Positions 1 to 64,000 of a DNA stretch of 64,000 nucleotides are shown here, in pieces (position 1 is the first letter of the stretch; each line of letters starts with the position of its first letter). Made by a program: the position numbers and the translations under genes. The stretch is from the NCBI GenBank assembly GCA_030524035.1, contig JAUNHG010000001.1:1-64000 (forward strand). Direction: 5' to 3'. The notes beneath the pieces are model-generated. The model was not told where the DNA came from and searched no databases. It saw nothing but the letters and a program-made list of their open reading frames with translations. The stretch is from Kocuria sp. (GTDB lineage Bacteria > Actinomycetota > Actinomycetes > Actinomycetales > Micrococcaceae).

Positions 1-32
1 ACTTCCCGGATAATAGACCGCTGAGACATCAC
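1..32 (-). CDS. 5' end of an unidentified gene running off the left edge
   Basis: Only about ten codons are visible. A GGAGG-type ribosome binding site (minus strand of 39-44) is followed by adjacent GTG and ATG codons at 32 and 29, and the frame stays open to the edge (MSQRSIIREV). It would be the next gene downstream of the ABC exporter on the same strand. Nothing can be said about function. The call depends only on the good ribosome binding site and spacing. Confidence 0.4.
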   Translation of the reverse strand, partial: MMSQRSIIRE

Positions 33-214
33 GGGTGTGCCTCCAATCCCACAGATTTAAGAAGATCAGGCCAGTTGCAGGTCGGTTTTATGGTCAAGGT
101 CGTAGTCCTTCAGTTTGCCTTATCGTGGTGCTGAGGTGCGGGCTTACCAGCTTTACCTGCCACACTGGTGGTCTTCCCCTGGACACCAAATACAGAAATC
201 TGACGCAAAACCAC

Positions 215-2077
215 TCATTCCTGTTCTGCGAATTGGGTTTCGTACAGTTGCGTGTAACGACCACCAGCCTCTAGGAGGTCAGTGTGCTGGCCGCGTTCCA
301 CCACACGGCCATCTTCAATTACCAGGATCTGGTCCGCCGTGCGCACTGTAGAAAGCCGGTGTGCGATCACCAGCGCGGTACGGCCACTCATCGCTTCATC
401 CAACGCCGCCTGCACATGGGCTTCGTTGGTGGAATCCAGGGCGGAGGTAGCTTCATCCAGGATCACGACGCGTGGCGCAGCCAATAACAAGCGCGCGATA
501 GTCAACCGCTGCCTCTCCCCTCCGGAAAGGCGATAGCCACGTTCACCAATCACCGTGTCTAACCCATCTTGTAGGTCAGCCACCACATGATCCATCCTGG
601 CCCGCCGCAGCGCAGACCACATATCATCATCACTGGCCAGGGGGTTTGCCAAGGCCAGGTTGGTGCGGATGGATTCATGGAACAGGTGTCCGTCCTGGGT
701 GACCATGCCCACTGTGTGGCGCAACTGTTCAAAGGAGGTTTCCCGCAGATCCACTCCACCCAACCGTACGGCACCTTCGGTGACGTCGTAGAGCCTGGGC
801 ACTAGGGAAGCGATCGTGGATTTACCGGCACCGGAGGAACCCACCAAAGCCACGGTCCGCCCTGGATGAACCATGAAATCCACCCCGTGGAGGACTTCCT
901 CGTTGCTTCGGGTGTCCATCACCGAAACGTCTTCCAAGGACGCTAAGGAAACTTCGTCAGCGGAAGGGTAAGTAAAGGTGACTTGGTCAAACTCTAATGC
1001 CAATGGCCCATCGGGTATGGGTTGGGGCTGTTGGGTTTCGGTCAACAGGGGTTGAAGGTCCAGAACCTCAAAGACGCGCTCAAAACTCACCAAGGCGCTC
1101 ATAACATCTAAACGGGCGTTGGCCAGCATGGTCAGTGGGGTGTACAGCTGGCTCAGCAGCATAGCTAAAGTGACCACTTGTCCCGTATCAAGGTTGCCGA
1201 TGATTGCCTGCACACCACCCACCCCATACACGAGTGCTAGAGCCAAGGCGGATACCAGTGTCAGAGCGGTGACGAACGTGGCTTGCAGCATGGCCACGCG
1301 CACGCCAATTCTTTTGACGCGCCCCGCCCGATCAGCAAATTCGCGGGACTCAGTGTGGGGGTCACCAAAGAGCTTGATCAGCGTGGCTCCACCGGCAGAG
1401 AATCTTTCGGTCATCTGGGTGGACATATCTGCATTGTCTTGAGCGGCCTGACGCTGCAGACCAGCGAGATGCCCGCCCACGAGGCGGGCAGGGATCAGGA
1501 AAATCGGTAACAGTAGCAGTGACAGCAGCGTGACCTGCCAGGAGATGGTGAACATCATGCCGATGGTCAGCACCACGGACACCAGATTGGATACCACCCC
1601 GGACAAGGTGTTGGAGAACGCGCGTTGCGCACCAATGACGTCGTTGTTGAGCCGGGAAACCAACGCTCCAGTGCGTGTTCGAGTGAAGAAAGCGATGGGC
1701 AAGGTTTGCACATGGTTGTACACAGCCGTGCGTAGATCCAGGATCAAGCCCTCACCGATGGTTGCCGACATCCACCGGTTCACGATGCCAAGCCCCGCTG
1801 TAGCGATAGCAACTACAGCAATGAGTACAGCCAGTTGGATTACCAGCTCGGTGGGCCCACCGTCTGTAATGACGTTGACTACGTGTCCCGCCAACACCGG
1901 GGTCAGCACACCTAGTACAGATACCAACACAGAGATCACCAAAAAAATGATGGTCATGCGGCGGTGAGGGGCCGTGAATCGGAAAATCCTTCCAAGCGTT
2001 TGCCTGGAAATTTTGCCGTTCTTGAACTCCTGACCGTGTGTGGCGTTGTAGAGCACGGTCATCGGAGAATTGTGCAT
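215..2077 (-). CDS. ABC exporter, fused membrane and ATPase domains
   Basis: This is a half-size ABC exporter that would work as a dimer in the cytoplasmic membrane, using ATP to move an unknown substrate outward (lipid or drug type). The first ~310 residues carry about six membrane helices. The nucleotide-binding domain shows Walker A GSSGAGKST (about residues 413-421), signature LSGGERQR (about 517), Walker B VVILDE (about 537-542) and the switch His in IAHRLS. At about 620 residues it has the usual length of this family. I prefer the ATG at 2077, which has AGGGG five bases upstream, over the GTG at 2083. The substrate cannot be read from the sequence. It is divergent from the membrane protein gene at 2249. 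Confidence 0.9.
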   Translation of the reverse strand: MHNSPMTVLYNATHGQEFKNGKISRQTLGRIFRFTAPHRRMTIIFLVISVLVSVLGVLTPVLAGHVVNVITDGGPTELVIQLAVLIAVVAIATAGLGIVNRWMSATIGEGLILDLRTAVYNHVQTLPIAFFTRTRTGALVSRLNNDVIGAQRAFSNTLSGVVSNLVSVVLTIGMMFTISWQVTLLSLLLLPIFLIPARLVGGHLAGLQRQAAQDNADMSTQMTERFSAGGATLIKLFGDPHTESREFADRAGRVKRIGVRVAMLQATFVTALTLVSALALALVYGVGGVQAIIGNLDTGQVVTLAMLLSQLYTPLTMLANARLDVMSALVSFERVFEVLDLQPLLTETQQPQPIPDGPLALEFDQVTFTYPSADEVSLASLEDVSVMDTRSNEEVLHGVDFMVHPGRTVALVGSSGAGKSTIASLVPRLYDVTEGAVRLGGVDLRETSFEQLRHTVGMVTQDGHLFHESIRTNLALANPLASDDDMWSALRRARMDHVVADLQDGLDTVIGERGYRLSGGERQRLTIARLLLAAPRVVILDEATSALDSTNEAHVQAALDEAMSGRTALVIAHRLSTVRTADQILVIEDGRVVERGQHTDLLEAGGRYTQLYETQFAEQE

Positions 2078-2248
2078 ACTCACCCCTACACACTAGGCCA
2101 CACAAATAACCATCAGGGCTACCGCAAAGCACATACATACAGACTGACGCTGCGGTCGTTATTGGCCCAGGAGAAGTTCAACCGTGCACATCGCCAGTAC
2201 GTCAGGAAAAAATTGGGGGCACGGGAAGTTTTTGTCAGAATATGGCCC

Positions 2249-2905
2249 ATGGACGATCAGGGAAACTGGCCCACACCCCTGCCTGCGGATGCTGGTCCCA
2301 CCCCCCACGACCTCAATCAACAGGCCATGGAGGATCTACGTTCCGACCCCCAAGCGCTGAAGTCCATTGGTGGGATCAAAGGCAACATCTGGATTCTTTT
2401 GGCGCCGCTCATCGCCGTGATCCTGCTGATTCCCACCTGGATGCAATGGCGCACCACGGGTTCCATCCTGTGGCTAGCTGTCATCGCTGTCATTCTTATA
2501 GCTGCTGCACTGGTCTGGATTTCGCGTGTGCAAGCCGTCCTGAAACAGGCGCGACATGTTCTCAGTTCTCGTGTGGCTGGAACCGTGGGGTACGGCGTGG
2601 GAGTCATTCGATCCATCCAGTTCCCAGACCAGCCAGAGGCCTTGATCAACGATGAGGAACCTGCCCAGGCGGGTGTACCCACCACTGACGTGGAACTAAC
2701 GCTCTCCGTTTCCCCCGTCCGAGGGAACCGATTCACGGCTACTTCCACCCAGCGCTACGCCACAGTGGATGCGCTACAGCTCGACGTGGGTCAACATGGT
2801 CCCGTGCGGTACCTCACCCGTGACCCGGAAACCACCACGGTGATCGAAACCGACCTGGAACCAGAAGCTGTTCAAAAGATTTACCGGGCAGCAGCGCTGA
2901 ATTAG
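2249..2905 (+). CDS. membrane protein of unknown function, two TM helices
   Basis: This 218-residue protein has a short polar N-terminus (about 50 residues), two adjacent hydrophobic segments (about 50-70 and 75-95) and a soluble C-terminal domain of about 120 residues. That domain seems to be beta-rich, with repeated LSVSPVRGN / TSTQRYATVD-like strands. I do not recognise the family. The frame stays open upstream to 1964, but that part overlaps the ABC exporter promoter and start, so the ATG at 2249 is the likely start. It lacks a strong Shine-Dalgarno sequence. It is probably a cell-envelope protein, with no enzymatic motif seen. Confidence 0.7.
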   Translation: MDDQGNWPTPLPADAGPTPHDLNQQAMEDLRSDPQALKSIGGIKGNIWILLAPLIAVILLIPTWMQWRTTGSILWLAVIAVILIAAALVWISRVQAVLKQARHVLSSRVAGTVGYGVGVIRSIQFPDQPEALINDEEPAQAGVPTTDVELTLSVSPVRGNRFTATSTQRYATVDALQLDVGQHGPVRYLTRDPETTTVIETDLEPEAVQKIYRAAALN

Positions 2906-2934
2906 CCACTATGCACCATCGCGGTGGCGCAACG

Positions 2935-3231
2935 TTACCGTGGTGACTCCTCAACAACTTCCGTGGACGGTGATTGAACATCCTCAGATGCGCACGGATT
3001 TTCACCCACCGCGCCAGAAGAATCATGGGGGTCATTGACCTGCGTCACAGCCACGCCCACAACGTTTAAGGTCAAGCCGGCAAGACCAATGAACCACCCC
3101 ACAACGGTCCACCCGATGCTGATGCACACAAGCGCAGAAAACATCAATGCAAGTGAGGTTGCCAAAGCGGGCGTCAAGCGACGGAAGTCAAACGTCATGA
3201 ATCCCATTCCATCACATACTTCCGCATTCAC
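2935..3231 (-). CDS. small membrane protein, two TM helices
   Basis: This 98-residue protein has two hydrophobic stretches (about residues 23-41 and 44-62) joined by a tight turn and followed by an acidic, Ser/Glu-rich tail of about 35 residues. The pattern is typical of small actinobacterial envelope proteins. No motif identifies a function. Internal ATG codons at 3207 and 3198 would give a shorter protein starting just before MTFDFRRL, and I cannot choose between them. It is convergent with the gene ending at 2905. Confidence 0.55.
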   Translation of the reverse strand: MNAEVCDGMGFMTFDFRRLTPALATSLALMFSALVCISIGWTVVGWFIGLAGLTLNVVGVAVTQVNDPHDSSGAVGENPCASEDVQSPSTEVVEESPR

Positions 3232-3342
3232 CGGATACCTTCGGCATCAGCAGTGAGCTTGTGATTGTGGATATGGAGGAGTTGACTGGGTTCCGAATGA
3301 TTAATCACGGCACCTCGTGCCGCATGACACAAGGAGCACCAT

Positions 3343-4164
3343 ATGACGGCGTCGCCGCTTATCACCATGAATGACGAGCACACGATCCCCCAATTGGGTT
3401 TTGGCACCTGGCAGGTAGAGCCTGACATCGCTCAGGCTTCCGTGATCACGGCCCTGGAAACAGGCTACCGGCACATCGATACCGCCGCGATCTACGGCAA
3501 TGAGGAAGGTGTTGGCCGCGCCATCGCGGAGTCCGGTCTAGCGCGTGAGGACATTTTCCTGACCACCAAACTATGGAACACCGATCAGGACCGTGCCCTG
3601 GAAGCTTTTGACGAGTCACTGGAACGACTCGGCACTGATTATGTGGATCTCTATTTGATTCACTGGCCTTGCCCCGCCAACAACCTATACCGCTCCAGCT
3701 GGGAAGCACTGATTCAGTTGCGGGACAGCGGCCGGGCACGCTCCATAGGGGTGTCCAACTTCCCCGCCGATCTACTGGACGAACTTGTAGGCACTGGTGT
3801 GACCCCGGTGGTTAACCAGATCGAACTGCACCCGTACTTCCCGCAAGTGGAATTGCGTGCCGCTAATGCCTCCCACGGTGTGTTGACGGAAGCATGGTCC
3901 CCTTTGGGCCAGGGCGGTGAGATCCTCACTGATCCCACGGTCACACAGATTGCGGAGGAAGTAGGGGCTACCCCCGCCCAAACCGTATTAGCCTGGCACC
4001 TGGCAATCGGCAATATTGTGTTCCCGAAGTCAGTCACCCCAGAACGCATTCGGGAAAACTGGGGAGCCTTAAATGTCACCTTGGATGAGGAACAACTAGA
4101 ACTGCTCACCGCTTTGGGGCGGGACAACGGCCGACTCGGACCGGACCCCACTGAGCTAAACTGA
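3343..4164 (+). CDS. aldo/keto reductase
   Basis: This NADPH-dependent cytoplasmic oxidoreductase has the (alpha/beta)8 aldo/keto reductase fold and resembles the 2,5-diketo-D-gluconate reductase group. The catalytic tetrad is visible: Asp46 (HIDTA), Tyr51 (AAIYGNE), Lys76 (TTKLWN) and His107 (LIHWP). The C-terminus carries the cofactor-binding FPKSVTPERI segment. Its 273 residues are normal for the family. AAGGAG stands before the ATG. The MMPL gene starts five bases after its stop codon, so the two are probably cotranscribed, although no functional link is obvious. The natural substrate is not known. Confidence 0.9.
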   Translation: MTASPLITMNDEHTIPQLGFGTWQVEPDIAQASVITALETGYRHIDTAAIYGNEEGVGRAIAESGLAREDIFLTTKLWNTDQDRALEAFDESLERLGTDYVDLYLIHWPCPANNLYRSSWEALIQLRDSGRARSIGVSNFPADLLDELVGTGVTPVVNQIELHPYFPQVELRAANASHGVLTEAWSPLGQGGEILTDPTVTQIAEEVGATPAQTVLAWHLAIGNIVFPKSVTPERIRENWGALNVTLDEEQLELLTALGRDNGRLGPDPTELN

Positions 4165-4168
4165 GGCA

Positions 4169-6292
4169 ATGAGCCCCAGAGAGGGTGCCCCATGGGCGCG
4201 TGTGCTACTTCCGGCTTTCGCTATCTTGGCCTGGGTTGTGGTTATCGGTCTCGGTGGACCTTTTTTCGGGCGGATTAGTGACGTTGTCGAATCCAGTCAG
4301 TCTTCTTTCTTACCGGAAACCGCTGAATCCACCCAAGTATCGGATCGCGCTGACGACTTTGTGGATGATCCGTTTATTCCAGCAATTGTGGTGATTGAAC
4401 GTGATGGTGGTCTGACAGATGCGGACAGGGAGTGGGCTGAGGAACTCAGTTCGTCCTTGGTGGCTGACGATCTTGCTGCGCAAGCGGCATCCCCGCCGGT
4501 GGGTTCGGAAGACGGTGAAGCACTACAGATTTTCGTCCCGATGGACGAGTCTGACTACGACAGCCAGGTGACTGAACTGCGCACCACCATGGCGGATACC
4601 GCCCCGGGTGGCCTGAATACCTTTGTCACCGGCCCCGCAGGGTTCGCGACAGAACTAGCTGAAGGCTTCGCGGGAATTGACGGCATTTTGTTGCTCGTGG
4701 CTTTGGTTGTTGTTTTTGTGATTCTGGTGATCGTCTATCGGTCGCCGCTGCTGCCCATCATTGTGCTGATCACCGCTATGGCAGCACTATGCGCCGCCAT
4801 CATTGTGGTGTATCTGATGGCCCGTGGGGGCCTCATCCAAATCGACGGTCAAGTTCAGGGCATTTTGTTCATTCTGGTGGTTGGTGCCGCCACGGACTAC
4901 TGCTTGTTGTATACCGCCCGCTACCGGGAAGCACTGCGCGAACATCGCAGCACAGCCACGGCCACACGCGTGGCCATTCGTGGCACGGTAGAGCCCGTCT
5001 TAGCATCAGGTTCCACCGTGATCGCGGGCTTGCTGTGCTTGTTGTTATCAGATCTTGGTTCCACTAAAGCACTCGGACCCACAGCGGCCACCGGCATTGC
5101 GTTCTCCATGCTTTCTGCCCTGACTTTCCTGCCAGCTGTACTGTACGTGCTTGGCAGAGCAGGATTTTGGCCAAGCCGCCCTCACTACGATCCGGAAAAT
5201 TCGGATCGATCCGTGCAGTTGAGCAGGATGGTGCCTTGGGACGCATCTAGCATCACCGGTCAAGGCCTGTGGGCTAATATCGGACGATTTGTCGCAAAGC
5301 ATTTCCGCGCAGTGTGGGTGATATCAACGCTGGCACTGTTAGTCATGGCTGCTTTTGCCCCCACATTGCAGGCATCCGGTCTCAAACAGTCAGAAACTTT
5401 GCTTGGTTCCTCACCGGCATCGGACGGGCAAGATGCCCTTTCCGCTCATTTCCCGGGTGGCACAGGTTCACCGATCACAGTCATCGCACCAGATAACGCA
5501 CAAGGGGCGGTGATTGAATACGCCGAAAAAATGGACATCACCGACTCCGCCACCGTCGCGGCGTCAGACCCATTCCCAGGATCTGACCCCTTAGTAGTGG
5601 ATGGAACTGTGCAGATCAACATCACCACCATGGTGGCTCCCGACTCAGATGAAGCACAGGCTGCCGTCGCTCAGCTGCGCTCAGATCTCAAGAAGATTGA
5701 CTCAAGCATCCTGGTGGGGGGCGAAACCGCCAGTTCCCTAGATACTCAAGCGGCGTCAATCCATGACCGCAATGTGATTATTCCGGTGGTTTTAGGGGTG
5801 GTGACGCTCATTTTAATGCTGCTGCTGCGTTCGATCCTGGCCCCGGTGCTACTCATTGTGCTGACGGTCATTTCCTTTGCCTCAGCGCTGGGGGTTTCCG
5901 CGTTGCTATTTCAGTACGTTTGGGAATTTCCAGGGTCGGATGCTTCTGTGCCGCTGTACGCCTTCGTGTTCCTCGTAGCGTTAGGAATTGACTACAACAT
6001 CTTCTTGATGTCTCGCGTGCGGGAAGAATCTTTGATCTATGGAACGAAGGCAGGCGTTCTACGCGGTTTGGTGCTCACCGGGGGTGTTATCACGTCCGCA
6101 GGAATCGTCCTGGCTGCCACGTTCGCGGCATTGGCTGTGATCCCGATTGTGTTCATGGTTCAGCTGGCCTTCATTGTGGCCTTTGGGGTCCTGTTGGATG
6201 CTTTGTTAGTTCGTTCTTTGCTAGTTCCGGCCCTGGCCTACGACGCCGGGCGGATCATCTGGTGGCCCTGGCACAAAATGATCCGCCCCTGA
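4169..6292 (+). CDS. MMPL-family (RND superfamily) membrane transporter
   Basis: This 707-residue protein has the two-fold repeat of MMPL transporters: an N-terminal TM helix, a periplasmic-type loop (residues about 40-170), five or six TM helices, and then the same arrangement again from about residue 385. Proton-relay-type motifs appear in both halves, GAATDYCLLYTARYRE in the first and ALGIDYNIFLMSRVREE in the second. Related proteins in Mycobacteriales export lipids such as trehalose monomycolate, but short versions like this one occur in many actinobacteria with unknown cargo. The gene follows the aldo/keto reductase by four bases and converges with the gene ending at 6304. Confidence 0.88.
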   Translation: MSPREGAPWARVLLPAFAILAWVVVIGLGGPFFGRISDVVESSQSSFLPETAESTQVSDRADDFVDDPFIPAIVVIERDGGLTDADREWAEELSSSLVADDLAAQAASPPVGSEDGEALQIFVPMDESDYDSQVTELRTTMADTAPGGLNTFVTGPAGFATELAEGFAGIDGILLLVALVVVFVILVIVYRSPLLPIIVLITAMAALCAAIIVVYLMARGGLIQIDGQVQGILFILVVGAATDYCLLYTARYREALREHRSTATATRVAIRGTVEPVLASGSTVIAGLLCLLLSDLGSTKALGPTAATGIAFSMLSALTFLPAVLYVLGRAGFWPSRPHYDPENSDRSVQLSRMVPWDASSITGQGLWANIGRFVAKHFRAVWVISTLALLVMAAFAPTLQASGLKQSETLLGSSPASDGQDALSAHFPGGTGSPITVIAPDNAQGAVIEYAEKMDITDSATVAASDPFPGSDPLVVDGTVQINITTMVAPDSDEAQAAVAQLRSDLKKIDSSILVGGETASSLDTQAASIHDRNVIIPVVLGVVTLILMLLLRSILAPVLLIVLTVISFASALGVSALLFQYVWEFPGSDASVPLYAFVFLVALGIDYNIFLMSRVREESLIYGTKAGVLRGLVLTGGVITSAGIVLAATFAALAVIPIVFMVQLAFIVAFGVLLDALLVRSLLVPALAYDAGRIIWWPWHKMIRP

Positions 6293-6303
6293 TGCCGGCG
6301 GTG

Positions 6304-7194
6304 TCAGGCGGCGTCGTAACGAATAGCGGGGATTTCTTCGGTGATGGGGCCATCATCCAGCGGGTCAGCGGCATGAACCATAACCGGATGCACCGTAGTT
6401 TCCTGAGGCCCTTGGGCTGTTGCAGTGCGCGCTTGCGCATAGGCAACACTGCGATCAGGTGCGCGGTAATTCAGTTTGCGCTGCGTCTGACTGAGGTCCC
6501 ACCCAAAAACCTCAGCCATAGCGGGAACCACACGATTGGCCACACCACAACCAAAAGCGATCCCTGCCCATGCCACAGGCAACGCGGCAATAACGTCTAT
6601 CGGGTAGGCAAAAAATCCCGCGAGCGCGGCCACAGCAGCCAATAGAGTCATGCACGCTCCAGCAGCCAATAACAAAGTGGGTCTGGCGTGATGCCTTGCC
6701 GTGACCAGTAAAGCGAGGGAAATCACGATAGCCCCGCACACCGCACCAGCTGGCATGGAAGCAGCAGTTTCAGCGGCCGTGAGGGACTCACCGGGTGCCG
6801 AAGGCGCTGGACGGGCCACGATCTGTTGGGTGAGGAAACACACCATGGACGCCACAACTGCGGTCACGGCAAACCCGGCGGCATCGCGGGCGGATCGTCG
6901 GACGACCACCAGCCAAGCGGTTAACGCTGCGATCACAGCAAAGATCATGGGTGCACTGAAAATACCGTGAAAGAAACTGGCTACTGCCAGAATCGCGGAT
7001 GATCGCACGGGTTCCAGTACCGCGAGGACCTGAGACTCAGCGGCTCCGAGCTGCGGAGTGAAGCTAATAATCCGTCCCAAGGTTCCGATTGCCAGGATGA
7101 CAATCATGGGAACGATGACCCATTGCTCCAGCTGCGGCAGCTGCCACGTCGTCCGGTCCGGCGAGGGGGAAGTATTCTGCGCCGGGGAAGACAT
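6304..7194 (-). CDS. PAP2-like membrane protein with lost catalytic residues
   Basis: This 296-residue polytopic membrane protein has six or so TM helices and a soluble C-terminal tail of about 75 residues. The arrangement recalls the PAP2 lipid-phosphatase fold. An RP pair (VARPAP) stands where motif 1 should be, ASMPAGA stands in place of PSGH, and AYPIDVIAAL in place of HYPTDVLAG. The active-site His of motifs 2 and 3 and the Lys/Arg of motif 1 are therefore not present. If the alignment is right, it is a pseudo-phosphatase or has another role. The PAP2 assignment is inference. It lies 107 bases downstream of the Pro/Ser-rich protein on the same strand. Confidence 0.65.
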   Translation of the reverse strand: MSSPAQNTSPSPDRTTWQLPQLEQWVIVPMIVILAIGTLGRIISFTPQLGAAESQVLAVLEPVRSSAILAVASFFHGIFSAPMIFAVIAALTAWLVVVRRSARDAAGFAVTAVVASMVCFLTQQIVARPAPSAPGESLTAAETAASMPAGAVCGAIVISLALLVTARHHARPTLLLAAGACMTLLAAVAALAGFFAYPIDVIAALPVAWAGIAFGCGVANRVVPAMAEVFGWDLSQTQRKLNYRAPDRSVAYAQARTATAQGPQETTVHPVMVHAADPLDDGPITEEIPAIRYDAA

Positions 7195-7301
7195 TCTTCA
7201 ATTGTGGCACCACCGGCAGAAATGTCTAAATCACACGTCGAGGTTAAAGCATAAAATACGTATTTTCCAGTGAATTCCCAGTTATTTCACTGCTCCGATG
7301 T

Positions 7302-8276
7302 TCACGAGGTCACATCCGACAAAGGAGTAGGTGCTAAGCCTGGCATCGGTTCAGGAAAGTCCGAAGGAGCTGAGTCATCTGGCTGTTCATCAGTATCCGC
7401 CGACGAATCCGATGACTCCTCGTTCGGGGAGGGAAATGTCGGTTGCTCAGAACCCGCATCCGGTTCAGTGATCGGGTCACCCTGTGTGTTCGGCGTGTTG
7501 TGATCCGTGTCAGTGGGTGTCTCTACAGGTTCCGCAGTACCGGGACTGGGTGGCTGAGCCATAGGGGGCTCGGAAGCCGGTGAAGATCCAAAAACTTGCT
7601 CAAAAGGACTCGTCGCAGCTGGCGCGTCACCCAGTGACGGGAAAGGTTCCGCGCGATGGCGATCAAGCACTCCCGCACCCGGGGAATCCTCAGCGCTCAA
7701 ACGACCCACATCAGTTGGAGCCGGCGATGACGTAGCAGATTGCTCCGACTGCTTAGCCGACGCTCGGTGCTCTTCCGCGCTAAAGACGCTTCCAATGCCA
7801 CGGCCCACATCCCGTACTTTCGCGCCAGCACGCAACACACCTTGCCGACTAGGGCGGGCAGAATTTTTGTTTTTGTCCTCATCGGAAGTAGTGACTTTGG
7901 GTAATGCAGAGGAACTTTCAGCCGTGGGGCCAGTCCGTAAGGCCTGCGCACCCCCTGATTCCTTGGGATACGCAGTCATCGCAGAATGCGGCATGGTTTC
8001 CCACGCACCTGCGCTGAACTGTCCCGTGGGAATATCTTGCGGCGGAACCAAATCCGTGCGCAGCGTTTCAGCGGTAGTGCTGGGCGCGGCTGTGGTGATC
8101 AATCCGGCCACCACAGCGCCTGCTGCCATAGTCACGTAAACAGGCACACCGCTGGAGGACACCAACGCGCGGGGGTACCGCGCCGCATTGGCCTCCGAAT
8201 CCCGATGACGCCCATGGCCCTTGATGAGGCCACGCGTTCGGCTGCTGCCGCCCACGCGCTCCCCTCCTACCTTCAC
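7302..8276 (-). CDS. Pro/Ser-rich exported or membrane-anchored protein
   Basis: I do not recognise this family. The 324-residue protein starts with a basic segment of about 40 residues, then one hydrophobic segment (GVPVYVTMAAGAVVAGLI) that could be a TM anchor or uncleaved signal. The remainder is a long low-complexity region rich in Ser, Pro, Glu and Thr with no visible fold. The GTG at 8276 is chosen because GAGG lies six bases before it; the frame stays open for 74 more codons upstream into the divergent intergenic region. Pro/Thr/Ser-rich exported proteins of this group are often O-mannosylated, which is only a possibility here. Confidence 0.65.
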   Translation of the reverse strand: MKVGGERVGGSSRTRGLIKGHGRHRDSEANAARYPRALVSSSGVPVYVTMAAGAVVAGLITTAAPSTTAETLRTDLVPPQDIPTGQFSAGAWETMPHSAMTAYPKESGGAQALRTGPTAESSSALPKVTTSDEDKNKNSARPSRQGVLRAGAKVRDVGRGIGSVFSAEEHRASAKQSEQSATSSPAPTDVGRLSAEDSPGAGVLDRHRAEPFPSLGDAPAATSPFEQVFGSSPASEPPMAQPPSPGTAEPVETPTDTDHNTPNTQGDPITEPDAGSEQPTFPSPNEESSDSSADTDEQPDDSAPSDFPEPMPGLAPTPLSDVTS

Positions 8277-8606
8277 ACCCGTCCTCACCTGCGGGTTTAT
8301 GACAAAACAGCTTGTCAGATAACCAATGTGGGGACATTTCGCCGAAACAACATGTACTTTACATGGGGATTTTACAAATGCCACTGCACAACCTTCAAGG
8401 AGCTGGAGCACATCTATCCCCGTGGAACGGTCAAGCCCCGGAGCGCACCCCCAAACCTCAAACTCTGTAGTCAGCGGCAGCGCGTCATACGAAAACATCG
8501 GGAAGTCACCGTGTGGACACTCACGATGCTGCCGTTTACCCTTGCTGGAACTCAGGTGAGTCGCAGCACACCACCCGGGTTATTCCGGATTGCCAAGGAG
8601 CAACAC
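8277..8606 (+). promoter_or_regulatory. divergent intergenic region before the sugar porter
   Basis: These 330 bases separate two divergent genes and hold no gene I can support. They contain an inverted repeat, CATGTA-CTT-TACATG (8351-8365), which may be an operator, and the AAGGAG (8595-8600) of the MFS gene. I could not assign -35/-10 boxes with confidence. Confidence 0.45.
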
Positions 8607-10046
8607 ATGTCCACCTACACATCCCCGACGTCCGTGGCGGGCCATACCGCTAACACGGGTGCAGTTATTCGCATCACGATTGTGGCGGCCATCGGCGGCT
8701 TCCTCTTTGGGTATGACTTAGCCGTGATCAACGGAGCAACCGCCGCCATGCGCGAATACTTTGGAGTTGGTGCCACTACCTTGGGTAGTGCTGTTGCATC
8801 CGCTCTCATCGGAGCCGCAATCGGTGCAGCTGTCGGCGGGCGCCTGGCAGACAAGCTGGGGCGGGTACGAGTCATGCGAATCGCTGCCGTACTTTTTTTG
8901 ATCTCTTCCATTTTCTGCGCCATCGACCCGTTCTTTGACGCAGATACCGGCGGATTTTATTGGCTGGTGTTCTGGAGGATAATCGGGGGTGTTGGTATGG
9001 GGGTGGCATCCATCATAGCCCCGGCATATATCGCCGAAATCGCCCCCGCAGACATTCGCGGCCGGTTGGGATCGCTACAACAAATGGGCATTGTGCTCGG
9101 CATCTTTGCATCCCAAATCGCCAACCAAATTATTGTGGCCCTGGCCGGCTCGTCAGAAGCCCCTTGGCTTCTTGGTTTAGAAGCCTGGAGGTGGATGTTC
9201 CTCCTCGAAGCTGTCCCCGCCACCATTTACCTCATCGGTGCGTACACCATTCCTGAATCCCCACGGTGGCTAGTCCAACAAGGACGCCGAGATCAAGCCC
9301 TCTCTGTGATGGTCCACCTGCAGGGAGAAGGCCCCGCACAACATCGCTTATCCGTAATCGACCAGACCCTGGACAAAGAACACACACCACACCTGCGTGA
9401 TCTTGCGGGCAAAGCCTTTGGCCTCAAACCAATCTTGTGGGTCGGCATTGGGTTGGCTGCGCTACAGCAGCTAGTGGGTATCAACGTGATCTTCTACTAC
9501 TCCAACCAACTCTGGCAGTCAGTGGGATTCCAGGAAGGAGATGCCTTCACCATCTCCACCATCACATCCGTCACCAACGTGGCGGTCACCATCGCAGCCA
9601 TTGCACTGGTAGACAAGATTGGCCGCAAACGCCTGCTGCTGATCGGCTCAATTGGTATGACCTTAACCCTGGGAACCATGGCAGCGGTGTTCGCCACGGC
9701 CACCGTGACCGACGCCGGCCCGGTTTTGGGTGAGATCGCGGGACCTATCGCCCTTGTGGCAGCCAATTTGTACGTGATCTTCTTTGGGATTTCCTGGGGA
9801 CCCGTGATGTGGGTGCTCTTGGGCGAAATGTTCCCCAATAAGATTCGTGGGGTCGCATTGGCCGTTGCCGGGTTTGTGCAGTGGATCGCCAACTGGTTAG
9901 TGGCTGTGACATTCCCTGCGATTTCCGAAGTCTCATTGGTTTTTGCGTACGGCCTATACGCGTTCTTTGCCTTCATTTCCGTGTTTTTTGTCATCAAAGC
10001 CGTGCGGGAAACACGTGGGGTGGAACTAGAAGACATGTACGACTAA
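8607..10046 (+). CDS. MFS sugar porter (proton/sugar symporter family)
   Basis: This 479-residue protein with twelve TM helices would import a sugar or polyol across the cytoplasmic membrane. Sugar-porter signatures are clear: GGFLFGYDLAVINGA in TM1, GGRLADKLGRVRVM between TM2 and TM3, PESPRWLVQQGR after TM6, DKIGRKRLL between TM8 and TM9, and PNKIRG after TM10. The start at 8607 has AAGGAG six bases upstream. Members of this family in related bacteria carry myo-inositol, xylose or glucose. The specificity here is unknown, and no catabolic gene lies beside it. It ends seven bases from the convergent hydrolase gene. Confidence 0.9.
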   Translation: MSTYTSPTSVAGHTANTGAVIRITIVAAIGGFLFGYDLAVINGATAAMREYFGVGATTLGSAVASALIGAAIGAAVGGRLADKLGRVRVMRIAAVLFLISSIFCAIDPFFDADTGGFYWLVFWRIIGGVGMGVASIIAPAYIAEIAPADIRGRLGSLQQMGIVLGIFASQIANQIIVALAGSSEAPWLLGLEAWRWMFLLEAVPATIYLIGAYTIPESPRWLVQQGRRDQALSVMVHLQGEGPAQHRLSVIDQTLDKEHTPHLRDLAGKAFGLKPILWVGIGLAALQQLVGINVIFYYSNQLWQSVGFQEGDAFTISTITSVTNVAVTIAAIALVDKIGRKRLLLIGSIGMTLTLGTMAAVFATATVTDAGPVLGEIAGPIALVAANLYVIFFGISWGPVMWVLLGEMFPNKIRGVALAVAGFVQWIANWLVAVTFPAISEVSLVFAYGLYAFFAFISVFFVIKAVRETRGVELEDMYD

Positions 10047-10053
10047 CACGTGC

Positions 10054-11091
10054 TCACGCAATGTCAACAGCCATGACGGATTCCAGAAGTGTTTGCTGGC
10101 CGACGCCGTAGGCATACGTTGTTGGATCCCCCCAGTCCAGGTGGTCCCCATTCGTAAGCACTACGGTTTCTACCTGGTTCCCCACACCCTCGCCACGTGC
10201 TGCGTAGTTGTACAGCTGGCTAACGGGCACAACAGAATCATCGGAGCCATGGCAGCACACAAAATGTACGTCCTGCGGAATATTGTGAATAGGAGAAGCG
10301 AGCTCGTACCTTTCTGGTATTTGCTCCGGGGTGCCACCAAGCAGCGTGACCATACGGCGATGCCCACTATGGTGCGCAAAAGCAAGATCGTAAACACCAG
10401 CGAACGTGACACAGGCAGCAGGCCTGAGCACCGGGCGTCCACCAGGTTGTTCAGCCCCCCTGGTGTGGCGGGATGCAGCCCAAGCGGCCAAATGCCCACC
10501 TGCGCTATGGCCACTGACAACAAACCGTTTACGGTCAATCGTGCGCCCGATATTTTCCGCCAACGCAGGCACGTGGTCCATAGCAGCAGCCACGTCCGCA
10601 AAGGTATTGGGCCAGCCGCCACCACCCCCAATACCCCGGTATTCAACGTTCCATGTGACAATGCCGTGCGCAGCCATGTTCTGGGCAATTCCCCGCATGT
10701 AATCAAGGGTGGAACTGTTTTTCCAACTCCCACCGTGCAGCAGCATGATCACGGGGACCTTTATGTTTTCCGGTAGGCCTTGGGGAACAATCAATTCACC
10801 GTATTGGCGGCTACTGTGCTGGCCATAGGGCACAGCAAGAGGATCCCCCACGGCATAGGTGACGTCCGGCACGATTTTTAGGGGTGGGTCCGTAGGACGC
10901 ACCGTCGGCTTTGGTCTGGAAGTTGGAGTTTGGGACGGCCCAGCATTCACCTCAGCAATATCGGAAGCACCACAACCGGTTGCTGCGACGGCACTGCTCA
11001 TTCCAGTTGCCATCAAAAATGCACGCCGCGTGGGCCCACCGAGCGCAGCATCGTGCTGCAGCCTGCGGCCAGCACATAGGGAATTAAACAT
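10054..11091 (-). CDS. Tat-exported lipoprotein, alpha/beta hydrolase
   Basis: This serine hydrolase of the carboxylesterase / arylformamidase-like group has 345 residues. The N-terminus has a twin-arginine motif (TRRAFLMATG, residues 21-30) and a likely lipobox ending at Cys40 (AATGC), so it should be folded before export and then lipid-anchored outside. The oxyanion-hole motif HGGSW (119-123), the nucleophile Ser196 in GHSAGG, an Asp in GSDDSVVP and a His in NGDHLDWG complete the triad. It is the last of three tandem paralogues; an 83-base gap separates it from the preceding one. The start is the ATG at 11091, preceded by AGGA. The substrate is unknown; an ester or amide of the cell envelope or medium is likely. 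Confidence 0.85.
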   Translation of the reverse strand: MFNSLCAGRRLQHDAALGGPTRRAFLMATGMSSAVAATGCGASDIAEVNAGPSQTPTSRPKPTVRPTDPPLKIVPDVTYAVGDPLAVPYGQHSSRQYGELIVPQGLPENIKVPVIMLLHGGSWKNSSTLDYMRGIAQNMAAHGIVTWNVEYRGIGGGGGWPNTFADVAAAMDHVPALAENIGRTIDRKRFVVSGHSAGGHLAAWAASRHTRGAEQPGGRPVLRPAACVTFAGVYDLAFAHHSGHRRMVTLLGGTPEQIPERYELASPIHNIPQDVHFVCCHGSDDSVVPVSQLYNYAARGEGVGNQVETVVLTNGDHLDWGDPTTYAYGVGQQTLLESVMAVDIA

Positions 11092-11174
11092 TGAACATCC
11101 TGGGGGGTGGATACGCGTAAATGCTATCCCATGAAAATTTTCCGAGGGTGCGCAATCACAAAACACCTCCTGTG

Positions 11175-12137
11175 TCAGGAATCCACGCTTTTCAAACACA
11201 CTTCCCGAGCTACAAACCATGCCGGGTGGTTCACATGTACAAAATCGTTGTGCCCTACCCCCTCTAGCAGCATCACGCGCCCAAGATTAGCCGTGCGTTG
11301 ATGCGTCGCCACATAATCACGCACCGTGGAAACCGGAACCACAGAGTCATCCTTACCGTGCAGCACATTCACGGGAGTGGCCAGGGGTAAATGATGGATC
11401 GGGGACGCCACCTTGTAACGGTCCGGTTGCTCTTCAGGGCGGCCACCCATAACACGCACCACCCACTGATCGTCATCCTCATAAACCGCCTTTTCGCAGT
11501 CCAATACCCCCGCCAAAGGGGTGGCACTGCGGACAGCAATACGCCGCTGCCCGCCCGAATCACGCTCACGCCCTCCTGACATAAACCCTGGTATTTGGTC
11601 ACGGGCTGCCACCCACGCTGCCAAATGCCCACCAGCGCTGTGTCCCACGACGTGGACACCCTTTAGATCTGGATGAAAATCCGCGTGTTCTCCCAAGTGA
11701 GAAATATAGTCAAGGGCGTCGGAAACATCATGGAATGTCATGGGCCAACCACCCGGCGACGGCGTCCCACGGTAGGTAGGCAACCACACGGCCACCCCGT
11801 AGCGAGCCAAGTCCTCCGCCACATCCCGGCAGTACGCCGGGCTGGAGCGATCTGTCCACCCACCGCCGTGGATGAACATGATGACCCGATAGGTGGGTGT
11901 TTGCGAACCATCACCCCAGTGGTGGGCATCCGGGAGGAAGAGGTGGCCCGACTGTCTTTCGGAATCCTGACCCCATTGGATTGTGGTTTCCGTCGGTATA
12001 CCAGCACGCGGCCGACCAGCAACCACCCTGGCATGTATGCTCCCAGTCGGCAGGATCGAGCTGCCCACCACACTAACCCCCGCAAGGGCACCCAGCCCAC
12101 CGGCGGTCAGTACAGCACGGCGGGTCAGGGACTTCAC
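11175..12137 (-). CDS. Tat-exported alpha/beta hydrolase, second of three paralogues
   Basis: This 320-residue protein has a twin-arginine signal (LTRRAVLTAGG, residues 4-14) followed by a hydrophobic core, with no obvious lipobox. The catalytic elements are HGGGW (90-94), Ser167 in GHSAGG, Asp263/264 in GKDDSVVP and His296 in GVGHND. Its sequence runs in parallel with the next gene upstream (shared blocks ARYGxAVWxPTYRG and FxDVSDAxxYI), so the two arose by tandem duplication. Its ATG overlaps the stop codon of that gene by four bases, which indicates translational coupling in one operon. Confidence 0.88.
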   Translation of the reverse strand: MKSLTRRAVLTAGGLGALAGVSVVGSSILPTGSIHARVVAGRPRAGIPTETTIQWGQDSERQSGHLFLPDAHHWGDGSQTPTYRVIMFIHGGGWTDRSSPAYCRDVAEDLARYGVAVWLPTYRGTPSPGGWPMTFHDVSDALDYISHLGEHADFHPDLKGVHVVGHSAGGHLAAWVAARDQIPGFMSGGRERDSGGQRRIAVRSATPLAGVLDCEKAVYEDDDQWVVRVMGGRPEEQPDRYKVASPIHHLPLATPVNVLHGKDDSVVPVSTVRDYVATHQRTANLGRVMLLEGVGHNDFVHVNHPAWFVAREVCLKSVDS

Positions 12138-13084
12138 GGGGAGCTCACGCAGTCTAGAAAAACTTGCCGCGCCCTAGCCCACGGTTCTCCGTGAATATCG
12201 GACCATTCTTCATGGCCAATTCCTGGCAGAACTTCCACCACACCCGGGGTATTCGTGGCCGTTAATTCATCCAAAAACCCCTGCACAGCTTCCAGAGGGA
12301 TCACCGTGTCCGCTGTCCCGTGCAGCACGTTGACGGGGATATTCATAGGTAACCGATCGATGGGGGAAGCCCAGTTGTACCGTTGGGGATCTTCATCGGG
12401 TTCCACACCCCCCATCAAACTGCGTACCACGTCGCCTCCATCAAGTTCCTCCGCAAAAGCGAGATCGTACAGACCTGCCATGGACGTCACGCTCTGTGCT
12501 TTGATGCGCCCACCAGCTCCCGGTGCATCATCCGGTAACTGGTCACGACCCGCAGCCCACGTGGCCAAATGGCCACCAGCACTGTGTCCCAGCAAATGTA
12601 TCTGGTCCAGGTTTGGTGCGAACCGGCCAACCTCCGCTAAATCAGGAATGTACTCAATTGCATCCGAAACATCCTGGAATGTTTCCGGCCACCCACCCGG
12701 TCCCTCCAACCCACGATACGTGGGCACCCACACCGCTAACCCATAGCGCGCCAAGTCAATGGCAATATCTGCCATATAGCTGGGGGTGGAGTCGTCATTC
12801 CAGGACCCGCCGTGAATCACCACCGCCACGGGGTAAGTAGGTGTCCGAGAACCACCAGACCACGCCGTCGGGTCCGGGACGAACAACCACCCTGTCTGAC
12901 GGTAGTCATCACGACCCCATGTAATCCGGCCGCGGTCCACGGGTTGGCCTGCGCGTCGGTGGCCTGAGACCACACGTGACTGTGCATTTTTTGTGGAAAT
13001 CGGTGTGGTGAGCACTGCAGCCACACCGGCACCTACCACTAAAGCCCCTGCACCATGTAATAGGCGGCGGCGTGTGAACGTCAT
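12134..13084 (-). CDS. Tat-exported alpha/beta hydrolase, first of three paralogues
   Basis: This 316-residue protein begins with a twin-arginine signal (FTRRRLLHGAG, residues 3-13) and a hydrophobic segment. The triad is Ser168 (GHSAGG), Asp259 (GTADTVIP) and His291 (GIGHEEW), with HGGSW at 91-95 forming the oxyanion hole. It overlaps the upstream sulfurtransferase gene by four bases and the downstream paralogue by four bases, so the three reading frames are translationally coupled. The residues between the TM segment and the hydrolase domain (RVVSGHRRAG) are shared with the second paralogue and look like a conserved linker or pro-region. Confidence 0.88.
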   Translation of the reverse strand: MTFTRRRLLHGAGALVVGAGVAAVLTTPISTKNAQSRVVSGHRRAGQPVDRGRITWGRDDYRQTGWLFVPDPTAWSGGSRTPTYPVAVVIHGGSWNDDSTPSYMADIAIDLARYGLAVWVPTYRGLEGPGGWPETFQDVSDAIEYIPDLAEVGRFAPNLDQIHLLGHSAGGHLATWAAGRDQLPDDAPGAGGRIKAQSVTSMAGLYDLAFAEELDGGDVVRSLMGGVEPDEDPQRYNWASPIDRLPMNIPVNVLHGTADTVIPLEAVQGFLDELTATNTPGVVEVLPGIGHEEWSDIHGEPWARARQVFLDCVSSP

Positions 13085-13941
13085 GGGCCGGTGACCACCG
13101 GTCGTTCCGCTAGATCACGGTCTTCACGCCCCCAGTCAGCCCAAGAACCGTCGTACACACTGACGTCTTGCTCACCAGCTGCCACCGCAGCCAGCGCCCC
13201 CACGCAGGCTGTGATTCCAGAACCGCAGCTGAAAACCCACCGCCGTGGGCTTCCGGTCCGATCCGCGAATGTCTGCCGTATTTGTTGGGCATCTAACAGG
13301 AAACCGCCCGGGGCAAGGTCCGTAAACGGGATGTTGACCGCCCCGGGCATATGCCCGGATCGCACTCCAGTCCGGGGTTCGGGTGCGGTCCCAGCAAACC
13401 GCTGTGCGCTGCGCACATCCACGACGGCGTCATCGGAATTCTGTAGACGCGCAGCAACCTCAGCATCAGACACAAAAGACCCCTCGATCAAGCGAACCAC
13501 CGGTGCGGGTACGGGTTCGGGGGAAAGATCTAACGGACCTTCTGGATACCCTGCGGCACGCCAGGCGGGCAACCCGCCGTCGAGTACGTACGGAATACCA
13601 ACCCCCGTGGCCCGCAGCATCCACCACGCACGGGCAGAAGAAAACATGCCTGCCCGGTCATACGCCACCACCACTGTGTGCTGACCAATGCCCAACAATC
13701 CCAGCTGCTGCGCAAAGTCAGCTTCTGAGGGCATGGTGTGCGGTAGGTCGTGATTCGCAGACATAGAACCATCAAGATCAAATCGGCGGGCCCCGGGAAT
13801 TCCAGTAGTACCGCCCCGGTAGTCCATGGCAGAAGCATCTACTACAACCACCCGGTTTAGGTTGGCGGCAAGCCAATCGACCTGAACCGTAGGCCCCGAC
13901 GGCAGGTTCACACCGGCGGACTCATATGCTGTGGACGTCAT
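13081..13941 (-). CDS. two-domain rhodanese-type sulfurtransferase
   Basis: This 286-residue cytoplasmic protein has two rhodanese domains (about 15-130 and 155-280). The active Cys239 lies in the loop CGSGITA of the second domain, the form seen in 3-mercaptopyruvate sulfurtransferases rather than classical thiosulfate sulfurtransferases. The first domain carries no Cys in its loop, as usual. It would pass sulfur from 3-mercaptopyruvate or thiosulfate to a thiol acceptor. It is the first gene of the run that continues with the three exported hydrolases by a four-base overlap, an odd pairing of a cytoplasmic and exported enzymes. Confidence 0.85.
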   Translation of the reverse strand: MTSTAYESAGVNLPSGPTVQVDWLAANLNRVVVVDASAMDYRGGTTGIPGARRFDLDGSMSANHDLPHTMPSEADFAQQLGLLGIGQHTVVVAYDRAGMFSSARAWWMLRATGVGIPYVLDGGLPAWRAAGYPEGPLDLSPEPVPAPVVRLIEGSFVSDAEVAARLQNSDDAVVDVRSAQRFAGTAPEPRTGVRSGHMPGAVNIPFTDLAPGGFLLDAQQIRQTFADRTGSPRRWVFSCGSGITACVGALAAVAAGEQDVSVYDGSWADWGREDRDLAERPVVTGP

Positions 13942-13990
13942 ACCCTGATCATTCCACCCAGAATCATCGAGCGCTACGCTGTGCCACGCC

Positions 13991-14866
13991 TTAATTTCGA
14001 GGCGGACGAGATGTGGCCGGACCTACGTCATTGGCCTCGATTTCACGATTAGCCACACTTGGCGGAATCTGGAGGCTGGCAGCAGCTAACTGCCCCGGTC
14101 GTGCGGCCTCCCGGAGCACCTGACGCAGGGCTTCTGGCATCACGGCGGACATGTACTGTTCCGCCACCCTCTGCATGACTGGTCTCAACACACGCTCAAA
14201 GACCGGGGTAGAGAGAAAATCAGCGGCTAGCTCAGGGTCACCGACCTTGTCCAAGCACGCTTCAATCAAGGAAGCCCCATCTGCGCGGCCGAATCGACCT
14301 GCGCTGCGATTAAGGGCATCGGCCGCATTGTCGTACTCAACCCCCGGACGGGACAGACCATCGCGGACCATCTCTGCCAAATGGTCAAAATCGACTGCGG
14401 AAGAGGCGACATCGGAAAGGGTACGGACCACCGAGGTCACGGGTAATCCGTCAACAACAGCAATGTCCTTATCGGGCACGGTCAACCGGTGGAAGCGAAC
14501 ATCATCCTGCGCCGATTGTCTGCGGACCTCTGAGGTGAACTCATGGTGCAGAGGAATCACATCCCCCAGCCCGTGGACCGCCGCAGCCGACAAATGCGAG
14601 ACAACCACGTCGACTCCCGCCATCACTCGCTCCTCAGCACCGCGCTGTCGGTCGGTGGCCAGCCAAGCTGCGTGGAGATCCTGGAGTGGCTCGGCGCCTG
14701 CCGATGGCAGGGCATAGACACCGTAACGTACGCGTTGCACCACGTCATCGGCCGCCAGGCGGTTCATGACCACCCTGGAGACTCCCAACATTTGCGCCTG
14801 GCCGGTGGTCACAAGGCCCCACTGCGTGGAGGCGAACTCCTCAAAGCTCACCCGCCCCTGAGCCAT
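13991..14866 (-). CDS. AbiEi-like antitoxin-domain protein, without an AbiEii partner
   Basis: The N-terminal ~60 residues look like the winged-helix domain of type IV antitoxin AbiEi: GLVTTGQAQMLGVS, then QRVRYGVYALP at the wing. They are followed by a domain (SHLSAAAVHGLGDVIP, TSVVRTLSDVAS) typical of the longer AbiEi/transcriptional-regulator family. In true AbiE systems the nucleotidyltransferase toxin AbiEii follows directly. Here the next gene downstream is the sulfurtransferase and the upstream one is an alcohol dehydrogenase. It is therefore an orphan DNA-binding protein, perhaps a regulator. The GC content seems higher than in the flanking hydrolases. Confidence 0.7.
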   Translation of the reverse strand: MAQGRVSFEEFASTQWGLVTTGQAQMLGVSRVVMNRLAADDVVQRVRYGVYALPSAGAEPLQDLHAAWLATDRQRGAEERVMAGVDVVVSHLSAAAVHGLGDVIPLHHEFTSEVRRQSAQDDVRFHRLTVPDKDIAVVDGLPVTSVVRTLSDVASSAVDFDHLAEMVRDGLSRPGVEYDNAADALNRSAGRFGRADGASLIEACLDKVGDPELAADFLSTPVFERVLRPVMQRVAEQYMSAVMPEALRQVLREAARPGQLAAASLQIPPSVANREIEANDVGPATSRPPRN

Positions 14867-14891
14867 CGGAATGCGGGGAAGACCGTAACGC

Positions 14892-15941
14892 TCAGGCGGT
14901 CAGGACCACCTTGACCGCCTGGTGATCGGCGGCGTTGGCAAAGAGGTCATAGGCCTCCTCGATCTCGTCCAAACGGAAGTGGTGGGTGGCCATGGCGCGG
15001 GCGTTGAGGCGGCCGGCGCGCACCATGTTGAGCAGCTTGCCCACGGTGTTGCAATCCACCAGTCCCATCCGCAGGGTCACGTTGGAGATCCACATGTCCT
15101 GGATCGGCAACTCCACCGCTTTGCCGTGCACACCAGCATTGGCCACGGTGCCGTAAGGCCGCACAATGTCCAGGGAAGTCTGGAATGTTTGTGGGATGCC
15201 CACCGCTTCGATGGCCACGTCCACACCCAGTCCATCGGGGGCCATAGCGCGGACCTTCTCCACCAGATCCGGATCCGCTGCGTTGACCTTGTCCGTGGCA
15301 CCGAGCTCCAGTGCCTTGTTCATGCGGTTCTCGTCCAGGTCAATGGTGATCACCCGCCCGGCACCACACAGGTTAGCGGTCATGATCGCACCCAGGCCCA
15401 CAGGACCAGCACCCACAATGGCCACGGTGTCCCCAGGCTTGGTGTTGCCGTTGAGAATCCCGATCTCAAAGCCCGTGGGCAGCGAGTCTGCCAGGAAGAT
15501 CACGTCTTCGTCATCGAGCCCTTCGGGAACGCGATGCACCGAGGTCTCCGCAAACGGCACCCGCACGTACTCTGCCTGGGTACCGTCGATCAGGTGACCG
15601 AACACCCAACCGATGCCACCCACCGTCTGGCAGTGAGACGGTTGATTGGCCTTGCAGTAGGAGCATTTGCCACAGTTGGTAACTGCAGGCACCAACACGC
15701 GGTCCCCCACGGACAAGCCAGTCACGGCATCCCCGACTTCCGTTATGGTGCCCACAGCCTCGTGTCCCAGAATGCGGCCGTCTGTCACGGCGGGAACATC
15801 ACCTTTGAGGATGTGCAGGTCAGTTCCACAGATGGTGGTGGTCTCCACTTTGACGATCACGTCTGTGGGGTCCTGGATCTGAGGATCGGCAACGTCCTCC
15901 CAGACCCGGCTGCCGGGGCCGTGGTAAACGAGTGCCTTCAT
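14892..15941 (-). CDS. zinc-dependent alcohol dehydrogenase, MDR superfamily
   Basis: This 349-residue medium-chain dehydrogenase would oxidise an alcohol with NAD(P) in the cytoplasm. The catalytic-zinc ligands are present (Cys in TTICGTDLH and His/Glu in LGHEAVG). The structural-zinc cysteines follow in NCGKCSYCKANQPSHC, and the Rossmann glycines appear in VGAGPVGLG with Asp (TIDLDENR) favouring NAD. The most similar families are the secondary-alcohol and threonine/sorbitol-type dehydrogenases. The physiological substrate is not known. The gene is strongly GC-rich at third codon positions, so long antisense frames appear over it that are not genes. It is divergent from the VOC gene. Confidence 0.9.
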   Translation of the reverse strand: MKALVYHGPGSRVWEDVADPQIQDPTDVIVKVETTTICGTDLHILKGDVPAVTDGRILGHEAVGTITEVGDAVTGLSVGDRVLVPAVTNCGKCSYCKANQPSHCQTVGGIGWVFGHLIDGTQAEYVRVPFAETSVHRVPEGLDDEDVIFLADSLPTGFEIGILNGNTKPGDTVAIVGAGPVGLGAIMTANLCGAGRVITIDLDENRMNKALELGATDKVNAADPDLVEKVRAMAPDGLGVDVAIEAVGIPQTFQTSLDIVRPYGTVANAGVHGKAVELPIQDMWISNVTLRMGLVDCNTVGKLLNMVRAGRLNARAMATHHFRLDEIEEAYDLFANAADHQAVKVVLTA

Positions 15942-16118
15942 GGCATGAACCTCCTTGTTGGGTCACCGGCCACTGGATCTTTGGACCGGGTAGGTCGATT
16001 CTATGCCCACCTGTGGGACAGTTCACGGCGGATCGCCTGCATCCTGGCCCAGTCTCACCCCTACACTTGCGAAGACATACACCGGTGCGGATACTGCACC
16101 TAACCCCAAGGAGGCCCC

Positions 16119-16532
16119 ATGGCTGATCAGTTCTTGACCGTTTACCTCAACTTCCGCGGTGAGGCCGCCGACGCCCTGAACTTCTACGCGCAGATCTTGG
16201 GCGGGGAACCCCAGATCATGCGCCACAGCGCCATGGGCACCGAGGGTCCGGAAGCGGACTGGGTCATGCATGGTCAGTTGGATGCCCCCACCGGCATGCG
16301 CATCATGGCATCGGATGTGCCGTCCTTCATGGACGCCCCCACTGGCGGCAACGGCGGGGTGTCCCTGTGCTTACACGGCGACGACGCCGAAGCCCTACGT
16401 GGCTACTTCACCGCACTGTCCGAGGGCGGCACCGTCCGCACCCCGCTGGAGAAGCAGATGTGGGGCGACGAATACGGTGATCTGGTAGACAAGTTCAGCA
16501 TCCAGTGGAGTGTGAACATCACAGGACGGTAA
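16119..16532 (+). CDS. VOC-superfamily protein, PhnB/glyoxalase-like
   Basis: This 137-residue protein has the paired beta-alpha-beta-beta-beta units of vicinal oxygen chelate proteins. It begins with TVYLNFRGEAADALNFYAQ and ends with GDLVDKFSIQWSVN, the pattern of the PhnB-like 3-demethylubiquinone-9 methyltransferase-domain family, which has no established activity in most actinobacteria. AAGGAGG precedes the ATG. It is divergent from the alcohol dehydrogenase and shares its high GC content. Confidence 0.85.
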   Translation: MADQFLTVYLNFRGEAADALNFYAQILGGEPQIMRHSAMGTEGPEADWVMHGQLDAPTGMRIMASDVPSFMDAPTGGNGGVSLCLHGDDAEALRGYFTALSEGGTVRTPLEKQMWGDEYGDLVDKFSIQWSVNITGR

Positions 16533-16655
16533 TTACAGCCATATCGCAGGCCCACGGTGCGCAAATCTGCACGAAGTTGTGGTGGTCGCGTGGATTAAGC
16601 ATGAATGATGAGCGACTCCCGCCGTACATGGTCAGTCGCATAGAGTCTTTGACGT

Positions 16656-17261
16656 ATGGAAGTTTTCTTCGCAGGTATGGCAGCGGGTCTGGCTTTGATC
16701 GTTGCTATTGGTGCCCAAAACGCCTGGGTTCTACGTCAAGGCATTCGGCGTGAGCACGTAGGGGTCGTGGTGGTCGTCTGCGCATTATCCGATGCGTTAT
16801 TGATCACACTCGGCACCTTAGGCATTGGGACGATTGTGGAAAAAGTCCCTTGGGCCTTGATCGCGCTGCGGTGGGGCGGGGCGGCGTATCTGATCTGGTT
16901 TGCGTTCCGGTCATTCCGCTCCGCGTTCACTGACCAGTCCTTAAGCCACACTGATCACACCGAGATCTCAACACCCGTGGGGCGTGTTTTGTCGACCACG
17001 TTGGCACTGACTTTTCTTAATCCTCATGTGTACCTGGACACAGTGGTCATGCTGGGCAATCTTGCTAACCAGCAAGGTGATCTGCGGTGGGTCTTTTCTG
17101 CGGGAGCAGCTATGGGTTCGGTGCTGTGGTTCTCGGCTTTGGGAGTCGGTGCACGTGCCCTGGCCAAGCCCTTGAACCGGCCAGGAACGTGGAAAGTGAT
17201 TGATATCAGCGTGGGATTAGTCATGGTGTTAATCGCCGCCACACTGGTGTTCATGAGCTAA
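16656..17261 (+). CDS. LysE-family amino-acid exporter
   Basis: This 201-residue protein with five or six TM helices belongs to the LysE/ArgO group, which exports lysine or arginine. The signature stretch GAQNAWVLRQGIRREH after TM1 and LTFLNPHVYLDTV in the middle are characteristic. No lysG-type regulator lies next to it, so control by basic amino acids cannot be inferred here. Upstream is an ordinary short gap after the VOC gene; downstream lies the DnaA-box cluster. Confidence 0.88.
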   Translation: MEVFFAGMAAGLALIVAIGAQNAWVLRQGIRREHVGVVVVVCALSDALLITLGTLGIGTIVEKVPWALIALRWGGAAYLIWFAFRSFRSAFTDQSLSHTDHTEISTPVGRVLSTTLALTFLNPHVYLDTVVMLGNLANQQGDLRWVFSAGAAMGSVLWFSALGVGARALAKPLNRPGTWKVIDISVGLVMVLIAATLVFMS

Positions 17262-17325
17262 ATACCAATGTGCGCACCGATTGCTGACGATCAGAGAAGA
17301 ATCACTTCCCGTTCTATGCGGAAAT

Positions 17326-17464
17326 TTATCCACAGGTGTGGAAAATGTTGTGCACATGCCACGCAACACCGATAACGGGACCCAGAAACAGTGGTGAGAC
17401 CGTCCACAAGGCTATTCACACGTGTGGAATTACACCGATTGGAGCCACACAGTACTGTGGATAA
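17326..17464. promoter_or_regulatory. cluster of DnaA boxes between convergent genes
   Basis: Three exact matches to TTWTNCACA occur in 139 bases: TTATCCACA at 17326-17334, TGTGGAAAA (reverse) at 17337-17345 and TGTGGATAA (reverse) at 17456-17464. Partial matches lie between them, with an imperfect palindrome around 17415-17429. The region lies between the ends of two convergent genes, so it is not a promoter region. It is about 20 kb from oriC. Confidence 0.55.
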
Positions 17465-17467
17465 GCT

Positions 17468-18103
17468 TCACAACCAGGTGCCCCGCATAGCTTTGCTGGT
17501 GGCAAGCATGATCCCCGTAGTGACCGTCCCGGCCACCAATCCCCCCACGTGGCCTTGCCACGAAATTCCAGGGACGAGGAAACCGAACGCCCCATTGATG
17601 CCAATCAACACCAAAATCCCGACCAAGTTGGAGCGGTACTGTTTGGGACCCCACAGGGTGATGGCAAGTACCGCACCAAAGAGGCCAAAAATCGCGCCTG
17701 AGGCACCCACCGTCAGGCTGGTGGGGGGTGATAGCAGGATGACCCCGACAGCACCCCCCACCAAAGAAACCATGTAGAGCGTCACAAACCGTGCACGCCC
17801 CAGCCCTCCTTCCAGCATCCGCCCGAAAACCCACAGGGTGTACATGTTCAGTGCGATATGCGCTGGATTTGTCATCGAATGAACAAATCCACTGGTCAGA
17901 ATGCGCCACGGTTCATCCAGCGCCACGATTGGCGCCAAACCCAACCAGTAGATGAACCGCACACCGCTGCTAAACTGCAGTAACCACATCAGGGCATACA
18001 CGCCCAAGTTCATACCGATCAGTGTCCATGTGACCAGCATGGGACTGCGTTGCGGTGTGGGGTCGCGGGGCTCAGGGGTGTGGTACGCCGACTGATGATC
18101 CAT
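17468..18103 (-). CDS. rhomboid-family intramembrane serine protease
   Basis: This 211-residue membrane protein has six TM helices. The catalytic Ser135 lies in GASGAIFG and the catalytic His185 in WQGHVGGLVAG; the HSMTNPAHIALNMYTLW helix carries the conserved His/Asn of the second TM. It would cut TM proteins inside the membrane. Rhomboid genes next to the cyclophilin ppiA are a conserved feature of the origin region in Corynebacterium and Mycobacterium. The ppiA gene ends 25 bases upstream of its start on the same strand. Confidence 0.9.
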   Translation of the reverse strand: MDHQSAYHTPEPRDPTPQRSPMLVTWTLIGMNLGVYALMWLLQFSSGVRFIYWLGLAPIVALDEPWRILTSGFVHSMTNPAHIALNMYTLWVFGRMLEGGLGRARFVTLYMVSLVGGAVGVILLSPPTSLTVGASGAIFGLFGAVLAITLWGPKQYRSNLVGILVLIGINGAFGFLVPGISWQGHVGGLVAGTVTTGIMLATSKAMRGTWL

Positions 18104-18127
18104 GGAGCTATTCAGTGATTCTTCGCG

Positions 18128-18670
18128 TCAGAGCTGTTCGATATCGATTGAGGAAATGACGCAATCTTCCACCGGGCGATCTGCACTGCCGGTACTCACA
18201 CCGTTGAGCTCATCAACGACTGTGCGGGAAGCATCGTCCGCGACTTCCCCAAAAATGGTGTGTTTGCCGTTGAGCCATTCGGTGGTGGCGGTGGTGATGA
18301 AAAACTGTGAGCCGTTGGTGCCTTTGCCAGCACGTTTGCCAGCATTGGCCATGGCCAGCAGGTAGGGCTTGTTGAAGGAAAGTTCCGGGTGAATTTCGTC
18401 ATCAAACATGTAGCCGGGGCCACCCACACCCTGACCCAAGGGATCGCCGCCCTGGATCATGAAGTCTTTGATGATGCGGTGGAAGATGACGTCCTTGTAC
18501 AGCGGGCCTTCCCCTTTTTCACCGGTTTGAGGGTGTACCCATTCCTGAGAACCATCGGCCAGGCCGATGAAGTTCTTCACCGTCTTGGGGGCATGGTTGC
18601 CAAAAAGGTTGACCACGATATCCCCGTGGTTAGTGTGAATAGTTGCCTTGGCAGTTGCAATAGCAGTCAT
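18128..18670 (-). CDS. ppiA: cyclophilin-type peptidyl-prolyl cis-trans isomerase
   Basis: This 180-residue cytoplasmic cyclophilin speeds up proline isomerisation in folding proteins. Family motifs are present: FHRIIKDFMIQGGDP, FDDEIHPELSFNKPYLLAMANAG and NGSQFFITT. The frame stays open 42 codons further, but the ATG at 18670 gives the standard family start (MTAIATAKATIHTNHGDI). The gene is in its usual place near gyrA and the tRNA genes, although about 10 kb of other genes has come between them. Confidence 0.92.
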   Translation of the reverse strand: MTAIATAKATIHTNHGDIVVNLFGNHAPKTVKNFIGLADGSQEWVHPQTGEKGEGPLYKDVIFHRIIKDFMIQGGDPLGQGVGGPGYMFDDEIHPELSFNKPYLLAMANAGKRAGKGTNGSQFFITTATTEWLNGKHTIFGEVADDASRTVVDELNGVSTGSADRPVEDCVISSIDIEQL

Positions 18671-18859
18671 AGTGCCCAGTATGGCACGCAGCGTCGTCTG
18701 CATGACCTGGCAACCAACCGGTGATGCGCCGTTTAGCGCACAGTGAAAATCCGCGTATTTATGCGGATTATGCGATGTAAGCGCACTGTCGATCACGCCG
18801 GCGCACGAACGGACCCGTATGCTGGGACAGGAGAGTTGTCAGCATAGGAGGGAGCTTCC

Positions 18860-19699
18860 ATGAGCTTGCGTAAGAAGAAAGCCAAGTTGCAGCAGAACAC
18901 CGTTGAAACCCGCATTGTTGATGCTGGTGACTGGGTCGCCAAGGAAATCGGCGTAATCGCCCCAGCTCTGCAGAAGGGTGCCCGATCCGGTGCAGCCACC
19001 TTGGCCGGTGGGCTGCATACCGCAAGCCCGTATGTTCAGGGTGGTTTAGGCCGTGCGCAGGGTGCTGCAGATAAGGCCCGCAAGAACGCTGCCCCCGCCT
19101 TGGCAAAGGTGTCTGCCGCCACAGACCAGGCTGTGTCTCGCGTGAAGAGCACTGATCAGGCTGAACGCGCTGCCAAGGCGCTGCAGGAACGCAAAGACGC
19201 CGCTGCGGTTCGTTACAACGCCGCTGCCGCACAGTTAGCCGGCAAGTTTGCCAACGCTGAAACCCCTGAACAGCTGGACGCTATCGTGACCCGTCTGACC
19301 GGAGACAAAAAAGCTGTTGCCAAGGCTAAGAAAGCTGCCGCTCAGGTTGCCAAGGATTACGCCAAGCAGCAGAAGAAGGCCGAAAAGTCCGGCAAGGGCT
19401 GGCTTGTGCTTGGGTTGGTGGTGACCGGCGCTATCGCTGGTGTTGCCGCGTTCAAGGCTTCCCGTCCGGTACAGGACCCGTGGAAGACTCCGGCTTCCAC
19501 GGCACCCAAAGTAACCGCGTCCCCGGTGGCCCCTAACACCACTGTTGCTGCCGGTAGCGGGGTCAAGGTTGATGACACCAAGGAACCGGCCTCCCCCGTG
19601 GATGCGGCGAAGTCCGTGGCAGAAGACGCCAAGAGCACCGCTGCTGACATCAAGAAGCAGATTCAGGGCAAGGACGGCGGCGGCAACCACAAGGCCTGA
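18860..19699 (+). CDS. CwsA-like Ala/Lys-rich membrane-anchored protein
   Basis: This 279-residue protein has a long Ala/Lys/Gln-rich helical region (residues about 20-175) likely to form coiled coil. One TM helix follows (GWLVLGLVVTGAIAGVAAF, about 181-199), then a Pro/Thr/Ala-rich C-terminal tail. Its place beside ppiA matches cwsA of mycobacteria, a small protein linked to cell shape and Wag31 localisation, but the helical part here is far longer than in M. tuberculosis CwsA. The assignment is by position and topology, so it is tentative. A strong AGGAGGG lies before the ATG and a terminator follows. Confidence 0.7.
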   Translation: MSLRKKKAKLQQNTVETRIVDAGDWVAKEIGVIAPALQKGARSGAATLAGGLHTASPYVQGGLGRAQGAADKARKNAAPALAKVSAATDQAVSRVKSTDQAERAAKALQERKDAAAVRYNAAAAQLAGKFANAETPEQLDAIVTRLTGDKKAVAKAKKAAAQVAKDYAKQQKKAEKSGKGWLVLGLVVTGAIAGVAAFKASRPVQDPWKTPASTAPKVTASPVAPNTTVAAGSGVKVDDTKEPASPVDAAKSVAEDAKSTAADIKKQIQGKDGGGNHKA

Positions 19700-19723
19700 C
19701 CGTTAGGTTCCGAAAACTGACTG

Positions 19724-19769
19724 ACCGGTGGTCCCATACTTTTAATCGAGTATGGGACCACCGGTTTTT
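19724..19769 (+). terminator. Rho-independent terminator after the CwsA-like gene
   Basis: A perfect 17-base-pair stem (19724-19740 with 19749-19765) with an eight-base loop is followed by a T run. It ends transcription of the plus-strand gene 25 bases after its stop codon. Its palindrome may also stop the convergent gene. Confidence 0.9.
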
Positions 19770-19786
19770 CATACCAGAGTCAGCAA

Positions 19787-20671
19787 TTACTCCAAGGCCA
19801 CAAATACTTTATCGCCCAAAAAATCTGGTCGTACTGCCAGCACTCCGTCACGAGCGGAGTCGGAAGGCACTTCAAATACGATGTTCCCTGTTGCAACGCC
19901 ATTTGTGTACAGAGCATTAGATTCATGGATAGAATCAGGAATCACAACAGACGAGTCATATGAAGTCACTGTTGTATTCTCGGGAGTTACATAATCGATG
20001 CCAATCATCCACGCATGGCTACCATCAGGATCATCACCAATATAAGTAGCAGAATAATTGACCATAATATATTCATTTCCCGATTCTGGGGGATCGTTAA
20101 ACTCGTTTTCGGCAAGAATTTTTTCTGTGGCTTGAAAATCCACGGAGTTTACAACAACTCGCCAATCATCAGACTCAAGCTCTGCTCCCAGAGGATGCGG
20201 GTTTCCGCGAGTACCAGGTTCGCCGCTGCCGCCTGCTGAATCACCATCGGATGAACCTCCACTCGAACCTGACCCCTCAGTGCTCTGATTTACCGATACG
20301 TCACTTTTACTGAAGGAATCTTCAAGGGAACCTGCTAGAGCAAAAAAGAATACCGAAAATCCTACTACTGTGCCGACTATTGATATCACAACAGCGGATA
20401 CACCCATCCACTTTGATTTATCCTTCAGGAATAGCGAAACGATACCCAGTATCAATGCTATAGGGATGAGGATCCATCCGATAATAAAAGCCCCTGGAAT
20501 ACAGCAAAAAATAAACCCAATTACGGAAGTGACCAAGGCGATAATTCCAAGGGGGTTTGTTCGACTCACCCCCTTGTCTGTCGAGGGTAGATAGTAGCCA
20601 CCTGGAGGGGGACCCCCACCGGGCCCAGTCTGAGGTGGAATGCTTTGCTGCATAGGAGGCTGTGAAGTCAT
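19787..20671 (-). CDS. DUF4190/DUF4352-type membrane-anchored protein
   Basis: This 294-residue protein has a Pro/Gly-rich cytoplasmic start (residues 1-35) and a DUF4190-like pair of TM helices (about 39-65 and 75-105 with GLFLKDKSKWMGVSAVVIS-like spacing). A Ser/Gly/Asp-rich linker (about 120-160) leads to an extracellular beta-sandwich domain of the DUF4352 type (about 165-294, with NEYIMVNYSATYIG). The function of these domains is unknown; they may bind a ligand outside the cell. The gene is clearly more AT-rich than its neighbours, which suggests acquisition. The ATG at 20671 gives the natural N-terminus but has a weak ribosome binding site. Confidence 0.8.
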   Translation of the reverse strand: MTSQPPMQQSIPPQTGPGGGPPPGGYYLPSTDKGVSRTNPLGIIALVTSVIGFIFCCIPGAFIIGWILIPIALILGIVSLFLKDKSKWMGVSAVVISIVGTVVGFSVFFFALAGSLEDSFSKSDVSVNQSTEGSGSSGGSSDGDSAGGSGEPGTRGNPHPLGAELESDDWRVVVNSVDFQATEKILAENEFNDPPESGNEYIMVNYSATYIGDDPDGSHAWMIGIDYVTPENTTVTSYDSSVVIPDSIHESNALYTNGVATGNIVFEVPSDSARDGVLAVRPDFLGDKVFVALE

Positions 20672-20823
20672 ACATGCAGAATAATGCAAAATACTCGTGA
20701 GTAGAACTGTGAAGAAATCGTCGCCGCCATGGTCTTCCAGCAATCCGACCCGTCCCTTATGTGCTGTACTGACTAGCAGTCATACCATCGGACCCCGGAC
20801 GGTGAAGATTGAGGAACAACACC

Positions 20824-22122
20824 ATGAACAAGGACATTCTGGGCCCACTGCCGAATATTGATCCCAATGAGCCACAGGAGAAACTGAGAGGCTGGAAAAT
20901 CGTTGGCCCTGGCCTGGTGGTTGCCGCTACGGGGGTGGGTGCGGCTGATCTTGTCGCCACACTGGTTGCTGGGTCACGATACGGCTATGCACTGTTATGG
21001 GCAGTAATCGTCGGAACAGCCATGAAAATTGTTCTGGTGGAAGGCGCTGGTCGGTACTCGCTGGCGACTGGACGCACCATTTTTGAAGGCTGGCGATCGT
21101 TGGGGCGCTGGACCTCACTGTACTTCGGCCCGTACATCGTGGTGTGGGGGTTCATCTATGGGGCAACGGCTATGTCATCCTCAGCACTTCCCCTGGCTGC
21201 ACTCATACCCGGGGTTCCCTTGTGGGCCTGGGCGATCCTGTCCGGTATCACCGGTTTCATTTTGGTCTGGTTTGGCAAATACGCAGCGGTGGAAAAAATC
21301 ACGGCAGTTCTAGTTGCTCTGATGTTCGTTGTGATCGTAGGGCTTGCCATCCTCGCGTTGCCTCACATTCCCACGATGCTCCGGGGGTTGGTCCCGATCA
21401 TTCCTGAAGGGGGGTTGATATACACGCTGGCTCTGGCGGGAGGAGTGGGCGGCACCATCACACTAGCCGCCTACGGGTACTGGTTGCGTGAAAAAGGATG
21501 GGCCACACCGCGCTGGATGCGTGTTATGCAACTCGACAACACCACGGCATATGTCGTCACCGGAATATTTGTGGTGGCCATGTTGATTGTTGGGGCTGAA
21601 GTTCTGTACAGCGCAGGCATCACTGTTTCTTCTAACGACAAAGGCTTGCTGGATCTGGATATGGTCTTACGGGAGCGCTACGGCGATCTAATCGGTGTTC
21701 TGTTCCTGGTGGGATTTTGGGCAGCGTCGTTTTCTTCGGTCATTGGCGTGTGGTCCGGGGTATCGCTCATGTTTGCTGACTTTTGGGGCAACCTTCGAAA
21801 CAAACCCGCTGGTCACCCCGATACTCGGGCGAATGGTAAATACACCCGGTTTTACCTGTTGTGGCTCACTTTTCCGCCCATGCTCCTGTTACTACTGGAC
21901 CGCCCTATTTTCCTCATCCTGCTCTACGGCGTTCTGGGGGCACTGTTCATGCCATTCCTGGCGGTGACTTTGCTGGGATTGCTTAATACGGACCGGGTGC
22001 CTAAACAATGGCGTAACGGATGGTTCACCAACCTCATGCTGGGGCTGTGTGCAATTTTGTTCCTCGTTCTGGGGGTTTACCAAAGCTGGGACACTATCAA
22101 CGAGGTCATTACTCAGCTTTGA
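20824..22122 (+). CDS. Nramp-related metal transporter without the classical metal-site motifs
   Basis: This 432-residue protein has eleven or so TM helices with the Nramp fold (GPGLVVAATGVGAADLVATL in TM1). Classical Nramp proteins coordinate manganese or iron with DPGN in TM1 and MPH in TM6. Here the TM1 position reads GAAD and no MPH motif is found in the middle helices (LAAYGYWLREKGW). This divergent group is common in actinobacteria and is annotated as divalent-metal or Mg-type, but its substrate is not settled. A GAGGAA lies before the ATG at 20824. Confidence 0.8.
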   Translation: MNKDILGPLPNIDPNEPQEKLRGWKIVGPGLVVAATGVGAADLVATLVAGSRYGYALLWAVIVGTAMKIVLVEGAGRYSLATGRTIFEGWRSLGRWTSLYFGPYIVVWGFIYGATAMSSSALPLAALIPGVPLWAWAILSGITGFILVWFGKYAAVEKITAVLVALMFVVIVGLAILALPHIPTMLRGLVPIIPEGGLIYTLALAGGVGGTITLAAYGYWLREKGWATPRWMRVMQLDNTTAYVVTGIFVVAMLIVGAEVLYSAGITVSSNDKGLLDLDMVLRERYGDLIGVLFLVGFWAASFSSVIGVWSGVSLMFADFWGNLRNKPAGHPDTRANGKYTRFYLLWLTFPPMLLLLLDRPIFLILLYGVLGALFMPFLAVTLLGLLNTDRVPKQWRNGWFTNLMLGLCAILFLVLGVYQSWDTINEVITQL

Positions 22123-22135
22123 TCACCACAAATAC

Positions 22136-22984
22136 TCAGAACGGCCAAGCCTTCTGTAACCCATCTGGACGCCCAGCTTCACGGTAATACTCGGCGCTAA
22201 ACACCGTAGCGAATTGATCGTCGGGCAAAGCCAACACCTCCTGAACGTCTTCTTGGGAACCATGGGCGGCTAACGCTTCACGCTTAATCCTCAGCTGGTC
22301 AGCATCCAGTTCCACTGCCCAGTGCAATTGCGTTTCCGGCAGTCCCAGGCCATTGCCGTCATCCCCCGGGTGATCAGGATCAAGCAAGGTTTTGGGGTCA
22401 GCTCCTGTTACCACCGCAGCATCAAAAAGACGTCGTATCGCGTCCCGATTCATCGTGGTTTCCAACAACCGCACTGGCTTGGCCGCCAACTCCGCTGCAC
22501 GGTGCGCCACCGCATGCACCTTCACGTGGTCCGGGTGTCCATAGTTGCCGTGCCAGTCATAACCCACTAGCACGTCTGCGGATTCTTCATCCAAAATAGC
22601 CGCCACTTTCGCAGCAGCTTCATCAACATCAGCCCCCATAAAGCAGCCTTCTGCTGAATTCTGTGCCCATCCGGTCATTCCTGAATCCGAATAACCCAAC
22701 CATTCCACCCGGTGAATGCCAATGATCTCCGCCGCACGGATCGCTTCCTGTCGGCGATGCTCCACCACGGATAGCGTGGGTGTCCCATCGTCATTCGGTT
22801 GTGGTGGGGTTCCATGGTCTCCGTTCGTGGCAATGATTTCCACCACACGGTGCCCATCACGCACGGCTTTGGCCATGGTGCCAGCGGTTCCCGACGATTC
22901 GTCGTCGGGGTGGGCGTGGAGAAACACGAGAACTGAGCTGGTTTTCTGAGAGGTAGTGGAGTCTGACACGTAAGGAACAACCAC
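22136..22984 (-). CDS. PIG-L/LmbE-family zinc N-deacetylase
   Basis: This 282-residue enzyme has the HPDDE metal-binding motif (HAHPDDES) near the start and the second motif GHPDHVKVH, so the zinc site and catalytic Asp are intact. The family removes acetyl groups from N-acetylglucosamine-linked molecules such as mycothiol precursors (MshB) or cleaves mycothiol conjugates (Mca). The sequence does not decide between them. The GTG at 22984 is preceded by GGGAG and lies downstream of a terminator, so the longer open frame to 23062 is not used. It lies after the PTS genes, but the terminator makes it a separate unit. Confidence 0.85.
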   Translation of the reverse strand: MVVPYVSDSTTSQKTSSVLVFLHAHPDDESSGTAGTMAKAVRDGHRVVEIIATNGDHGTPPQPNDDGTPTLSVVEHRRQEAIRAAEIIGIHRVEWLGYSDSGMTGWAQNSAEGCFMGADVDEAAAKVAAILDEESADVLVGYDWHGNYGHPDHVKVHAVAHRAAELAAKPVRLLETTMNRDAIRRLFDAAVVTGADPKTLLDPDHPGDDGNGLGLPETQLHWAVELDADQLRIKREALAAHGSQEDVQEVLALPDDQFATVFSAEYYREAGRPDGLQKAWPF

Positions 22985-23034
22985 GCAGGCTCCCGTGTTC
23001 TTCCAGCCCCCCCATCTCATCTCCACTGAACGAT

Positions 23035-23074
23035 CAGAAAACCCGCTCATATCTGTGTACAAGCGGGTTTTCTG
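23035..23074 (-). terminator. Rho-independent terminator after the EIIBC gene
   Basis: A 13-base-pair stem (23035-23047 with 23062-23074) with GC-rich core ACCCGCT/AGCGGGT is followed on the minus strand by a T tract. It lies 28 bases after the EIIBC stop codon. Confidence 0.85.
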
Positions 23075-23101
23075 GTGACTTAATGAATGGGTAAGACGGA
23101 T

Positions 23102-24916
23102 TCACCCAGCAACAGGTTGTGCCCCCATGGCGGTTGCGTACTGCGGGGCTTGCGCACCTACCACTAAGTGCCACAAGTTGGGTGAAACCTGCACCGCACC
23201 TGGCAGTCCAGCAGCCGTCAAAGCGGCTTGATCTACCTTGGCGGAATCCTTGACCTCCACCCGCACACGGGTTTCAGCTACGGCGGTTACTTGGGTGACG
23301 TTCTCCGAGCCGCCTAGCGCATGTAACCACTGGTCTGCCTTGGCCTGCTCCTGTGCGGACGCAGTGCCCTCAACAGCGGCAGCGCCGGAAGTCGCGGAGC
23401 CATCCGTGGTGGATTCACCGGCAACCGCAGCTTTAGCGGCCTTGGCTTCGGCACGCTGTTCGGGAGTCCGGTAGTCGAAGAAGATCACCAACAGCATGGC
23501 CACCAGGAATGCGCCACCGATGGAGAGCGTGTAAAGCCCCAACCGGTCGAAGGCCGGGATGGTCAGCAACGAAGTGAACACAAAAGCGTTGGTGTGCACC
23601 TGGCCACCACCAAAGCCCTGGATCAAACCGCCCACTAAACAACCAACCAGCATCAGCGGGTAGATCCGCTTAAACCGCAGGTGGATGCCGTACAGAGAAG
23701 GTTCGGAAATACCACCCAGCAGGCCTGCGGCCAAGCCGCCGGTGGCGGTCTGACGCATCTGCACTTCCTGATCTCGGATAGCGAGGAAGAGCACACCGGC
23801 GGTAGCGCCAAAGCATGCGAAGTTCCAGGCACCCATGGGGCCCTGGATGTAGTCGAAGCCCAGGGTCTGGATGTTCAGCAGCATGATGGCGTTGATTGGC
23901 CAGTGCAGACCCAGCGGCACCATGAACGGGTAAGCCAACGGGATGATGATCGCAAAGATAAACGGGGAGAAGTTATTGACCGCTTGCAACACGTTGGCCA
24001 CACCAGCACCTGCGAACACACCAATGGGGCCAATCAAAAACGCGGTGAGCGGCAGCATGATGAGCATGGACAGGAAAGGCACGAAGATCAGTTGCAGGTT
24101 AGCGGGGATGATCTTCTTCAGACCCTTATACAGCGGCCCCAACACGGCCGCCATCAATAACGGCGGGAACACCTGGGAACCGTAGCCAAAGACCGTTAAC
24201 GGGATACCGAAGATATCGATTAACGTCACGTCCGTACCGGCGATATTGGCCTGGTAAGCCTCCGGGGCTTCCGCCAACGCGGAGTAGCCCGGCAACATCA
24301 CCAGCGCCATCACGGCAAACCCTACCCAGGGATCCGCCCCCAATTTCTTGGTCGCATTGTAAGCGACCATCAACGGGAGGAATGTGAACACGCACTGCCA
24401 CATGAAGTTCACAAACTGCCATGACGGCGGCAGGTCTGTGCGGGGGTCCGCCCAGTTGCCAATCACACCCAAGGTGCTCATCAGCGCCATGAAGGTGATG
24501 AACAGGGAGGCCCCTAACAGGGCACCCAGGATGGGGCGGAAGGAATCTGAGAGGAACTCAAAGAAGTTATCCAACCATGCGAATTTGCCACGCGGTCCTT
24601 GGGCACGGGCGGCGGCTTTCACGTCTTCAGCAGACTGGTTGTCGTCCTGAGCCGTGGCACCACCAGCATTCGCCATGGCTGGCAGGGCGTTGATGTCGTT
24701 GTACACGGATTGCACCGCGCCACCGATGATCACTTGGTACCGTTCACCGGACTGCGGCACGGAGCCCATCACCCCGGGAATGGAATCAACGGTTTTGGCA
24801 TCCACCACGCTTGCGTCGTTGAGTTGAAAACGCAGACGTGTGGCGCAGTGGGTAAGGCTGGCAATGTTGTTCGGTCCGCCGACGGCGTCCACAATTTGCT
24901 GTGCTGAATTACTCAT
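23102..24916 (-). CDS. PTS sugar permease EIIBC, beta-glucoside type, with a degenerate second IIB domain
   Basis: This 604-residue membrane permease phosphorylates a sugar while importing it. The N-terminal IIB domain (about 1-80) has the phosphorylated Cys24 in LTHCATRLRF. The IIC domain (about 115-490) has around ten TM helices with the substrate motif GISEPSLYG at 402-410. After an Ala/Ser-rich linker comes a second IIB-like domain (about 525-600) whose Cys is replaced (QVTAVAETRVRV). No IIA domain is present; it would be supplied by the fusion protein encoded 38 bases upstream. The sugar is unknown; related permeases take trehalose, sucrose, beta-glucosides or glucose. Confidence 0.9.
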   Translation of the reverse strand: MSNSAQQIVDAVGGPNNIASLTHCATRLRFQLNDASVVDAKTVDSIPGVMGSVPQSGERYQVIIGGAVQSVYNDINALPAMANAGGATAQDDNQSAEDVKAAARAQGPRGKFAWLDNFFEFLSDSFRPILGALLGASLFITFMALMSTLGVIGNWADPRTDLPPSWQFVNFMWQCVFTFLPLMVAYNATKKLGADPWVGFAVMALVMLPGYSALAEAPEAYQANIAGTDVTLIDIFGIPLTVFGYGSQVFPPLLMAAVLGPLYKGLKKIIPANLQLIFVPFLSMLIMLPLTAFLIGPIGVFAGAGVANVLQAVNNFSPFIFAIIIPLAYPFMVPLGLHWPINAIMLLNIQTLGFDYIQGPMGAWNFACFGATAGVLFLAIRDQEVQMRQTATGGLAAGLLGGISEPSLYGIHLRFKRIYPLMLVGCLVGGLIQGFGGGQVHTNAFVFTSLLTIPAFDRLGLYTLSIGGAFLVAMLLVIFFDYRTPEQRAEAKAAKAAVAGESTTDGSATSGAAAVEGTASAQEQAKADQWLHALGGSENVTQVTAVAETRVRVEVKDSAKVDQAALTAAGLPGAVQVSPNLWHLVVGAQAPQYATAMGAQPVAG

Positions 24917-24954
24917 GGAGGGATCCTTGTCAGTTATTGCTCAGGCTGAGGGAA

Positions 24955-27630
24955 TCAGTACTCATCCATAGGGACGAGTGAGCGGACCTCTTCAGGGGTG
25001 GAGCAAGCTACGGCCTTGGTGGCCAGTTCTTTGCAGTGCTCCAGGGAATGCGCCCGGACCGCTGCCTTAACGGAGGCGATAGCCGGGATGGAACAGCTCA
25101 GTTCATCAACACCCAACCCCACCAAAATCGGAACGGCTTGGGGGTCGGATGCCACACCACCGCAAACGCCTAACCATTTGCCGTGCTCATGCAAAGCTGC
25201 TGCTGCTTGACCGATCAGGGTGAGTACAGCGGGGTTGCAGGAGTCCACTTGGGATGCCAGTTTGGGGTGGCCACGGTCCATGGCCAGGGTGTAGCTAGTG
25301 AGGTCGTTGGTACCCACGCTGAAGAAATCACAGCCTTCTTCGGCAGCGAACTGCCGGGCCATCACAGCAACGGAGGGAACCTCCATCATGATTCCGCAGG
25401 AAACTGCGGTGGTGATCCCGGAAGCAGCTTTTTCTTCGTCGAAAATCGCTTTGGTGGCACGCCAGTCCTGAATGGTCGCGATCATCGGGAACATCACGTG
25501 TAACTCGGCCCCGGCGTCAGCTGCCGCAAAAATGGCACGTAGCTGTGTGCGCAGCACCTCCGGTTGTTCCAACCCAACCCGCACGCCGCGTAGCCCCAAG
25601 AATGGGTTTTCTTCGTGGGGAATCGGCAAGTAGCTCAAGGGTTTGTCGCCACCCACATCCAGGGTGCGCACCACCAGTGGTTGGCCGGGTTTTAGTGCCT
25701 TGGAGCATTCAGCGTATACCGCAGCTTGCTCCTGTTCGGTGGGGGCGGTGGGGCGTTCCATGAACACAAACTCAGAACGCAGTAACCCCACACCTTCAGC
25801 ACCATGGGATGCAGCGTCGTGGGCGTCGTCAGCACCGCCAATGTTCGCCACGACGGCAACCTGGTGGCCATCGGTGGTTACGGCGGGTTCATCCTTGGCG
25901 GCGTCTTCAACAGCTTTGCGTTCTGCCATGCGACGCTGGCGGTCCTGGATACTGGCGATTTCCTGGTCCGAAAGGTTGAGCTGCAGTTTTCCGGCGGTGC
26001 CGTCGAGCACCACGCGGGAGCCTTCCGGAATGTCCAATGCACGGTCTTCAATGCCTGCTACGGCTGGGATATCCATGGAGCGGGCAATAATCGCCACGTG
26101 GGAGGATGCCCCGCCTTGTGTGGTGGCAAAGCCCACCACTTTGGAACGGTCCAGTTGCGCGGTGTCTGACGGGGTAAGGTCCTCGGCAACCAGAATGGTG
26201 CCTTCGGCCAGTTCAGCCTTTTCCTGGCGGTGACCGGTCAACACAGCCAACACACGCTGGCCGACGTCGCGCATGTCAGCGGCCCGGCCTGCCATGACTT
26301 CGTTATCCAGGCCTTCCAGCTGGGTGGCAAACCCCGTGTAGGACTCCCGCCAGGAATACGCAGCACTTTTACCAGCATCAATGTGCTTCTGAGCAGTGTT
26401 GACCAACTCTGGATCACGCAGGATTTCTTGGTGCGCGCGGAAAATTTCTGCCTTGTCGGCGGAACCTTCTGCCGTCAGTTTGTGGTCCAGCTCAGCTAAT
26501 TCAGCAATGGCGGATTGAAGGGCTGAGTCCAGTGCGGACCGTTCCTGGGTGGGATCGGATGCGGTTTCTTGTACCTCAATTTCAGTGTGGCGCAGCTGCA
26601 CCACCTGTCCAATTCCCAGGCCTGGTGAAGCGGTTACGCCCATCAAGATATTGGGGTCCCCGGAGCGGGGGGCTGCCCGAGTTTCCTGCGGAGCTTCTGC
26701 GGCAGAAGGAGTGGATACTGCCGGCGTGGCCACCGTATCTGCGGTCCCTGACGGCATGGCACCAACTTCTTCACCCAATCCGTCCTTGATCGCCTGAACC
26801 AGAGCATCCACTGCCTCTTGGGCGTCAGAGCCCGTGGCGGTGATAGTCATCTTGTCCCCATAAGCCAAAGCCATGGCCAGGATGGAAACGATGGATTTGG
26901 CGCTGCCGGATTCTTCGCCTTTATCCAGCTGAATTTCTGATTGGAATTCTTTGGCCACATTCACCAGGTTGGCAGCAGGACGTGCGTGCATGCCGGTGGG
27001 GTTAGGGATCATCACCTCAGCGGTGGCGGTTTGATCAGAACCACCCTGGCTTGCTGCAACAGCACCAGCGGCTGCTCCGGCGCCGACGGCAGCACCAGTG
27101 GCAACCCCGGAGTTCTCAGCAGCACTGGAATTCTCAGCGGTGGCGTTTTCCGTTGCCAAAGCGATGTGCGCTGCGGCGTCTTGACCTGCGGTTACCACAC
27201 CAGATACAGGTGTGAGGGCGGAGATCCGATCAGAATTCACGATCACGATCTGCGTTAGCAGGCTTTTGGCACGGGTGGCCAGGAAGTCCATGTCAAAGTC
27301 AATGAGTGGTTGACCCACGGTGACTGTGGCTCCTTGTTCCACCAAGGGGGTAAACCCTTGCCCCTGCAAGGCAACGGTGTCCAGGCCGATGTGCATTAGC
27401 ACCTCAAGGCCTTCGGTGGAGCGGATGGTAACCGCGTGGCCTGATTGCTGGAGGTCCACGACCTCACCGGCCAAGGGTGCCACGAGTTGACCGCTTAAGG
27501 GGTCAATCGAAAACCCTTCACCCATCATTTTCTGGGCGAACACTGGGTCCGGTACCTGGTCAATCGGCACCAGCACACCGGTCATGGGTGCGATGACATC
27601 AATTGTGGTGGCCGTTGTGGGCTCACTCAT
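24955..27630 (-). CDS. IIA-HPr-EI fusion phosphotransferase
   Basis: This 891-residue cytoplasmic protein combines the soluble PTS components. Residues 10-160 form a glucose-type IIA domain, with His65 (GHAVT) and the phosphorylated His80 (LMHIGLDTV). An Ala-rich linker follows, and then HPr (about 202-290) with His215 in GMHARPA and the Ser246-type regulatory site. Residues 330-891 are Enzyme I, with phospho-His511 (GGASSHVAIIAR) and Cys823 in CGGVASDP, where most EI proteins read CGEMAGD. It takes phosphate from phosphoenolpyruvate and passes it along its own chain to EIIBC. The order IIA-HPr-EI resembles NagF-type fusions. Corynebacteria usually have separate ptsI, ptsH and EII genes, so this is unusual. 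Confidence 0.92.
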   Translation of the reverse strand: MSEPTTATTIDVIAPMTGVLVPIDQVPDPVFAQKMMGEGFSIDPLSGQLVAPLAGEVVDLQQSGHAVTIRSTEGLEVLMHIGLDTVALQGQGFTPLVEQGATVTVGQPLIDFDMDFLATRAKSLLTQIVIVNSDRISALTPVSGVVTAGQDAAAHIALATENATAENSSAAENSGVATGAAVGAGAAAGAVAASQGGSDQTATAEVMIPNPTGMHARPAANLVNVAKEFQSEIQLDKGEESGSAKSIVSILAMALAYGDKMTITATGSDAQEAVDALVQAIKDGLGEEVGAMPSGTADTVATPAVSTPSAAEAPQETRAAPRSGDPNILMGVTASPGLGIGQVVQLRHTEIEVQETASDPTQERSALDSALQSAIAELAELDHKLTAEGSADKAEIFRAHQEILRDPELVNTAQKHIDAGKSAAYSWRESYTGFATQLEGLDNEVMAGRAADMRDVGQRVLAVLTGHRQEKAELAEGTILVAEDLTPSDTAQLDRSKVVGFATTQGGASSHVAIIARSMDIPAVAGIEDRALDIPEGSRVVLDGTAGKLQLNLSDQEIASIQDRQRRMAERKAVEDAAKDEPAVTTDGHQVAVVANIGGADDAHDAASHGAEGVGLLRSEFVFMERPTAPTEQEQAAVYAECSKALKPGQPLVVRTLDVGGDKPLSYLPIPHEENPFLGLRGVRVGLEQPEVLRTQLRAIFAAADAGAELHVMFPMIATIQDWRATKAIFDEEKAASGITTAVSCGIMMEVPSVAVMARQFAAEEGCDFFSVGTNDLTSYTLAMDRGHPKLASQVDSCNPAVLTLIGQAAAALHEHGKWLGVCGGVASDPQAVPILVGLGVDELSCSIPAIASVKAAVRAHSLEHCKELATKAVACSTPEEVRSLVPMDEY

Positions 27631-27873
27631 GGCGTCCCTCGTTCTCTCCTGTTGATTAGGGGCGAGCGCTATTTGCGCAATTGAACAGTAGACCCCTTTA
27701 CCCCGAAACGGGTGACGATGAGCGGTAATTTTTTGTGGGTCATTGTGGCTACTTTTGGCTTACGTAGTGTCTATGCAAGTCACGGGGAACGCTCTGCCCC
27801 GCATCCAGACACACCACACAGTGATCAACACCGCGCCCACGTGGGCTCCGCCGAGGCCTGATGCGCACCGTAC
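27631..27873 (-). promoter_or_regulatory. upstream region of the PTS operon
   Basis: These 243 bases precede the IIA-HPr-EI gene and contain no gene I can support. They should hold its promoter. No clear operator or antiterminator site was identified. Confidence 0.35.
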
Positions 27874-28128
27874 TCAAGGTGCGCGACGACTGCGGAAACT
27901 ATGCCAGATGATGAAGGCGGCAGAAATAACTAAACCCAAGACGAGAGTCAACGCACTGCCCCTTATCACATCGCTCAAACGTAATATCTCCAAGTTTCGA
28001 GGATTATTCACAAGTCCAAGATCCTCGGCTTCCATATAAACATTGAGCGAATAAAACCACAACATAAACAACCCACCCAGGCAAAATCCTAGAACATATC
28101 GAGCAATGTTAATTGCATTGAACATCAC
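27874..28128 (-). CDS. small membrane protein, two TM helices
   Basis: This 84-residue protein has two hydrophobic segments (about residues 9-30 and 56-76) with a polar loop containing LGLVNNPRNLEILRLSD. The frame starts with GTG-ATG codons at 28128/28125. The AT-rich composition is like that of the neighbour at 28218 and unlike the PTS genes. I do not recognise the family. The second helix end (WHSFRSRRAP) is strongly basic, so the C-terminus is likely cytoplasmic. Confidence 0.5.
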   Translation of the reverse strand: MMFNAINIARYVLGFCLGGLFMLWFYSLNVYMEAEDLGLVNNPRNLEILRLSDVIRGSALTLVLGLVISAAFIIWHSFRSRRAP

Positions 28129-28217
28129 GGGAGCCCTTCGCTGATGGTGGGATTTGAAATATTGGAAGGGGCCAACCGAATGGTCGACCCCTTCAAAGTC
28201 TGCGGTTATTCACGAAC

Positions 28218-28408
28218 TCAAGACTGAATCATTCGCGAATCACCCTCTCGCTTCGATTGAACCCTTCTGTCGAACAGCCCCGCAGCAATAACCAAAGCCC
28301 CAGATGCAAGCAAAACCACCCCGGGGATAGTAATGGAATCAATCACTATGAACCATGCCCCGATAATCAGAAACACACTCCCGAAACAAGCGAATAAGTA
28401 GTTTTCAT
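28218..28408 (-). pseudogene. small two-TM membrane protein gene, apparently frameshifted
   Basis: A good start (AGGGAAG before ATG at 28408) opens a frame that stops after 13 codons (MKTTYSLVSGVCF). A different frame continues from the same point as a clear membrane protein (SVFLIIGAWFIVIDSITIP, then a second helix and a basic tail ending in RMIQS) but has no proper start. A one-base change near 28370-28380 would join the two. It is either a damaged gene, a sequencing error or a small protein with a rare start. Composition matches the small membrane gene at 27874. Confidence 0.4.
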
Positions 28409-28567
28409 GATTCTTCCCTGGCGTGAGTTTATTTGAGGACCTTAGCACAAGGGCCCGCAGCCGTAGCCGTAGTGCCCGCCAGACCACGATGTACGAGCGC
28501 ACCAACAACCTGAGCAAACACCTCGCCAAGCAAGCCTTCCACCAGCGCATCCTCATCACCGAAGACG

Positions 28568-28605
28568 AAAAAGCGGTGGTCCAGCTCATTGAGCTGGACC
28601 ACCGC
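28568..28605 (-). terminator. Rho-independent terminator after tRNA-Ala
   Basis: A 16-base-pair stem (28573-28588 with 28590-28605) is followed on the minus strand by TTTTT (28568-28572). It ends the minus-strand transcript that contains the tRNA genes and possibly gyrA. Confidence 0.9.
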
Positions 28606-28646
28606 CCTCGCACCCAACGATGTCAGATGTTCTGGTACATCCAGTG

Positions 28647-28722
28647 TGGTGGAGGCAAGGGGACTCGAACCCCTAACCCTCTGCTTGCAAAGCAGATGCG
28701 CTACCAATTGCGCCATGCCCCC
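28647..28722 (-). tRNA. tRNA-Ala(UGC)
   Basis: The cloverleaf is complete: acceptor GGGGGCA pairs with TGCCTCC and includes the G3-U70 pair that marks alanine tRNAs. The anticodon loop is TTTGCAA (anticodon TGC) and the T arm reads GGTTCGAGTCC. The 3' CCA is encoded. It stands in the conserved gyrA-tRNAIle-tRNAAla order. Confidence 0.97.
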
Positions 28723-28758
28723 GTGTTGCCGGACAAACCGACACGGTCGCTGAGTAGT

Positions 28759-28890
28759 TTACTCAACAGAATCGGTTGCTTCACGCCATGCTTGACGATC
28801 AGCTTCCTGCGTCTGGATTCGCTGGTTGGCGAACCCTGCTGCAATCGCTCCCGTAGCAAGCACCGCTACGGTCAGAAAAACTTTCTTCAC
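28759..28890 (-). CDS. DLW-39-family small protein
   Basis: This 43-residue protein starts at GTG with AAGGA before it. It has a hydrophobic N-terminal helix (VFLTVAVLATGAIAAGFA) and ends in DRQAWREATDSVE. This matches the DLW-39 family, found between gyrA and the tRNA genes in actinobacteria, whose function is unknown; the DLW signature itself is altered here (DRQAW). It lies between tRNA-Ile and tRNA-Ala on the same strand. Confidence 0.8.
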   Translation of the reverse strand: MKKVFLTVAVLATGAIAAGFANQRIQTQEADRQAWREATDSVE

Positions 28891-28923
28891 GTCGCAAATC
28901 CTTGCTCTGGCCAATCAATTGCG

Positions 28924-28997
28924 TGGGCGTACCAGGAATTGAACCTGGGACCTCTTCGTTATCAGCGAAGCGCTCTAACCGTCTGAGCTATACGCCC
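28924..28997 (-). tRNA. tRNA-Ile(GAU)
   Basis: Acceptor arms GGGCGTA and TACGCCC pair perfectly, the anticodon loop is CTGATAA (anticodon GAT) and the T arm reads GGTTCAATTCC. CCA is not encoded. It follows the gyrA-DUF3566 unit as in related genomes. Confidence 0.97.
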
Positions 28998-29085
28998 ATC
29001 AACCCTGAACTACGCCCAGGACCGAGAAAAGACACTACACGATGATTTACCGGCTCTACAAACCGGTACCCCAGCATGATACGGC

Positions 29086-29565
29086 TCAGTCGTCCGTGAG
29101 TGTCAGCCCAATGCCACCAATCAAACCAGCCGCCAGGTTGTAGAGCACCGCCCCCAACACAGCCACCAAGGTCAACAGAATCACATTGACCACCGACACC
29201 ACCGTCGCCATCACGGCCACCTGACCCAGCGACACCACATCACGAATATCCGTTGACCCTTCTGGCCCGGACAGCATGCCCATGAGCTCGTTAATGCCAT
29301 CGAACAGACCCGTGAGGTCCATCAGAATCCACAGCAGCACGGAAGCCACCAACGTGATGATTCCCAAAGCCACGGAGAACAAGAAGGCAAGTTTTAAAAC
29401 CGACCAAGGGTCAACCCGGGAAACAACCAAGCGCGCGCGGCGTACCTTGGCCCGGGGGGCTGGCCGCACCAAGCCTTTAGTGGAAGACCTGGGGTTGCCT
29501 TTGACACTTGCAGCCGACTTAGCTGTGGTTCGGCCGCTCGTGTGTGAACCTGCCTCCGGGCTCAT
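29086..29565 (-). CDS. DUF3566 membrane protein
   Basis: This 159-residue protein has a basic, Ser/Thr/Pro-rich cytoplasmic N-terminus (about 50 residues) and two long TM helices (about 55-85 and 115-150) with the DUF3566 pattern ([18 protein letters not shown], then [25 protein letters not shown]). It overlaps the gyrA stop by four bases, so it is translated with gyrA. The family is restricted to actinobacteria, is always near gyrA and has no proven role. Confidence 0.9.
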
Positions 29566-32210
29566 TCGTCACCTCCGTTGTGTTCTTCGTCCAACGTTAC
29601 GTCATCCGAATCAGCTGATGCTGCCACGGGCACTCCACTTTCCGGCTCTGTTGCGCCAGGATTTTCACCCTCGACTGCCTCATCCGCGCTCCCCACAGCA
29701 GCGTCTTCCATTTGTCGCTCGGCATTCCAAGCCACGCCCACAATCGAATCGTTCGCAGCGGGCTTGGCAAAAATCACGCCCATGGTGTCACGCCCCTTCG
29801 CAGGAACTTCTGCAACAGCAGAACGCACCACCTTGCCGGATGACATCACCACCATGACTTCATCATTCTCACCCACGATCAACGCACCAGCGAGTTTGCC
29901 ACGGTCGTCGTCCAGCTTGGCAACCTTAATCCCCAAACCACCACGGCCCTGCACACGGTACTGGTCCACAATCGTGCGTTTAGCGTAACCACCTTCGGTC
30001 ACCACAAACACAAAGCTTTCCGTACCGTCACGCACCACCTGCGCGGCCAAAAGTTCGTCGTCGGCCCGGAACTTCATACCGGTCACCCCGGATGTCGCAC
30101 GACCCATTGGCCGCAAAGCGTCATTCGTGGCACTAAACCGCAAGGATTGACCATGACGGGAGACCAAAAGCAAATCGTCATCAGTAGATACCAACTTGGC
30201 TGACACCAGTTCGTCCCCATCCCGCAAGTTAATCGCAATCACACCTGCGGCACGGTTCGTGTCGTAATCTTCCAGTCGCGTCTTCTTCACCAAACCACGG
30301 CGGGTAGCCAACACCAGGTATGGGGCGTCCTGATACGTCTCCAACTCCATAACCTGGGCAATGTGTTCATCAGGCTGAAAAGCCATGATGTTAGCCACAT
30401 GTTGGCCCTTCGCATCACGTCCGGCTTCCTGAAGTTCGTAAGCCTTAATGCGGTACACGCGGCCAAAGTTCGTGAAAAACAAAATCCACCGATGGGTGGT
30501 GGTCGTAAAGAAATGCTCTACGACGTCATCCCCACGCAATGTGGCCCCTCGAATCCCCTTACCACCACGACGCTGGGCACGGTATTCATCCGAACGGGTG
30601 CGCTTAACGTACCCACCGCGAGTAATGGTGACCACCACGTCTTCTTCCGGTATGAGGTCTTCAACAGACATATCGCCGTCAAAGCCCATCAGAATTTCCG
30701 TACGGCGGTCATCACCATAGCGCTGAACGATTTCCGCAAGTTCTTCGGAAATGATCTGCCGTTGACGTTCTTCGGACGCCAAAATCGCCTGGTAGTTACG
30801 GATCATCTCTTCGAGTTCCGCAAACCGGTCCTGGATCTTTTGCCGCTCCAAAGCAGCCAAGCGACGCAGCTGCATGTTGAGGATTGCTTGTGCTTGTTCC
30901 TCATCAATATCCAGAAGCTCCATCAACCCCGTGCGGGCTTCATCTGGTGTCGGAGAACGTCGAATCAACGCAATGACTTCATCCAACGCATCCAACGCTT
31001 TGAGCAGTCCACGCAAAATATGCGCTTCTTCCTCAGCCTGCCGCAAACGGTACTGGGTCCGTCGAACAATCACTTCAATCTGGTGTTTAACCCAGTGGCG
31101 AATGAAAGCATCTAAGGACAGCGTGCGCGGCACACCATCCACCAAAGCCAACATGTTGGCTGAGAAGTTTTCCTGCAGTGGTGTGTGTTTGTACAGGTTG
31201 TTGAGCACCACCTTGGGAATGGCGTCACGCTTGAGCACGATCACCAGACGCTGCCCGGTTCGCCCGGAGGTTTCATCGCGCATATCCGCAATCCCCGGAA
31301 TCTTGCCGTCTTTGGCAAGTTCGGCGATTTTCACGGCCAGGTTGTCCGGGTTCACCATGTAGGGCAGTTCCGTGACCACCAGGCACGTGCGGCCATGGAT
31401 TTCTTCCACGTTCACCACTGCGCGCATCTTGATGGAACCACGCCCGGTCCGGTAAGCATCTTCAATGCCCTTGTGGCCCAGGATTTGTGCACCTGTCGGG
31501 AAGTCAGGCCCCTTGATTCGCTGCAGTAGGGCCTCGAGTAACTCCTCTCGGGATGCCTCTGGGTTCTTGAGCGCCCACTGCACACCATCTGCCAGTTCCC
31601 GCAGGTTGTGCGGCGGAATGTTGGTAGCCATACCCACGGCAATACCGGAAGACCCATTAGCCAGCAGATTCGGGAACCGTGATGGCAGAACCACGGGCTC
31701 CTGGTTTTTGCCGTCGTAATTGTCCTGGAAATCCACAGTTTCTTCATGGATATCCCGGACCATCTCCATGGCCAGGGGAGCCATCTTGGTTTCCGTATAC
31801 CGGGGGGCAGCCGCCCCGTCGTTCCCGGGGGAACCAAAATTGCCCTGACCAAGCGCCAAGGGGTAACGCATGACCCAGTCTTGGATCAGGCGCACCAAGG
31901 CATCGTAGATCGCCGAGTCACTGTGGGGGTGGTAATGCCCCATGACATCACCCACCACACGCGCACACTTATTAAACGAACGGTCCGGACGGAAGCCGCC
32001 GTCGTACATCGTGTAAATCACGCGCCGGTGCACGGGCTTTAATCCGTCGCGCACATCCGGTAATGCACGTCCCACAATGACCGCCATGGCGTAATCCAGG
32101 TAGGACCGTTGCATTTCGGTCTGTAGGTCAACCTGCTCCACACGTTCAGCGATCAAATCGCCGGTCAGTGTGGTGGGTTCCTGGGGCGTTTCCTGAGTTT
32201 TATCACTCAT
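29562..32210 (-). CDS. gyrA: DNA gyrase subunit A
   Basis: This is the 882-residue breakage-reunion subunit of gyrase, which with GyrB introduces negative supercoils using ATP. The catalytic Tyr138 lies in PRYTETKM. The quinolone-resistance region reads [13 protein letters not shown], with Ser97 where E. coli Gly81 and M. tuberculosis Gly88 stand. The C-terminal beta-propeller carries the GyrA-box-like [10 protein letters not shown]. The C-terminal tail is acidic. GyrB lies 102 bases upstream on the same strand and DUF3566 follows by a four-base overlap. Confidence 0.97.
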
Positions 32211-32312
32211 TGCTGCCTGGTCCGTTCTTGTCTCAGAATGTCTTTACTCCCTGCTGTACCGTCCCTCAAACCAACTGCCACAAGTGAGCATGTCGCTGAG
32301 GGAATATGTGGA

Positions 32313-34775
<2,463 letters not shown>

Positions 34776-35384
34776 TCATCCATAGGTATCACGGGGCCCA
34801 CGTCCACGCACCGTTCGTGGGCCATGTTTCCAGCTAGGGGCCACCGGACCCTGGATGAGCAAGCGCGTGACAATGCCAGGCCCCAAGTGATCAGTTACTT
34901 TCTGGAGCACATCAGATTCGATGATTTTCAGGTGCGACGCATACACCGTCGATGAACAGCGCACCGTCAGCACAGTGTCTTCAAAAACTTCTGGAACGGT
35001 GTTCTGTGCTACGGATTCCCCCACAATATGCGGCCACTGCTCCATAACCGACCACACGTTAACCGGCGTACGCCATCCTCGGCTTGCCAAGAACTTGTCC
35101 AACACCGCACCCATAATTTGGGGGTCCCTCCGGGAAACACCCGCGCCGGAATACCCCCCCATTTGGCGAGGGTCAGCCTGTTCTTCCCGCTCACGTACCG
35201 GGGAGGCTCGTACTGCTTCCATAGCTGCACCAAAATGGCGCAGACTAGCTTTAGCTGCAGCTCCGTATATTCGTCCTTGCCCACGAACTTCAGCAGCTTG
35301 GCGGAACCTCATCAATGTAGCCGCTGCAGCATCCACGTGATCGGGGATGTGCACAATGTTGAGGTTCTCATCGTCAGTGTTCAT
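34776..35384 (-). CDS. DUF721 (DciA-like) protein
   Basis: This 202-residue protein has a mostly helical N-terminal part (DHVDAAAATLMRFRQAAEVRGQG) and a C-terminal KH-like region (GWRTPVNVWSVMEQWPHIVGESVAQNTVPEVFEDTVLTVRCSST) that defines DUF721. The family includes DciA, the helicase-loading protein of most bacteria, so a role in replication initiation is expected from its position between recF and gyrB. Its ATG at 35384 overlaps the end of recF by 11 bases, which implies coupling. Confidence 0.9.
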   Translation of the reverse strand: MNTDDENLNIVHIPDHVDAAAATLMRFRQAAEVRGQGRIYGAAAKASLRHFGAAMEAVRASPVREREEQADPRQMGGYSGAGVSRRDPQIMGAVLDKFLASRGWRTPVNVWSVMEQWPHIVGESVAQNTVPEVFEDTVLTVRCSSTVYASHLKIIESDVLQKVTDHLGPGIVTRLLIQGPVAPSWKHGPRTVRGRGPRDTYG

Positions 35385-36579
35385 CGCCAGGCACCACCAG
35401 TGGTGTATCACGTGGTACTGCGTGACCTGGGCTGACCCGAATCACCCTAATTTGTTGGTTTTCATCACGCAAAACCTGCGGCACATCAGCACCCACAGCC
35501 GCTGTCACCAAAACCTGTTCCGCTTCAGTAACTGCATGAGCTAAACGATCCCGACGCCGTGCATCTAGTTCCGCAAAAACATCGTCCAAGATCAAGATGG
35601 GTGAGGACCCTTCGGTCCGGTCATCGTCCACATGCACGTACCACGAACCCAAACGCAACGCTAAAGCATAGGACCACATTTCGCCGTGGGATGCGTATCC
35701 GCGTGCGGGAAGTTCACCTAACACCAGTTCCAATTCATCCCGGTGCGGACCTACCAAGGACGTAGCACGGTCAATTTCCTTCTCTTGCATCTTTTCGCAG
35801 GATTCCAACAGTAGTTCCCTAAGGTCAGCCACACTTAACCGCTCCAGTCGTTCCACCTGACCGTCAGCTTCTTCGGGGAGGGTGGATGAATGATACCGTA
35901 AAGACGGCAAACGGGGTCCATCAGATAATTGTGAGTAGGCTCGGTGAACCTCAGGTATCAAAGCTTTGATGAGCTGAATCCGGGCGTGCAATATTTGGGA
36001 ACCTGTGGTGGCCAAGTGCTCATTCCACGCAGACAAACTCGCACGGTGGTTTTCTGTCACTGGCCCTGCAGACCGTGCAGATTTCAGTAAAGCGTTACGT
36101 TGCCTGATGGTTTTGTCATAATCAGCACGAACCCCTGCCAGGAATGGACGCATGGAAACAGCCAAGTCATCAAGGAAATCCCGACGATAGGAAGGATCAC
36201 CCTTGATCAGTGCCAAGTCCTCAGGCGAAAACAGAACAGTGTGAACGGTACCCAAGGCTTCTCGTGCTCGTGTGGCTGCCCCTCTGTTGATCGCCACTGT
36301 ATTGGGCTTACCAGTTTCTATAGCAAACTCTAAGGTGGTGCGGTGTCGGGCACGGCGAACCACTGCACGAATCAGGGCACGATGTGCGCCCATCCGAATC
36401 ATCGGTGCTGTGGTGGCCACCCGATGAGACCTCAATGTGGCGGTGTAATCCACGGCTTCCACAATGTTGGTTTTTCCCACACCGTTCGGACCCAAAAACA
36501 CTGTAATTCCAGGAGCCAGTTGCAGGTTCAACGATTCATAGGTGCGGAAGTCCACCAGTGCTAGCGATTCGACATGCAC
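35374..36579 (-). CDS. recF: DNA recombination and repair protein RecF
   Basis: This 401-residue SMC-like ATPase promotes RecA loading at gaps. Walker A GPNGVGKTN is near the N-terminus, and the C-terminal Walker B reads PILILDDVFAELDARRR. The dnaA-dnaN-recF order is the conserved origin arrangement. It starts at GTG 61 bases downstream of dnaN. Confidence 0.95.
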   Translation of the reverse strand: MHVESLALVDFRTYESLNLQLAPGITVFLGPNGVGKTNIVEAVDYTATLRSHRVATTAPMIRMGAHRALIRAVVRRARHRTTLEFAIETGKPNTVAINRGAATRAREALGTVHTVLFSPEDLALIKGDPSYRRDFLDDLAVSMRPFLAGVRADYDKTIRQRNALLKSARSAGPVTENHRASLSAWNEHLATTGSQILHARIQLIKALIPEVHRAYSQLSDGPRLPSLRYHSSTLPEEADGQVERLERLSVADLRELLLESCEKMQEKEIDRATSLVGPHRDELELVLGELPARGYASHGEMWSYALALRLGSWYVHVDDDRTEGSSPILILDDVFAELDARRRDRLAHAVTEAEQVLVTAAVGADVPQVLRDENQQIRVIRVSPGHAVPRDTPLVVPGDEH

Positions 36580-36640
36580 TGCGACTCCTATCTACCGAAA
36601 ATACTGCAACCAGCAAAGGCCGTGAGCCTGGCTAGACCAC

Positions 36641-37765
36641 TTAAGAACTCGGTAGGCGTACTGGCATCAGCAGGTAACGGTAGTCATCTCGGTCTGTACC
36701 GTCTGCTTCTTCCTGAGCGGATAACACTGCTGGTTTGGGGGGTGCGGTGAAGGAAAAACGGACATAGTCAGAACCGAAAGCTTGGAGGCCGTCGGAAAGG
36801 TATACGGGGTTGAATGCCACGGTGATGTCTTCACCCTGCAAGGTGGCTTCAATGATTTCTGAGGCTTGAGCATCTTCACCGGTGCCAGCGTCCAGTGCCA
36901 CCTGACCTTCAGTGAAAGCCAATCGCACGGGAGTGTTACGTTCTGCGACCAAAGAAACTCGGCGAACAGCTTCCATAAGTTCTGCGGTCTTAACCGAAAC
37001 CGTGATGGGGGTGGATTCCGGGAATAGTGAACGGATTTTTGGGTACTCTCCATCGATCAACAATGACGTTGTGCGACGTCCACCTGATTCAAATCCCACC
37101 AGTTCAGCGGAATCAGATAACGCAAGGTTCAGTTCACCGGCAGGTCCCAAAGTCTTGGCAATGTCATGAAGGGTTTTTGCTTTCACCAACATTGAAGTTT
37201 GCATGGACGACGACCCAGGACGCCACGTAAGTTCCCGCATGGCCAAGCGATAGCGGTCAGTGGCTAGCAACGTCATGCGCTCACCATCAATTTCGATCCG
37301 GACTCCGGTCAGGATCGGCAAGGTGTCATCTTTGGAAGCTGCGATATTGACTTGCGCTACAGCTTGAGCGAATTGGGAGCCATCTACTGTTCCGGATACC
37401 TCTGGTAAACCAGGTAGTTCTGGGTACTCTTCGACCGGCATTGCTGCCAAATTAAACCGGGAGGACCGGCATGTGAGGGTGAGTTTGCCACCTTCGGCCA
37501 CGACATCTACGGGAGCAGAGGGTAGAGAACGGCAGATGTCTGAGAGTAGGCGACCCGAAACCAGAGTGGTTCCTTCCTCGGCAATCTCAGCATCAATCGA
37601 AACTCGTGAAGAAATCTCGTAGTCAAAACCTGCCAAAGAAACTTGCCCAGCTCCTGCTGTCAGCAACACACCGGAGAGTACAGGAACCGGTGGTCGTGGG
37701 GACAAGGACCTCGCTGTCCAGGTCACAGCCTCGGCCAAGACATCACGTTCCACGGAGAACTTCAC
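36641..37765 (-). CDS. dnaN: DNA polymerase III beta subunit (sliding clamp)
   Basis: This 374-residue protein forms the dimeric ring that holds DNA polymerase III on DNA. The three-domain repeat is of normal length. The GTG at 37765 gives the family start (KFSVERDVLAEAVTWTARSLSPRPPVPVLSG); the last residues (YLLMPVRL) are the standard clamp end. oriC lies immediately upstream. Confidence 0.96.
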   Translation of the reverse strand: MKFSVERDVLAEAVTWTARSLSPRPPVPVLSGVLLTAGAGQVSLAGFDYEISSRVSIDAEIAEEGTTLVSGRLLSDICRSLPSAPVDVVAEGGKLTLTCRSSRFNLAAMPVEEYPELPGLPEVSGTVDGSQFAQAVAQVNIAASKDDTLPILTGVRIEIDGERMTLLATDRYRLAMRELTWRPGSSSMQTSMLVKAKTLHDIAKTLGPAGELNLALSDSAELVGFESGGRRTTSLLIDGEYPKIRSLFPESTPITVSVKTAELMEAVRRVSLVAERNTPVRLAFTEGQVALDAGTGEDAQASEIIEATLQGEDITVAFNPVYLSDGLQAFGSDYVRFSFTAPPKPAVLSAQEEADGTDRDDYRYLLMPVRLPSS

Positions 37766-38308
37766 AAGAACTGCCTTTCGTTCGCAGATGCCGTGTGTGC
37801 TGTTGAGTGCACAGACGACGAACAGCATCGTATGGCGTCATGCGCTTTTAGGCCATCTTCAGTACTGGGTGTGTGCAGATCGCGAGGTCTGACGGTTAGG
37901 TCCTGTAATTACAAGTCGCTCTAGGTCTGAGCCCTGAGTGTTATTCGGGATATAAAAATTTCAGTAGGAGTGTTAATAACACCTGTGGATGTTGTGGAAA
38001 ACTCGCTTTTTGTGCCTCATACCGTTCATCACACTGTGGGTTTCCTGTGGGTCATCATCCACCGACTGAGGCCTGTACCGTGGAAGAACATCCTTGTTAT
38101 TTCAGGGCTCTCCACACCTCGTCCACTGGATGAAGAATCTTGTCCACGGCTAGTTCCTGGTTGTCCACAGATTTTTCCACAGCTGGTGATTTCCCTCCAT
38201 GCACACAGCATCCACAACGTCGATATTTTTGTGGTTACACAATTTTCTGAGCAGACCACAAGGCCTCATGGCCTGTGGAAAACCAGGTTCAGACTCGTCA
38301 AGGAACGC
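37766..38308. other. chromosomal origin oriC between dnaN and dnaA
   Basis: This 543-base non-coding region has several DnaA boxes. Exact TTWTNCACA matches lie at 37993-38001 (reverse), 38173-38181 and 38274-38282 (reverse), and the near match TTGTCCACA lies at 38161-38169. Further one- or two-mismatch copies lie around 37984 and 38208. A local AT-rich stretch (about 37945-37980) could be the unwinding element. Position between dnaA and dnaN is as in Mycobacterium. Confidence 0.9.
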
Positions 38309-39925
38309 TCAGGTAGTGCGCTGCTGCTTGATCCGGTTGGTTAGTTCGGTGACCTGATTAAAGATCTGACGCCGCTCTGCCATCAGAGTCCTGATTTTCC
38401 GATCAGCGTGCATCACTGTGGTGTGGTCTCGTCCACCCAATTCCTGTCCGATCTTGGGCAATGACATATCCGTGAGTTCACGTAACAGGTACATCGCGAT
38501 TTGACGGGCTGTGACCAACGTTCTGGTTCTGGATTTGGACTTCAATTCATCTAGTGAAATATCGAAGTAGGCCGCAGTTTGCCCCAGGATCGTGGCCGCC
38601 GTGATCTCGCCACCTTCGTCATCTGTGATCAAGTCCTTGAGCACCAACTCTGCCAAGGGAAGATCGACATCCTGCTTATTTAAAGAGGCGAAGGCCGTGA
38701 CTCGAATCAAAGCGCCTTCAAGTTCACGGATGTTGGTTGAAATTCGGGATGCGATGTACTCCAGAACTTCCGGGGAAGCCTTCATGCCATCCGCATCTGC
38801 TTTTTTGCGCAAAATAGCAATCCGCGTTTCCAGTTCAGGCGGTTGGACATCCGTGATCAGTCCCCACTCGAAGCGTGAGCGCATCCGATCCGCAAAACCG
38901 GTCAGCTGTTTAGGCGGGGTGTCGGAGGTGATCACAATCTGTTTTTCGTGATTGTGCAACGAGTTGAAGGTATGGAAGAACTCTTCTTGGGTATGTTCCT
39001 TACCCGCTAAGAACTGGATGTCGTCGATCAGCAACATGTCTACGTTGCGGTAGATCTCTTTGAACGACGAGCCTTCATCATCACGGATCGAGTTGATGAA
39101 GTCGTTGGTGAATTCTTCCGAATTCACGTATCGCACCCGCATATTCGGGTAAAGTCGCTTGCCATAATGCCCAATCGCGTGTAGCAAGTGGGTCTTGCCC
39201 AACCCGGAGTCACCATAAATGAACAAGGGGTTGTAGGCCTTAGCCGGAGTTTCTGCCACGGCAAACGCTGCTGCATGTGCGAAGCGGTTGGATTGACCAA
39301 TCACAAACGTTTCAAAGACATACTTAGGGTTTAACCGTGCCGACGAGTTCCATTCAGCGGCTTCGGCATTCGCAGTGCCGTGGTCATCAGAAGTGGGCTC
39401 TGCATTCTGTTTCTGTTCTTGTGTGGCCTGGTCAGCTGTCGTAGTAGGTGACGGGGAAGAGGCCTGAGGGGCTCCCACCGATGCTGAGTCAACGGAAGGG
39501 TCGTTTCCCTCATGCTCCGGTCGGTTCACGGCTGGTTCGGTGCCGTGCATGTTGTGATTCGACGCCGTCGCTCGTTCAGCTTCCAGCTCCTCCAAAGGAG
39601 GTAATGAACGGGTGGAGGGGTGAGATACGGGCACCTCCTGTTGTGCAGTGGCGGTTTCTAAGTCCGTATCCACCACAACAGCCATCAAAGTGTCCGCACC
39701 AAAAACCTGTGTCACAGCTTGTGTCACAGCTTGGGCGATTGTGGATTGAAAAACCTCACGGGTTAACTCATTCGGAACAGCCATCAGCAACGTACTGCCC
39801 ATCAAACCCCGGGGTTGAGCCAACCCCAAGAAGCCACGATGCCGGGCACTGATCTCAGGATTTTGCGTGAGAACTTCCATGCACCGAACCCACTGAGTGT
39901 CGAGCTGATTTTGCTGAAGACTCAC
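38309..39925 (-). CDS. dnaA: chromosomal replication initiator DnaA
   Basis: This 538-residue AAA+ initiator has domain I (about 1-90), an acidic low-complexity domain II (about 95-190), the ATPase domain with Walker [10 protein letters not shown] at about 238-246 and Walker B LLIDDIQF, and the C-terminal DNA-binding domain with the signature [15 protein letters not shown]. The GTG at 39925 has GGAG upstream and yields the family-type start ([18 protein letters not shown]). The gene faces oriC on its 3' side and a second DnaA-box-bearing region on its 5' side. Confidence 0.97.
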
Positions 39926-40252
39926 TGTTGCAGGCTCCGGGGCTCTCTCGTTGGGCGGCCGGGTGGTACCGGCTTGGGGGCAGTATCCGCAATTTTCCAC
40001 AGAGTTGTTCACAGCAGTGGATATCGCTTTGGGGGCGGGACACGAACGCCAGCCTAGAGCACCATACAGGGGTGTTCCTAGCGGCAAAACGCGGCAGATC
40101 ATAACTACATTTTTGTAGTTACACTTCTGTTCCCGCGCCCCTGTTGGGAAAGGAGCGGTTGAAGTTATCCACAAGATTTTTTCGTATCCGTGCACAGCTG
40201 TGGGAAAAGCAAAGGTCACTCAGAACCGTTGGTGAGGTTTCTTCGGCAATAG
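39926..40252. promoter_or_regulatory. dnaA upstream region with a DnaA box
   Basis: This part of the dnaA-rpmH intergenic region has a perfect DnaA box TTATCCACA at 40165-40173. It likely contains the dnaA promoter with autoregulation by DnaA; the exact -35 and -10 elements were not determined. An open frame for the longer dnaA start (to 40219) crosses it but lacks a family match. Confidence 0.6.
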
Positions 40253-40281
40253 TTGACCCGACTTAACCGGCTGCCTACACT
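40253..40281 (+). promoter_or_regulatory. rpmH promoter
   Basis: TTGACC (40253-40258) and TACACT (40276-40281) are separated by 17 bases, an ideal sigma-A-type spacing. The predicted transcript would have a leader of about 190 bases before rpmH. Confidence 0.7.
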
Positions 40282-40476
40282 TGGGCAGTCCTGTGTCTGT
40301 CATTGCGCCCGTACTTTGTCTGTGACTCGCGGTCGCCGGGACACACCTTTTCGACCACCACAATGGTGACCGGTTCCATAGGTGAATGGGTTGCTGCGCG
40401 CCATGGCAAGTTTCCAGGTTGCGTGCCCCGGGATCTTCTTGGAACCACTCACCTTCCTGTTACGGGAGTATTGACA

Positions 40477-40614
40477 ATGAGCAAGCGCACTTTTCAGCCG
40501 AATAACCGCCGCCGGGCCAGGAAGCACGGTTTCCGTGCTCGTATGCGCACTCGTGCCGGCCGCGCCATTCTGACTGCACGCCGTTCCAAGGGCCGTGCCT
40601 CACTGTCTGCCTGA
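40477..40614 (+). CDS. rpmH: ribosomal protein L34
   Basis: This 45-residue basic protein of the large ribosomal subunit matches the family throughout ([19 protein letters not shown]). GGGAG lies before the ATG at 40477. It starts the plus-strand rpmH-rnpA-yidD-yidC-jag-rsmG run. Confidence 0.97.
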
Positions 40615-40707
40615 AATCGTTTGTAGCTTCTTTTCTGATTCGCAGGTTGTGGTACTTCACCATCTCCGTCATTGAGGTGCTAGGCCAAATTCGCAAGGGG
40701 TGAGCGC

Positions 40708-41091
40708 GTGCTTCCTTCACAGCACAGGATGCGCACATCCACGCTTTTTGCAGCAACGACGCGTTCCGGTGTCCGGCAAGGGCGCCGGAACGTTGTTGTT
40801 TACCTCCGTGCTACGGCACAGGAGCAACCAGTGCGAGCTGGTTTTGTGGTGTCTAAGGCGGTGGGAAATGCCGTCACACGGAACAAAGTGAAACGTCGTT
40901 TACGGGCGCTGGTGAATCACACCCTAAAAAGAGCTGAACCTACCGGATATGACGTGGTGGTTCGTGCTTTACCACCGGCGGGCCAGGCCACTTTCGAACA
41001 ACTTGCTACTGACTGGTCTTCGGCCTGGTCCAAGGCACATACCAAAGTTTTTGTGCCTGTTGCACATGCGTCAGGTGGTGGTCATGGATAG
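40708..41091 (+). CDS. rnpA: ribonuclease P protein component
   Basis: This 127-residue basic protein assists the RNase P RNA in trimming tRNA 5' ends. The signature VSKAVGNAVTRNKVKRRLR, which binds RNA, is present. It starts at GTG 40708 (preceded by AAGGGG) in the family pattern LPSQHRMRTS. It overlaps yidD by eight bases. Confidence 0.95.
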   Translation: MLPSQHRMRTSTLFAATTRSGVRQGRRNVVVYLRATAQEQPVRAGFVVSKAVGNAVTRNKVKRRLRALVNHTLKRAEPTGYDVVVRALPPAGQATFEQLATDWSSAWSKAHTKVFVPVAHASGGGHG

Positions 41092-41569
41092 CGCACAAAA
41101 GTCTGAAATATCACCTCAAGATCGGTTGGCTGCTGCACCGTCAGAATTTGTGCATGCTCGTAGCGCTCTTTATGTGCTGTGGCTGCTTCCTCAAAACCTG
41201 CTCATTGCAGGTTTGAAAGTGTATCGTGCTTTGATTTCTCCGCTGTATGGAGATGTGTGTAGGCATTTTCCTACTTGTTCAGCGTATGCACTGGAATCTG
41301 TTACTCGATATGGCGCCGTTCGCGGATTGAGTTTAACAGTTCGACGTTTATTACGGTGTCATCCTTGGGCAGCTGGGGGTATTGATAGGGTTCCTGCTGG
41401 GGGTCGTTGCTTTTCGTCTGTTGAACAGCTTCCCAAAATTATGATCTTGAACCATCCCACCCACGAGGATTTAGCATTTTTGTTATCCTCTTTCACGCAG
41501 GTTGCTTATACAGATAAAAATATATCGGGAAAATCTATTTTTCACCGAAAACTAAAGGATGCAGCCTAG
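41084..41569 (+). CDS. yidD: membrane protein insertion efficiency factor YidD, with a long C-terminal tail
   Basis: This small protein assists YidC in membrane protein insertion. The core (about residues 30-110) shows the family signature ALISPLYGDVCRHFPTCSAYALESVTRYGAVRG and the end RCHPWAAGGIDRVP. After that comes an extra tail of about 55 residues (FSSVEQLPKIMIL to the end) which most YidD proteins lack, encoded by clearly AT-rich DNA. Total length is 161 residues against the usual 70-110. The ATG at 41084 overlaps rnpA, and yidC starts 11 bases after its stop. Confidence 0.9.
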   Translation: MDSAQKSEISPQDRLAAAPSEFVHARSALYVLWLLPQNLLIAGLKVYRALISPLYGDVCRHFPTCSAYALESVTRYGAVRGLSLTVRRLLRCHPWAAGGIDRVPAGGRCFSSVEQLPKIMILNHPTHEDLAFLLSSFTQVAYTDKNISGKSIFHRKLKDAA

Positions 41570-41580
41570 GAGAAATATTC

Positions 41581-42597
41581 ATGAATTTTTTTGACATGAT
41601 TCTTTGGCCCTTTATGTGGGTCGTTTCAGCGGTGTTGTGGGTTTTCCATTCACTGCTTGCTGCCGTGGGCATGGATCCGGCCAGCGGCTGGACGTGGGTG
41701 TTAGCCATTGTCGGTCTGACGCTGGTCATGCGAACCCTCACAATTCCACTGTTCATGAAGCAGATTCGTTCTATGCGCGGTATGCAGGTCATACAGCCCG
41801 AGATGGCTAAGCTACAAGCCAAATACAAGGGAAAAACTGACCAAGTTTCTCGTCAAGCCATGGGGCAAGAACAGCTGGCCCTGTACAAAAAACATAACGT
41901 CAATCCGCTGGCCTCGTGTTTGCCGATCTTGGCACAGGTGCCGATCTTTTTTGGATTGTTCCAGGTGCTTAACGGTGTTCGTGGTGCAGCAGAGCGCAAC
42001 GAAGGTATCCTATTACTGAATGCAGAGATGATCCATCAGTTCAACGATGGAACGTTATTTGGGGCCCCGCTATTTTCGACGCTGCGCAGTCCGGGCGATG
42101 GAAATCATTCCACAACGGTTATTATTGCTGTTCTTCTGGTGATTGCCATGACTGTCACCATGTTTATTTCTCAGAAACAATTGGCGGCAAAGAATGTTTC
42201 GGAAGCTACCAAAAACTCACCGATGTATCGGCAACAACAGATGATCATTTATATTTTTCCGATCATCTTTGCCATCACTGGCATTAATTTCCCTATTGGT
42301 GTGCTGATTTATTGGACAGTGTCCAACCTGTGGTCCATGGGCCAACAGTACTGGGTGATTCGCCATAATCCCACGCCCGGTTCGGAAGCAGAGCGTGAGC
42401 TTAATGCGCGGCGTGCAGCTAAAGGATTGCCTCCAGTCGGAAAAACCAAGGAAGAGCACGAAGCTGAGCTTGAAGAAGCCCGTGCTAAGGCTGCTGCAGG
42501 TCAACGCCAGCAACCTATGAGTAAAAAACGCCAAAAAGCCCAAGCCAAGAAACAGCAGGGTGCGCAGCACCAGGCGTCCCGCAACCACAGTTCTTAA
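41581..42597 (+). CDS. yidC: membrane protein insertase YidC
   Basis: This 338-residue Oxa1/YidC-family insertase places newly made proteins in the membrane, alone or with SecYEG. It has five or so TM helices, the conserved NPLASCLPILAQVPIFFGLFQVL stretch around residue 118, and INFPIGVLIYWTVSNLWSMGQQYWVIR near the last helices. The hydrophilic C-terminal tail is rich in Lys, Gln and Ala (about 60 residues) and may bind ribosomes. It lacks the large periplasmic P1 domain of proteobacterial forms, as is normal for Gram-positives. Confidence 0.95.
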   Translation: MNFFDMILWPFMWVVSAVLWVFHSLLAAVGMDPASGWTWVLAIVGLTLVMRTLTIPLFMKQIRSMRGMQVIQPEMAKLQAKYKGKTDQVSRQAMGQEQLALYKKHNVNPLASCLPILAQVPIFFGLFQVLNGVRGAAERNEGILLLNAEMIHQFNDGTLFGAPLFSTLRSPGDGNHSTTVIIAVLLVIAMTVTMFISQKQLAAKNVSEATKNSPMYRQQQMIIYIFPIIFAITGINFPIGVLIYWTVSNLWSMGQQYWVIRHNPTPGSEAERELNARRAAKGLPPVGKTKEEHEAELEEARAKAAAGQRQQPMSKKRQKAQAKKQQGAQHQASRNHSS

Positions 42598-42607
42598 GGA
42601 GCCTTCG

Positions 42608-43177
42608 ATGAGTGAAAACACGACAGAAGTTCCCAGGGAAAACGCCGATTCACCTGACACCGAATCAGGTCCCACTCCCCGTCAAAGCACTGATGACGAT
42701 ACTTTTGACCCCTTAGTGGAGGAGGGGGAAGTAGCGGCTGACTATCTGGAGGAATTACTCGACCTTGCAGATTTGGATGGGGACATCGATATTGAGGTCC
42801 GCAATGGCCGAACCTACTTGTCTGTGCTGACTGATGATGGTTCGGCTGATGATTTGCAGGTGTTGGTTGGGGAACAAGGCAAGGTTTTAGAGGCTCTGCA
42901 AGAGCTGGTGCGTTTGGCTGTTCTCGCGAATACAGACCGTCGCAGTCGTCTTGTTTTAGATATCGCAGGTCATCGAGAACAACGGGCAGTGAAGTTGCGC
43001 GAGATGGCGACACAAGTGGTAGAAGACGTTCGTTCCACAGGACAAGCAGTACACCTCGATCCTTTGTCACCCTACGAACGTAAGATCGTTCATGATGCGG
43101 TGGCAGAAGCTGGTTTGCATTCGGAATCTGAAGGTGAAGGTGCAGACCGACACATTGTGATCAGCATCCAGGACTAA
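42608..43177 (+). CDS. jag: RNA-binding protein Jag/KhpB (KH and R3H domains)
   Basis: This 189-residue cytoplasmic protein starts with an acidic, Thr/Ser-rich segment (about 50 residues), followed by a KH domain (about 60-125; VLVGEQGKVLEALQELVRLAV) and an R3H domain (about 140-187; LSPYERKIVHDAVAEAGLHSESEGEGADRHIVI). Homologues bind RNA and help control cell size and division in Gram-positives. AAGGAG precedes the ATG. It is cotranscribed with yidC and rsmG. Confidence 0.92.
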   Translation: MSENTTEVPRENADSPDTESGPTPRQSTDDDTFDPLVEEGEVAADYLEELLDLADLDGDIDIEVRNGRTYLSVLTDDGSADDLQVLVGEQGKVLEALQELVRLAVLANTDRRSRLVLDIAGHREQRAVKLREMATQVVEDVRSTGQAVHLDPLSPYERKIVHDAVAEAGLHSESEGEGADRHIVISIQD

Positions 43178-43192
43178 TGCAGAACAGAACAC

Positions 43193-43873
43193 GTGATGAC
43201 ATTGACCCAGGCTGATCGTTTGGCTCCGCAACCCCAACAACCACCGATACTTGACGGGGAGGCTTTGAGTGCTGCTCAGAAAATTTTTGGTGATCGCTTA
43301 CCGCTAGCTACGCGATATGTAGCGCACCTTGCGTCATCAGGAATTGTTCGCGGGCTGATTGGGCCACGTGAAGCGCCTCGATTGTGGGAACGTCACGTCC
43401 TAAATTGTGCAGTAATTCAAGAGTTGATACCGGACTCGGTTCGAGTGGCGGATGTAGGATCAGGTGCTGGATTGCCAGGCCTTTGTCTAGCTTTAGCTAG
43501 GCCCGATGCGCATTTCACGTTGATTGAGCCATTGGAACGCCGCGTGACGTGGTTGGAGGAAGTCGTTAACGACCTTGAGCTGGAGAATGTCAACATCTTG
43601 CGCGTACGTGGTGAGCATGCTGCAGAGCACGTTGATCAAATCCAAGTTGTTACTGCACGAGCAGTGTCAGCGTTGTCGGGACTCTTGGATATCACGCTGC
43701 CACTACTGCATGACGGCGGAGAGCTTTTGGCATTAAAGGGGCGCAGTGCTGGTGATGAAGTAGATAAGGCCCGTAAACAGCTCAAAAAGTGGAAAGCTCA
43801 GAGTGTGGAAGTCTTCACGGTTGGGGTTGATCTACTGGAAGAGCCCACAACAGTAGTTCGTGTCAGGCTGTGA
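43193..43873 (+). CDS. rsmG: 16S rRNA (guanine-N7) methyltransferase RsmG
   Basis: This 226-residue SAM-dependent methyltransferase modifies a guanosine in the 530 loop of 16S rRNA. The SAM-binding motif reads VADVGSGAGLPGLCLAL and a conserved RPDAHFTLIEPLERRVTWLEEV follows. Both GTG 43193 and ATG 43196 are possible starts. It lies between jag and parA as in Mycobacterium (gid-parA order). Confidence 0.94.
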   Translation: MMTLTQADRLAPQPQQPPILDGEALSAAQKIFGDRLPLATRYVAHLASSGIVRGLIGPREAPRLWERHVLNCAVIQELIPDSVRVADVGSGAGLPGLCLALARPDAHFTLIEPLERRVTWLEEVVNDLELENVNILRVRGEHAAEHVDQIQVVTARAVSALSGLLDITLPLLHDGGELLALKGRSAGDEVDKARKQLKKWKAQSVEVFTVGVDLLEEPTTVVRVRL

Positions 43874-44018
43874 GCAGACCGCCCTCACCTAACTCTTTGT
43901 GCGGCATGCCTGCAGACAGCATCCACGGCAAGAAACATGTAACGGTAGGGTGGATACGCCAGTCGTACGATTCACGCATCTAGTGATATAGATCACATGG
44001 ATCATGGGAGGCTCCTTG

Positions 44019-45047
44019 ATGACAAGCTACCAATCAGAGGAAACGGAAGATGTTGGTATGCCGCCTGATCCCGCTGGCTCTCCGCGCACAATGATTCCTG
44101 ACCGAGCTCGAATTGCTGTGCGTGAACCCCAGTCCACCCAAGCATCAGTGCAGCGAAGTGCGGGCGACAGTCCGCTCGGAAGGAAACTCGTGGAAGAGAA
44201 CCAACGCCGGGCACGGTTGCAGCACCTGAACGTGCAGTCTCCGGATCAGACCAGGGTGTTTACCATCAGTAACCAGAAGGGTGGAGTGGGTAAAACCAGT
44301 ACGTCCGTCAATTTAGCGGTTGCTTTAGCGAAACACGGACAGAACGTTCTGGTGATTGATAATGATCCTCAAGGAAATGCTTCCACGGCGTTGGGGGTGC
44401 CCCATAGCACTGACGTCAATGGTGTTTATGACGTTCTTGTGGACGAAATGCCTTTGAAAGACGTCGTAGTTCCTTCCCCAGAACATGAGCTTCTCGTTGT
44501 TGCCCCGGCTACGATTGATCTGGCGGGTGCTGAGATCGAACTGGTTTCTATGGTGGCTCGTGAGCAGCGGCTTTCACGTGCAATTGCTCAGTACCAGAAA
44601 GATCGGGAGGAAAACGGCTTAGCTCGCCTGGATTACATTTTTATTGACTGTCCTCCAAGCTTAGGTCTGCTGACGATCAATGCGTTCGTTGCGGCGACGG
44701 AAGTCTTAATTCCGATCCAATGCGAGTACTACGCATTGGAAGGGTTGAGTCAGCTGATCAATAACATCACTATGATCCAGAAGCATTTGAACCCTGAGCT
44801 CAAGATGTCCACGATCATGATGACCATGTACGACGGCCGAACTAATCTAGCGTCACAAGTGGCAGAGGAAGTACGCAGTCACTTCCCGGAACAGGTTTTA
44901 GAGACCATGATCCCTCGGTCAGTCAGAATTTCAGAAGCCCCTAGTTACCAGCAGTCAGTGATTACTTATGACCCGCAGTCTACGGGGGCGTTGGCTTATC
45001 TAGAGGCGGCAGCTGAGATTGCCTATCGTGGTGCGCCGGCCGGGTAA
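44019..45047 (+). CDS. parA: chromosome-partition ATPase ParA
   Basis: This Walker-type ATPase drives segregation of the ParB-parS origin complex. The deviant Walker A KGGVGKTSTSVNLA is about residue 87 of this start; IDNDPQGNAST and the LDYIFIDCPPSLGLLTINA region follow. I choose ATG 44019 because GGGAGG lies seven bases before it; an ATG at 44004 would add five residues. Residues 1-80 form a Pro/Ser-rich extension seen in other actinobacterial ParA proteins. A parS-containing hairpin ends the gene. Confidence 0.95.
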   Translation: MTSYQSEETEDVGMPPDPAGSPRTMIPDRARIAVREPQSTQASVQRSAGDSPLGRKLVEENQRRARLQHLNVQSPDQTRVFTISNQKGGVGKTSTSVNLAVALAKHGQNVLVIDNDPQGNASTALGVPHSTDVNGVYDVLVDEMPLKDVVVPSPEHELLVVAPATIDLAGAEIELVSMVAREQRLSRAIAQYQKDREENGLARLDYIFIDCPPSLGLLTINAFVAATEVLIPIQCEYYALEGLSQLINNITMIQKHLNPELKMSTIMMTMYDGRTNLASQVAEEVRSHFPEQVLETMIPRSVRISEAPSYQQSVITYDPQSTGALAYLEAAAEIAYRGAPAG

Positions 45048-45092
45048 GATTTCGCGGAGTTGTTGAACGATTGACCTTTTAACCCCTTGGCT

Positions 45093-45124
45093 AACCCCCG
45101 TTTCACGTGAAACGGGGGTTTTTT
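45093..45124 (+). terminator. parA terminator built on a parS site
   Basis: A perfect 28-base palindrome (45093-45120) has the parS core GTTTCACGTGAAAC at 45100-45113 extended by CCCCC/GGGGG. A T run follows to 45124. The hairpin would be an efficient Rho-independent terminator, so the same bases serve as ParB site and terminator. Confidence 0.85.
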
Positions 45125-45233
45125 CATAAGTTTCAGCATGCACGATTAACGAATTTACCGTAGTAGTGCTGTTGCTGGGCTCTATCTTGCACAGACCTTG
45201 TTCATGATTTAGAACTGATGGCGCGATAACTTG

Positions 45234-45249
45234 TGTTTCACGTGAAACA
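45234..45249. promoter_or_regulatory. parS site upstream of parB
   Basis: TGTTTCACGTGAAACA is an exact parS consensus, 62 bases before the parB start. In this position ParB binding could also affect parB transcription. Confidence 0.92.
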
Positions 45250-45311
45250 CCTCCGCGTAGTAAACCCACACCGTAGAATGATTCAGATTATCAAATGGAT
45301 GGGAGAGCACG

Positions 45312-46898
45312 ATGGCGGAACGACGTCGAGGATTAGGCCGAGGACTGGGAGCCCTTATCCCCAGCACACCCCCAGAAACAGACGAGATCACAACCGATCC
45401 GATACAAGGTGAAGAACCTCAGGGGCCTCATAAGCCTGTTTCACGTGAAACAGAGAATTTTCAGTCCATGTCATCAGCGCCCAGCGCAAAAGATTCGACC
45501 ACTTCTAAGGATGTAGGACGTACTCGCACTGCTCGCAAGGCTGACGCAACAAAGACGCCGAAAAATACAAAACCCAAAGCAGCAGCTGGCCAAACTTCGA
45601 GAAAAGTGGACCAACTTCCAGAGCCCACGGGTAAATCAACCGATTCTGCGCAAGATTCCACGAAGCCTGGAGCTAAAGCGTCTGGTGGTGTTTCACGTGA
45701 AACAAGTAGTAAGTCTCGGAAACGAAGCACCGCAACGGAGGCTCGACAAAAAGCGATGAAAGCCAGGATGGAGATGGGGGCTGTATCCCGTCGTGCAGCA
45801 GCAAACCGACCTTCCGACATGTTTTTTACTCCTACTCCATCCGAAAATCGGAGGGAAGAACAGCCTCAGTCTCTAGGTCGCGTTGGCGAAAATGCTCACC
45901 CTGGTGAGGGCTTTGGGGAAAATAATGCTGGTGTTTCACGTGAAACGGACACATCGCTTCCCTCTGAGTTATCTGTTGACGATGGTTCTGCGTCGCATGA
46001 AAGTAAGAGCGGGTCAGTCAACGATCTCCCTGACACCACAGGAGAGCAAGATACAGACCTCCAAATAGTTCCCGGAGCTACCTTTGTTGAACTTGATGTT
46101 CAAGAGATTCACCCTAACCGCAAGCAGCCTAGGCAAGTTTTTGATGAAGATGAGCTGGAAGAACTTGCGTACTCCATCCGCGAGTTAGGTGTTTTACAGC
46201 CGGTTGTCGTCAGGGTTTCACGTGAAACGGGGGGTCCTGGATATGAACTAGTGATGGGTGAGCGCCGTTGGCGTGCTACTCAACAAGCTGGATTAGAGCG
46301 GATTCCTGCGATTGTTCGTGAAACCAGTGATAACGATCTGTTGCGAGATGCTTTACTAGAAAATCTGCACAGATCGCAACTTAATCCCTTAGAAGAAGCC
46401 GCTGCTTATCAACAGCTCATGGATGAGTTTGGTGCTTCACAAGAAGAGTTATCACGTCGTATTGGTCGCTCTCGTCCGCAGATCAGCAATACATTGCGGT
46501 TACTGCGCCTGCCCGCATTGGTTCAGCGACGCGTAGCAGCAGGGGTTCTTTCCGCAGGTCATGCCCGTGCTCTTTTGGCACTAGAGGATCCCGCTGAAAT
46601 GGAACGTTTGGCTCAACGTATTGTGGCCGAGGGTCTTTCAGTGCGCGCAACAGAAGAAGCAGTGACTTTAAGTAAGCGGCGGAAACCAACCGCTCGTCGT
46701 AGTGCAGCCATGCAAGAACGCCACCGGGAGCGTTTAGATTACATAGCGGACGCTTTTGCCGATAAGTTAGACACAAGTGTCAAAATTAACTTGGGTGCCC
46801 GCAAAGGCAAAATGACTATTGAGTTTGCTTCCGTTGAAGATCTCAACCGCATCATTTCAGTGCTTGATCCGGATAATCTTCCAGAGAATCAAGACTGA
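45312..46898 (+). CDS. parB: chromosome-partition protein ParB, with long N-terminal extension
   Basis: This 528-residue CTP-dependent DNA clamp binds parS and spreads from it. Residues 1-250 are an extended, Lys/Ser/Thr-rich, probably disordered region, with three copies of VSRET (starting at 43, 127 and 208). The conserved domain begins at about 255 ([25 protein letters not shown]). It has the CTP motif GERRWRA at 316-322, the helix-turn-helix [27 protein letters not shown] (about 375-401) and a C-terminal dimer domain. A fourth VSRET (302-306) lies in a loop before the CTP motif. Each VSRET is encoded by a parS site. Most ParB proteins are 300-400 residues. Confidence 0.95.
45437..45452. 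promoter_or_regulatory. parS site inside parB (1)
   Basis: TGTTTCACGTGAAACA, an exact parS consensus, encodes VSRET at ParB residues 43-47. Confidence 0.92.
45689..45704. promoter_or_regulatory. parS site inside parB (2)
   Basis: TGTTTCACGTGAAACA, an exact parS consensus, encodes VSRET at ParB residues 127-131. Confidence 0.92.
45932..45947. promoter_or_regulatory. parS site inside parB (3)
   Basis: TGTTTCACGTGAAACG carries the exact 14-base parS core and encodes VSRET at ParB residues 208-212. Confidence 0.9.
46215..46228. promoter_or_regulatory. parS site inside parB (4)
   Basis: GTTTCACGTGAAAC is the exact parS core. It encodes VSRET at residues 302-306, in the loop just before the GERRW CTP-binding motif. 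Confidence 0.9.
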
Positions 46899-46948
46899 AA
46901 TGCTTGTGCCCCCTCCCTGATCGCAGGTTGAGGGGGCACAAGCATTTC
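46897..46948. terminator. hairpin between convergent parB and cwlM
   Basis: A perfect 19-base-pair inverted repeat (46897-46915 with 46930-46948) starts at the parB stop codon. No long T run follows, but the position between convergent genes fits a two-way terminator. Confidence 0.7.
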
Positions 46949-46980
46949 AGGAGTAGATCAACAGAGCTGATGGTGGTCTT

Positions 46981-46996
46981 TGTTTCACGTGAAACG
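46981..46996. promoter_or_regulatory. parS site at the end of cwlM
   Basis: TGTTTCACGTGAAACG carries the exact parS core, two bases beyond the cwlM stop codon. It is the last of seven exact sites between 45.1 and 47.0 kb. Confidence 0.9.
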
Positions 46997-46997
46997 A

Positions 46998-48218
46998 TCA
47001 GTTGTTTACGGGTTTTTGAGATAAGCGGTGCATCAAGTCAAGGGTACTTATGGTGCCAGTTGGCATGTCATCCGCAGCCTGAAGATACATCCGCTGCAAA
47101 GCAACCACTACCGCGTTGGCCATGTGCGTGCGGTATTCGGGGTCTTCCAGGTGTTGGCGCTCCGCACGATTGGAAATATATCCAACATCTACAGAAAAAG
47201 TAGGTGCAGTGTTGAGTCGCAGTAGACTCCATTGCCGACCATGCGCCCCTAGGTCTAGAGCGCCAGTTCGTGCCACGATTTCACGTAAAGTTAGCGTGGC
47301 TCCTCGCTGACCGATAGGCGATAACGTGGCTTCCTCACGATCCGTATCACCCCAGTAGAAGACTGAAACACCGTGGGCAGCAGGAGAAGGATTCCAATCA
47401 CAGTCCAGAACGACTACGACTGCATCCCGCTGGGAATCGAGAGCTTTTCGAATGCTGGGCTGAACATCTATCTGTGTACCGTTCCGATCAGACAGAGGTT
47501 CTTGTGATACTAGGAGTGGATTGGCTCCCATAGCAGATAATAATTCATGAATACGAATAGCAATATCGCTGGTGATACGTTGAGCGGTATCCCGATAGCT
47601 CTCTGGTGCTCCGCCAGGGATCACGGGAGCTTGCAGCTGCATGGCAGGCACAATAACAATTTTTTGAGAACGAATCGCATCTGAGGTGCGTTCCAAACGG
47701 TGATAATCCCGGAGCGAAAAAGCTTTGGAGTTTGATATTTTCTTATTTACCCTAGCCAAAGCTGCAATGGTCTGATTATTGACCATACCAGTTGGATTCA
47801 GCCCCAAGTTTTGTTGCAGTTCCACCACAGCATGATGGGTTTTCTCATCGAAAGTTCCCGTGATGTGTCCGTAGTACAACCCCAACATGGACAAATTGTC
47901 CTGGAGGCGTTGGACATCATCCCCACGCAATGGTTCTTGAGGATCCCAGTGCAGAAGTCGTTCACCAAAGGTGTACTGAGCTTCGTTAAGCCTGCGTTCG
48001 GTTTCCGGGCCGACCACACCGTCGACCACCAAACCGTGACCCTGTTGAAATGCCCGTACCGCATTTTCAAGCTCAGCGTCAAAAGCGGTGGGATCCGTAA
48101 CATCGCGTGGGTCTAACGCGACGGTGGCTGCACCGGCGCGGATGAGCCGCTCGCGCAAACCAACCACGCGTCGATCACGGATGCCGTGCTGCATAGCTTG
48201 TGTGATGTCTTCGGACAT
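46998..48218 (-). CDS. cwlM: CwlM-type regulator of peptidoglycan synthesis (pseudo-amidase)
   Basis: This 406-residue protein has two peptidoglycan-binding-type domains (about 25-85 and 105-170) and a C-terminal N-acetylmuramoyl-L-alanine amidase fold (about 195-385). The zinc-ligand positions are lost. IVPAMQLQAP stands where active amidases have DPGHGG, LDCDWNPSPAAHG replaces the second His motif, and the catalytic Glu region reads VDVGYISN. In Mycobacterium, CwlM is likewise inactive as an amidase and, when phosphorylated by PknB, activates MurA; the same role is inferred here. The ATG at 48218 gives the same length as the M. tuberculosis protein. The gene order parB-cwlM-trxA-trxB is conserved. 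Confidence 0.88.
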   Translation of the reverse strand: MSEDITQAMQHGIRDRRVVGLRERLIRAGAATVALDPRDVTDPTAFDAELENAVRAFQQGHGLVVDGVVGPETERRLNEAQYTFGERLLHWDPQEPLRGDDVQRLQDNLSMLGLYYGHITGTFDEKTHHAVVELQQNLGLNPTGMVNNQTIAALARVNKKISNSKAFSLRDYHRLERTSDAIRSQKIVIVPAMQLQAPVIPGGAPESYRDTAQRITSDIAIRIHELLSAMGANPLLVSQEPLSDRNGTQIDVQPSIRKALDSQRDAVVVVLDCDWNPSPAAHGVSVFYWGDTDREEATLSPIGQRGATLTLREIVARTGALDLGAHGRQWSLLRLNTAPTFSVDVGYISNRAERQHLEDPEYRTHMANAVVVALQRMYLQAADDMPTGTISTLDLMHRLSQKPVNN

Positions 48219-48342
48219 AAGTAAATGTTCCTCGTGATGCAAATGACGGAACTCTCGACTACACGGGTGTGTAGTCGAGATAGAAACTGTACTCCCCATA
48301 AAGATCAAGACCATGACGCAGAGCATCAGGCCTTGAAAAGCT

Positions 48343-48380
48343 GGAACCCCGACCCGTAAAGATACACGGGACGAGGTTCC
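48343..48380 (-). terminator. terminator of the trxB-trxA operon
   Basis: A 15-base stem with two mismatches (48343-48357 with 48366-48380) is followed on the minus strand by AGCTTTTC. A second perfect 14-base inverted repeat (48415-48428 with 48441-48454) lies between it and the trxA stop and may be an extra terminator or processing site. Confidence 0.7.
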
Positions 48381-48456
48381 ATAAAGTCCTAGTTACAGAC
48401 GTTAGTGCTAGTGGCATTCGGATCGTGTGTATTTTTGTGGACACGATCCGAATGTG

Positions 48457-48786
48457 TCATTCACCACCGAGGTAGTCTGCAAAATCTTTCTCGAACGCCG
48501 TCTTGGGTTTAGCTCCGATGCTCTGCTTCTGGACCTTGCCACCATCAAAGAGGTACACCGCCGGGATGGAAGTGATCCCGTACTTCGCAGCAATCTCCTG
48601 ATTATCGTCTACGTTGATCTTGACGACTTTCACGCGATCCGCATGCTCATCAGAAATAGCGTCCAAGACTGGGCTGACCATGCGGCACGGACCGCACCAT
48701 TCTGCCCAGAAATCTACGATTACTGGTTTATCTGAGTTCAGAACCTCACGGTCAAACTCAGCAGTGTTGACGTCAATGGCGCTCAT
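48457..48786 (-). CDS. trxA: thioredoxin
   Basis: This 109-residue cytoplasmic disulfide reductase has the WCGPC active site (Cys31, Cys34) and the cis-proline loop ITSIPAVYLFDGG. It receives electrons from the thioredoxin reductase encoded just upstream. AGGAG precedes the ATG. Confidence 0.97.
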   Translation of the reverse strand: MSAIDVNTAEFDREVLNSDKPVIVDFWAEWCGPCRMVSPVLDAISDEHADRVKVVKINVDDNQEIAAKYGITSIPAVYLFDGGKVQKQSIGAKPKTAFEKDFADYLGGE

Positions 48787-48843
48787 GAGAGCTCCTTTCG
48801 CTCTATATAGAGATGGTTTTCTGAAGACTGATCACGCATAAGA

Positions 48844-49872
48844 TCAGTTTCCGTGCTCAGCCAGATAGTGTTCAACGTCAATGGCGGCGGCGCAGCCGGA
48901 ACCAGCTGCGGTAATCGCTTGACGATAGGTGGGATCCACAACGTCCCCCGCAGCGAAAACACCGGGCAAAGACGTCCGCGAAGAACGCCCCTGCACAGCA
49001 ACAGTATTGTCGGCAGTAATTTCGAGCTGGTCTTTAAACAACGCAGTCCGGGGATCTGACCCAATGGCCACAAACAAACCAGTGACATCCAACGTGCTGG
49101 TTTCCCCGGTGGTGGTGTCTTCCAAGCTCAGCTGTTCAACTTTTGCGTCCCCGGTGATTCCCACGACCTTTTTATTCCACAGGAACTCAATCTTGGGGTC
49201 ATCAAAAGCACGCTGCTGCATAATTTCAGATGCTCGAAGCTGATCACGACGGTGAATCAAAGTCACCTTGTCTGCGAACTTGGTTAAGAACGTGGCTTCC
49301 TCAATGGCAGAATCTCCACCGCCTACTACCGCGATGTTCTGAGCCTTAAAGAAGAAGCCATCGCAAGTAGCGCACCACGACACGCCATGCCCAGACAAGC
49401 GCTTTTCATCATCCAGCCCCAGTTCGCGGTACGCAGAGCCGGTGGCAAGAATGACAGTTTTGGCATGCAGAACTTCCCCACCATCCACCGTGATTTCCTT
49501 GACCGCACCATCCAGTTGCAACTTAATGACATCCTCGTAGCGGACGTCCGCGCCGAAACGTTCCGCTTGGGCCTGCATGGTGGCCATGAGTTCAGGACCC
49601 ATAATCCCGTCGGTGAAGCCCGGATAGTTTTCCACCTCGGTGGTGTTCATTAAGTCACCACCAGCGGTGACGGAACCGGCCAAGATAATTGGGTTTAAGC
49701 GTGCACGGGCCGTGTAAATAGCTGCGGTGTAACCGGCAGGACCTGAGCCAACAATCACGACGTCGTGCACCGTAGCCTCTGTTGAATTACCAGCCTGAGC
49801 CTGGGACTCAGTTTCTGCCGGGGGCGTGGACCCTAGATCAAGATTCAGGGCTGGGGTGAAATCGGTGGTCAC
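48844..49872 (-). CDS. trxB: thioredoxin reductase
   Basis: This 342-residue FAD enzyme transfers electrons from NADPH to thioredoxin. It has the FAD motif VGSGPAGYTA (41-50), the redox-active WCATC (Cys167, Cys170) and the NADPH motif GGGDSAIEEA. The N-terminus has about 30 extra Thr/Ala/Glu-rich residues before the fold. A sigM gene, which in related genomes lies between murJ and trxB, is missing upstream. Confidence 0.96.
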   Translation of the reverse strand: MTTDFTPALNLDLGSTPPAETESQAQAGNSTEATVHDVVIVGSGPAGYTAAIYTARARLNPIILAGSVTAGGDLMNTTEVENYPGFTDGIMGPELMATMQAQAERFGADVRYEDVIKLQLDGAVKEITVDGGEVLHAKTVILATGSAYRELGLDDEKRLSGHGVSWCATCDGFFFKAQNIAVVGGGDSAIEEATFLTKFADKVTLIHRRDQLRASEIMQQRAFDDPKIEFLWNKKVVGITGDAKVEQLSLEDTTTGETSTLDVTGLFVAIGSDPRTALFKDQLEITADNTVAVQGRSSRTSLPGVFAAGDVVDPTYRQAITAAGSGCAAAIDVEHYLAEHGN

Positions 49873-49998
49873 GTTCGTGGCCTTCTTCCGTGCTTGTCCG
49901 ATGTTGAGCTTTCAGAGGCGACAACCGGAAGCAGCCCTCATGTATTCCGCAAGGGCATAACAGGATCACAGAACGGCCAGTTTCTGGCTCCCTGGGCT

Positions 49999-51411
49999 TC
50001 AGGAGACGCTAATTTCCTGGATCCGCAGACCGTAACTGTAGCCAGCGATGGGTTCAGTGAGCATCGGCAGCTCGGTCCAAGCCACGATCAGGTATTCATG
50101 CTCTTCATCACGGGCCTGATCATTGAGTTCAACTGTGACTTCTGAACCTTCGAATGATCCGCTGCCTACTTCTACAGCGTTCTCCAGGGAAGGATCGTCT
50201 GCCACGTACACGGTGAAGGAGCCCCCCGTGCCGGATTCCTGCGTGATAGTCAGAGTGTTCATGACCGTGGGTTCCTCGAAACGCACCGCCAACCCCACAG
50301 AACTGACAACCTGACCAAAAACGTTGTCGCTAAAGCCGTAGCTGATCCACCGGGTTGCTGGATCCTGATCAATGGTTTGCTGCAGAGTGCCGTCTTGATC
50401 CGCCATGAATGTGGGGTTATCTGGTACTAAACGGACTGCGGATACCGGGGTAGCGGTTACCTGCTGCTCTGTGGCTTCAGCAGTAGCGGCAGCGGTCTGA
50501 TCATCTGAGCTACCGGTTCCAGTAAATAAGTTGCCCAACCCGCCAAAAACCAAAGCGGCGCCCAGAGCCAGAACGCCCAACAGTATTAACAGCAAGGCCA
50601 CTAAGCCGCCCCTACCGGACTTTCGGTTGGCGGTGTGCGCATCCTGGGAAGTGCCAGGCTGTTCGCTGCGCGCGCGAATAGCGTTACGGTTGAGGGCTTC
50701 GGTAGCACCGCTAGACCCTCCCCGATTTTGAACCCCTGCGGTGTACTCATACTCGTATGAGTCATAACGGTTATCACCGTCGTAGGTGGGGTCGATCCTA
50801 TGGGTGTCCCGGACAGGGCTTTTGGTGGAACCGGTGCCACGACCAGCAGCAGCTCGGTCAAACAGCGTGGCGCGCGTTGACGATTCCGGGGCACGTTTGA
50901 TTCGACCCCTATGTTTTTCCACGGCGGGAGCTGCCGGAGCGAATGTGATGTCGTCGGCATCCCACTGGCTGAAGAATTCTTCGGAGGTTTCTTCCCCCAC
51001 CACGTCAGGTTCGCCGTCATCAAGCACATACATGCCGGTCATGCCACTGGAGCGTGGGCGCCCAAAAATATCGTCCGACAGTGTTTCATCATCCGTGGTG
51101 CCTGGGTCGCGTAAAAGCTCGTCAATCAACACAGATGGCGGAGTAAAAGAGGTGACCAAGTACGTGCTGGAACCGGACTGCCCTAGATCCAAGATGTGGA
51201 GGTTGGCATCCACCACGCCCGTAGCCATGGCACGCGCATTTTCCACCACACGCGATGTATGACGATCGGACGGGACCAAAATAGTGACTTCACGGCCCAA
51301 GATTTGATCCTGGCCACCCAAGATATGGTCGCTTTCCGGCGTGGTCAGGACCTCGTCCAGCACCTTGTAGCGACCGCCCAGTACGGTCCCGAGGCTGATG
51401 GGCTGAGGCAC
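49999..51411 (-). CDS. pseudokinase with TM helix and extracellular discoidin-like domain
   Basis: This 470-residue protein starts with a kinase-like fold (LGTVLGGRYKVLDEVLTT, then REVTILVPS) that lacks the catalytic HRD and DFG motifs. A Ser/Thr/Arg-rich region (about 170-310) leads to one TM helix (LVALLLILLGVLALGAALVFGG, about 312-333). A C-terminal F5/8-type (discoidin-like) domain of about 115 residues follows, with DQDPATRWISYGF. In M. tuberculosis the equivalent pseudokinase is fused to MurJ (MviN) and binds the FHA protein FhaA. Here it is a separate gene downstream of murJ. The GTG at 51411, with AGGAG five bases before it, is the preferred start. Confidence 0.85.
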   Translation of the reverse strand: MPQPISLGTVLGGRYKVLDEVLTTPESDHILGGQDQILGREVTILVPSDRHTSRVVENARAMATGVVDANLHILDLGQSGSSTYLVTSFTPPSVLIDELLRDPGTTDDETLSDDIFGRPRSSGMTGMYVLDDGEPDVVGEETSEEFFSQWDADDITFAPAAPAVEKHRGRIKRAPESSTRATLFDRAAAGRGTGSTKSPVRDTHRIDPTYDGDNRYDSYEYEYTAGVQNRGGSSGATEALNRNAIRARSEQPGTSQDAHTANRKSGRGGLVALLLILLGVLALGAALVFGGLGNLFTGTGSSDDQTAAATAEATEQQVTATPVSAVRLVPDNPTFMADQDGTLQQTIDQDPATRWISYGFSDNVFGQVVSSVGLAVRFEEPTVMNTLTITQESGTGGSFTVYVADDPSLENAVEVGSGSFEGSEVTVELNDQARDEEHEYLIVAWTELPMLTEPIAGYSYGLRIQEISVS

Positions 51412-51547
51412 GTGTTCTCCTGAATGTTTTGAGTATCCTCGCCAGATTCCGGCGTGAAGTGTCGGCGGCAAGATCAGACGATGTTGGGGGACGTTCGCAG
51501 TGTACCTGCCAACTGCATGTAAAACCTGGGTTATTGAGTGGTTGAAC

Positions 51548-53215
51548 TCAACGGGCGAATCTGCCCGGTAAACGGTTGAGGAGCGGGGCAATCAGCTCCG
51601 GAAGTTCCCTAAGCCCACAAACTTTGAGCATGATCGCATACAGTGCGCCAGTGATAAGTCCGCAGGCCGCAAGGGTTATCAGTGCACTAAAAAGCCCATT
51701 CCACGGCCAACCGTTTGGATCCCATCCGCCCATCAAATAGAGCGCTCCGGATCCTAATCCACCGGCCACCAAAGCAGCCCCTAAAGAGCGGACGTGTGTT
51801 TCTAATACCCTTACCAATCCATAGTCACCAATCCGTTTGGCTGCCCAGAAGTGGTAGATCACGGTAGAGAGAATGTTCTGCCCCGCGTAACAGGCTGCAA
51901 CGATAAACACGATCCGATTGGGGGCCACCCAGTACTGAATGGCAAAAGCCGCAGCTACCGTGAGGGCAGACACAATGAACTGAACCATGAATGGTGTTCG
52001 GGCATCCTCCTGGGCGTAGAAGACACGCCCAAATAAAAACGAAGACGTCAGAAATGGTGTACCAATAGCCATCACGACGATCACCTGCGCAATCACAGCA
52101 CCAGATTCCTGGATTCCCCCAGAGAACAACATGCCCAACGGGCCCGCGAAAGCAATCAAACACGCAGTGAAGAAAACATTGGCGATCCCCGAGTAACGCA
52201 GCGCTTTGGATAATGCGGCGTTGATACCGGCAACATTCCTGTTTACCGCAGCAGCCGCCATGGTGTTGAACAACACAGTTGCGATAGATACGCCAATCAC
52301 TCCGTGAGGTAGCGAGTACAGCATGGTGGCCTGATTTAACGCATTGTTACCCGCAATCAGTTCGGGAGGTGTGGCCGCTAAATACTCCTCCCGATAGGCG
52401 TTCGGGATGTTGGCAGTTCGTGACAAGGCCAGAAAAGCCAAATTGGCGATGACGCCGGTCGCTAATGTCCACCCTGAAAGTTTGGCTGCCGTAGATAAAC
52501 CGATACCGCGCCACCCGAACTTAGGCCGTAGATCCAGACCCAACTTGCTGAGAGGCCACAACAGGATTAACGCTTGAGAGGCCACGCCCACAGTTGCCAT
52601 AGCAGCCAACCAGAACGTTTGTTGCATAGTCCATGTTTCTGGGGTGTGTGCAGCGGTTGCATAACTACCGAACTGTTGAATAAACACAAACAAGGCAGCA
52701 ATGGCAATCATGTTGTTGAGAGCGGGAGCCCACATAAACCACCCAAAAGCTCCTTTGGCGTTGAGCACTTGGCCGATGACCGTATACACCCCGTAGAAAA
52801 AAATTTGCGGCAGTGTGAACAACGCGAACGTAATAGCCAGAGAGCGTTGAGATTCCCCCCATCCCGGCGTCATGATCGTCATAATCGGACCAGTGAGAGC
52901 CACAACTACAGCAGTGATTACTGCCATGCCAATCACGGCCAGGGTGATTAAACGGGAGATGTAATCAGCACCATCATCCCGGGAGTTTTGTGAAGCTTTG
53001 ATGACCTGCGGAACCAGTACTGAGTTGAACACACCCGCAGCGATCAGCACATAAATAAGGTTGGGTAGTTTGTCTGCAACATCAAAAATATTGGCCATAT
53101 TGGATGTGCTGCCGATGGCCACAGCCAACAGGATGACTTTCACGAAACCCAGAACACGCGAGACCAAAGTGCCAGAAGCCATGATGGCGCTAGAAACTGC
53201 ACCTGAACGGGCCAT
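51548..53215 (-). CDS. murJ: lipid II flippase MurJ
   Basis: This 555-residue membrane protein with about fourteen TM helices moves lipid II across the cytoplasmic membrane for peptidoglycan synthesis. Family features include MASGTLVSRVLGFVKVILLA at the start and GVFNSVLVPQVIKA in the first helices. It ends without the C-terminal pseudokinase found in M. tuberculosis MviN. AAAGGAG precedes the ATG. The operon is NUDIX, murJ, pseudokinase, all minus strand. Confidence 0.95.
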   Translation of the reverse strand: MARSGAVSSAIMASGTLVSRVLGFVKVILLAVAIGSTSNMANIFDVADKLPNLIYVLIAAGVFNSVLVPQVIKASQNSRDDGADYISRLITLAVIGMAVITAVVVALTGPIMTIMTPGWGESQRSLAITFALFTLPQIFFYGVYTVIGQVLNAKGAFGWFMWAPALNNMIAIAALFVFIQQFGSYATAAHTPETWTMQQTFWLAAMATVGVASQALILLWPLSKLGLDLRPKFGWRGIGLSTAAKLSGWTLATGVIANLAFLALSRTANIPNAYREEYLAATPPELIAGNNALNQATMLYSLPHGVIGVSIATVLFNTMAAAAVNRNVAGINAALSKALRYSGIANVFFTACLIAFAGPLGMLFSGGIQESGAVIAQVIVVMAIGTPFLTSSFLFGRVFYAQEDARTPFMVQFIVSALTVAAAFAIQYWVAPNRIVFIVAACYAGQNILSTVIYHFWAAKRIGDYGLVRVLETHVRSLGAALVAGGLGSGALYLMGGWDPNGWPWNGLFSALITLAACGLITGALYAIMLKVCGLRELPELIAPLLNRLPGRFAR

Positions 53216-53293
53216 GACACTCCTTTGCTGTTCCCTTGCGTTTGGGGTTGGGTTGACGATGTAACGATGCCCGCGCCGGGCACAAGGACAAGC

Positions 53294-53794
53294 CTAGAGC
53301 TGATGGATGATGTATTCCCGCGCTATGTCTGCGATCCTCCGCTCATTGGGAAAAGACAACGTGCGCACGAGGTCGTCAATATTTACCCACGCCACGTCGA
53401 CGGCCTCATGATCAGGGTCGTTCTCTGTGGTTAGGTGACCCCCCGTAGCCTCCAGTAAAAAATGATGCACAGTTTTGTGGACACGGTGACCTGCAACCGA
53501 AAACCAGTAGTCGATACTGCCTAAAGGGGACAAAATTTGGCCCGCAATTCCGGTTTCCTCTTCGATTTCACGGATAGCGGCTTGTGCGTCCGTTTCAGGG
53601 CCTTCCGGATGACCCTTGGGCAGACACCACTCTAAGCGTCCACCCCGATTTACCCGGGCGATGATCGCAACAGGGTGCCCCGGGGTTTCGAGATCCACAA
53701 CTACTCCGCCAGCGGAGACCTCCTCCACCGTGGGCAGCGCCGCGGCCGGAAGAAACGGCCGTTTCTTCGGTGCGCTGGGGACGGGGAAAGTCAT
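53294..53794 (-). CDS. NUDIX hydrolase (MutT4-like)
   Basis: This 166-residue protein has a complete NUDIX box GX5EX7REUXEEXGU at 61-83 (GHPEGPETDAQAAIREIEEE and TGI), so it should hydrolyse a nucleoside diphosphate derivative with Mg. The region before it (VSAGGVVVDLETPGHPVAIIARVNRGGRLEWCLPK) is standard. In M. tuberculosis the gene beside pcnA in the same orientation is mutT4 (Rv3908). The substrate is unproven. Confidence 0.88.
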   Translation of the reverse strand: MTFPVPSAPKKRPFLPAAALPTVEEVSAGGVVVDLETPGHPVAIIARVNRGGRLEWCLPKGHPEGPETDAQAAIREIEEETGIAGQILSPLGSIDYWFSVAGHRVHKTVHHFLLEATGGHLTTENDPDHEAVDVAWVNIDDLVRTLSFPNERRIADIAREYIIHQL

Positions 53795-53915
53795 GAGACC
53801 AGCCTAGCCTTACTCGTATGCGTGGCCTGAAGAATCACAGATGATCACTGACGCTACAACGCCGTTAACGATGATCACCCTCCGAAAGACGACGGGTCTG
53901 CAATGATGGGCCGCG

Positions 53916-55355
53916 ATGACGCAATTGCTCGACACCTCTACCGTACCCCCCGTGGTACTAGAAGCCGGACGTCTTTTTGAGGCGGCCGGTTACGACCTAT
54001 CCCTCGTGGGGGGGCCCGTGCGAGACCTATTTTTGGGACGCCTGGCCACTGATCTGGACTTCACCACTAACGCTACCCCCGACCAAACGCTATCGATCAT
54101 CGCCGGGTGGGCTGATGCGGTGTGGGAAATTGGCCGAGACTTTGGAACGATCGGCATGCGGCGGGGAAACGCCCAACTGGAAATCACCACCTACCGGGCA
54201 GAGGCCTACGACGCGGCGTCCCGTAAACCCACGGTGGCATTTGGTACGGAACTAGCCGAAGACCTAGTGCGCCGGGACTTCACGGTGAACGCAATGGCGC
54301 TGCGGTTGCCCTCCCTGGAGCTCGTGGATCTGCACGGAGGTGTGCTGGATTTGCACGCCAAAGTTCTGCGTACCCCGGGCACACCGGAAGCATCCTTTGA
54401 CGACGACCCCCTGCGCATGATGCGGGCGGCGCGTTTTGCCTCCCAATTGGGCATGGACATCTCCCCAGAGGTGCTGCGTGCCATGCGGGATATGGCCAAA
54501 CGCCTAGAGATCGTTTCCGCTGAACGGATCCGCGACGAGCTAGTCAAGCTGATCAACGGTGTGGATCCGCGTCGAGGCGTGGAGATCATGGTGGATACCG
54601 GAATCGCCGATATCGTGCTGCCGGAGGTACCGGCCCTCAAACTAGAAACCGATTCAGCTCACCGTCACAAGGATGTTTATCAACACTCCCTGACGGTGAT
54701 GCAACAGGCTGTTGAACATGAAAACCCGGAAGGGCCAGTCCCGGGGCCAGATTTCCCCGTCCGTTTTGCTGCGTTGATGCACGACGTTGGAAAACCCGCC
54801 ACCCGGCGATTTGGTGCAGACGGCAGTGTGACATTCCGTCATCACGATACGGTGGGGGCCAAAATAACACGTAAACGCATGAAAGCTCTGCGGTTTGATA
54901 ACGACACCATCAAGACCGTCACTCGCTTGGTGGAACTACATATGCGCTTCTACGGATACGCCGATGCAGGGTGGACTGACTCTGCGGTGCGCCGCTACGT
55001 CCGGGACGCTGGAGACCAGCTAGAGCGGTTACATATTTTGACTCGATCCGATGTGACCACCCGTAACAAACGTAAAGCGCAGCGCCTAGACCAGGCATAC
55101 AGCAACCTGGAGCGCCGGATTGCCGCGCTGGCGGAAGAAGAACAATTAGCTGCTGTTCGCCCTGAACTGGATGGAACGCAGATCATGGAAATTCTGGGCA
55201 TTGGTCCGTCACGAGCTGTTGGTCAGGCATATAACTTCCTGCTGGAACTGCGGCTTGATGAAGGCGTGCTTGGGCAGGAAGAAGCCGCATCCCGATTGCT
55301 GACCTGGTGGGAGACTCAGCAAGAGTCCACGCAGCCAACGGCGGATGATTCATGA
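53916..55355 (+). CDS. pcnA: CCA tRNA nucleotidyltransferase / poly(A) polymerase
   Basis: This 479-residue enzyme adds or repairs the CCA end of tRNAs. It has the class II nucleotidyltransferase motif VGGPVRDLFLGRLATDLDFTTNA (catalytic Asp46 and Asp48), the RNA-binding stretch RRDFTVNAMAL, and an HD domain with His289-Asp290 (MHDVGKP). It is divergent from the NUDIX gene, as in M. tuberculosis (Rv3907c/Rv3908). Its stop overlaps the ATG of the next gene. Confidence 0.96.
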   Translation: MTQLLDTSTVPPVVLEAGRLFEAAGYDLSLVGGPVRDLFLGRLATDLDFTTNATPDQTLSIIAGWADAVWEIGRDFGTIGMRRGNAQLEITTYRAEAYDAASRKPTVAFGTELAEDLVRRDFTVNAMALRLPSLELVDLHGGVLDLHAKVLRTPGTPEASFDDDPLRMMRAARFASQLGMDISPEVLRAMRDMAKRLEIVSAERIRDELVKLINGVDPRRGVEIMVDTGIADIVLPEVPALKLETDSAHRHKDVYQHSLTVMQQAVEHENPEGPVPGPDFPVRFAALMHDVGKPATRRFGADGSVTFRHHDTVGAKITRKRMKALRFDNDTIKTVTRLVELHMRFYGYADAGWTDSAVRRYVRDAGDQLERLHILTRSDVTTRNKRKAQRLDQAYSNLERRIAALAEEEQLAAVRPELDGTQIMEILGIGPSRAVGQAYNFLLELRLDEGVLGQEEAASRLLTWWETQQESTQPTADDS

Positions 55356-56701
55356 GCACACCAACATCTGCGCGCCAGTCCGCATCTACACCACCCTGGG
55401 TTCCATGGGGAGTCACACGACGGTTTTGGGTGTGGAGCCTAGTGGGCTTTGCCGTGTGGACCCTGGGTGCCTCATGGTTTGTTCGCCTGGCGTGCCACCA
55501 AATGTCATGGGATGGGGGGGTCGCGTTCCATGCCACCTGCTATTCGGACTTACCGACGCTCTACCGCAACACCGGCATGGTGGATGGGAACTTTCCCTAT
55601 ATGAGCCCGGATGCCTTGTTGGAGTACCCGGTGTTACAAACCGTGATCGCATCCATAACGGGGGTGGTGGCTCACGCTATTTCCGGCGATACCTCAGTAC
55701 ATAACGCTCAAAGCATATATTTCGACGTCAATTTTGTGCTGCTCACGGTGGTCTGGATAACCACTGTTTTGCTGTTAGCCCGCATGGTGGCAGCACCGCG
55801 GTTTGCTGTGGTAGCAGCCCTGGCGCCCGCAGCTGCTGCCACCGCAACCATCAACTGGGATCTTTGGCCTGTGCTGGCTTCCGTAGCTGCGCTGTGGTTT
55901 TTCCGCAAAGAACAATGGGTATGGGGCGGAATCATGCTGGGCATCGGCACGGCATTAAAACTGTGGCCTTTTGTGATGCTCGGTGCTGTGATCGTGATCG
56001 GAATACGGCAGCGACACCTGATACCTGCCGTGAAAGCCACGGTTGCCGCCGTCGTGACGTGGTTGGCGATCAATATGCCGTTTTACCTACTCGACCCGCA
56101 GCAGTGGAAATACTTTTGGGGGTTTTCTTCCGAACGTGGGGCTGGATATTCCTCGATCTACCACGTGTGGAACGTGGTGGTGGTTCCTGCACTAAGTGGC
56201 GAGCCCCTATCGCCGGACGTTATCAACCTCATCGCCTACGGCGGTTTTGCGTTGTGCTGCTTGGTGATTCTCGGTCTTGGATTCCTGGCACCGAAACCCC
56301 CCACCCTGGAACAACTCAGCCTGTTGATCGTGGCAGCATTTGTGGTCACCAACAAGGTGTATTCACCACAGTTTGTGTTGTGGCTTGTGCCTTTAGTGAT
56401 CCTTGCCCGCCCCAAGATTGGACAGTTTTTGATCTGGCAGGTCGTTGAGGTGTTCCACTGGTTTGTGATTTTTCGATGGTTACACGTGATGATTCGGGAA
56501 CCGGGTCTGCAGCAGTTCTGGACCAGCGTGTACGGCGTCGCCGTGTTCTTACATGTGCTTGCTGTGGTGCTGATCTGCACGGCTACCGTCATAGACATCA
56601 TGCGTGGCCGCGCCCCCAGCAATGTCACGGATTCCGCAGTTACAGTGAACCAGGCCCACTTCCCGCGCGGTGCACAGAAGGAGGCAGTCGCGAGTGCCTG
56701 A
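55352..56701 (+). CDS. GT87-type (DUF2029) membrane glycosyltransferase
   Basis: This 449-residue protein with about ten TM helices resembles the GT87/DUF2029 family of polyprenol-phosphate-mannose-dependent mannosyltransferases (GT-C fold). An extracytoplasmic loop near residues 55-90 contains acidic residues typical of the catalytic loop, and ATATINWDLWPVLASVAALWFFRK is a family landmark. It would use a lipid-linked mannose to glycosylate lipoglycan or protein outside the membrane. It overlaps pcnA by four bases and the next paralogue by eight. Confidence 0.8.
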   Translation: MSTPTSARQSASTPPWVPWGVTRRFWVWSLVGFAVWTLGASWFVRLACHQMSWDGGVAFHATCYSDLPTLYRNTGMVDGNFPYMSPDALLEYPVLQTVIASITGVVAHAISGDTSVHNAQSIYFDVNFVLLTVVWITTVLLLARMVAAPRFAVVAALAPAAAATATINWDLWPVLASVAALWFFRKEQWVWGGIMLGIGTALKLWPFVMLGAVIVIGIRQRHLIPAVKATVAAVVTWLAINMPFYLLDPQQWKYFWGFSSERGAGYSSIYHVWNVVVVPALSGEPLSPDVINLIAYGGFALCCLVILGLGFLAPKPPTLEQLSLLIVAAFVVTNKVYSPQFVLWLVPLVILARPKIGQFLIWQVVEVFHWFVIFRWLHVMIREPGLQQFWTSVYGVAVFLHVLAVVLICTATVIDIMRGRAPSNVTDSAVTVNQAHFPRGAQKEAVASA

Positions 56702-57950
56702 GATGAATAAGAGCAAACGAACGGCCAATGGATTCCTGGTCCTGGTGATCGGCATCCTGGCGGTTCTGTTGTCCTTCCTTCTCCGTGTGCCCTGCCGAGT
56801 ACCGGAATGGGACGCGGCCAACCGGTTCCCCGCTTTGTGTTCAACACAGCTGAACCCGGGTGATCTGACCGTCACCCCCGGTGGCATGCTTGAAGGGTTT
56901 TTTACGGGCGGCCTTACCGGGGATCAACCCATCGTGGTGGGCATGTTCACTTCCCTGCTGGGATGGATGACCACCGGATTGGCTCAGGCACTCACTATTG
57001 ATCTGAGCGCTAACACTGTTTTGGACCTCACGGTGGTGCTTACCGCCATGGTGTGGGTCGTGGTGATTGCTACCGTGGCGGGCCTTTCCGGTAAACAGCC
57101 TTCTGACCCCGTGGTGATGGCTTTCGCGCCGACTGTTCTGCTGGTGGGTTTTACATCGTGGGATTTGTGGGCCGTCATGTTCATGATGCTTGCGGTGTCC
57201 TCCTATATCCGTGGGTCGCCGGGTATTGCCGGTTTGTGGATTGGCCTGGGAGTCACCGTGAACTTCCTTCCCTTGCTGGTGTTGTTGGGGATTTTGTTCA
57301 TGGCAGCTCGTTATCGGTATATCGGCGACTTCTTCATTGCGTTGCTTGCTGCATTCCTGGTGTTCGCGGCGGTTAATGGACCCTTTATGGCCACAGAATT
57401 TGCCCGGTGGCGGGAACGATTCATGAGTTCAATCGATGCTCCCGTGCAAAACAGCACCCTGTGGGATGTCTGGAATTCCGTATTGGCGGGTCGCACAGGC
57501 TTCTCGATTGACCCCGGGGCCTGGGGATCGTTGTCCCCAGCGGTGGTGTTGTTGGCTGCTGTCGCGGTGTTACTTGTCACGGTTTTGGCGGGTAAAGATC
57601 CAAGTCTTGTGCAGGTGTTGCTCTTACTGCTGATCGTGGTCGTGTTGTTTGGCCGCGAATGGTCCCTGTTGCAATCCGTGTGGATGGTTCCACTTGTTGT
57701 GCTGGCCCGGCGTTCTTGGCTGGAGTTTTTTATCTGGCAGGCCGTAGAGATTGGTTACTGGGCCACGTTGAACGCACCGGCTGGTTCCTGGGAAACACAG
57801 CCTTTCTTCACACAGGGTTCCTGGAGCCCACAAGAAATCATGGCGGTGGCACGATTCCTGGTTCTGTTGTGGCTCTTAGTCGTAGTGATCGTTGATATTC
57901 AACGGGGCAAGCGAGCATCCATGATCGGCGTTCACGCCAAGAACGTGTGA
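56694..57950 (+). CDS. GT-C-like membrane protein, paralogue of the preceding gene
   Basis: This 418-residue polytopic protein shows the same order of motifs as the preceding gene in weaker form. TSWDLWAVMFMMLAVSSYIRGSPGIAGLWIGLGVTVNF parallels the earlier NWDLWPV...GGIMLGIGTALKLWPF stretch, and FIWQAVEIGYWATLN parallels LIWQVVEVFHWFVI. It is therefore a divergent tandem copy. The GTG at 56694 has AGAAGGAGG upstream. Its stop overlaps the start of the next gene by one GTGA. A catalytic role is not certain, because the acidic loop is less conserved. Confidence 0.75.
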   Translation: MPEMNKSKRTANGFLVLVIGILAVLLSFLLRVPCRVPEWDAANRFPALCSTQLNPGDLTVTPGGMLEGFFTGGLTGDQPIVVGMFTSLLGWMTTGLAQALTIDLSANTVLDLTVVLTAMVWVVVIATVAGLSGKQPSDPVVMAFAPTVLLVGFTSWDLWAVMFMMLAVSSYIRGSPGIAGLWIGLGVTVNFLPLLVLLGILFMAARYRYIGDFFIALLAAFLVFAAVNGPFMATEFARWRERFMSSIDAPVQNSTLWDVWNSVLAGRTGFSIDPGAWGSLSPAVVLLAAVAVLLVTVLAGKDPSLVQVLLLLLIVVVLFGREWSLLQSVWMVPLVVLARRSWLEFFIWQAVEIGYWATLNAPAGSWETQPFFTQGSWSPQEIMAVARFLVLLWLLVVVIVDIQRGKRASMIGVHAKNV

Positions 57951-59104
57951 CGTTGGCAGTGGACCGTCAGCACGCCAGGAAAGTACGGCGTTCGCTCTGG
58001 ACCTGGTTGGCCGTCGTGGTTGTGGTGGTGACTGTGCTTGGGATGGCAGTTAATTGGATCCTGGTGGATCGCGAACCCCAAGATCCCGTGGAAAAATGGT
58101 TGACCTCCATAACAGATGGCCGCTCCCGGCAAGGGTTAGCGGCTTTCTCCGGCAGATTTGGCGGATCTGGACCGTTTTCCCTGCCCAATCAGGTGTATCG
58201 GGCCGCTGAAGGGCGTATTGAGCGGTGGGAAATTACTGACGTGGACACCGATGGGTCGCAAGGCACCGTCAAGGCCAAGGTGTGGTGGTCTGACGGCGCA
58301 ATACCTGAAGGACATAGTCAGGGTGAAGAGCATTCTTGGGCGGTGGTCAAAGAACACCGCACCGGCCCCTTCAACGATTCGTGGGTGTTAGCGGGGCATC
58401 AGACCGCTACGTTGTCCGTTCAAGCTCCGGGGATCACCCATGTCACGATCAATGGCACGACCCAACGCTTACACCCTGATAACCGCGTTGCTGCTGACGG
58501 TACCGGTGGTTTGTGGATGTGGGAAGCTATGCCGGGGCAGTTCACGGTGGACCTTCCCGAAGACAGCCATTACATGCTGAGTCAGCCGATTCGACCCGTG
58601 ACCGTTGGGCTTGGTGACTCATCAGACCACAAGGTTTCCCTGGACCTTAAACCTTCCCCCGCACTGTGGGAGGAAGTGGACCAAGCCATTGAGAAAAAGA
58701 TCAGTGACTGTATGGCTTCAACCTCTATGGCCGCTGAAGGGTGCCCGGCGTCGCAACGCTGGGCAGAAGACAATGTGCCCCATGCGCGCGCGCCCGAAAG
58801 TCCGATGGCGACCCCCTCGGCCTCTGGGAGTTCCCCCACTCCCACTCCGTTGCCTGCTCCCACGAGGGGGTCTTCGGTGGAGTCCATCACATGGGATTTG
58901 GTGTCTCGGCCCGCTCTGCAGTTGGTGCGGGACGATGACAGCGACAGCCCACTGGATTGGAAGGCTGCCGAACATGCTTCTGCTAAAGCCCGACTGAACT
59001 ATGTGGAAAACGGGTCGCGAGTGGAGGAGATCATTGAGTTTCCGGTACACGTCGCCGTGAGTTCCGATGGGTCCACTGCCCAGATTCACGTCAGCCTCGA
59101 CTGA
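57947..59104 (+). CDS. membrane-anchored extracytoplasmic protein with a Pro/Thr-rich linker
   Basis: This 385-residue protein has an N-terminal TM helix (LWTWLAVVVVVVTVLGMAVNWILV, about 17-40), an extracytoplasmic domain (about 45-270) with an immunoglobulin-like stretch (HVTINGTTQRLHPDNRV), a Pro/Ser/Thr-rich linker (about 284-308) and a C-terminal domain. I do not recognise the family. It is translationally coupled (GTGA overlap at 57947) to the two GT-C-type proteins, so it could be a substrate or partner of them, with O-mannosylation of its linker the natural guess. It ends about 80 bases before the rpsF leader. Confidence 0.72.
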   Translation: MTLAVDRQHARKVRRSLWTWLAVVVVVVTVLGMAVNWILVDREPQDPVEKWLTSITDGRSRQGLAAFSGRFGGSGPFSLPNQVYRAAEGRIERWEITDVDTDGSQGTVKAKVWWSDGAIPEGHSQGEEHSWAVVKEHRTGPFNDSWVLAGHQTATLSVQAPGITHVTINGTTQRLHPDNRVAADGTGGLWMWEAMPGQFTVDLPEDSHYMLSQPIRPVTVGLGDSSDHKVSLDLKPSPALWEEVDQAIEKKISDCMASTSMAAEGCPASQRWAEDNVPHARAPESPMATPSASGSSPTPTPLPAPTRGSSVESITWDLVSRPALQLVRDDDSDSPLDWKAAEHASAKARLNYVENGSRVEEIIEFPVHVAVSSDGSTAQIHVSLD

Positions 59105-59185
59105 ACGCAGGCAGTGTAGTAGCTTTGACGAGTCTGTGTTCTGTCGGGTTCTGTTTTGTTGATCCGATCCACAGGCGCGCATTGA

Positions 59186-59230
59186 ACCTCCTGCTGTGGA
59201 AATGCCACAGCCGCTTAGCCCGAAGGAGGT
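59186..59230 (+). promoter_or_regulatory. candidate S6:S18 autoregulatory leader
   Basis: ACCTCCT (59186-59192) can pair with AGGAGGT (59224-59230), the rpsF ribosome binding site. Inside it lies a hairpin CTGTGG/CCACAG (59194-59199 with 59205-59210) with CCG directly 3' (59211-59213) in the bulge. Known S6:S18 leaders share a hairpin with a CCG-containing bulge. Binding of S6-S18 would fix the closed form and stop translation. Confidence 0.6.
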
Positions 59231-59240
59231 GGGTTCTTAC

Positions 59241-59582
59241 ATGCGTGAGTACGAGCTGATGGTCATCATCAACCCCGAGGTTGACGACCGCGCGGTCGAA
59301 CCGACCCTCAAAAAGTTCCTTGAGGTCGTTACCCGCGAAAACGGCACGGTCGATAACGTTGACATTTGGGGTCGGCGTCGCCTGGCCTACGAAATTCAGA
59401 AGAAGTCCGAAGGTATTTATGCCGTCGTACGTTTCCACTCTGAGCCCGCTACCGCTCAGGAACTTGACCGTGTGTTGAACCTCAATGAGGCCATCATGCG
59501 CACTAAGATCATCCGTCCTGAAGAACAGCGTATTCACCCCAACCACGACGTCAACGGCCAGCCCGTTTCCGCCGAGGCTTGA
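59241..59582 (+). CDS. rpsF: ribosomal protein S6
   Basis: This 113-residue small-subunit protein binds S18 on 16S rRNA. Family motifs are [13 protein letters not shown] at the start and [23 protein letters not shown]. The ATG at 59241 follows AAGGAGGT; the longer frame to 59196 would include the leader. It begins the rpsF-ssb-rpsR-rplI operon. Confidence 0.96.
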
Positions 59583-59681
59583 GGATTTCGGCGCCCCTGT
59601 GGCGTCGTGCCCCGGGGTGATGATGGTTGACATACGGATAAGCATCATCACCTGACACGCGATTCGATCCGGAGGACCCCC

Positions 59682-60272
59682 ATGGCTGGCGATACAGTCA
59701 TCACCGTTATCGGCAACTTGACCGCCGACCCTGAACTGCGCTTCACCCCATCTGGCGCTGCTGTTGCAAACTTTACGATTGCATCCACCCCGCGTCAGTT
59801 CGACCGTCAATCCAACGAGTGGAAGGACGGGGAAACTCTGTTCATGCGCTGCTCGGTGTGGCGCGAAGCTGCAGAAAACGTTGCGGAGAGCCTGCAAAAA
59901 GGCACTCGCGTGATTTGTCAGGGCCGTTTACGGTCCCGCTCCTTTGACACCAAAGAAGGTGAACGCCGGACTGTCATGGAGCTTGAAGTTGAAGAAGTTG
60001 GACCGTCACTGCGCTTTGCTTCCGCCAAAATCAACCGTAATTCCCGCGGTGGAGGCCAGCAAGGGGGCAGTTACGACGACGGTGGATTTGGCGGTAACCG
60101 CGGCGCTCAAGGTGGTTATCACCAGCAGCCTGGCGGTGCTCAAGGTGGCTTTGGTGGAAACCAAGGCGGCCGTGGGCGCCAGCAGGCCGCACCGCAAAAC
60201 GATCCCTGGGGTCAGTCTTCTGGTGGCAATTACGACTGGGGAACCGGCCAGGACGACGAACCGCCGTTCTGA
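59682..60272 (+). CDS. ssb: single-stranded DNA-binding protein
   Basis: This 196-residue protein has the OB fold in residues 1-115 ([29 protein letters not shown]), a Gly/Gln-rich flexible region (about 118-180) and the acidic tip DDEPPF that binds repair and replication proteins. It forms tetramers on single-stranded DNA. Location between rpsF and rpsR is conserved. Confidence 0.96.
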
Positions 60273-60320
60273 TCGGTGGCCTGAAACCAGGCCACACCTG
60301 CAGATACATAATCATTCCAT

Positions 60321-60339
60321 CCCGCAGGATGCCTGCGGG
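60321..60339 (+). promoter_or_regulatory. hairpin between ssb and rpsR
   Basis: CCCGCAGG and CCTGCGGG form a perfect eight-base stem with a three-base loop, 27 bases before the rpsR start. No T run follows. It may limit readthrough, mark an RNA processing site or protect the downstream message. Confidence 0.5.
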
Positions 60340-60365
60340 CTCCACGCTTCAGAAGGAGCACCACG

Positions 60366-60602
60366 ATGGCGAAGAACGAAATTCGCAAGCCCAAGCCCAA
60401 GGCCAACCCACTGAAGGCCGCAGGCGTGACCGAGATCGACTATAAGGACGTTGCGTTGCTGCGCAAGTTCATTTCCGATCGCGGAAAGATCCGTGCCCGT
60501 CGGGTGACCGGAGTGTCCGTCCAGGAGCAGCGCAAGATCGCTCAGGCGATCAAAAACGCTCGTGAAGTTGCTCTGCTTCCCTACGCTGGCTCCGGCCGCT
60601 GA
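60366..60602 (+). CDS. rpsR: ribosomal protein S18
   Basis: This 78-residue basic protein pairs with S6 in the small subunit. The core [27 protein letters not shown] and the end [10 protein letters not shown] are standard. AGAAGGAG lies before the ATG. The zinc-ligand Cys seen in some paralogues is not present, so this is the zinc-independent form. Confidence 0.96.
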
Positions 60603-60622
60603 TCGGAAAGGAATCAGAACTC

Positions 60623-61072
60623 ATGGCAAAGATCATCCTGACGCACGAAGTCTCCGGCCTCGGCTCCGCCGGCGATGTGGTGGAAGTTAAGAATGGCTAC
60701 GCCCGTAACTTCCTGTTCCCGCGCGGTTTTGCAACCCCGTGGACCAAGGGCGCACAGAAGCAGATCGAATCGATCAAAGCTGCCCGTGCTGCCCGCGAGC
60801 TTGCCTCTTTGGAAGAGGCCCAAGAACTGGCCACCAAACTCAACGAAACCACCGTTCAGGTTCCGGCAAAAACCGGCACCGAGGGTCGTTTGTTTGGCTC
60901 GATTAAGGCCGAGCAGCTTGCAGACGCCGTCGAAGCTGCGGGTCTTGGGTCGATTGACAAGCGCCGTGTGGAAATCCGTGAGCAGATCAAGACCGTTGGT
61001 ACCTACTCCGCCAACGTGCGTCTGCACGCAGACGTCAACGCGACCGTCCAGTTTGAGGTCGTGCCAGCCTGA
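60623..61072 (+). CDS. rplI: ribosomal protein L9
   Basis: This 149-residue large-subunit protein has the N-terminal RNA-binding domain ([31 protein letters not shown]) and the C-terminal domain joined by a long helix. It ends the rpsF operon and is followed by a terminator. Confidence 0.97.
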
Positions 61073-61089
61073 TGTGCTGAGTTGAAGGC

Positions 61090-61129
61090 AAAAGGCCCCT
61101 GATCGCACTGATGTGATCAGGGGCCTTTT
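61090..61129 (+). terminator. Rho-independent terminator after rplI
   Basis: A perfect 15-base-pair stem (61090-61104 with 61115-61129) is followed by CTTGC. The T-rich right arm (CCTTTT) gives the T tract. It may also serve the convergent FMN reductase gene, because the left arm starts with AAAA. Confidence 0.88.
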
Positions 61130-61161
61130 CTTGCTCTCGACTTCGGTGGGGTGAGGAGGGA

Positions 61162-61782
61162 CTAGGAACCGTCGTGGCCCTGGAGGAGGGTGGTGAAGTC
61201 TGTACCTAAGTCTTTCTGCATGAACCCTGCCGCGCTGGTTTGTGTGGCCATCATGGCACTGGCTAGCTCCCCCGCAGCCCGGTTGATGCGTCGTTCCAGC
61301 TCAGTGCCGTTCGCACCGAAATCTTCTGTTGCCGCAAACACCCCCGTTGGCAGCACCGTGGCGTGCATGTAGGTCAACAAGGGCCGCAAAGCGTAATCCA
61401 GCACCAAGCTGTGCCGGGGTGTGCCAGCGGTGGCGGCGATCAGCACAGGCATATCCACCAGGGCGTCCTGATCCAGAACATCAAAGAAAGTCTTGAACAA
61501 CCCCGAGTAAGACGCCTTAAACACCGGAGTTACGGCAACCAAACCATCGGCTGTGGTCAGTTTCTGCTTAACCTCATCCAAGACCGGGTCTGGCAGTCCA
61601 CCCGTGGTCATGGCGTGTGCCAAATTGACGGCCAGCTCGCGTAGTTCGATGTATTCCACCCTCACGCTCTCCCCACGCCCACTCACGTGGGTGCTTACCG
61701 CATCAGCAATGCGTTCGCCTAAGAGTGACGTGGTGGATGGGTTAGACAGCCCAGCGGCAATTACCATGAGGCGGCGGGTCAT
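61162..61782 (-). CDS. NAD(P)H-dependent FMN reductase, CE1759-type
   Basis: This 206-residue flavodoxin-like reductase supplies reduced FMN. It has the FMN-binding start VIAAGLSNPSTTSLLG and the conserved TPVFKASYSGLFKTFFDVLD. It overlaps the upstream monooxygenase stop codon by four bases, so the pair should work as reductase and oxygenase. The same pair is known in Corynebacterium as the CE1758/CE1759 families. Confidence 0.88.
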   Translation of the reverse strand: MTRRLMVIAAGLSNPSTTSLLGERIADAVSTHVSGRGESVRVEYIELRELAVNLAHAMTTGGLPDPVLDEVKQKLTTADGLVAVTPVFKASYSGLFKTFFDVLDQDALVDMPVLIAATAGTPRHSLVLDYALRPLLTYMHATVLPTGVFAATEDFGANGTELERRINRAAGELASAMMATQTSAAGFMQKDLGTDFTTLLQGHDGS

Positions 61783-62939
61783 CGGGAAGCTCCTTGCGCA
61801 GAAACGGTGGGTTCGTCCTGGGGCTCTGCCACCACAGCATTAACGACCTTCAAGTGAGGGGAATCTGGTCCCTCAGCCACCAGGGATGCATGCGTGGGAG
61901 GATCCGACGGCACGTGCGCTGGGCGGCGTCGTTCAAATTCCGTGCGCAGAATCGGAACGATTTCCCGCCCCAAGATTTCGATCTGCTCTAAGACCACAGA
62001 TTCCGGTAACCCGGCGTGATCGGCTAGGAACATGAGGCGCTGGAAATCACCTACTTGGTCCGCATACCCCAAGTAGCGTTCAACGATCTGGTCCACGGTG
62101 CCCACAGTCAGTGGCGTGCTGCGCGTGAAATCTTCCAGGGACGGGCCGTGGCCATACACCGGTGCGTTATCAAAATACGGCCTGAAGAATCGCTTGGCTT
62201 CCGTTTCCGTGTCTGCGGCGAAGACCTGCGCACCCAGGCCAACAATTGCTTGGTCAGCGGCTCCATGACCGTAGTGTTCGAAACGCTGACGGTACAGGTT
62301 AACCATCTGAGCGGTGTGCTCGATATTCCAGAAAATGTTGTTGTGGAAGAATCCATCCCCGTAGTAGGCGGCCTGTTCTGCGATCTCTGTGGAGCGGATA
62401 GACCCGTGCCACACGAACGGGGGTACACCATCCAGCGGAGCGGGCGTGGAGGTGTAGTTATTCAACGGCGTACGGAATGTGCCGGACCAGTTGACGACGG
62501 GTTCTCGCCAGAGCTTGCGCAGCAGGTGGTAGTTCTCAATGGCTAGAGGGATGCCGTCGCGGATGTCCTTGCCAAACCATGGGTACACCGGTCCGGTGTT
62601 TCCGCGCCCCATGGTCACATCCACACGCCCACCAGAAATGTGTTGCAAGAAAGCGTAGTCTTCCGCGATTTTGACGGGATCGTTGGTGGTGATCAGCGTC
62701 GTGGCTGTGGAGAACCTGAGATTGGTGGTTTGTGCGGCCAGGTAACCCAGGTGTGTGGTGGGTGACGACGGCACAAATGGTGGATTGTGGTGCTCTCCGG
62801 TGGCGAAAACGTCGAGCCCGACTTCCTCCGCTTTGAGCGCGTATCGGGTGAGTGCCTGAATGCGTTGCGCTTCTGACGGTGTGGTGCCGTTGGTTGGGTC
62901 TGTGGTGACGTCACCGACGCTGAAGATACCGAACTGCAT
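61779..62939 (-). CDS. LLM-class flavin-dependent monooxygenase, CE1758-type
   Basis: This 386-residue protein has the luciferase-like TIM-barrel fold (MQFGIFSVGDVTTDPTNGTTPSEAQ, then GLDVFATGEHHNPPFVPSSP). It would use reduced FMN from the neighbouring reductase and oxygen to oxidise an unknown compound, perhaps a thiol, sulfonate or long-chain molecule. The ATG at 62939 follows AAGGAG by seven bases. Putative MarR operators lie upstream. Confidence 0.9.
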   Translation of the reverse strand: MQFGIFSVGDVTTDPTNGTTPSEAQRIQALTRYALKAEEVGLDVFATGEHHNPPFVPSSPTTHLGYLAAQTTNLRFSTATTLITTNDPVKIAEDYAFLQHISGGRVDVTMGRGNTGPVYPWFGKDIRDGIPLAIENYHLLRKLWREPVVNWSGTFRTPLNNYTSTPAPLDGVPPFVWHGSIRSTEIAEQAAYYGDGFFHNNIFWNIEHTAQMVNLYRQRFEHYGHGAADQAIVGLGAQVFAADTETEAKRFFRPYFDNAPVYGHGPSLEDFTRSTPLTVGTVDQIVERYLGYADQVGDFQRLMFLADHAGLPESVVLEQIEILGREIVPILRTEFERRRPAHVPSDPPTHASLVAEGPDSPHLKVVNAVVAEPQDEPTVSAQGASR

Positions 62940-62989
62940 GATGCGCTCCTTGGTTGAAGGTGTCACGCGGGCGCGAGACCCATAAATTA

Positions 62990-63003
62990 CGTGACATATC
63001 ACG
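62990..63003. promoter_or_regulatory. candidate MarR operator upstream of the monooxygenase
   Basis: CGTGACATATCACG is an inverted repeat (CGTGA/TCACG) 50 bases before the monooxygenase start. A related half-palindrome TGACGTGTCA lies at 63026-63035, and a like repeat lies before the MarR gene. Confidence 0.55.
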
Positions 63004-63077
63004 CACAAGTATGTAAGAGTAAAGGTGACGTGTCAAGTACTTCGATGGTATGCATCGTGACGTGCCGTCATTGACGG

Positions 63078-63587
63078 CTAGGCCGTCCCGGACAGAGAAC
63101 AAGACTGGGCGTCCAGATGAGCTGCAATTAAAGCGGTGATGCGGCCAAGTTCGGCGGCGTCGTGCTCGTTCAGGGCCTCAAAAAGGATGGAGCGGACGGC
63201 TTTCACGTGCCCTGGTGCAGCTGCTTGCAGCGCGGCGCGACCAGCGTCAGTCAGTTCTACAAGTTGTGCGCGGCCATCATCAGGGCAAGCGTAGCGGCAG
63301 ATCAGCCCGCGTTTATCCATACGGTTGAGGTGATGAGACATGCGGGAGCGTTCCCATTCGAGCATGGTGGCAAGTTCTGTGATGCGGCAGGAACCTGCGG
63401 GGGCTTCGTTAAGGGTTACCAAAACCTCGTAGTCCTGCAGTGAAAGTCCTGAGTCCTGCTGCAATTGTTGACCAAGCCGGGCGGGTACTCGTGCGCTGGC
63501 AGAAAGCCAACTGCGCCAGATTCTCTGCTGATCGTCAGTAAGCCAGGGCACCTGCTGGGCTGATGAAGTTGGGTTTTCTGCGGCCAT
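63078..63587 (-). CDS. MarR-family transcription regulator
   Basis: This 169-residue protein has the winged-helix DNA-binding domain (LSLQDYEVLVTLNEAP, then ITELATMLEWERSRMSHHLNRMDKRGLI and the wing DDGRAQLVELTDAGR). It probably represses the monooxygenase operon lying downstream and its own gene; a ligand is not known. The ATG at 63587 starts MAAENPTSS; longer frames upstream overlap the operator. Confidence 0.9.
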   Translation of the reverse strand: MAAENPTSSAQQVPWLTDDQQRIWRSWLSASARVPARLGQQLQQDSGLSLQDYEVLVTLNEAPAGSCRITELATMLEWERSRMSHHLNRMDKRGLICRYACPDDGRAQLVELTDAGRAALQAAAPGHVKAVRSILFEALNEHDAAELGRITALIAAHLDAQSCSLSGTA

Positions 63588-63607
63588 ACTGCAAGTGTAG
63601 TAATAGA

Positions 63608-63619
63608 GTGATACGTCAC
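63608..63619. promoter_or_regulatory. candidate MarR operator upstream of marR
   Basis: GTGATACGTCAC is an inverted repeat (GTGA/TCAC) resembling the site at 62990-63003. It lies between the marR start and the divergent membrane protein gene, so it could control both. Confidence 0.5.
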
Positions 63620-63644
63620 CCAAATGTGTCATGAGTGTGCCAGG

Positions 63645-64000
63645 ATGCAAAGCGTGATCTCTGCCCCATCAAACTCCGCATCCACCGGTTCGGCCCCCGT
63701 GAAGCGCCGGCGTCGAGCCGAACGGCGATTATTACCCGTTGCCATCGGTTTGTGGGTGGTGTCCCTGGTGAGTTTTGCGCTGGCTTTTGTGTTGGGTAAT
63801 ACCGGGACGGCGGTCATGATGTCCGTCAGTTTCATGGGTGGCATTCTTCTGGCTGCGTTGGCGAACGTGGGGGCTTTTTTGGCGGCGCTGGCCAGTGTTG
63901 TGACGTACAAGAAACACCGACCCTGGAACGTGCTGGTGCTTGTGGGGATTGTGCTGATATCACCGGCCACATTGTTGATTCTGTTGCAGACGGCCTTGAC
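63645..64000 (+). CDS. membrane protein, 3' end beyond the window
   Basis: A frame opens at ATG 63645 (or GTG 63654) and stays open to the edge. After a short Ser/Thr-rich stretch and a basic cluster (KRRRRAERR), three hydrophobic segments are visible (VAIGLWVVSLVSFALAFVLG, MSVSFMGGILLAALANVG and VLVLVGIVLISPATLLIL). The family cannot be named. It is divergent from marR. Confidence 0.65.
   Translation, partial: MQSVISAPSNSASTGSAPVKRRRRAERRLLPVAIGLWVVSLVSFALAFVLGNTGTAVMMSVSFMGGILLAALANVGAFLAALASVVTYKKHRPWNVLVLVGIVLISPATLLILLQTAL

Follow-up and report, generated by a model that had tools for sequence, protein, structure and literature searches.

Exact parS sites spelling VSRET within parB of a Kocuria-type actinobacterium: probable selection on the palindrome rather than on the peptide

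The parAB region of the DNA analysed here (a stretch of 64,000 nucleotides, referred to as the window) carries seven exact copies of the parS core, GTTTCACGTGAAAC, four of which are located within parB in one and the same reading frame, where each spells the peptide VSRET. In other bacteria, parS of this consensus loads ParB-CTP clamps. We consider it very likely that the cluster is a compact chromosomal centromere of a Kocuria-type actinobacterium, in which the palindromes are selected as loading sites for ParB-CTP and VSRET is a passenger. That ParB binds here and that the sites serve in segregation would follow from the known function of the consensus. The features concerned are the following.

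44004..45047, plus strand: parA, 347 aa, AAA_31
45312..46898, plus strand: parB, 528 aa; ParB_N 259-353, HTH_ParB 356-452, ParB_C 482-518; residues 1-249 mostly a low-confidence tail
45093..45120, plus strand: terminator-like hairpin 3' of parA, 12-bp stem, 4-nt loop and T run, containing a parS core
45100..45113, no strand assigned: parS 1, in the parA-parB gap, within the hairpin
45235..45248, no strand assigned: parS 2, 63 bases from its end to the parB start codon
45438..45451, no strand assigned: parS 3, parB codons 43-47, VSRET
45690..45703, no strand assigned: parS 4, parB codons 127-131, VSRET, just ahead of the tail helix
45933..45946, no strand assigned: parS 5, parB codons 208-212, VSRET
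46215..46228, no strand assigned: parS 6, parB codons 302-306, VSRET, at the end of ParB_N strand 298-302 and the start of loop 303-310
46982..46995, no strand assigned: parS 7, intergenic, with parB on one side and a convergent amidase gene on the other
45735..45833, plus strand: parB codons 142-174, an island conserved within the tail, made up of helix 142-162 and RPSDMFFTP

An earlier note on this DNA had described seven exact sites in under 2 kb, four of them in frame within parB with VSRET at residues 43, 127, 208 and 302, and inner spacings of 252, 243 and 282 bp; all of this was confirmed, the four inner sites lying on codon boundaries and the cluster spanning 1,896 bp from first base to last. 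A scan of the window allowing up to three mismatches returned 11 parS matches, the seven exact ones included, against a mean of 2.85 in shuffled sequence, and none of 100 shuffles reached 11. In the whole source assembly (G000; 2,315,724 bases in seven contigs, 99.75% complete), no parS with zero or one mismatch was found outside the cluster, and the four further parS-like sites each have two mismatches. The cores match the TGTTNCACGTGAAACA consensus, parA and parB are adjacent, and dnaA (38309-40219) is located about 5 kb away, as expected of a ParABS cluster. Similarly, the product of parB has the make-up of a cognate ParB, with PF02195, PF17762 and PF23552 above cut-off, an N domain with the GERRW motif, an HTH and a dimerisation domain; the solved chains matching it best belong to ParB family proteins and Spo0J. 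Among named relatives, those found to be closest are Kocuria species.

For comparison, 177 loci (the window plus 80, 26 and 70) were reduced to 149 by merging those with identical ParB end and length, a set in which copies cut differently at contig ends may survive, and 60 class-level loci were added to give 209: 27 from Kocuria, 88 from other Micrococcaceae (including L043, named only Micrococcales) and 94 from other Actinomycetes. The 70 added genomes were chosen among those listed of 245, and the 60 class-level loci are 60 of 128. The counts exclude loci L081-L108, L135, L206 and L207; for L134, the sequence is a short contig. ParB sites were counted only downstream of the likely start, and one VPRET and one frame-1 site in L114 and a frame-2 site in L113 were excluded as lying upstream of it.

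Throughout the related parB genes, VSRET and the palindrome occur together. Among the 149 loci, 130 of 132 ParB VSRET peptides are spelled by an exact parS, and the other two carry one synonymous mismatch each, so that VSRET was kept under a codon change in only 2/132; in the 209 loci the figure is 139/143. From codon usage, the expected share of the parS spelling of V-S-R-E is 0.0032 on average (96 parB genes) and 0.015 in the gene of the window. The same spelling is used elsewhere, in 119/121 VSRET peptides of ParA and 3/3 of GidB (149 loci). Thus, the suggestion of the earlier note that parS sites double as coding sequence is supported, and the observation it had named as speaking against this, VSRET without the palindrome in related genomes, is confined to the near-exact cases just given.

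Sites that deviate from the exact core are informative as to what is conserved. Of 21 in-frame ParB sites with one mismatch (149 loci), 19 alter the peptide and two are synonymous; 15 have the mismatch at half-site position 4, and GTTCCACGTGAAAC and its reverse complement account for 14, five of which read VPRET and nine VSRGT. Synonymous changes make up 10 of the 42 possible in the parS frame, and the one-mismatch sites show no excess of them (2/21; 4/23 in the 209 loci). The mismatch falls at position 4 or 11 in 23/36 coding sites (ParB and ParA) and in 63/99 intergenic ones (P=1.0), and synonymous-class mismatches, at 4/36 in coding sites, are somewhat above the intergenic 4/99 (P=0.21); as related loci share sites by descent, the events behind these counts, like those behind the others given here, are not independent, and the Fisher tests should be taken as approximate. 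In the published consensus, as given in the available text of that study, half-site position 4 is N (PMC2346475). Since coding and intergenic spectra are alike and position 4 is free in the consensus, the sites appear to drift where ParB binding should tolerate it, regardless of the peptide. Taken together, these sequence comparisons indicate selection on the palindromic DNA and not on the VSRET peptide.

The reading frame is strongly biased as well. The palindrome can be read as VSRET, in a frame containing TGA, or in a third frame spelling FHVK, and the exact coding sites in ParB, ParA and GidB of the 209 loci number 301 in frame 0 (VSRET), eight in frame 2 (FHVK) and none in frame 1; a recount restricted to ParB adds one to frame 0, and ParA and GidB sites were counted in open frames with an ATG or GTG upstream. 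These numbers leave out 19 exact sites in ParA or GidB open frames without an ATG or GTG upstream (eight in frame 0, 11 in frame 2), with which the ratio becomes 309:19. In L141, L194, L223, L262 and others, parS follows a codon read as M, so that ParA or GidB possibly starts with MFHVK; some of the left-out sites may be true starts, with the FHVK frame tolerated at the extreme N-terminus. The only TGA-frame ParB sites behind a likely start, in L055 and L209, have one mismatch each, which removes the stop and gives FTGN. From the composition of ParB tails outside parS, VSRET is favoured over FHVK at roughly estimated odds of 101:1, 58:1 and 87:1, one value for each of the three groups. Thus, the choice of frame would follow from coding limits, as one frame holds a stop and FHVK is disfavoured by tail composition, and for ParB, the only protein whose tails were so analysed, no function of the peptide is needed to account for the bias. 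The frame rule was also considered as special to ParB and rejected: ParA leans likewise, as does GidB more weakly (14 to 4, or 19 to 9 with the left-out sites), in line with the expectation that other coding genes would show a frame preference.

These data also bear on the idea that VSRET is a functional motif of ParB, for example a partner-binding peptide, to which the parS match would be secondary. The strong co-occurrence and the single frame in ParB would suit such a motif, as would the conserved tail island that parS 4 adjoins. However, ParA and GidB show the identical peptide wherever parS falls, the one-mismatch ParB sites mostly change the peptide with a spectrum as in intergenic parS, the codons are almost fixed, and the positions of VSRET within ParB shift between species. 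We therefore regard a functional motif as highly improbable, and VSRET as a selected peptide was rejected on co-occurrence, codon usage, decay spectrum and frame. Similarly, the view of VSRET as a repeat of ParB that deserves attention for its own sake was not supported, considering its presence in other proteins, its decay like that of non-coding parS and a frame bias about as tail composition would give.

We propose, instead, that the palindromes would be maintained by selection as loading sites for ParB-CTP clamps, and that the 5' part of parB may accept 14-bp palindromes because the tail that it encodes is long, hydrophilic and under little constraint. Such palindromes would in practice be limited to the VSRET frame, given TGA in one of the other frames and FHVK, foreign to the tail, in the other; VSRET would be a passenger because only its frame is workable. 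In an AlphaFold2 model of the ParB of the window (27-row alignment), the mean pLDDT of 64.8 is low because of the N-terminal tail, residues 1-249 of which are mostly of low confidence and are read as disordered. The earlier placement of three VSRET copies in a disordered extension thus fits the model for most of the tail, with the exception that residues 142-162 are predicted to form a helix. This helix belongs to an island in the otherwise variable tail (residues 142-174), where it is followed by a motif R-P-x-[DE]-h-F-F that occurs in the ParB tails of 27/27 Kocuria, 86/88 other Micrococcaceae and 20/94 other Actinomycetes. The genome also encodes a second ParB_N-like protein, a weak match in a 351-aa open frame (G000:C5:252320-252613; L108, L135, L207).

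In-frame parS sites within parB are not unique to the window. In Kocuria, the parB genes of 25/27 genomes carry exact in-frame sites, 60 in all, with two in a K. rhizophila locus (L006), and the parB of the window ties with that of L122 for the highest count, four. Exact parS in the whole genome range from 0 to 8 per Kocuria genome and total 137 over the 27, with 128 in the parAB stretches examined. In the other groups, exact sites in parB were found in 55/88 Micrococcaceae and 9/94 Actinomycetes. The ParB tail has a median length of 326 residues in Kocuria, 158.5 in other Micrococcaceae and 72.5 in other Actinomycetes, and is thus, between groups, longest where sites in parB are most frequent. 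Within Kocuria, however, tail length was rejected as a straightforward explanation of how many sites parB holds, the correlation being negative (Spearman -0.41, P=0.03); it is weakly positive in other Micrococcaceae (0.26) and not clear in other Actinomycetes (0.12, P=0.24). The two Kocuria without exact parS in parB, L113 and L114, both have in-frame GTTCCAC-type sites. L114 (G010) has no exact parS at all; its eight sites, genic and intergenic alike, are the asymmetric GTTCCACGTGAAAC, as if all had changed together.

It might be argued that the inner sites are due to chance or are functionless relics kept by descent alone. Some sites in parB have indeed decayed, to VLREA in L111 and ASRET in L113, and according to the accessible part of a study on P. 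aeruginosa, a single bound parS suffices for proper segregation there (PMC7022226). However, all four inner sites of the window are exact even though its ParB core shares 91% identity with the nearest ones found, none of the 27 Kocuria lacks an in-frame site that is either exact or of the GTTCCAC type, and one genome has the identical variant at all eight sites. At the aligned place of parS 4, the six closest relatives read VSRET (L109-L112) or VSRGT (L113, L114). In our view, relics are very unlikely.

In contrast to the three sites in the tail, parS 6 lies within a folded domain. In the model, residue 302 ends strand 298-302 and is followed by loop 303-310, strand 311-315 and GERRW at 316-320, with a mean pLDDT of 87 for residues 301-310; the loop is four residues longer than in the three best solved chains shown, all variants of one ParB. 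The location of this VSRET in a loop directly before GERRW, as given in the earlier note, therefore stands as to strand end and loop start, and 'directly' is loose, as a further strand intervenes. Likewise, the site sets the protein sequence here only in part. Over 148 of the 149 loci, the loop most commonly starts with P-S-R-E (P in 95, S in 107, R in 53 and E in 104 of the 148), and its usual form in the family is R-P-S-x-E. Relatives thus often have S, R and E at these places, and only V, seen in 2/148 (the window and L111), goes with parS. The loop begins with P followed by TCACGTGAAAC in L109 and L113, and with R followed by TCACGTGAAGC in L112. It might thus be hypothesized that the loop was already R-P-S-R-E(-T), with parS-like codons in some relatives, and that an exact site would have arisen via the first codon; recruitment from this loop by first-codon changes (P to V) is probable, with the direction of change judged from the sequences. 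In the tree of ParB cores, the two carriers fall into a five-member group with L109, L110 and L112; since this group has no resolved branching, the tree agrees equally with one gain of the loop site and with two, and it is also possible that parS 6 is an older site lost in relatives.

Sites outside the coding sequence frequently lie in hairpins. The region after parA (45088-45128) folds at -21 kcal/mol with a z of -5.0, and the parS 1 palindrome extends by 7 bp, just below the 8-bp class considered here; the terminator scan alone is no proof, as three terminator-like sites were found in the region with 3.3 expected. The hairpin after parB (46893-46955, -47.5 kcal/mol) does not include parS. 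In Kocuria and other Micrococcaceae (115 loci), 97 exact parS, in 89 loci, lie at most 200 bp past the parB stop. A perfect palindrome extends at least 8 bp beyond parS on either side at 48 of these 97 sites but at only 1 of 207 coding sites tested, and at 10/39 sites after parA. Long palindromes tipped by parS occur past parA or parB in the window (45093-45120), L109, L119, L127 and others. Of 54 sites past parB with an extension of at least 4 bp (149 loci), only 18 have a T run, or a preceding A run, of at least four beside them; many of these hairpins thus lack a clear T tract and are no more than putative terminators. A search of the open-licence literature turned up no paper that appeared to deal with parS as a terminator or with parS-centred terminators, and the two mentions of 'terminator' in PMC2346475 concern a vector and sequencing. 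It might be speculated that the Micrococcaceae parAB region is an integrated device in which parS serves as coding DNA, in the ParB tail, at the ParA start and, in two relatives, in a loop of the CTP-binding domain, and also as the tip of terminators after parA and parB, coupling ParB loading, termination and parA:parB dosage, with excess ParB damping its own genes; we hold this to be unlikely.

A further possibility, raised with the discovery of the sites, is a self-limiting circuit in which ParB on parS within or before parB blocks RNA polymerase, so that excess ParB lowers its own synthesis. The sites do span the parA-parB gap and parB; as reported in the available sections of two studies, excess ParB reduces the mRNA of genes near parS1-4 in P. 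aeruginosa (PMC5521831), and the authors of work on M. bovis BCG proposed in 2008 that ParB on the parS in parA may block its transcription (PMC2346475). Against this, the same portion of the P. aeruginosa work has native ParB repressing genes at the intergenic parS3/4 and not at the intragenic parS1/2 (PMC5521831), and adjacent genes are described as unaffected in B. subtilis in the text available (PMC7022226). A promoter scan of 43850-47100, a weak test, gave a single match inside parA and none near parB. Any such circuit would more probably work through the two intergenic sites than through the inner four, and the data from both species suggest that it would be possible mainly at ParB excess or via sites 1 and 2. 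We consider the circuit rather unlikely, and published work argues against strong self-repression via intragenic parS at normal ParB levels. Compared with ParB loading, effects on parB transcription would be secondary.

The locus clearly illustrates how, in nature, a signal in DNA can impose itself on a protein: the centromere runs through a coding gene whose frame and amino acids follow DNA constraints. It also cautions against taking VSRET for a motif of the protein. With the GTTCCAC-type sites that occur naturally, the function of the DNA can be told apart from that of the peptide, and the terminator-like hairpins centred on parS are a possible link between segregation and parAB expression. 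In the open-licence literature searched, nothing was found on multiple in-frame parS within parB, nor was the term 'VSRET'; parS positions were reportedly surveyed by Livny et al. in 2007. Several known systems share features with the window. P. aeruginosa parS1-4 similarly form a tight near-origin cluster with intragenic and intergenic members, and the available text of these papers does not place them in parB (PMC7022226, PMC5521831). M. bovis BCG likewise has parS in the coding sequence of a partition gene, with an effect on its own operon proposed in the accessible part of the report (PMC2346475). There, however, the gene is parA and not parB, with one coding site and no multi-site parB array. 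B. subtilis parS-359, which lies towards the 3' part of its gene, shares the frame of the sites described here and encodes VPRET within a linker. Like those of the window, it is a chromosomal parS near the origin and inside the coding sequence of parB (spo0J), as stated in the part of the publication at hand (PMC4442127). In contrast to this single site, the parB of the window contains four, of which three fall in the N-terminal tail and the fourth in the folded domain that binds CTP.
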